A stretch of 5,242 bases of DNA, from positions 1 to 5,242 of the forward strand of contig CALINM010000211.1 of NCBI GenBank assembly GCA_938045315.1, read 5' to 3'. Source of the DNA: an uncultured bacterium (lineage in GTDB: Bacteria > CALINM01). The notes under the pieces are model-generated. The model saw only the letters and a list, made by a program, of their open reading frames with translations, made no database searches and was not told where the DNA came from. How positions within the stretch are numbered: the stretch's first letter is position 1; every line of letters starts with the position of its first letter. A program made the translations under genes and the position numbers. Positions 1 through 5,242 of this stretch are shown piece after piece.

Positions 1-830
1 ATGAAAAACATTGGTTTATTTCTCCTCGACTTTATAGCTTCCTTTACCTTTTCTGGAGTTATTATAAAAGTGGGAGCACCTGTTGATGATATTACTATAT
101 CAACCTCTTTTAGCTTTTCAGGAAATTCTTCAAAGCTACATGGTATACCATTAAACTCATTTGCAAGATTACAGGCTCTCTCAAAAGTTCTATTAGCTAC
201 GATAATTTGTTTAACCCCATTTGTAATAAGATGCTTTGCTGCCAGTTCAGCCATTTCACCAGCTCCAATCAACATAGCCTTTTTATCTTCTAAGGTTTCA
301 AAAATCTTTTTTGCCAATTCCACAGCCACATAGCTTATTGAAACTGCATAACTACCAATTTTTGTCTCTGTTCTAACCTTTTTTGCCACATAAAAAGCCG
401 TATGCATCAGTTTATTTATAAAAAAACCAGTGGCATTTTTTCCTGCTGCAAAACCATAAGCTTCTTTTAACTGCCCTGTTATTTGAGGTTCACCAAGTAC
501 CATTGAATCAAGACCAGAGGCTACTTTAAAGACATGCTTTATAGCATCATCATCTTCTTTAAAATACAAATGGTTTTGTAAATCTTTTTTATCAATCCCA
601 TGATATTCAGAAAACACACTTACAATATCATCACGCCAATTTGGATCATTACATACAATGTAAACTTCTACCCTATTACATGTTGATAAAATTACACACT
701 CTTTTATCCCATTAATTCTTCTTAACAAACTTATTCCTTCATCTAGTTTTTGAAGACTTGAAAAGGCCACCTTTTCTCTGATCTCAACAGGTGCAGTTTT
801 ATGACTTAGTCCAAGTACACAGATCTTCAT
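1..830 (-). CDS. hemA: Glutamyl-tRNA reductase HemA (C-terminus cut by window edge)
   Basis: This cytoplasmic enzyme reduces glutamyl-tRNA(Glu) with NADPH to glutamate-1-semialdehyde, the first committed step of C5-pathway tetrapyrrole synthesis. About 276 residues are visible of the roughly 420 usual; the dimerisation domain lies beyond the left edge and the frame is open to base 1. The N-terminus MKICVLGLSHKTAP matches the family start. The catalytic cysteine is C51 in STCNR, the conserved block GLDSMVLGEPQI is at 107-118, and the NADPH-binding Rossmann loop GAGEM is at 189-193, followed by ANRT near 212-215. ATG (830-828) overlaps the stop of the upstream CcsA-like gene as ATGA, so translation is probably coupled. 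An AGAGGA lies upstream, but only 2 nt from the ATG, which is unusually close. Identification is near certain. Confidence 0.97.
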   Translation of the reverse strand, partial: MKICVLGLSHKTAPVEIREKVAFSSLQKLDEGISLLRRINGIKECVILSTCNRVEVYIVCNDPNWRDDIVSVFSEYHGIDKKDLQNHLYFKEDDDAIKHVFKVASGLDSMVLGEPQITGQLKEAYGFAAGKNATGFFINKLMHTAFYVAKKVRTETKIGSYAVSISYVAVELAKKIFETLEDKKAMLIGAGEMAELAAKHLITNGVKQIIVANRTFERACNLANEFNGIPCSFEEFPEKLKEVDIVISSTGAPTFIITPEKVKEAIKSRRNKPMFF

Positions 831-1648
831 ATTCCTCTAAATATATGATATCCTTTAAAAAGATAAGTAACTCCTATAAAAGAAAAGACCAAAACGAAGA
901 ACGCAAATATTGAAAAAATGGCTATTTTTTTACCACGCCAACCACTAATAAGCCTGCAATGAAGTATGGCAGCATAAAGCAGCCACGTTATTAAAGACCA
1001 GATTTCTTTAGGATCATTACTCCAGTAAGATCCCACAGCATATTGAGCCCAAATAGCTCCTGTAATAATACCCAGTGTCATGAAGGGAAACCCATATACA
1101 ATACATAAATAATTTATATTATCAAGGGTTGTAAGTGATGGAAACTGCTTACCAAGATTATCAAATTTTTTCTTTTTCAATCTAAAATTTTCAATTACAA
1201 AAATGATACTAAAAACAAAGGAAAGTGAAAAAAGGGCATTACCAATAAAAATCGATCCCACATGTATTGGTAGCCAAAAACTATGTAAAATATCGATTGC
1301 TGGCATAGGTGGCTGTTTAATTAATAAAGCTATCAAAGAAAAGAATGTGACAAGGGGAGCCAAAAAAACTCCAACAACTTTTAGTTTATATTTATGAAAA
1401 AAAATTAGAAATAAAATGCCCGATAATAGACATAATAAGACCAGCCCTTCGTGAATATTAGTAACGGGAAAATGCCCTATAACAACACTTCTAAATACCA
1501 AATAAAAAGCATATAATATTGTAGCTATTAATATTGCATATTTACCAAAACTATTCCAAACATCTTTAAGAGTTAAAAGATAAAAGATAAAAAATACCGT
1601 AGCGGCAACAAAAAAAACAAATCCCATATAGAAAAAAATATTTTCCAT
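827..1648 (-). CDS. ccsA: CcsA/HemX-family cytochrome c assembly membrane protein
   Basis: This 273-residue integral membrane protein of the CcsA/ResC/CcmC/HemX superfamily has about eight hydrophobic helices (roughly 5-27, 36-55, 66-84, 90-110, 127-152, 182-204, 217-235 and 243-265). CcsA members carry heme across the inner membrane for attachment to apocytochrome c; HemX members, often next to hemA, modulate HemA abundance. Seen here: the segment IHEGL near 65-69, H122 and H129 in LHSFWLPIHVG, the WWD-type segment 200-215 ending in DPKE, and H230 followed by SGWRGKK. Two tryptophans usual in the WWD motif are replaced (V205, N211). The 3-nt gap after the Met8-like stop and 4-nt overlap with hemA imply translational coupling; I see no strong Shine-Dalgarno. 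Family assignment is firm. The choice between heme export and a HemX role is open, and no ResB/CcsB partner is in the window. Confidence 0.9.
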   Translation of the reverse strand: MENIFFYMGFVFFVAATVFFIFYLLTLKDVWNSFGKYAILIATILYAFYLVFRSVVIGHFPVTNIHEGLVLLCLLSGILFLIFFHKYKLKVVGVFLAPLVTFFSLIALLIKQPPMPAIDILHSFWLPIHVGSIFIGNALFSLSFVFSIIFVIENFRLKKKKFDNLGKQFPSLTTLDNINYLCIVYGFPFMTLGIITGAIWAQYAVGSYWSNDPKEIWSLITWLLYAAILHCRLISGWRGKKIAIFSIFAFFVLVFSFIGVTYLFKGYHIFRGI

Positions 1649-1651
1649 GAA

Positions 1652-2287
1652 TCAAAACCCAATTTTCTTAAAAAAATTACTAATATATTCACTAACTTCT
1701 TCTGACTTGCCTTCTTCTAACTTTTCCATTACAGGATATTTAAAAAAATCATGCCATAATTTTTTATTATAATTTGAATCTTTAGATAAAGTCAATAAAT
1801 GCTCCCTGTACGGGATCAGAAGATTCAATAATTTTCTGTAATTTTCTGCTTTCCCCTCCATTTCTTCCCTGAATTTTTTTGCTATCAAGGGAAATTGACC
1901 CATAGTAGAAACTGAGATAATAAGACCATCATAATTAGAAAAAGAGGGCATTATACAATTACCCATTAGTCCTGGTTTTACACAGTTTACAAGTATTTTG
2001 TTCTCTTTACATAAATTTGCTATTTCTTTATTTAATCGCACATCGTTTGTTGCAACAAAAACTATAAACTTACCTTTAATATCCTCCTTATCAAAATATC
2101 TTCTATGCCAGATAATTTTCCCCTCATGAGCTAACTGTCTTATATAATCTGTAACCTCTGGTGAGACAACCTCAATTTTAGGAGAATAATCAATTATTGT
2201 TTCAATTTTCCTTTCAGCCACCAATCCCCCACCAACAACAAGGCAGGGCGCATTTTCAATATCTATAATTAGGGGTAAAAATTCCAT
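1652..2287 (-). CDS. Siroheme synthase N-domain homologue (precorrin-2 dehydrogenase/ferrochelatase, Met8/CysG-N type)
   Basis: This 211-residue protein matches the stand-alone Met8/CysG N-terminal module, which oxidises precorrin-2 to sirohydrochlorin with NAD+ and inserts Fe2+ to make siroheme. The NAD-binding signature VVGGGLVAERK is at 17-27, FVATND at 77-82 and IMPS at 112-115. A 61-residue tail continues past the CysG-like core with a Lys/Glu-rich helical look. By recalled alignment with Salmonella CysG it is essentially gap-free to about residue 140. At the position of catalytic Asp104 (Met8p Asp141) it has Lys104 in NCVKPG, and at CysG Ser128 it has Thr128. The fold is clear, but siroheme activity is uncertain. 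ATG (2287-2285) shares one base with the PilZ-gene TAA stop (TAATG). An AAAGGA lies about 12 nt upstream. It precedes ccsA and hemA, consistent with a tetrapyrrole role. Confidence 0.88.
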   Translation of the reverse strand: MEFLPLIIDIENAPCLVVGGGLVAERKIETIIDYSPKIEVVSPEVTDYIRQLAHEGKIIWHRRYFDKEDIKGKFIVFVATNDVRLNKEIANLCKENKILVNCVKPGLMGNCIMPSFSNYDGLIISVSTMGQFPLIAKKFREEMEGKAENYRKLLNLLIPYREHLLTLSKDSNYNKKLWHDFFKYPVMEKLEEGKSEEVSEYISNFFKKIGF

Positions 2288-3225
2288 TAAACAAATATTT
2301 CCTTTATTTTGTTTTCAAACATATATCTTACATTTTCATCTTTTTGTGTAATGAATAGAGATACTTTTCGTGGAAAATGCTCTTTTTTTAAAAAACCGTG
2401 GGTCGTATCAATTAATATTCTCGAAATAATATTGATGGGGAAAGATGTTTCAAAAAGAGTGAAAACAGTTATGAATACAGAGTTAAAAACCTGTTCAGAC
2501 GTTTTATTCAAATAATTTAAAATAGATGTTCTTAAAAATTCTTCTCCATGGGCATCAAAATAAGTGGGAGTAGCTACTATTAAAACATAATACATATCAT
2601 ACTCATCACAAATATATGGTAGTAAATACAAACCTATCGAAATTAAAGAATATTTATTAAATTCATAAAATTTTTTAATAGTACTATTAGATTTTTCAAT
2701 AAAACTTTTAGAAAAATTATCTAAAAGCTCTCCATCTTCTCCAACAAACAATACTAAACAATCAGACCTGATATCAGAAACGTTGAAATCGAAAATTTGT
2801 ATTCTCTCTCTTAAAGTATGATCCTTTGTTTCATAGACAAAAATTTTCTTTTTTAGTGCTTCTCCTATGAATTTACCAAGATACTCAATATTATAAATAT
2901 CCATATCTATAAATCTGACAACTATACCACCTAAATACTTTTCACTGGGAAACCTTGCCCAGATAACTTTTCCTGTGCATTCAATTGATTTATTTACAAG
3001 ATAAATAGATATATCAAAAATATCGCATAAGCTTAAAGGATTATCTGTCTTTATAAATGCACCACCTCTAATTATATTAAGGGTACTCATTTCATTTTTT
3101 TCCCCATCCTTTTTTACAATAACTGACAGGGAATGAAAAATTCTTGGGTCTCTTCTTTTGTCCCTATGAGCATTTATAATTATATTATTGTCTTTATGAT
3201 GCTGTAATGCAAGACAATTATTCAT
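2287..3225 (-). CDS. PilZ-domain protein with a C-terminal diverged macro-like domain
   Basis: This is a 312-residue soluble protein with no signal peptide or membrane helix. Residues about 22-124 read as a PilZ domain, the c-di-GMP-binding beta barrel: an Arg-rich KRRDPR start (R24 and R28 as RxxxR), then NIIRGG at 50-55 where DxSxxG is expected, then GKVIWARF and the GGIVVRF strand. Residues about 141-311 follow the strand/helix order of a macro domain: a NVSDI segment (148-152) like the GDIT strand, YYVLIVATP (212-220) like YVIHTVGP, the helix EEFLRTSILNYL (229-240), and a terminal strand-helix-strand with VSLFI then a helix. The NAAN, GGG and GxYG ligand loops are absent. ATG at 3225 overlaps the upstream stop as ATGA and is preferred; an in-frame TTG at 3249 would add 8 residues. 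Neither has a good Shine-Dalgarno. PilZ is well supported; the macro assignment is inference from pattern. Function unknown. Confidence 0.85.
   Translation of the reverse strand: MNNCLALQHHKDNNIIINAHRDKRRDPRIFHSLSVIVKKDGEKNEMSTLNIIRGGAFIKTDNPLSLCDIFDISIYLVNKSIECTGKVIWARFPSEKYLGGIVVRFIDMDIYNIEYLGKFIGEALKKKIFVYETKDHTLRERIQIFDFNVSDIRSDCLVLFVGEDGELLDNFSKSFIEKSNSTIKKFYEFNKYSLISIGLYLLPYICDEYDMYYVLIVATPTYFDAHGEEFLRTSILNYLNKTSEQVFNSVFITVFTLFETSFPINIISRILIDTTHGFLKKEHFPRKVSLFITQKDENVRYMFENKIKEIFV
2300..2305 (-). promoter_or_regulatory. Probable ribosome binding site (AAAGGA) for the Met8-like gene, long spacing
   Basis: AAAGGA lies within the last codons of the PilZ gene, about 12 nt before the Met8-like ATG at 2287. 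The spacing is longer than usual. The TAATG stop/start overlap suggests that re-initiation contributes to translation as well. Confidence 0.4.
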
Positions 3226-4151
3226 AAATAATGCTTTATTGCCGCACAAAGAAGGGGAAACATTATTTCGTGATGTCCAATAAAAGAAAATCCTTTCCCA
3301 CCATCAAGAGTAGGTCTTCTAACAACGTTAGTAAGGGGTCTGTAATGTTGGATAAAATCCATATTGATCGTTGTAATATTTTTAAGACTAAACCCCAAAT
3401 TTCTTACAAGCGATACCGCTTTTAAAAAAACCTCCGGTAAAATTACTGATGAACCTAAATTTAAATAAACTCCTCCTTCAAGCTTAGATACTAATTTAGA
3501 AAAAACAAGGAAATCCCTGTGAGTAGCAGTTCCAAAAGCATTACCATCAAATTCAGGATGCATATGAATAATATCAGTACCAATAGCTATATGAACTGTT
3601 ACAGGAACTTTAAATTTATAAGCCATGCATAATATACTTTTATCTAAATAGGGATAGTTTGACTCATCAAGTGCCTTACCAATTGCTTCACCACATCCAA
3701 TATCTCTGTTACTTTTTATAGCCTTTATTATAAATTCAGAGGTTTCCTTGACCATTCCAAAGGTACCTGAAGAGATTTCTTTAGCTACATCTTCTGAAGT
3801 ATGTCCAACCATTGCTATTTCTGTATCATGTATCGTACAGGCCCCATTCATTGCAACTGCATCAATTATGCCATTTTCCATCAGATCAATAATTAATGGA
3901 GCTAATCCTACCTTAATAACATGGGCCCCCATTCCCAATATAAACTTTTTGGAGGTTTTCTTTGCTTCAGCAATTATTCTTGCAGCTTCTTTAAGATCCC
4001 TGCCAGCCAGAATATTCGGAAGGCTTATAAGAAAATCTTCAAAACTACACCCCCTATCAACAGTTCTACAGAAATCTTTAATATTAACCTTGCTTTCTCT
4101 ATCATAAAGAGAGTATTGCTTTATATTTCTATTATCAAGATAGTCATACAT
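3222..4151 (-). CDS. Deoxyhypusine-synthase-like protein of unknown function
   Basis: This 309-residue protein resembles the deoxyhypusine synthase (DHS) family, NAD-dependent enzymes that in eukaryotes and archaea transfer the spermidine aminobutyl group to eIF5A; bacterial relatives include homospermidine-forming enzymes. Seen here (numbering from ATG 4151): a glycine-rich strand KKFILGMGAHVIKVGLAP near 69-85, then NGIIDAVAMNGACTIHD, an acidic IAIGTDIIHMHPEFDG block near 189-203, GVYLNLGSSV near 227-236, and a C-terminal FPLLCAAI like the FPLLVA end of DHS. K286 in DGGKG is a candidate for the catalytic lysine (WGK in DHS), but its spacing to FPLL is shorter than in human DHS, so equivalence is unproven. 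The ATG at 4151 has a GGAG 8 nt upstream and overlaps the gmhA end by 8 bp; an upstream ATG at 4172 lacks a ribosome site. The true substrate is unknown. Confidence 0.8.
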   Translation of the reverse strand: MYDYLDNRNIKQYSLYDRESKVNIKDFCRTVDRGCSFEDFLISLPNILAGRDLKEAARIIAEAKKTSKKFILGMGAHVIKVGLAPLIIDLMENGIIDAVAMNGACTIHDTEIAMVGHTSEDVAKEISSGTFGMVKETSEFIIKAIKSNRDIGCGEAIGKALDESNYPYLDKSILCMAYKFKVPVTVHIAIGTDIIHMHPEFDGNAFGTATHRDFLVFSKLVSKLEGGVYLNLGSSVILPEVFLKAVSLVRNLGFSLKNITTINMDFIQHYRPLTNVVRRPTLDGGKGFSFIGHHEIMFPLLCAAIKHYL

Positions 4152-4716
4152 TATCTTTTCTCCATAAATCATCTATAACTTCACAAATAACATGTTCTAT
4201 TAGAAGATGCACTTCCTGAATCCTTGGAGTATTCCTTGAAGGCACGTAAATATAATAATCACATAGCTTATTCATATCTTCGGTAAAATCTCCAGAAAGA
4301 CCAACTGTAATCATCTTTTTTTCCCTTGCCACTTCTAATGCTTTTAAAACATTCGGAGATTTACCTGATGTGGTAATACCTAAAAGCACATCTCTTTCAT
4401 TACCTAAAGCCATCACTTGTTTTGCAAAAACATCATAATAACTATAATCATTTGAAATGCTCGTAATAACTGATGTATCTGTTGTTAAAGCTATTGCTGG
4501 AAGGGGTGCTCTCTCAATCCTAAATCTATTCACAAACTCAGCTGCCATATGTTGGGCATCAGCAGCAGACCCACCATTACCACAAATTAATAACTTGCCA
4601 CCGTCTTTAAACGCTTTATATATAATGTGAGCTACGGCAGAGATCCTGCTAATTTCTTTATCTTTTATCTTATTAAGCAAAAAAATGGTCTCATCAAAAA
4701 TTACACCAATATCCAT
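4144..4716 (-). CDS. gmhA: Sedoheptulose-7-phosphate isomerase (phosphoheptose isomerase), SIS domain
   Basis: This 190-residue cytoplasmic SIS-fold enzyme converts sedoheptulose 7-phosphate to D-glycero-D-manno-heptose 7-phosphate, the first step of ADP-heptose synthesis for the LPS inner core. Length and motifs are typical: the phosphate-binding loop CGNGGSAADAQHMAAEF at 45-61, TSISNDYSY near 85-93, TTSGKSPNV at 115-123 and IQEVHLLIEH at 166-175. By recalled comparison with E. coli and Burkholderia GmhA, E60 and H175 are the catalytic pair, and H56, E60, Q167 and H175 would form the metal site; all are intact. The gene starts 14 bp after the NrdG2 stop and its end overlaps the DHS-like start by 8 bp. 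No other heptose-pathway gene (hldE, gmhB, waaF) is in the window. A different SIS sugar-phosphate substrate is possible but less likely given the intact motifs. Confidence 0.94.
   Translation of the reverse strand: MDIGVIFDETIFLLNKIKDKEISRISAVAHIIYKAFKDGGKLLICGNGGSAADAQHMAAEFVNRFRIERAPLPAIALTTDTSVITSISNDYSYYDVFAKQVMALGNERDVLLGITTSGKSPNVLKALEVAREKKMITVGLSGDFTEDMNKLCDYYIYVPSRNTPRIQEVHLLIEHVICEVIDDLWRKDNV
4160..4163 (-). promoter_or_regulatory. Ribosome binding site (GGAG) deciding the start of the DHS-like gene
   Basis: GGAG lies 8 nt before the ATG at 4151, inside the last codons of gmhA. The alternative ATG at 4172 has no comparable site, so this fixes the 309-residue form of the DHS-like protein over a 316-residue one. 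Confidence 0.7.
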
Positions 4717-4723
4717 ATGTAGA

Positions 4724-4729
4724 TCCTTT
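4724..4729 (-). promoter_or_regulatory. Ribosome binding site (AAAGGA) for gmhA
   Basis: AAAGGA sits 7 nt before the gmhA ATG, inside the 14-bp gap after the NrdG2-type gene. It supports the 4716 start and independent ribosome loading at this junction, whereas several downstream junctions seem to rely on coupling. Confidence 0.65.
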
Positions 4730-4730
4730 A

Positions 4731-5242
4731 TTATAATCTTCTTAAATTTTCAAACTCATTTATTGTAAAAGGCTGTATCTGAAATTTGTACTCTTCTAAA
4801 ACCCCTTTGTCATGAACATTCTGTAAATGCAAATAGTGGGGGAATATAATTTCTTTTATAGCCTTTATGTCTTCCTTTGTGTGAATCCCTTTGATTATAG
4901 TAGTTCTAAAGTAAACTTCTATACCGCACCCCTTTGCTATTTGAATTGAATCAAAAACTTTTTGTTCTATTTCAAGATTTTTAGAATTTATCACTTTGTG
5001 ATATTTCCCCAGCGCATGTTTAATATCAATGCTGACTGCATCAATTAGTGATAACTCGATAAGTTCCTTTAAGATAACTGGATTGGTACCATTTGTAAAT
5101 AACTTAACTTTAAATCCCATATTTTTTAATTCTAATATGAGAGATTTTAATTTATCACCATAAATTGTAGGTTCACCCCCAGAAATTATAACCCCATCTA
5201 TCCATTCTTTTTTATGCTTGAGTTTCCTTAAAATACTTTTTT
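4731..5242 (-). CDS. Radical-SAM NrdG2-type anaerobic ribonucleotide reductase activating protein (N-terminus cut by window edge)
   Basis: The last 169 codons of a radical-SAM activase are visible; the frame is open to the right edge. The CxxxCxxC iron-sulfur cluster motif should lie just upstream, outside the window. Seen here: WIDGVIISGGEPT (the GGEP motif that contacts the SAM amino group) at about 5181-5205, then GFKVKLFTNGTNP, a VSIDIKH strand, the segment RTTIIKGIHTKEDI, and a C-terminal region with LQNVHDKGVL and FQIQPFT. That order fits the NrdG2 branch, whose members are thought to place a glycyl radical on the class III ribonucleotide reductase NrdD, allowing deoxynucleotide synthesis without oxygen. 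No nrdD is in view, so the target is inferred. It ends with TAA 14 bp before gmhA. An internal ATG at 5120 is not the start, because conserved sequence continues upstream. Related 7-carboxy-7-deazaguanine or pyruvate-formate-lyase activases are alternatives. Confidence 0.85.
   Translation of the reverse strand, partial: KSILRKLKHKKEWIDGVIISGGEPTIYGDKLKSLILELKNMGFKVKLFTNGTNPVILKELIELSLIDAVSIDIKHALGKYHKVINSKNLEIEQKVFDSIQIAKGCGIEVYFRTTIIKGIHTKEDIKAIKEIIFPHYLHLQNVHDKGVLEEYKFQIQPFTINEFENLRRL

Follow-up and report, generated by a model that had tools for sequence, protein, structure and literature searches.

A PilZ protein encoded in the 5,242-nucleotide stretch of DNA analysed here (the window) carries a long C-terminal tail, which an initial annotation made from the sequence had read as a degenerate macro domain. 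This raises the question of whether the tail descends from macro domains and what such a domain could do behind a PilZ domain. Among c-di-GMP receptors, those with a PilZ domain are the best known, and the partners usually fused to them are YcgR N-terminal, receiver and GGDEF domains.

The PilZ-macro gene, its apparent operon and its PilZ domain

Open reading frames together with Pfam and NCBIfam matches outlined an apparent operon of seven genes on the minus strand of the window (Table 1). The PilZ-macro reading frame is real and continuous in the sequence, and its most probable start codon is the ATG at 3225-3223, which overlaps the TGA of the upstream GSU2086-family gene (ATGA). At its other end, the stop codon TAA shares a base with the start of the sirohaem gene downstream (TAATG). 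Residues are counted from the ATG at 3225, and the interval 2290-2805 of the initial annotation corresponds to residues 141-312.

Table 1. Genes of the apparent operon and features of the PilZ-macro protein, with positions in the window
Feature	Position (strand)	Basis or remark
Radical SAM activase (NrdG2-like)	minus strand	first-listed gene of the apparent operon
gmhA	minus strand	listed after the radical SAM activase and before the GSU2086-family gene
GSU2086 family protein (deoxyhypusine synthase-like), upstream neighbour	3222..4172 (-)	NCBIfam NF052581, E=1e-124
PilZ-degenerate macro protein, 312 aa	2287..3225 (-)	ORF, sequence, syntenic orthologue
PilZ domain, about residues 21-121	2863..3165 (-)	Pfam PF07238 at residues 22-120, E=4.9e-11, 43.3 bits (cut-off 22.5)
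RRDPR, residues 24-28	3156-3142	matches the N-terminal c-di-GMP motif RxxxR
NIIRGG, residues 50-55	3078-3061	Ile (ATT) in place of the [D/N]xSxxG Ser
Degenerate macro domain, about residues 137-312	2290..2817 (-)	orthologue Pfam match, profiles/HMMs, model compared with YmdB
Remnant of strand beta1 / NAAN / GGGV region, N148-V-S-D-I-R-S-D-C-L-V-L-F-V-G-E-D-G-E-L	2725..2784 (-)	alignment A5
Former G-x-Y-G phosphate loop, now FTLFETSFP (255-263)	2437..2463 (-)	alignments A1 and A5
Precorrin-2 dehydrogenase / sirohaem synthase N-terminal-like, downstream neighbour	1652..2287 (-)	NCBIfam TIGR01470, E=1.6e-34
ccsB	minus strand	listed after the sirohaem synthase-like gene
hemA	minus strand	last-listed gene of the apparent operon; identity read from its own sequence

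In the DhSxxG motif of PilZ domains, Asn is allowed in place of Asp. The [D/N]hSxxG motif is broken in the window copy, where NIIRGG has Ile for Ser, although membership in the PilZ family holds; the orthologue described below reads NISRGG and has the [D/N]xSxxG motif intact. The c-di-GMP motif is given as RxxxRhxh and DhSxxG (PMC8322970). Because the motif Ser is Ile, c-di-GMP binding by the window copy is uncertain and may be weak or lost. The change from Ser to Ile at window 3078-3061 could have arisen by a single base change.

On the strength of 12 GGDEF matches in the window's genome, c-di-GMP signalling was taken as present, and c-di-GMP is probably made there. A REC-PilZ protein is also encoded in this genome.

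Macro ancestry of the tail and loss of the ADP-ribose loops

Behind the PilZ domain, about 175 residues follow the order of a macro domain. The three stretches singled out by the initial annotation were located where it had placed them, and they align column by column with canonical macros: YYVLIVATP (212-220, window 2592-2566) with KYVIHTVGP, LRTSILNYL (231-239) with LRSCYxNSL, and FTLFETSFP (255-263) with ISTGIYGFP.

The macro signal of the window sequence alone is marginal, while it becomes firm through the orthologue from a second genome. The window protein by itself had no significant macro match in Pfam or NCBIfam, and its isolated tail gave a single NCBIfam match, to a macro protein, at E=0.07. 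The comparison with PF01661 proposed in the initial annotation was successful for the orthologue, whose 27.5 bits exceed the cut-off of 22 that the window protein itself does not reach. The orthologue also matched the NCBIfam O-acetyl-ADP-ribose deacetylase (E=7e-8). In the PDB, a profile built from the two tails retrieved YmdB (E=0.0035) as well as PARP14 macro 2 (E=3.2e-4). Of 386 genomes, 57 contained a match to this profile, the two with the fusion and 55 others, and the approximately 36 matches inspected were macro proteins. An HMM of 30 canonical macros scored the window tail at 33.1 bits and the orthologue tail at 65.6, against a best score of 7.9 in 15,000 shuffles, and hhalign of the two tails with these macros gave a probability of 97.8 (E=1.1e-12); both tests were somewhat favoured, the 30 macros having first been picked by the two-tail profile. 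A profile of 26 viral macros, which had been fetched with canonical macro seeds, gave 34.5 bits for the orthologue. The same profile gave 8.9 bits for the window tail, less than the best shuffle (10.6), and the case for its homology therefore depends on the orthologue. A match to Reprolysin_5 in the window protein (E=0.02-0.05, below the cut-off) was rejected as a chance match that found no support from the orthologue.

The AlphaFold2 model of the full-length protein, built with two homologues only, was uninformative (pLDDT 38). The structure prediction and fold search suggested for the tail did return a macro fold: with the 26 viral macros added to the alignment, the tail model (m74fe8b9e29c3) reached a pLDDT of 79.7 and a pTM of 0.77, and its top match was E. 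coli YmdB (Z 18.8, 2.5 A, 163 residues; Foldseek, VIA-align). The macroH2A proteins (macroH2A1.2 and macroH2A2), Oceanobacillus MacroD and PARP14 came close after YmdB. Canonical macros in the input alignment favour a macro fold, so that the model adds to the sequence evidence but is no substitute for it. The tail is predicted to keep the alpha/beta/alpha macro fold. Pfam, NCBIfam, profile-profile comparison, PDB sequence matches and the fold match all bear out the proposed architecture, and we are highly confident that this is a PilZ domain followed by a degenerate macro domain of macro descent.

The canonical loops, stated to be missing, are indeed absent from the alignments. In alignment A5, a gap stands opposite NAAN of canonical macros, VGEDGELLDN takes the place of GGGGVDGAIH and TLFETSFP that of STGIYGFP, and the His of VIHTVGP is Ile in the window and Phe in the orthologue. 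The column of the GDIT Asp is occupied by Asn in both proteins (Asn148 in the window). D151, which had been taken for the retained Asp of this strand, lies three residues beyond that column and is Glu in the orthologue, and the assignment has to be withdrawn. The NAAN, GGG and GIYG loops and the GDIT Asp are absent from both orthologues.

Since the loops that hold the ADP-ribose phosphates and the distal ribose are missing, the tail is not expected to work as an ADP-ribose hydrolase or to read ADP-ribose in the normal way. Hydrolysis of ADP-ribose by the tail is very unlikely, and the domain has probably lost its ADP-ribose chemistry. A separate intact macro protein is encoded in the window's genome, indicating that the canonical function is covered elsewhere.

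Distribution of the fusion

Among the matches listed, the full-length fusion was detected in only two of about 860 genomes, the window's genome (G000) and G002, which belongs to another genus (JAOAGA010000008.1, MAG SKW305). The genomes searched comprised 386 spread over the domain and about 480 from three other phyla (396, 82 and 8). In G002, the gene is also located between the GSU2086-family and sirohaem genes. The search for the same two-domain layout recommended in the initial annotation thus yielded one distinct further fusion. L021, a candidate for a third on a contig of 36,189 bases, proved to be the same record as G002, leaving two distinct fusions. No further fusion was found among the matches listed for genome contigs searched with the single protein, for plasmids, for viral contigs, for the 386 genomes and for the three other phyla, which were PilZ-only or macro-only, and none of six long open frames with macro matches had a recognisable PilZ domain.

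The PilZ-macro gene is precisely absent from G001, a genome of the same genus as the window's (L026:2134-2220). There, 87 bases separate the stop of the GSU2086-family gene from the start of the sirohaem gene, and these neighbours are 82-84% identical to those of the window. Because the more distant genus has the gene, its absence from G001 is most simply explained by loss, and absence from a same-genus relative indicates that the gene is dispensable. An ordinary macro protein was present in all three genomes. A sirtuin was found in G001 and G002, and the sirtuin search of G000 detected none.

The domain pairing is genuine and rare, and so far confined to one small lineage. A description of a PilZ-macro pairing was not found in the open-licence papers searched.

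Other arrangements of macro domains were observed in the course of the search. In G002, 6 bases separate an ordinary macro-domain gene from the PAS-GGDEF diguanylate cyclase gene upstream of it (L020:532-1977), which connects c-di-GMP with macro proteins for a second time in this lineage. A 325-aa frame on the plus strand of L055 (G118:C190:20600-25000) encodes a degenerate macro domain before a NUDIX domain (73.4 bits); the macro part is without NAAN and GGG loops and matched PF01661 with 26.8 bits over residues 54-110. In L057 (G361), a 357-aa frame on the minus strand encodes an intact macro domain, preceded by a stretch that, by eye only, is Smr/MutS2 C-terminal-like.

Candidate functions and relation to known systems

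Residues common to the two orthologues are located mainly in the second half of the tail, and its N-terminal half is the most divergent part. Identical positions comprise P220, D224, GEE (227-229), L231-R232, S234 and S249-V250-F251, followed by E259, FPIN (262-265), TT (274-275) and GFLKKE (277-282). The conserved motifs of the C-terminal half are PxxxDxxGEExLRxS, SVFxxxFxLxExxFPIN and TTxGFLKKExFP.

Overall, the best explanation is a two-domain c-di-GMP effector with a PilZ receptor and a pseudo-macro output module, to which we give roughly even chances. In such a protein c-di-GMP would bind the PilZ domain, and the binding would shift the pseudo-macro domain or alter how far it is exposed; the pseudo-macro domain would in turn bind or release a partner through its conserved C-terminal half. 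The pseudo-macro domain would then be a protein- or nucleic-acid-interaction module, and its role as an adaptor of this kind is put forward somewhat more tentatively. E. coli YmdB, the closest structure, is described as modulating RNase III and, separately from this, biofilm formation (PMC4222554), an example of a macro protein that works by way of a partner. Against the effector reading stand the broken PilZ motif of the window copy, the absence of the gene from G001, and the neighbouring genes (haem/sirohaem, gmhA), which point to no partner. If real, the pseudo-macro domain would be a new output module of PilZ proteins and would connect c-di-GMP with a fold familiar from NAD-linked signalling. 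Its importance is limited by its rarity, within one small lineage, and by its dispensability.

Alternatively, the tail may be a relic without a function of its own, a macro domain drifting to loss that serves at most as a folded spacer. The window protein and its orthologue are only 38% identical overall, compared with 61-78% for GmhA, the GSU2086-like protein, CcsB and HemA between the same two genomes, which would suit a relic; but identity of the tail (36%) is near that of the PilZ domain (42%), and the adjoining sirohaem gene is equally divergent (34%). The gene is also cleanly missing from G001 and the window copy has a damaged PilZ motif, yet both genera keep an intact reading frame and long identical motifs remain in the C-terminal half. 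A relic is considered doubtful.

The macro fold is a nucleotide-binding fold, and the pocket may have been rebuilt to bind a different nucleotide or an NAD-derived metabolite, so that the protein would integrate c-di-GMP with a second small molecule. The Asn that replaces the adenine-contacting Asp in both orthologues could still contact a base, and the former phosphate loop has Glu259 and FPIN unchanged between the two, but in two sequences only, conserved pocket residues are indistinguishable from shared ancestry. Furthermore, much of the pocket is formed by the N-terminal half, where divergence is greatest and the loops have become shorter. The analysis yielded no positive evidence of a second ligand, which the initial annotation had considered. 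A rebuilt pocket is unlikely, and the complete dual second-messenger integrator, in which a PilZ domain that receives c-di-GMP is fused to a macro pocket remade for some other nucleotide or a ligand derived from NAD, is quite improbable. Least of all is the likeness to macros expected to be due to chance or to another alpha/beta family: the window protein alone lacks a significant Pfam or NCBIfam macro match and the viral-macro profile scores its tail inside the shuffle range, but the orthologue exceeds the Pfam cut-off and, with that profile, every shuffle (34.5 bits against 10.6), and the PDB sequence matches and the fold match to YmdB argue against it.

The two-domain effector that we favour can be compared with three known systems. 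With the PilZ proteins of PF07238 (YcgR, DgrA; TIGR02266-like) it shares the PilZ family and RxxxR. The orthologue, like the known proteins, keeps [D/N]xSxxG in full, whereas the window copy has Ile for Ser, and the partner domain is macro-derived instead of a YcgR N-terminal, receiver or GGDEF domain. With the MacroD/YmdB type of PF01661 (O-acetyl-ADP-ribose deacetylases such as E. coli YmdB and Oceanobacillus MacroD), the tail has in common the strand and helix order, the predicted fold, a YVIHTVGP-like strand, an LRSCYxNSL-like helix and the FP after the former GxYG loop. It differs in that NAAN, GGG(V)DGAIH and GIYG are missing, the GDIT Asp is Asn, and the domain sits behind a PilZ domain. 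MacroH2A1.2 is an example of a macro domain that does not bind ADP-ribose. It and the tail are alike in the macro fold, predicted for the tail, and in an ADP-ribose site that is changed or lost; however, macroH2A1.2 has no c-di-GMP receptor domain, and in the tail the NAAN, GGG and GIYG loops are wholly gone.
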